This document shows, piece after piece, positions 1 to 13,419 of a DNA stretch of 13,419 bases (within the stretch, counting starts at the first letter, position 1; each line of letters starts with the position of its first letter). Position numbers and translations under genes: made by a program. Under the pieces are notes generated by a model, which worked only from the letters and a program-made list of their open reading frames with translations, was not told the origin of the DNA and ran no database searches. This DNA is from Butyrivibrio sp. (GTDB taxonomy: Bacteria; Bacillota_A; Clostridia; Lachnospirales; Lachnospiraceae). The stretch spans positions 1 to 13,419 of the forward strand of contig NZ_JAILQF010000183.1 of assembly GCF_024699075.1 (NCBI RefSeq), read 5' to 3'.

Positions 1-3
1 TGC

Positions 4-1155
4 TTAAATGCTATAAGATTGTCTTTTCACAAAGCTGATCAGTTTTTCTTTTGGAATAGCAATTCTAGCTGCTGCAGCATCTTCTGATTCAATGTACTGC
101 TCATCAGCCCTTGTGACTGTGTCGGGATATATCTTTAAAAAGTCATTCTTCATTGAGATTGGCACATATCCCTGTTCTCTATATTCTGCAGATTTCTCGG
201 TCCAGTCCTGTTTGCCCCACTCACGCTCGCTGTCATCCGCAACTACCATGTAAGCCTCAGAAGGGTACGGATTTCTTTCATCTATAACATAATTCATCAT
301 GCTGGTGTCGCTGCCGCTGTTACCAAAGGCAAGCACAGGGCGCTGTCCTATCTCACGCTCTATCCAGATTGTCTTGTTTGCATTCAGGTTCTTCTGTATA
401 AAACCACCTGTGATCACAAGCTCGTCACCATCTGCATATTTGTAATCCATGTTGGATGAGACATCCTCATAACCCTTAACTTTCACTTCGAATTCAGTGC
501 CTATCACATGACTGGGAGATACATAGTCTTTGATGGGTGAATTGTCGATGATCGCTCTGGTTGTGGTTCGCTCCGTACCGCTGACCACATAAATGGTAAA
601 ACCGTTATCATAGAGGAACTTTACAACCTCTACCATAGGCAGGTAGAAGCCGTCAATATAACGCATATTATTAAAACTGTCTGTCTCTTTCTGACCAAAT
701 TCCACGGCATAGTCATACAGTTCCTGAATAGTCATTCCAGCATAGGCTTTGGCAAAATTCCTTGCCAGCTCTTCACCTGCAGTGTATCCGGGCTTAATTT
801 CCTGTGCAGCTGCTTTCAATTCATCCGATACTCTCTCGGGATGGTCTTCTAAGCAATAATTTATGAACATCATCGTGTCATAATATGTATAGTAGGTCTC
901 ACAAGTAAGTGTGCCGTCCATGTCAAATACTGCAATACGGTCTTCTTCAGGAATAAAGTTCTCATTATCTTTCTTATTGGTCACTTTCTTGACATAAGCT
1001 TCAAGACTCTGGGCTGCTTCAGAATCTGTCGCCCAGTACTGCGAAAGACTTTTAGTTTTTTGCGCTCCGCATCCCACAAGTGATGTAAAGCATACAAGAA
1101 TTAAAAGAACCTGCAACATTGATAAAATACGTAAATATGTCTTTTGAAAAATCAT
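4..1155 (-). CDS. HAD-family phosphatase-like lipoprotein (383 aa)
   Basis: This encodes a haloacid-dehalogenase superfamily hydrolase, probably a phosphomonoesterase acting outside the membrane; its substrate is unknown. Residues 1-29 form a lipoprotein signal peptide: a short basic N-terminus, a hydrophobic core and the lipobox LVGC, with Cys29 as the predicted lipidation site. HAD motif I is VFDMDGTLT, with nucleophile Asp78 and acid/base Asp80. Motif II is VVSGT (Ser192). A Lys near 255-261 could be motif III, and motif IV is GNSGSD (278-283). The insert between motifs I and II is mostly helical, as in the phosphoserine-phosphatase-like subgroup. The frame stays open to an ATG at 1188, but I chose 1155: it has a purine-rich AGGAGAGG 11 nt upstream and gives a normal lipoprotein leader, while 1188 has no ribosome site and lies only about 6 nt from the predicted transcript start. 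It is transcribed separately from the operon before it. Confidence 0.85.
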   Translation of the reverse strand: MIFQKTYLRILSMLQVLLILVCFTSLVGCGAQKTKSLSQYWATDSEAAQSLEAYVKKVTNKKDNENFIPEEDRIAVFDMDGTLTCETYYTYYDTMMFINYCLEDHPERVSDELKAAAQEIKPGYTAGEELARNFAKAYAGMTIQELYDYAVEFGQKETDSFNNMRYIDGFYLPMVEVVKFLYDNGFTIYVVSGTERTTTRAIIDNSPIKDYVSPSHVIGTEFEVKVKGYEDVSSNMDYKYADGDELVITGGFIQKNLNANKTIWIEREIGQRPVLAFGNSGSDTSMMNYVIDERNPYPSEAYMVVADDSEREWGKQDWTEKSAEYREQGYVPISMKNDFLKIYPDTVTRADEQYIESEDAAAARIAIPKEKLISFVKRQSYSI

Positions 1156-1200
1156 AGCTACGCCATCCTCTCCTGTTGATATATTCATTAAATTATATAT

Positions 1201-1229
1201 ATTTTATCAGTATTGTGGTAATTTGTAAA
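1201..1229 (-). promoter_or_regulatory. Promoter of the HAD lipoprotein gene
   Basis: On the minus strand there is a -35 TTTACA (1224-1229), a 17-nt spacer and a -10 TAAAAT (1201-1206) preceded by TG one base upstream (an extended -10). The predicted start is near 1194, giving a 39-nt leader to the ATG at 1155. It lies downstream of the terminator of the preceding operon, so the gene is an independent unit. Confidence 0.6.
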
Positions 1230-1247
1230 AAGATTAAATATTTAGGA

Positions 1248-1283
1248 CTCACGACTAAAGTCACGAGAATGCGCCGCCGCATT
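1248..1283 (-). repeat. Two short inverted repeats upstream of the HAD promoter
   Basis: Arms 1248-1256 and 1259-1267 pair over 9 bp in minus-strand RNA, with two G-U wobbles and a very tight loop; they also read as a direct repeat of TCACGA. Next to them, 1268-1273 and 1278-1283 (AATGCG/CGCATT) form a 6-bp stem. The pair lies between the operon terminator and the -35 box, so it could be a regulator site or trailing read-through RNA. No U-run follows either one. Confidence 0.35.
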
Positions 1284-1287
1284 TTTC

Positions 1288-1315
1288 AAAAAAATGGGGG
1301 CTGTATATGCCCCCA
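1288..1315 (-). terminator. Intrinsic terminator of the ABC/two-component operon
   Basis: In minus-strand RNA the stem TGGGGGC/GCCCCCA (1309-1315 with 1295-1301) has a 7-nt loop and is followed by seven U (1288-1294). It begins 23 nt past the response regulator stop codon. Confidence 0.9.
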
Positions 1316-1338
1316 AATCTATATACATATCAATATTG

Positions 1339-1989
1339 TCACTGATGATTTTTGAGATAAAAAATTGCAAGCTGTGTCCTGTCACGTAGTTCCAGCTTTT
1401 CAAGTATAGTAGACAGATAGTTCCTGACTGTGCCTTCTGACAAAAAGAGCTTTCCAGCTATCTCTTTATTAGAATATCCCTCTGCTACCAGCTGGATAAC
1501 CTCAAACTCTTTTTCTGTAATATCTTTGGACTCATAATCAAATCCTGATTCTCTGGATTGAACCTCGTTCATAAGCGCAGGAAGCTTGTCTACAACAGCT
1601 CCTCCGAATACGCTCTGACCATTCATTGCAGCTTTAAGCGCAGCCGGAAGCGACTTATAGTCCTGCTTCAGAAGATATCCCCTAACGCCAAGCTTTAAAG
1701 CTTTCACAATATATTCATCATCAGAGAATGTTGTCAAAAAGAGTATCACTGCATCCTTATGCCTTTTTAATATCTCTTCTGCAGCTTCAAGTCCATTCAT
1801 ATCGGCCATTCTGATATCCATAAGAAGAAGGTCCGGGCTTAGCTTGTCATATAAATCTATACCTTCTCGTCCGCTGCCACCCTTGCCGACGACGTTAAAG
1901 CCTTCTTCTGCATTTATGATCATCTCAAGAGACATTGTTATAAGTTCATCATCATCTACTAATAGTATCTTTTTATCTTCTGCCGGCAT
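1339..1989 (-). CDS. LuxR/NarL-type response regulator (216 aa)
   Basis: This is the DNA-binding half of the two-component system encoded with the kinase just upstream. The receiver domain covers residues 7-125, with the acidic cluster DDD at 12-14, phospho-acceptor Asp58 in LLLMDIRM, switch Thr86/87 and Lys108. A LuxR-type helix-turn-helix covers about 155-213 (TEKEFEVIQLVAEGYSNKEI, then SEGTVRNYLSTILEKL). Length and layout match the LiaR/DesR/LnrK group. The start has AAAGGA 9 nt upstream and lies 33 nt after the kinase stop codon. As the last gene of the operon, it probably activates the transporter genes in response to kinase signalling, perhaps through the direct repeats at the operon promoter; that link is inference. 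Confidence 0.93.
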   Translation of the reverse strand: MPAEDKKILLVDDDELITMSLEMIINAEEGFNVVGKGGSGREGIDLYDKLSPDLLLMDIRMADMNGLEAAEEILKRHKDAVILFLTTFSDDEYIVKALKLGVRGYLLKQDYKSLPAALKAAMNGQSVFGGAVVDKLPALMNEVQSRESGFDYESKDITEKEFEVIQLVAEGYSNKEIAGKLFLSEGTVRNYLSTILEKLELRDRTQLAIFYLKNHQ

Positions 1990-2022
1990 AGTACGTAATC
2001 CTTTCTTGTTCCCTTAACTCCG

Positions 2023-3024
2023 TCACCGGGGATCATTTATGGGGAGGCGCGCAAATACTGTGAAGCCATCGTTTGTATAGAAGTAGGCATCACCGCCAAG
2101 ACTTCTTGCTCTGTTCCTGATATTCTCAAGGCCTATACCGTCAAGAGTGCCGGATGAGATTAATTCTCTCTGAGCATCAGACAGATGTCCATTATCAGTG
2201 ACAGAAAGGCTACAAAAGCTATAGTTCCTCTGAAGTATGATGGAGACGGTGTCTGCACTTGAATGCTTTAATATGTTAGTAACTGCTTCTTTTAGTATAC
2301 CGATCAGAGACAGCTTTATCTTTGTAGGAACAGACTCGTCAAGATCAAGATCTGCAAGGACTTTATAGTCTTTAAGTTCTCCTATTATATCATCAAAGTT
2401 CTTCTTAAGGTCTATAGAATCGTCGTGAAGATCATGAACTGAGGCTCTCATCTTCTCCATAGACTCATCCAGGGTTCCTGCCAGCATCTCAAGCTGCGAA
2501 CTTATAGAATCATCCTTGTTGACAGTCTTGATAGCCCCAAGTAGAAGGATTGCTCTTGACAGAAGGTGGCCTACATTGTCATGGATCTCTCTTGCTATCC
2601 TGTTGCGCTCAGCAAGTGTAGCAAGGTGTACCTGTTGATCCTGCTCTGACATAAGGCGTCTATTCTTGTCTTCAAGCATATCTTCCAGTTCCTTGCTGTC
2701 ATCCCTTGTTCTAAAAAGAAGTGTCTTGTATTTCATCATGATCTCATACAAGATGATAGAGACAGCTGTAAAGGCTCCAAGTATCACGATTGCCCATAGC
2801 TTTAACGTGTCATAAGGATCTCCCCAAACATACGCACCTGCTATCACAAAAGGGATTAAGGTAACAAAACTGTAAACTCTTTTATCATTAAAAAGAAGAC
2901 TTACTTCAAGTATCAAAAAAATGCAAACAGACACTACAACCGAAGAGGTTGTAATGCCATTTGCATTTGCTATAGTAATAAGTCCTGCCGCCGCCAGAAG
3001 GCGGATAATCACATCATAGAGCAT
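2023..3024 (-). CDS. Membrane sensor histidine kinase, HisKA_3 type (333 aa)
   Basis: This is an intramembrane-sensing kinase, the probable partner of the downstream response regulator. About four membrane segments (near 4-20, 27-45, 50-67 and 75-94) are joined by very short loops, so there is no room for an extracellular ligand domain. The kinase therefore probably senses the membrane or the transporter itself. A coiled linker (about 108-138) leads to the dimerisation/phosphotransfer helix RNRIAREIHDNVGHLL, with His148. The ATPase domain shows the N box at Asn250 (KEAVTNILKHS), the G1 box VTDNG (275-279) and the G2 box GIGLENIRNRARSLGG (296-311). The start codon has AGGA 5 nt upstream and overlaps the preceding permease gene by 11 nt, so translation is coupled. 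The closest known types are LiaS, DesK and LnrJ. Confidence 0.92.
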   Translation of the reverse strand: MLYDVIIRLLAAAGLITIANANGITTSSVVVSVCIFLILEVSLLFNDKRVYSFVTLIPFVIAGAYVWGDPYDTLKLWAIVILGAFTAVSIILYEIMMKYKTLLFRTRDDSKELEDMLEDKNRRLMSEQDQQVHLATLAERNRIAREIHDNVGHLLSRAILLLGAIKTVNKDDSISSQLEMLAGTLDESMEKMRASVHDLHDDSIDLKKNFDDIIGELKDYKVLADLDLDESVPTKIKLSLIGILKEAVTNILKHSSADTVSIILQRNYSFCSLSVTDNGHLSDAQRELISSGTLDGIGLENIRNRARSLGGDAYFYTNDGFTVFARLPINDPR

Positions 3025-4177
3025 ATTGTTCCTTTTTCCTTGTAATGATCATGCCTGCTGCTAAGAAAGCCATGCCAAAGAGGACTTCTATAAGTAGATA
3101 TGTTCCAAAACGTCGTCCCATAATGCTGTCAACCGGCGTGTCATTGATAAAATCCAAAGCTCTTGTATACCAGTAAAGAGGCATGAAGTGAGCTGCTTTG
3201 ACAATACCGTCAGACAGAAGCTCTTTGTCAATAAACACTCCGCATAGAAAACTCATGGACAATACCAGCATGTTGGATATCATATTGATAAGATTCTCGC
3301 TGGCTGATATCGAGCAGATAAAATATGCCATTCCAAGTCCCACCAGCATCAGAGCGTAGGTATCAAGTGCATAGTATAAAAGCTTCGCATTAGCATATTC
3401 AAGGCCCATAAGCTGGATGACCAGAATTACAAAAGAAGTGATCGCAAAACCCACGAAGGTTACGCCTCCGATAGTTGCTGCATTTCTGGTCATAAAGTGC
3501 ATTCCACTAACTGAGATACGCTTTTTGACATCTTTGTTCTTCATAAAAGTCAGAGTACTTGCACAGCAGATGCACAGGAGCATCATAAGTGTGTATCCGT
3601 TAAATGTGAACATGGATGTATAAAAAGAACGATGGTTATCATCAGATGTATCAAGTACAGATGCCTTAGTGCCACTGAGCTCTAACATCTGATCATACGT
3701 AAGTCTTATAGCCTCATCCTCGCTATAACCACTATTTAAATATATCACAACGTCCTGCAGATAGTCATCAAGCTTTTGGGTTAATAGGAACTGTGATGCG
3801 GTGGTGCCAGGAGCTATATATGTAAGAGCGCCTTCCGTATTACCTGATAAAATGTTGTCTTCAAAACCCTCCGGAATTATAAGAGCATATTCATAGATAA
3901 GGAATCTTACATTATCATTCATAGTCTGAGAATCATCGGTCTTTGGATCTACAACTTCCTGAGTGCTTTCAAGATAGCTTACAAGAGCTCTGCTTAGTTT
4001 AGAGTTATCCTTGTCTGTTACAGCCACTTTGACAGTTACTTCTTCAAAGACATCTTCTTGTGTAGTAACCTTAGCTCTTGCCTGCATATTTCCAAATACT
4101 GCAAATATGGAAAAATAGACTATTATGGTCATTATATTGGATTTAAGAGATTTAAGTATCGCATTAAAGACTGACAT
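3014..4177 (-). CDS. ABC-2 type exporter permease, second subunit (387 aa)
   Basis: This is one of two membrane subunits of the ABC exporter. One membrane segment near 14-30 is followed by a large extracytoplasmic domain (about 31-188), then five segments near 190-212, 234-257, 266-289, 298-316 and 358-378, ending in a basic cytoplasmic tail (TRKKEQYAL). This 1+5 layout with a big first external loop is the ABC2_membrane_3 plan used by drug and peptide exporters. PLYWYTRALDFIND (333-346) matches the family's conserved motif before the last helix. The Shine-Dalgarno AGGAGG sits 7 nt before the ATG, and the gene overlaps the previous permease by 14 nt and the kinase by 11 nt. It is similar in plan to the other permease but clearly diverged, so the pair probably forms a heterodimer. 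Its substrate is unknown. Confidence 0.87.
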   Translation of the reverse strand: MSVFNAILKSLKSNIMTIIVYFSIFAVFGNMQARAKVTTQEDVFEEVTVKVAVTDKDNSKLSRALVSYLESTQEVVDPKTDDSQTMNDNVRFLIYEYALIIPEGFEDNILSGNTEGALTYIAPGTTASQFLLTQKLDDYLQDVVIYLNSGYSEDEAIRLTYDQMLELSGTKASVLDTSDDNHRSFYTSMFTFNGYTLMMLLCICCASTLTFMKNKDVKKRISVSGMHFMTRNAATIGGVTFVGFAITSFVILVIQLMGLEYANAKLLYYALDTYALMLVGLGMAYFICSISASENLINMISNMLVLSMSFLCGVFIDKELLSDGIVKAAHFMPLYWYTRALDFINDTPVDSIMGRRFGTYLLIEVLFGMAFLAAGMIITRKKEQYAL

Positions 4178-5312
4178 ATTTTCTCCTCCTTAAAAGGAAT
4201 GCACTGATGATGAGACATCCGGCGATCATACCACTCATAATATAAATATCCTGATAGTATATATCTGTTTTGCCATAAGCAGCTCTTGTATACAGACAGT
4301 CTACAAGAAGCGCTGCGGGATTGATCTTATTTAGTATAGGGAAGTTCGCTTCAATAAGCTGCCTTATCTGGTGCCACATAAGGCCGCTGCAAAAAGAACA
4401 TGTCATAGTAAAAGCAAGCGGCACTACTACAAGCAGTCTTTCATTTCTGATCAAAGAGCCCATAAGTACACCTGCTGATATTCCAAGCCCACTTCCAAGA
4501 GTAGTCAGGAAGATTATGTTAAGAAGCGGAGCTCCAAGATTTATCTTCAAGATATACTCAACATATACAACAACTATTGCATTAGAGACAGCTTGCAGTG
4601 TAAGGCCTGCTAAGATTCCTGCCGCAATTGACAAAAGCTTACTTGCCGGTGAACACTCAAAACGCTTGCCTCGCTCAGTCAGATTGGCACACATTCCTTC
4701 CAGCATCGCCGTACTTATCCAGGAACTAAAAAGTGAAGCCATAGCTATAAGAGCAAAGAAGTATTGAAGGTATTGGGAAGTATTATTGCCAAATTCATGT
4801 TCTTTAAGGACTTTAAGATCACCGGATATCATCTCCATAGAACTTTCAAGCTTATCAGGATGGTCTTTGGCTATATTTTCTATAAGTGTTACTTTGTTCT
4901 CATACTCTCTTACTATCTGATTAAGAGTCGTCGTCTTATATCCGTTAAAAGGAACGATCGTCTCTACATCGCCGTTATCATCAACATATATTCCATACAG
5001 ACCATCTTCTCCTTTTAGGTCCTTTAGTGCTTCCTCTTTGGATTGATATTCATGTACATTAAGTATCTTCTCATGATCGTCATTTTCTTTAGAAAGCTCA
5101 TCCAGCATCAAAGTAAAGCTTGTATCAACGTCTCCTGTATTAACATATCCAACATCAATTGCTTTAAATGTATCAGGATCTTCTGCGATCATATTTCCAA
5201 ATCCCATATAAAAAGCTGTTGCCAGAACGATCGGGAACAGGAAGTTCCATCCAACAAGATATCTGTTTCTTGCAAGCTCTTTTAGTTTGTATATATAAAT
5301 GCGTCCAAACAT
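4164..5312 (-). CDS. ABC-2 type exporter permease, first subunit (382 aa)
   Basis: This is the partner membrane subunit of the same exporter. A membrane segment near 22-42 precedes an extracytoplasmic domain (about 43-180), then five segments near 181-205, 226-252, 262-287, 292-313 and 354-374, and a basic tail (RRRKYVSL). NKINPAALLVDCLYTRAAY (328-346) is the conserved ABC-2 motif. Length and order resemble LnrM/LnrN of Bacillus. Its ATG shares one base with the ATPase stop codon (TGATG), and an AAGGAG lies about 11 nt upstream, so the two are translationally coupled. Six-helix permeases paired with a separate ATPase normally export antibiotics, lipids or peptides; which of these applies cannot be read from the sequence. 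Confidence 0.88.
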   Translation of the reverse strand: MFGRIYIYKLKELARNRYLVGWNFLFPIVLATAFYMGFGNMIAEDPDTFKAIDVGYVNTGDVDTSFTLMLDELSKENDDHEKILNVHEYQSKEEALKDLKGEDGLYGIYVDDNGDVETIVPFNGYKTTTLNQIVREYENKVTLIENIAKDHPDKLESSMEMISGDLKVLKEHEFGNNTSQYLQYFFALIAMASLFSSWISTAMLEGMCANLTERGKRFECSPASKLLSIAAGILAGLTLQAVSNAIVVVYVEYILKINLGAPLLNIIFLTTLGSGLGISAGVLMGSLIRNERLLVVVPLAFTMTCSFCSGLMWHQIRQLIEANFPILNKINPAALLVDCLYTRAAYGKTDIYYQDIYIMSGMIAGCLIISAFLLRRRKYVSL

Positions 5313-6253
5313 CAGTCTCTAAGCTCCTTTCCTGTTATCTCAAGGAATACGTCATTTAGTGATGGAAGCTGTGTTGATACATGTCCAAATGGGATATGAT
5401 TATCAGTAAGATATCCAAGGATGTGTACAAGGTTGTGTTCTCCGCCATCGCACTTGATCACAAGATCATCACCATCCTCTTTGACCTTATATACATGATT
5501 TATCTCTTTGATATCACCTATGATCTTGTCTGATCTGTCAGGAAGACCGACTCTTATCGTCTCACGACTTATAAGAGATGACTTGAGCTCTTGTGAAGTG
5601 CCACTTGCTACGTTTCTGCCATGATCCATGATGACTACTCTGGTACAGAGCTCTTCAACTTCTTCCATATAGTGGGATGTATAGATGATCGTAGCTCCTG
5701 CCTTATTCATCTTCCTGATGCCTTCAAGGATCGCATTCCTTGACTGGGGATCAACAGCAACTGTCGGCTCATCGAAGATGATAAGCTTTGGCTTATGAGC
5801 GATACCGCAGGCTATGTTAAGTCTTCTGAGAAGTCCTCCTGAGAGCTTTTGAGGCTTATACTTTTTGTATTCTGATAGACCTGTAAACTCAAGAGCTTCC
5901 TCTACATATTTTTTTCTTAGAGCTTTATTTTTAATATATAATCCGCAGAAAAAGTCTACATTCTCATATACGTTCAAGGTATCAACTACTGCTACATTCT
6001 GCATTACAACGCCTATCTGTGACTTGATATCATAAGCCTCAGGTTTCATCTCTTTGTCAAAAATAGTAACTGTCCCCTTATCATACTGAAGCAGTGATAA
6101 CAGGCAGTTGATCGTTGTGGTCTTGCCTGACCCATTTGGTCCAAGAAGTCCTAATATTTCTCCTTCCTGTACATTAAGTGAAAAGTGGTCAACTGCAACT
6201 TTGTCTCCGTATCTTTTTACCAGATTATCGATTGCTACTACGCTAGTACTCAT
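5312..6253 (-). CDS. ABC transporter ATP-binding protein (313 aa)
   Basis: This is the cytoplasmic motor of the exporter and the first gene of the five-gene operon. The nucleotide-binding domain shows Walker A GPNGSGKTT (38-46), the Q-loop at Gln85, signature LSGGLLRR (137-144, with Leu where many ABC proteins have Gln), Walker B LIIFDEP (157-163) and the switch His194 in YTSHYMEE. Residues from about 225 onward form the small C-terminal extension found in the DrrA/CcmA/LnrL drug-exporter group. The length is close to that of Bacillus LnrL. The start has AGGGAG about 6 nt upstream. The gene lies about 70 nt downstream of its predicted transcription start, and its stop codon overlaps the next start. 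Confidence 0.94.
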   Translation of the reverse strand: MSTSVVAIDNLVKRYGDKVAVDHFSLNVQEGEILGLLGPNGSGKTTTINCLLSLLQYDKGTVTIFDKEMKPEAYDIKSQIGVVMQNVAVVDTLNVYENVDFFCGLYIKNKALRKKYVEEALEFTGLSEYKKYKPQKLSGGLLRRLNIACGIAHKPKLIIFDEPTVAVDPQSRNAILEGIRKMNKAGATIIYTSHYMEEVEELCTRVVIMDHGRNVASGTSQELKSSLISRETIRVGLPDRSDKIIGDIKEINHVYKVKEDGDDLVIKCDGGEHNLVHILGYLTDNHIPFGHVSTQLPSLNDVFLEITGKELRD

Positions 6254-6329
6254 ATTCTTCTCCCTTTATGATTAGCTATTTGCAGGCTTCCCAATTGGTC
6301 AAACCGGCATCTTCAAGTGTGAAGTTTTA

Positions 6330-6358
6330 GTTATATACTCAATTCATCCGTTACTCAA
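6330..6358 (-). promoter_or_regulatory. Promoter of the ABC/two-component operon
   Basis: On the minus strand there is a -35 TTGAGT (6353-6358), a 17-nt spacer and a -10 TATAAC (6330-6335). The start would be near 6323, inside a small inverted repeat (6311-6315 with 6320-6324), leaving a leader of about 70 nt. The -35 box falls inside a direct repeat, so a regulated promoter is plausible. Confidence 0.5.
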
Positions 6359-6366
6359 CGATTCAT
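6336..6366 (-). repeat. Direct repeat over the operon -35 region, candidate response-regulator site
   Basis: On the minus strand ATGAATCGTTGAGTA (6352-6366) is followed after 4 nt by ATGAATTGAGTA (6336-6347). The second copy lacks three bases found in the first. The TTGAGTA cores are 16 nt apart and straddle the -35 box and spacer. Autoregulation by the encoded LuxR-type regulator would fit this placement, but binding is inference. Confidence 0.45.
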
Positions 6367-6445
6367 TGTTTTATGGGTGACTTGCTATGAGACTATAATA
6401 CATATAGCAGTACTTATAAACCAGTGAACATCGTCACCATTTATA

Positions 6446-6459
6446 ATGACAATTGTCAT
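6446..6459. promoter_or_regulatory. Perfect 14-bp palindrome, candidate operator
   Basis: ATGACAATTGTCAT reads the same on both strands. It lies between the MATE terminator and the ABC operon promoter, about 90 bp upstream of the -35 box, in a spacer of 270 nt. A dimeric repressor or activator could bind here. No family is assigned. Confidence 0.4.
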
Positions 6460-6472
6460 ATCTGATTCATTA

Positions 6473-6506
6473 AAAAATCCGAAACCTACTTGGGAATCGG
6501 ATTTTT
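6473..6506 (-). terminator. Intrinsic terminator of the MATE gene
   Basis: Arms 6473-6482 and 6497-6506 (AAAAATCCGA/TCGGATTTTT) pair over 10 bp around a 14-nt loop, ending in a run of U on the minus strand. The stem starts 17 nt past the MATE stop codon. It is nearly symmetrical, so it could also work on the plus strand, where no gene needs it. Confidence 0.8.
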
Positions 6507-6523
6507 AAACTTTGTTTACGAAT

Positions 6524-7852
6524 CTAAACTATTTCTCTCCAAAGAAAGACTCTAAACAGTAAAAAGGCAACAACTGTAGTGATTATATCAGCAGTAACCT
6601 GCGCTGCAATAATGCCGTTAAGTCCTGCAGTCATAGATAGAATTAAAAGTGCAGGCCAAAATGCGATCCCCTGTCTGCAGGATGATAAAATAAACGCACC
6701 TGCCGCCTTACCTGTTGCCTGAAATGTACAGATAACAATAAGACATATTCCCATGAGCGGCATTCCTAGAAGCTGGAATATAAGCATTCTCGCACCCATA
6801 TCTATCATATCAGGGTCAGTCAGAAATCTTCCAAGTATGACTTTTGAAAAAAGAGACAGAAGAAAAAGTGCTGTAAGTCCTGTTCCACCTGTAAGAGCCA
6901 TTCCAAATCCCATGATCTTCTTAAGCCTGTCCTTAAGTTTTGCTCCATAACAATAGCCAATAAGAGGCTGACCGCCAAAAGATAGACCAACAATTACAAG
7001 TACAGCTATATTAACGATCTTAAGGACGATACCCATAATGGCGATATTGTCATCACCGTAAGGCTGCAGGTATCTATTGGTGAGGGTGATACCCACTGTC
7101 TGCATCAGGTTTGTGATACTGGAAGGAAGTCCTATAGCCAAAACTCCGGAGAATGTCTTAACATCAAAACTTAGATTTGCCGGATCTATAGACAACACAT
7201 CACTCTTTTTGACAATTATTATGACAAAAAAGACAGATGTAACAACATAACCTATGGCAGTTGCCATGGCAGCTCCTGCCGCGCCAAGCCCCAGTTTAAA
7301 GATAAATATAGGATCAAGGATTATATTAACAACAGTTCCAACAACAGATCCTACCATCGATTCCATAGCCTTACCTTCTGCTCTTAAAAGATTAGACGGA
7401 ACCAGTGAAAAGATGACAAAAGTTGAAGCAAGAATAAGCCATGTATAGTACTGCTTAGCATAATCATAAGTATTATCAGTAGCTCCAAGGAGCATAACTA
7501 CCTGCTTTTTAAATACCAGCATAAGTATAGTAAAAATAATACCTGTGATAATAGAAGTATATATACAAAATGTACTCTTACTCCTTGCTCCATCTCTGTC
7601 ATGTGATCCAAGGGCTCTTGAGATCACAGAGCTTCCGCCTATTCCAAATATATCTCCTATTGCCAGAAGCAGTGTAAATAAAGGTGCGCACAAAGATACT
7701 CCTGCAATAAGATCCGTATTACCTGTCAGCGCGATAAAATAAGTATCTACAAGATTATAAATAAGAGTAACTACCATACCCATAACAACAGGCAGCGCCA
7801 TCTTCATATAAGCCTTGGGAATAGGTGTTTTTTCAAATAATTCGTTTTGCAT
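6524..7852 (-). CDS. MATE-family multidrug/cation efflux pump, MepA-like (442 aa)
   Basis: This is an inner-membrane antiporter of the MATE family that exports cationic compounds at the expense of an Na+ or H+ gradient. About twelve hydrophobic segments span the whole length in two related halves. Typical family patterns are visible: an N-terminal PIPKAYMKMALPVVMG stretch, LVDTYFIA in the first helix, the GIGGSSVISRALG segment near 71-83, and IGLPSSITNLMQ opening the second half. A normal MATE length and both ends are present. The start has AAAGGA 9 nt upstream. The gene is single, ends in its own terminator, and has a leader of about 155 nt holding a structured RNA and a terminator. If that leader is a guanidine-IV riboswitch, guanidinium is the likely physiological signal and perhaps a substrate. 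That is inference from the family, since the protein sequence alone would only say MATE. Confidence 0.92.
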   Translation of the reverse strand: MQNELFEKTPIPKAYMKMALPVVMGMVVTLIYNLVDTYFIALTGNTDLIAGVSLCAPLFTLLLAIGDIFGIGGSSVISRALGSHDRDGARSKSTFCIYTSIITGIIFTILMLVFKKQVVMLLGATDNTYDYAKQYYTWLILASTFVIFSLVPSNLLRAEGKAMESMVGSVVGTVVNIILDPIFIFKLGLGAAGAAMATAIGYVVTSVFFVIIIVKKSDVLSIDPANLSFDVKTFSGVLAIGLPSSITNLMQTVGITLTNRYLQPYGDDNIAIMGIVLKIVNIAVLVIVGLSFGGQPLIGYCYGAKLKDRLKKIMGFGMALTGGTGLTALFLLSLFSKVILGRFLTDPDMIDMGARMLIFQLLGMPLMGICLIVICTFQATGKAAGAFILSSCRQGIAFWPALLILSMTAGLNGIIAAQVTADIITTVVAFLLFRVFLWREIV

Positions 7853-7928
7853 TGTTTTATATCCTTTCCAAATATATATTATTCAACCGTCCGAGTTGGA
7901 AGTATAAATGTATTAGCTTATTTGATGC

Positions 7929-7991
7929 AAAAAAAAATCCATGACCCGAGATGGATTATGGATTTCCTAACCGTGGCCAGCAATGCCAGCC
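7929..7991 (-). ncRNA. Candidate guanidine-IV (mepA motif) riboswitch with transcription terminator
   Basis: Read on the minus strand, the MATE leader first forms a 7-bp stem GGCUGGC/GCUGGCC (7985-7991 with 7975-7981, two G-U wobbles), then ACGG (7971-7974). A terminator follows: AAUCCAU (7951-7957) pairs with AUGGAUU (7936-7942), followed by seven more U (7929-7935). A rival stem, GGUUA-GG with CC-A-UAA-U-CC (7953-7972), would capture the terminator's 5' arm. No minus-strand gene lies upstream, so this terminator can only act within the MATE leader. Known: the mepA motif sits before MATE genes in clostridia and binds guanidinium, turning the gene on by preventing termination. Inferred: class membership, from context, ACGG and architecture rather than from a model search. 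Confidence 0.62.
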
Positions 7992-8015
7992 CTACTACAA
8001 TATTAATTTCACTTA

Positions 8016-8045
8016 ATCCTAGCACTTTTTAGCTATATGAGTCAA
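8016..8045 (-). promoter_or_regulatory. Promoter of the MATE leader and gene
   Basis: The minus strand carries a -35 TTGACT (8040-8045), an 18-nt spacer and a -10 TAGGAT (8016-8021) preceded by TGC, an extended -10. The start near 8009 would place the first riboswitch stem about 18 nt into the transcript, with the terminator 52-80 nt in. Confidence 0.55.
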
Positions 8046-8082
8046 TAACCGAAATGTTTTGTTTAACCCTATCCACCTTTTG

Positions 8083-8110
8083 TTGATGGTTCATAGCACG
8101 TGAATATTAT
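8083..8110 (+). promoter_or_regulatory. Candidate promoter of the ene-reductase gene
   Basis: The sequence TTGATG (8083-8088), a 16-nt spacer and TATTAT (8105-8110) would start transcription near 8117 and give a leader of about 130 nt. The match is moderate, and another start closer to the gene, near the AT-rich stretch 8200-8220, is possible. Confidence 0.4.
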
Positions 8111-8128
8111 AAAATTAATGCATATGAT

Positions 8129-8159
8129 AAAAGTTTAACAAAGGCAAGTTAAGCTTTTT
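8129..8159 (+). promoter_or_regulatory. Leader hairpin upstream of the ene-reductase
   Basis: Arms 8129-8139 and 8148-8158 pair over 11 bp (one G-U) around the loop AAAGGCAA, and the 3' arm ends in five T. If transcription starts near 8117, this hairpin lies within the leader and could act as a weak attenuator or as a 5' stabilising stem. The low GC of the stem argues against strong termination. Confidence 0.4.
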
Positions 8160-8173
8160 CACCCGGCTTATGA

Positions 8174-8194
8174 AGCATGCTACATACGCATGTT
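8174..8194. repeat. Inverted repeat upstream of the ene-reductase
   Basis: AGCATGC and GCATGTT (8174-8180, 8188-8194) pair over 7 bp with one wobble around a 7-nt spacer. It lies about 50 bp upstream of the start codon and could be an operator or part of leader RNA folding. Confidence 0.3.
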
Positions 8195-8245
8195 TCGATA
8201 TTTTTCCATTATATACAAATAATAAACAGGTAGGAGGACAATTAA

Positions 8246-10237
8246 ATGAAGTACCAGGGACTTTTTGAGCCTATCAAGATCGGTAAGCTCGAAATCAAGA
8301 ACCGCTACGCTATGGCGCCCATGGGACCACTTGGTCTTGGCGACTGCGAAGGCGGCTGGAATGACAGAGGTATTGATTACTACACAAGACGTGCCAAGGG
8401 CGGCATCGGTCTTATCATCACAGGTGTAACATTCTCAGACACTGAAGTTGAGAAGCCTTCTTTTCCTAATACACCTAACTCAACTTACAATCCGGTTCAG
8501 TTCGTAAGAACAAGCCGTGAGATGACAGAGCGTGTACACGCTTACGGTTCTAAGATATTCCTGCAGATGAGCGGCGGATTCGGACGCGTTACTATCCCTA
8601 CAAACCTTGGAGAGTTCCCTCCTGTATCTGCTTCTGCTATCCCGCACAGATGGCTTGACAAGACTTGCCGTCCACTTACTGTAGAAGAGATCCACGGAAT
8701 CGTAGAGAGCTTTGGTAAGGGTGCTTACAATGCTAAGCGTGCAGGCTTCGACGGCGTTGAGATCCACGCTGTACACGAAGGATACCTTATCGACCAGTTT
8801 GCTATCTCCTTCTTCAATCACAGAGAAGATGAATACGGCGGATCACTTGAGAACAGACTCAGATTTGCTAAAGAGATCCGTGAAGAGATTGCTAAGACTT
8901 GTGGCTGGGACTTCCCTGTTGCAATGAGATTCTCACTTAAGAGCATGGTCAAGGACTTCCGTGAAGGTGCTCTTCCGGGCGAAGAATTCGAAGAAAAAGG
9001 CCGTGATATCGAAGAAGGTATCGAGGCAGCAAAGCTCCTTGAGAAGTTCGGCTATGACGCTCTTGACGTAGACGCAGGAACATACGATGCATGGTGGTGG
9101 AATCACCCTCCGATGTACATGGAGAAGGCTCCTTACAAGGAATTTGCACGTATCACTAAGGAGAATGTAAATATCCCTGTTATCATGGCAGGTCGTGTAG
9201 ATAACCCTGATACAGCTATTGACTGTCTTGACAAGAATATCTGCGACATGATCTCCCTTGGTCGTCCTACACTTGCTGATCCTGATATCGTTAACAAGAT
9301 CCGTAGAGGTAACCTCTCACAGATCCGTCCATGTATCAGCTGTCAGGAAGGCTGCATGGGTCGTATCCAGACTTACTCTCTCATCAACTGTGCTGTTAAC
9401 CCTCAGGCAGGCAAAGAGAGACTTAACAAGTACAACCCTGTTGTTAAGAAGAAAAAAGTCCTCGTAGTAGGCGGCGGTGTTGCAGGTTGTGAAGCTGCAC
9501 GCGTACTTGCAGAAAGAGGTCATGAGCCTGTCCTTTATGAAGCATCAGACAGACTTGGCGGTAACCTCATCCCTGGTGGTGCTCCGGCATTCAAGGAAGA
9601 CGATATCGCACTTGCTAAGTGGTACGAAGATGAAATGGTACGCCTTAATGTAGAAGTTCACATGAATACAAAGGCTACTGAGAAGGAGATCCTTGATAGT
9701 CAGTATGATGCTGTTATCCTTGCTACAGGTTCTCGTCCTAAGATGTTCTCACTTGGCGATGATGACAAGGTTTACTCTGCAGAGCAGGTACTTCTTGGCA
9801 AGAAAGATGCCGGAGACAAGGTAGTTGTAGTCGGCGGCGGTCTTGTAGGATGCGAACTTGCACTTGACCTTGCTCAGAAGGGCAAAAAGGTAACTATAGT
9901 AGAAGCTCTTGATAAGCTCATGGCAGTTAACGGACCTCTCTGCTCAGCTAATAAGGAAATGCTTGAAAAGCTCATTCCATTCAACGGTATCGACGTTGTT
10001 ACAGGTGCTAAAGTTACAGAATACAAGGACGGCGTATTAAAGGCATCTGTAGGCGAAGGAACTAAAGAGCTTGAAGCTGACAGCGTAGTACTTTGCGTAG
10101 GTTATGCAAGCGAGAATACACTCTACAACCAGTACAAGAATGATGTAGACGAGATCTACCTCCTTGGCGATGCTAAGCAGGTATCCAACATCATGTATGG
10201 TATCTGGGATGCATTCGAAGTAGCTAACCACATCTAA
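8246..10237 (+). CDS. Old-yellow-enzyme family FMN/Fe-S/FAD ene-reductase, 2-enoate reductase-like (663 aa)
   Basis: This is a cytoplasmic flavoenzyme that uses NAD(P)H to reduce an activated C=C bond, built like 2-enoate reductase, FadH (2,4-dienoyl-CoA reductase) and the BaiH proteins. Residues 1-350 form the FMN-binding TIM barrel, with the conserved segment VEIHAVHEGYLIDQF (171-185) holding His174, His177 and Tyr180 of the active-site region. Cys363, Cys366, Cys370 and Cys382 are spaced for a [4Fe-4S] cluster. Two nucleotide-binding folds follow: VLVVGGGVAGCEAA (405-418) for FAD and VVVVGGGLVGCELA (526-539) for NAD(P)H. The length is near that of clostridial 2-enoate reductase. TAGGAGG lies 8 nt before the ATG. 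Codon choice is strongly biased, suggesting high expression and creating long false antisense ORFs. The substrate is not readable from sequence; an unsaturated acid or its CoA ester is likely. It stands alone, with its own terminator. Confidence 0.92.
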   Translation: MKYQGLFEPIKIGKLEIKNRYAMAPMGPLGLGDCEGGWNDRGIDYYTRRAKGGIGLIITGVTFSDTEVEKPSFPNTPNSTYNPVQFVRTSREMTERVHAYGSKIFLQMSGGFGRVTIPTNLGEFPPVSASAIPHRWLDKTCRPLTVEEIHGIVESFGKGAYNAKRAGFDGVEIHAVHEGYLIDQFAISFFNHREDEYGGSLENRLRFAKEIREEIAKTCGWDFPVAMRFSLKSMVKDFREGALPGEEFEEKGRDIEEGIEAAKLLEKFGYDALDVDAGTYDAWWWNHPPMYMEKAPYKEFARITKENVNIPVIMAGRVDNPDTAIDCLDKNICDMISLGRPTLADPDIVNKIRRGNLSQIRPCISCQEGCMGRIQTYSLINCAVNPQAGKERLNKYNPVVKKKKVLVVGGGVAGCEAARVLAERGHEPVLYEASDRLGGNLIPGGAPAFKEDDIALAKWYEDEMVRLNVEVHMNTKATEKEILDSQYDAVILATGSRPKMFSLGDDDKVYSAEQVLLGKKDAGDKVVVVGGGLVGCELALDLAQKGKKVTIVEALDKLMAVNGPLCSANKEMLEKLIPFNGIDVVTGAKVTEYKDGVLKASVGEGTKELEADSVVLCVGYASENTLYNQYKNDVDEIYLLGDAKQVSNIMYGIWDAFEVANHI

Positions 10238-10308
10238 TCCCCCAAAATAACCACTACTACAGCTTTGTATATATCTGAAATTTTTTTCATAACCTCCCTT
10301 TTTAATAT

Positions 10309-10347
10309 AAAAAGCTCTCATCATATAAACTATGGTGAGAGCTTTTT
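10309..10347. terminator. Bidirectional intrinsic terminator between the ene-reductase and the pseudogene
   Basis: Arms 10309-10320 and 10336-10347 pair over 12 bp. They continue inward with a T-G wobble and 4 bp (10322-10325 with 10331-10334) to a 5-nt loop. A-runs and T-runs flank both sides, so it works in either direction between convergent genes. Confidence 0.9.
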
Positions 10348-10962
10348 GTAATTAACTAAAACCACCCATTTGAACGGTGCAATTCCTGCGTCTATGCCAT
10401 CACCATCTTCTATCCTGCCATCTTTAAGAACATAGCTGTTCATCTTACCGTAACCGAATTCGTCATGGTCTTCGATAATGACATTTTTATCACTCTTATG
10501 ATATAGGAAAAAAAGTAATCGCTGGCGCTACCTTCATATTCAGGATAGTAAAGCCTGCTGTCTTCGTCGTATGACAAAAGAAATCCTGAAACATACATAT
10601 ATTCACCGTCGGTGTTATATGCATATATCTCTGATGCTCATTGGTTGAAGGCTTGCCCATAGACACCATAAGATCATCATCTACGACGACCTTGACCTTC
10701 TCAGATAGAATGGGAAAAAAGGCATCTTCATCTGCCACAATGTCAGAAAGTTCTATCTTCTTACCACTTTCTACGTAGTAGGAATGAGATTTGTATGAAT
10801 AGGTATCAAATTCATAACCGGAATTATAGTCATTATATCTGCAACATTCATTTATGATGCTCAGATTCTTGTTAACAACTTGCCACAGCCTGTACCTAGA
10901 GAACATACCATTGCTATGGACATGGTTACCAACAATAACTTACGCTTTCTATTATTACCCAT
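10330..10962 (-). pseudogene. Decayed lipoprotein gene, three apparent one-base deletions
   Basis: Pieces of one protein run through several frames. An ATG at 10962 with GAGGA about 6 nt upstream opens a 26-residue lipoprotein signal (basic start, hydrophobic core, lipobox LGTGC), but the frame stops after 33 codons. A second frame takes over near 10879 and carries ESGKKIELSDIVADEDAFF and more down to about 10637. A third carries TDGEYMYVSGFLLSYDEDS to the A7 run at 10508-10514. The fourth carries DEFGYGKMNSYVLKDGRIE and ends with TAG at 10330. Adding one base at each junction (GGCAAG, GAGCAT and the homopolymer) restores one protein of about 210 residues. The function is unrecognised; the GKKIELSDI stretch weakly recalls the DUF3298/RsiV-type exported domain. 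The natural stop lies within the terminator loop. Sequencing error is the alternative, most likely at the A7 run. Confidence 0.75.
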
Positions 10963-11020
10963 ATAGTTTCCTCACACTTGACTTCGTTTTGAAAAAATGA
11001 GAAAAATAGTTCCATTATTT

Positions 11021-11049
11021 AGTGTAAGTTATTGTTAATTAATATTCAA
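11021..11049 (-). promoter_or_regulatory. Possible promoter of the lipoprotein pseudogene
   Basis: On the minus strand there is TTGAAT (11044-11049), a 17-nt spacer and TACACT (11021-11026), with a start near 11014, about 52 nt before the ATG. The -10 match is weak. The rest of the 168-nt gap up to the AbiEii stop shows no convincing terminator. Confidence 0.3.
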
Positions 11050-11130
11050 TATAACGTTTATTTTGATCCAGAAAGCCCATTTGAAGCATAACTTGCATAA
11101 TAGAATCAGCTTGATTTTTTTAACGATTTC

Positions 11131-12027
11131 TTATTTCCACCTTTTAGCTAAATGATCCCACTCTGATGAATAATCTATTCCTCTAGTTATGCTATCAACA
11201 ATCGGAAGCAACATCGCCTTAAGCAATATTACTACATCTTCCAACTCTGTATTTACCACAGCTTTCTTCTTTTTCAGAAAGGCCTTCCACCTGCTTTGAT
11301 GTATACCACTTGCTAAGAAATCATCAGTAAATGCAAATATATCATCAAAACCTGTTCCACGGTGCTCAAATGTTTCCTTAACTGCTTCTTTAAGTTCTGC
11401 CCCATCAAAATCATACCTGTCAGCTAGTATGTATATATCATAAAAGTCTTTATATCTGCTATTAGCATCTCCTAAAGAAACAATTGCCTCAAACTTCTCT
11501 GAAATAACCGAAGAAATTGAATAAGCGTAAATCTCAGGTATCTCCATATCGAGCAGTACTGGAAACTCCATCTTTATTCTCTCAGGATAAATAACATCAC
11601 CAAACCCAATATCAATTGAAACCGGAACCTTAGTCCTGTCCAAATATGCCATAATAGAAACATTCACACCATGATATTCCTTAAATTCAGTGATCTCTTT
11701 GACATCCAAGGTATCAAGATCAAACGTAAGCGCATCATCGCATGAAATGGAAAATATATTTTCAAATACCTTTTTCATATCTTCCACATTATTTGGTATA
11801 TTCTTTGCAAGAAGGTCAATATCCCTTGTTGCTCTTGCAAACTCACCATCAAATAACGCATAAAGAAAAATACCACCTTTCAATGTAAAGCGCTCTATAT
11901 ACTCTGACACCGATAGCCTGTATACGGTTCGTTCCAATCCATACGTTACCAGCGCTTCCTGAAAAGTTTTACCACTTGCAATTGCCTTGTTCTTTAGCCT
12001 ATCTTTTACTGATATTGCGCTTATCAT
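11131..12027 (-). CDS. abiEii: AbiEii-family nucleotidyltransferase toxin (298 aa)
   Basis: This is the toxin half of a type IV AbiE toxin-antitoxin pair, a family of abortive-infection and plasmid-maintenance systems in which the toxin is a DNA-polymerase-beta-like nucleotidyltransferase that transfers nucleotides to RNA targets. Motif I is present as KGGIFLYALFD (50-60) followed by RATRDIDLL (65-73), with the metal-binding pair Asp69/Asp71. VSIDIGFGD (136-144) holds the third acidic position. Motif III is SEKFEAIVSL (176-185, Lys178), and RYKDFYDIYIL (191-201) holds Asp194 and Asp197. The length is normal and every key residue is there, so it should be active. It overlaps the antitoxin gene by 4 nt (ATGA), so the two are made together. 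No terminator was seen after its stop codon. Confidence 0.93.
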   Translation of the reverse strand: MISAISVKDRLKNKAIASGKTFQEALVTYGLERTVYRLSVSEYIERFTLKGGIFLYALFDGEFARATRDIDLLAKNIPNNVEDMKKVFENIFSISCDDALTFDLDTLDVKEITEFKEYHGVNVSIMAYLDRTKVPVSIDIGFGDVIYPERIKMEFPVLLDMEIPEIYAYSISSVISEKFEAIVSLGDANSRYKDFYDIYILADRYDFDGAELKEAVKETFEHRGTGFDDIFAFTDDFLASGIHQSRWKAFLKKKKAVVNTELEDVVILLKAMLLPIVDSITRGIDYSSEWDHLAKRWK

Positions 12028-12611
12028 ACGAGAACCTCCAGATATTGTCTCATTGTCTTATCGCATTTCATTAACTCTGCATATTTGAGAAGTCTGTTAA
12101 GATTTCGATCCTTCCTTTGAAGATATGACACAAGGATTTCCTTTGTTTCTTCAATCCCAACTTTTTCTCTGTAAAATACGATATCAACAACGGTTTTCTC
12201 TATATCATATATCTGGAATTCATTCTTACCTTCCTTTACCGTTATTGCTCCTAGTTCATGCCTGCTATCTGTATAATAATGAATGTTAATCTGTGGCCAA
12301 TCCGGAATCGTAGAAACCTTTGATTTTCTCGGAATAGCCACATCAACAGCATCGGGGATAAAAGTTGTGAGATGATAATAAACTGCAGCACTAAGCAGAC
12401 ATATTACTCCCTTCGGAGCATATGCCTCTGCATAGTAGAAATCGGATTCTTCTCCACAATACTCTGCATTCTCATAATATCTTTTATTTAGTTTTATTAG
12501 CTTCCCTTCATCAACTAGCTTGCTGATCTTATACAGCGAAAAACCATAGTCTTTAAGCTCCTGCACGGAAAAAAGCTTTTTATCTTCAGGAAGTATTGAT
12601 GATTCTGACAT
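12024..12611 (-). CDS. abiEi: AbiEi-family antitoxin, DNA-binding (195 aa)
   Basis: This is the antitoxin and autorepressor of the AbiE pair. Residues about 12-46 form the N-terminal winged helix-turn-helix (LFSVQELKDYGFSLYKISKL, then EGKLIKLNKRYY). The middle carries the family signature GVICLLSAAVYYHLTT (68-83) and YDIEKTVVDIVFYR (135-148). The C-terminal helical part (about 150-195) belongs to the antitoxin domain. In known type IV systems the antitoxin opposes toxin activity without a stable complex, and its HTH domain binds inverted repeats at its own promoter. The start has GGGAG 5 nt upstream. A near-consensus promoter and a perfect inverted repeat lie directly upstream, fitting negative autoregulation. 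Confidence 0.92.
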   Translation of the reverse strand: MSESSILPEDKKLFSVQELKDYGFSLYKISKLVDEGKLIKLNKRYYENAEYCGEESDFYYAEAYAPKGVICLLSAAVYYHLTTFIPDAVDVAIPRKSKVSTIPDWPQINIHYYTDSRHELGAITVKEGKNEFQIYDIEKTVVDIVFYREKVGIEETKEILVSYLQRKDRNLNRLLKYAELMKCDKTMRQYLEVLV

Positions 12612-12642
12612 AATTTCTCCCTCAACTTGAAATTTGATTCTT

Positions 12643-12669
12643 ATTCGGCATTTGTGTGTTATGCCGAAT
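12643..12669 (-). promoter_or_regulatory. Inverted-repeat operator candidate of the abiE operon
   Basis: Perfect 9-bp arms, ATTCGGCAT (12643-12651) and ATGCCGAAT (12661-12669), are separated by 9 nt. They start about 3 nt after the predicted transcription start, so a bound antitoxin would block RNA polymerase. The leader RNA could fold the same way. Confidence 0.65.
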
Positions 12670-12678
12670 TATAATTAA

Positions 12679-12707
12679 ATTCTATGATCAAATGCAATTA
12701 TTGTCAA
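12679..12707 (-). promoter_or_regulatory. Promoter of the abiE operon
   Basis: The -35 TTGACA (12702-12707) is a full consensus match. A 17-nt spacer leads to the -10 TAGAAT (12679-12684), five of six matches. The predicted start is near 12672. This is the strongest promoter by sequence in the window, as expected for a repressed toxin-antitoxin operon. Confidence 0.75.
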
Positions 12708-12766
12708 GGATAGCTCCGCCATATGTAAATGCTTCAAAACAACTATGAAGAGTGGCATTAACTATA

Positions 12767-13348
12767 TCAATATCCTGCATAAATTCCAACATATGTCACT
12801 ACATTAGTCGTGAGATGGCTTGTAATAACATCTCTGGGAATATAATATTCCTGATAACTTACAGTTCTTTTGATTGTATCCCATTCAGAGAATATATCAT
12901 CAATGCAGCTCTGAAGCTCCTTTGTAGATAGATTCACTTCAAATTGTGGCTCGAGATCTTCAAGAGTCTCTTTATTCTTTTCCCTGACATCTGAATTGAT
13001 TACAAGGCAAACTATCCCGTCAGTTTTTATTCCATCTCTGATCTCTCTTAGTTTATTCCAAAAGATCTCTTTGCTTTCCACATGCTCCAAGGCAGAAACT
13101 GCAATGATCAGGTCATATGTACCTATTGTTATCGGATAATGCTCAATCGTATCTACAAAGCCATGAATGCAATCTGAAACGCCAAGCTCATCCGCATTAA
13201 CCTGAAGCTTATCAATAGCTATATCAAGGATATCAACGCCAAGGTGATATCTTTCTTCCGGAATATCTTTGAAATTACCAAAGCCTCTTACCCATGTTTC
13301 TCCGGTTCTATTTCCGTCGCGATCATACAAATCCCAAATTTCAGCCAT
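12767..13348 (-). pseudogene. Chimeric ORF: NUDIX N-terminus joined to a truncated SAM methyltransferase (193 aa)
   Basis: The reading frame is open, but the parts do not make one enzyme. The first 22 residues (MAEIWDLYDRDGNRTGETW and on) are typical of NUDIX hydrolase starts, and the similarity may run to about residue 40 (IPEERYHLGVDI). No Nudix box follows. From about residue 38 it continues as a class I methyltransferase: VDILDIAIDKL (strand 2), then TYDLIIAVSALEHVESKEIF (motif IV region) and the usual C-terminal TNVVTYVGIY. The glycine-rich SAM loop and everything before it are missing, so catalysis is unlikely. The ATG at 13348 was chosen because it starts at the normal NUDIX N-terminus and has GGAGG 11 nt upstream; a GTG at 13366 is also open but overlaps that ribosome site. 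An in-frame deletion between two former neighbours would explain it. A divergent real protein is the alternative. Confidence 0.6.
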
Positions 13349-13419
13349 AATATCCAATTCCTCCACTTGTTTTCCATGTTTCTTCTAACAAGACCACATT
13401 TACCAATGAACAAATTCTC

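Follow-up and report, generated by a model that had tools for sequence, protein, structure and literature searches.

A conserved leader RNA ahead of one clade of MATE transporter genes in Butyrivibrio and other Bacillota: a putative transcription-attenuating riboswitch

Efflux pumps of the MATE family occur widely, and few of their natural substrates are known. Where a riboswitch is tied to a single MATE clade, the ligand recognised by the RNA becomes a candidate for the cargo of the pump. A contig of Butyrivibrio sp. (NZ_JAILQF010000183.1), of which a stretch of 13,419 nucleotides was analysed as a whole (hereafter, the window), carries on its minus strand a MATE gene preceded by a terminator-like hairpin, and raises the question of whether this leader is a regulatory RNA and to which class it might belong. 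A preliminary description of the sequence had read the leader as a guanidine-IV (mepA) riboswitch with a terminator and an antiterminator or, failing that, as an undescribed attenuator. The analysis presented here favours the second reading: the riboswitch-type organisation, in which a promoter of its own, a conserved core resembling an aptamer and a terminator precede the MATE gene, is retained, while the guanidine-IV label is given up.

The presumed regulated gene (6524-7852, minus strand) encodes a MATE family efflux transporter of 442 amino acids, as judged by matches to PF01554 (7.2e-45) and TIGR00797 (194.9 bits, cut-off 147.4). Ahead of it, on the same strand, lies a hairpin at 7929-7968 followed by a run of U ending at 7929, 77 nucleotides from the ATG at 7852, and the closest upstream open reading frame of at least 80 amino acids (8246-10237) is on the plus strand; the minus-strand terminator and the lack of a minus-strand gene before it had both been pointed out earlier. 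The GC-rich stem (7975-7991) and the ACGG (7971-7974) were likewise located as described, and the proposed promoter of the leader was recovered by a consensus scan as a sigma-70-like element (8016-8045, minus strand, 9/12) composed of TTGACT at 8040-8045, an 18-nucleotide spacer and an extended -10 element, TG.TAGGAT, at 8016-8021. The leader terminator was missing from the consensus terminator scan of the window, probably because of a mismatch in its stem.

Relatives of the leader were collected by several routes. In 61 related genomes, blastn gave a strong leader match in five, and reading upstream of the MATE orthologues gave further leaders; among the 16 closest MATE orthologues in these genomes (45-97% identity), eight have the leader and eight do not. 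An exact pattern applied to a named genome collection matched 25 stretches, 14 of which are members, five of them at loci already found (L062, L063, L070, L074 and L078), and 11 of which were dropped as having no AUAAUCC plus terminator within the next 110 nucleotides; viral contigs gave no matches to the pattern. Of two covariance models, R1 was built from 16 members and R2 from 27. With R1, 397 genomes of the host family yielded seven clear members plus a truncated one, 398 genomes of the phylum yielded three clear members, one of which (in genome G881) belongs to another class, and 151 genomes of the order to which G881 belongs yielded nine. R2, applied to 291 genomes of the class, returned three genomes of the genus that were already known, and its three other matches are attributable to chance. 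Among 101 genomes from the G881 order, six have a MATE of the window kind at E <= 1e-60 and the leader accompanies it in all six; in genome G983 the gene and the leader are on two contigs, each with part of the gene.

These searches yielded 32 distinct loci in Butyrivibrio, other Lachnospiraceae and Selenomonadaceae (the named host of the last being Anaerovibrio), comprising the 27 rows of alignment A2, L039 and L043 with a long insert in the first hairpin (P1), L201, L202 and the truncated L110; weak model matches, among them L207 and L208, are left out of this count. The breadth of the family is modest and covers two families of Bacillota. A MATE gene of one clade lies directly downstream of 27 of the 32 leaders (some being cut by the contig end), remnants follow three others, namely a MATE fragment at L109 and only an apparent MATE start at L199 and L202, and no MATE gene or clear remnant is visible downstream of L105 and L204. 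The leaders at L199, L202 and L204, all from the order of G881, look intact though the MATE gene is absent or reduced to an apparent start. At L110 (1501-1573, minus strand), a MATE leader is found without the UAGGG-P1 part and with a promoter-like pair right before ACGG; it is possibly a constitutive or dying switch.

Several groups of candidates were set aside. Terminators without the conserved core (L111-L118, L136-L140, L205, L206 and L212-L214) were dropped, as was L135, which has pieces of the core but no ACGG. Three near-identical copies near contig ends in genome G822 (L134, L152 and L156; R1 E-values 1.2e-8 to 1.7e-7) show GUAGG ... GCCAGGUAAGGAAGUCC and a terminator, without UAGGG and without ACGG, and were dropped as repeats, the best of them (1.2e-8) being a stronger R1 match than the accepted L109; they might be a repeated element or distant kin. 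Near-identical GTAGGG...GCCACGGTT.GGATATCC copies at L061 and L073, in Bacillota bacterium S22M_St_14, form a palindromic hairpin with no terminator seen, and look like a repeated element.

Comparison of the members shows a common plan, in which UAGGG, the variable hairpin P1 with compensatory changes and YACGGU..GGAnAUCCAUAAUCC are followed by a loop, a 3' arm and a U-run, the end of the conserved stretch serving as the 5' arm of a predicted terminator ahead of the MATE gene. In A2 the order reads UAGGG, P1, YACGGU, one or two unconstrained positions, GGA, a further such position, AUC(C)A(U/C)AAUCC, the variable terminator loop, the 3' arm and the U-run. The whole motif in the window (7924-8002, minus strand) scores 71.1 bits against R2 (E 1e-19), the window being one of the rows from which R2 was built. 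Its 5' block, AGUAG (7992-7996), reads AGUAGGG together with the first two G of P1, the corresponding stretch being GAUAGGG in L107-L109, and UAGGG is invariant in 27/27 rows. P1 (GGCUGGC-AUU-GCUGGCC, 7975-7991), recognised from folding and A2, varies in its loop and upper stem, and the distance from UAG to ACGG ranges from 13 to 26 nucleotides in the 27 rows. The linker ACGGU-nn-GGA (ACGGUUAGGA in the window, 7965-7974) is invariant in its ACGGU and GGA in all 27. The terminator 5' arm (GAAAUCCAUAAUCC, 7953-7966), which doubles as the 3' strand of the presumed aptamer, has 11 of its 14 columns invariant, as against five of 14 in the 3' arm (7934-7947), which drifts with pairing kept and whose end is overlapped by the nine-U run (7929-7937) of the intrinsic terminator. 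The preliminary description had drawn attention to a tandem ATGGATT at 7951-7957 and 7958-7964; both copies are present, but the perfect tandem occurs in the window and its closest relative, L031, and the other members keep only AUCC-AUA-AUCC.

A promoter-like pair (at least 9/12, 18-34 nucleotides before the motif) was counted in 21 of the 30 other members scored, a raw count taken with no shuffled baseline and in which the window, whose promoter rests on the consensus scan, is not included. A putative promoter thus stands just upstream of the motif in most of the members scored.

The two hairpins are supported by the alignment. In A2, 93.7% of 539 cells are paired and both-sided changes occur in 6/20 pairs, P1 accounting for such changes in four of its six counted pairs; the cells with both-sided changes number 42 against 13.3 in shuffles, with 0/500 shuffles as high, and control structures slid by one to three columns paired in at most 47%. 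The same two hairpins were returned by RNAalifold, unaided. In the window, the 69-nucleotide core folds at -24.3 kcal/mol (z = -3.9, 0/200 shuffles equal), and the signal is weaker over a 176-nucleotide stretch (z = -1.6, 10/200 equal). Altogether 28 columns are invariant in the 27 members from two bacterial families, a conservation that is inflated because the members found by pattern or model were selected for some of the conserved bases: the search pattern fixed some of them, AUAAUCC not being among these, and the models favour all. Columns 53-59 of A2, which lie outside the search pattern, are invariant in six of seven cases, and the members found through MATE orthology alone show like conservation.

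The two arms of the terminator differ in conservation. Both arms of a plain terminator are free to drift together. The summed entropy here is 1.7 bits for the 5' arm and 7.3 bits for the 3' arm (1.9 and 7.5 bits in the 22 rows under 85% identity), and the 5' arm, being conserved beyond its pairing partner, probably serves a second interaction, as it does in riboswitches that act through a terminator. The nature of that interaction was examined by folding ten members up to the 3' arm. The folds differ and no conserved Watson-Crick antiterminator helix is common to them, so the bound fold described below is a proposal only, and the earlier suggestion of one specific rival stem capturing the 5' arm finds no support in these ten folds. 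A GG/CC mini-stem within GGAnAUCC, with a probability above 0.25 in eight of the ten, fits the invariant columns as a predicted pairing and is no proof of them being paired.

Association with the downstream gene was assessed on a tree of 48 MATE proteins. All 26 leader-bearing proteins belong to a single clade with 34 members (support 100/99), and eight of the 22 rows without a leader lie inside this clade. The leader label requires seven changes on the tree against a shuffled mean of 16.2, and 0/500 shuffles were as low; a history of one origin and several losses fits this distribution, which is no proof of it. The Anaerovibrio MATE is nested in a group of Lachnospiraceae sequences, as expected from horizontal transfer.

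Taken together, these comparative data suggest that the leader represents an undescribed cis-regulatory RNA family through which one MATE clade is regulated by attenuation of transcription, and most likely an ON-type small-molecule riboswitch, a reading to which a probability of about 70% is assigned. The general traits of attenuating riboswitches are present, namely a conserved unpaired core, a covarying helix, an overlapping intrinsic terminator and a fitting gene class; the frozen 5' arm, with the invariant unpaired UAG and ACGGU..GGA arranged round a helix of free sequence, gives the leader the look of an aptamer overlapping its terminator. In the proposed mechanism, RNA polymerase would first make the core of about 50 nucleotides. 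With the ligand present, UAGGG, ACGGU..GGA and the AUCCAUAAUCC strand would fold round it and hold back the 5' arm, whereby the terminator would be blocked and the pump made; with no ligand, the stable terminator would form and transcription would stop ahead of the gene. The ligand would presumably be a toxic compound exported by the pump. A leader peptide is unlikely since, within the aligned stretch, the start-codon list being cut short in rows with GGAAAUCC, eight of the 27 rows are without a start codon and the frames disagree. No published description of such a MATE-linked RNA was found in literature searches covering Butyrivibrio, Lachnospiraceae, Selenomonas and orphan motifs, supplementary files and most subscription journals being outside their scope; likewise, no MATE or efflux motif appeared in word searches of PMC11109978, PMC8632094 and PMC6429828, or in passages of PMC7266159 and PMC10085705. 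If a riboswitch, the leader would represent a compact orphan class.

A special case of the attenuating riboswitch, the odds of which overlap with those given above, is that the leader is a reduced relative of guanidine-I (ykkC, RF00442) that senses guanidinium or another small nitrogen-rich cation. The 3' core does loosely resemble guanidine-I (UAGGG...ACGGnnGGAnA): the two appear to have in common the order UAGGG, a hairpin, ACGG-nn-GGAnA and a conserved strand that, by eye, overlaps the terminator 5' arm. The RF00442 consensus reads CUAGGGUUCCG ... CACGGagGGAuAAAAGCC, its last strand being, again by eye, the terminator 5' arm in sugE leaders. When this block pattern was searched on both strands of 0.8 Mb of fetched, partly overlapping loci, it was found in the leader family, in six of the seven guanidine-I loci and in loci that had been chosen with a like pattern, and otherwise only at L056 and at a single place represented by both L145 and L154. 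The blocks were, however, picked after both sequences had been seen, and the Rfam Guanidine-I model gave no match at E <= 10 in the window and ten other members (one truncated), the same scan having matched seven sugE-type loci with RF00442. Conversely, R2 had no match to the seven guanidine-I loci. The leader, moreover, is about half the size of guanidine-I and lacks the outer ykkC helices and UUCCG, which does not follow UAGGG in any of the 27 A2 rows. The relationship is regarded as doubtful and is retained as a lead. At similarly long odds, the leader might define a riboswitch class, new and specific to Bacillota of the rumen and gut, whose aptamer of about 50 nucleotides has kept only the ykkC 3' core and responds to a toxic nitrogen-rich compound that the MATE clade exports; it would then be a minimal aptamer of the ykkC type set into a terminator. 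If the likeness to ykkC were true, it would indicate how far that versatile scaffold can be reduced.

It is also conceivable, but improbable, that termination is averted by a protein, and not by a small molecule, bound to the conserved RNA. Antiterminators bound by proteins also overlap the 5' arms of terminators, and a regulator encoded elsewhere in the genome could play this part. Against it, no recurrent regulator, RNA-binding or other, stands beside the gene among ten neighbours at eight loci (one of these neighbours being without a Pfam match), a PUA-domain methyltransferase adjoining the gene in one locus only, and conserved unpaired nucleotides round a helix of free sequence are what an aptamer typically shows.

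The guanidine-IV identity proposed earlier was judged against the accessible portions of the published descriptions. According to these, guanidine-IV RNAs conserve nucleotides in the terminator-hairpin loop and form a pseudoknot between their two hairpins (PMC7736828, PMC9788692, PMC8632094, PMC11611296), have no conserved ACG trimer (PMC7736828) and, like the Gd4v RNAs, are found ahead of MATE genes and rely on a terminator hairpin (PMC7736828, PMC9788692). The present leader agrees with guanidine-IV (GGAM-1, mepA motif) in being a short leader before MATE or other exporter genes, with two hairpins of which the second is an intrinsic terminator, and in being a presumed ON switch. Its conserved nucleotides, however, lie on the 5' side of P1, in the stretch that links the hairpins and in the terminator 5' arm, all outside the loops, and its ACGG is invariant in 27/27 aligned members. 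As seen in A2 and from a comparison of the P1 loops, both loops vary in sequence and length, the terminator loop in columns 60-71 and the P1 loop down to three nucleotides (in the window, L035 and L198), so that a loop-loop pseudoknot cannot be conserved. With no loop conservation, no shared loop-loop pairing and an invariant ACGG, membership of the guanidine-IV class as described in those portions is excluded; guanidinium may still be the ligand. Gd4v resembles the leader in occurring in gut bacteria, in having MATE among its genes and in its orphan ligand, but has a two-hairpin pseudoknot of the guanidine-IV type, absent here, and an extra hairpin on the terminator, and its main genes are those of transaminases and GNATs, whereas the present members are associated with one MATE clade; judged by the accessible description, Gd4v was also rejected.

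Database scans carry less weight in this comparison. Rfam 15, which may hold no guanidine-IV model, gave no match at the gathering threshold in the whole window, and at E <= 10 only implausible matches far below gathering in 7700-8300 and ten relatives. Four leaders upstream of sugE (L162, L165, L175 and L178), which have GCCG upstream and carry UAGGCC at the tip of the terminator, are probably guanidine-IV RNAs, as their sequences suggest; they have no Rfam 15 match either, and absence from Rfam is therefore weak evidence. R2 gave no match at E <= 10 to these four probable guanidine-IV leaders. A plasmid search with a sugE protein returned mostly Proteobacteria and Staphylococcus. On the whole, it is very improbable that the leader is a guanidine-IV riboswitch or a Gd4v variant.

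A plain terminator or chance hairpin with no regulatory role can practically be dismissed: this very stable terminator would function unaided, but it stands before its own gene, and the 27 aligned members in two families have the 28 invariant columns, inflated as these are by the search bias.

Other features of the window were noted beside the attenuating leader. A second terminator-like hairpin lies on the plus strand at 8171-8197, 49 nucleotides before the divergent gene for an OYE-type flavoenzyme (8246-10237), and is also seen by eye in genome G001 (L031); it has no credible Rfam match and is possibly another attenuated leader. On the minus strand, an AbiEi/AbiEii pair (11131-12611; PADLOC 2.6e-97 and 2.4e-93) constitutes a phage-defence module of the toxin-antitoxin type. 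Between 1339 and 6253, also on the minus strand, a DrrA-like ABC ATPase that scores under its NCBIfam cut-off, an ABC-2 type permease, a second such open reading frame (3014-4177, a candidate), a HisKA_3 histidine kinase and a LuxR-type response regulator follow one another in a row.
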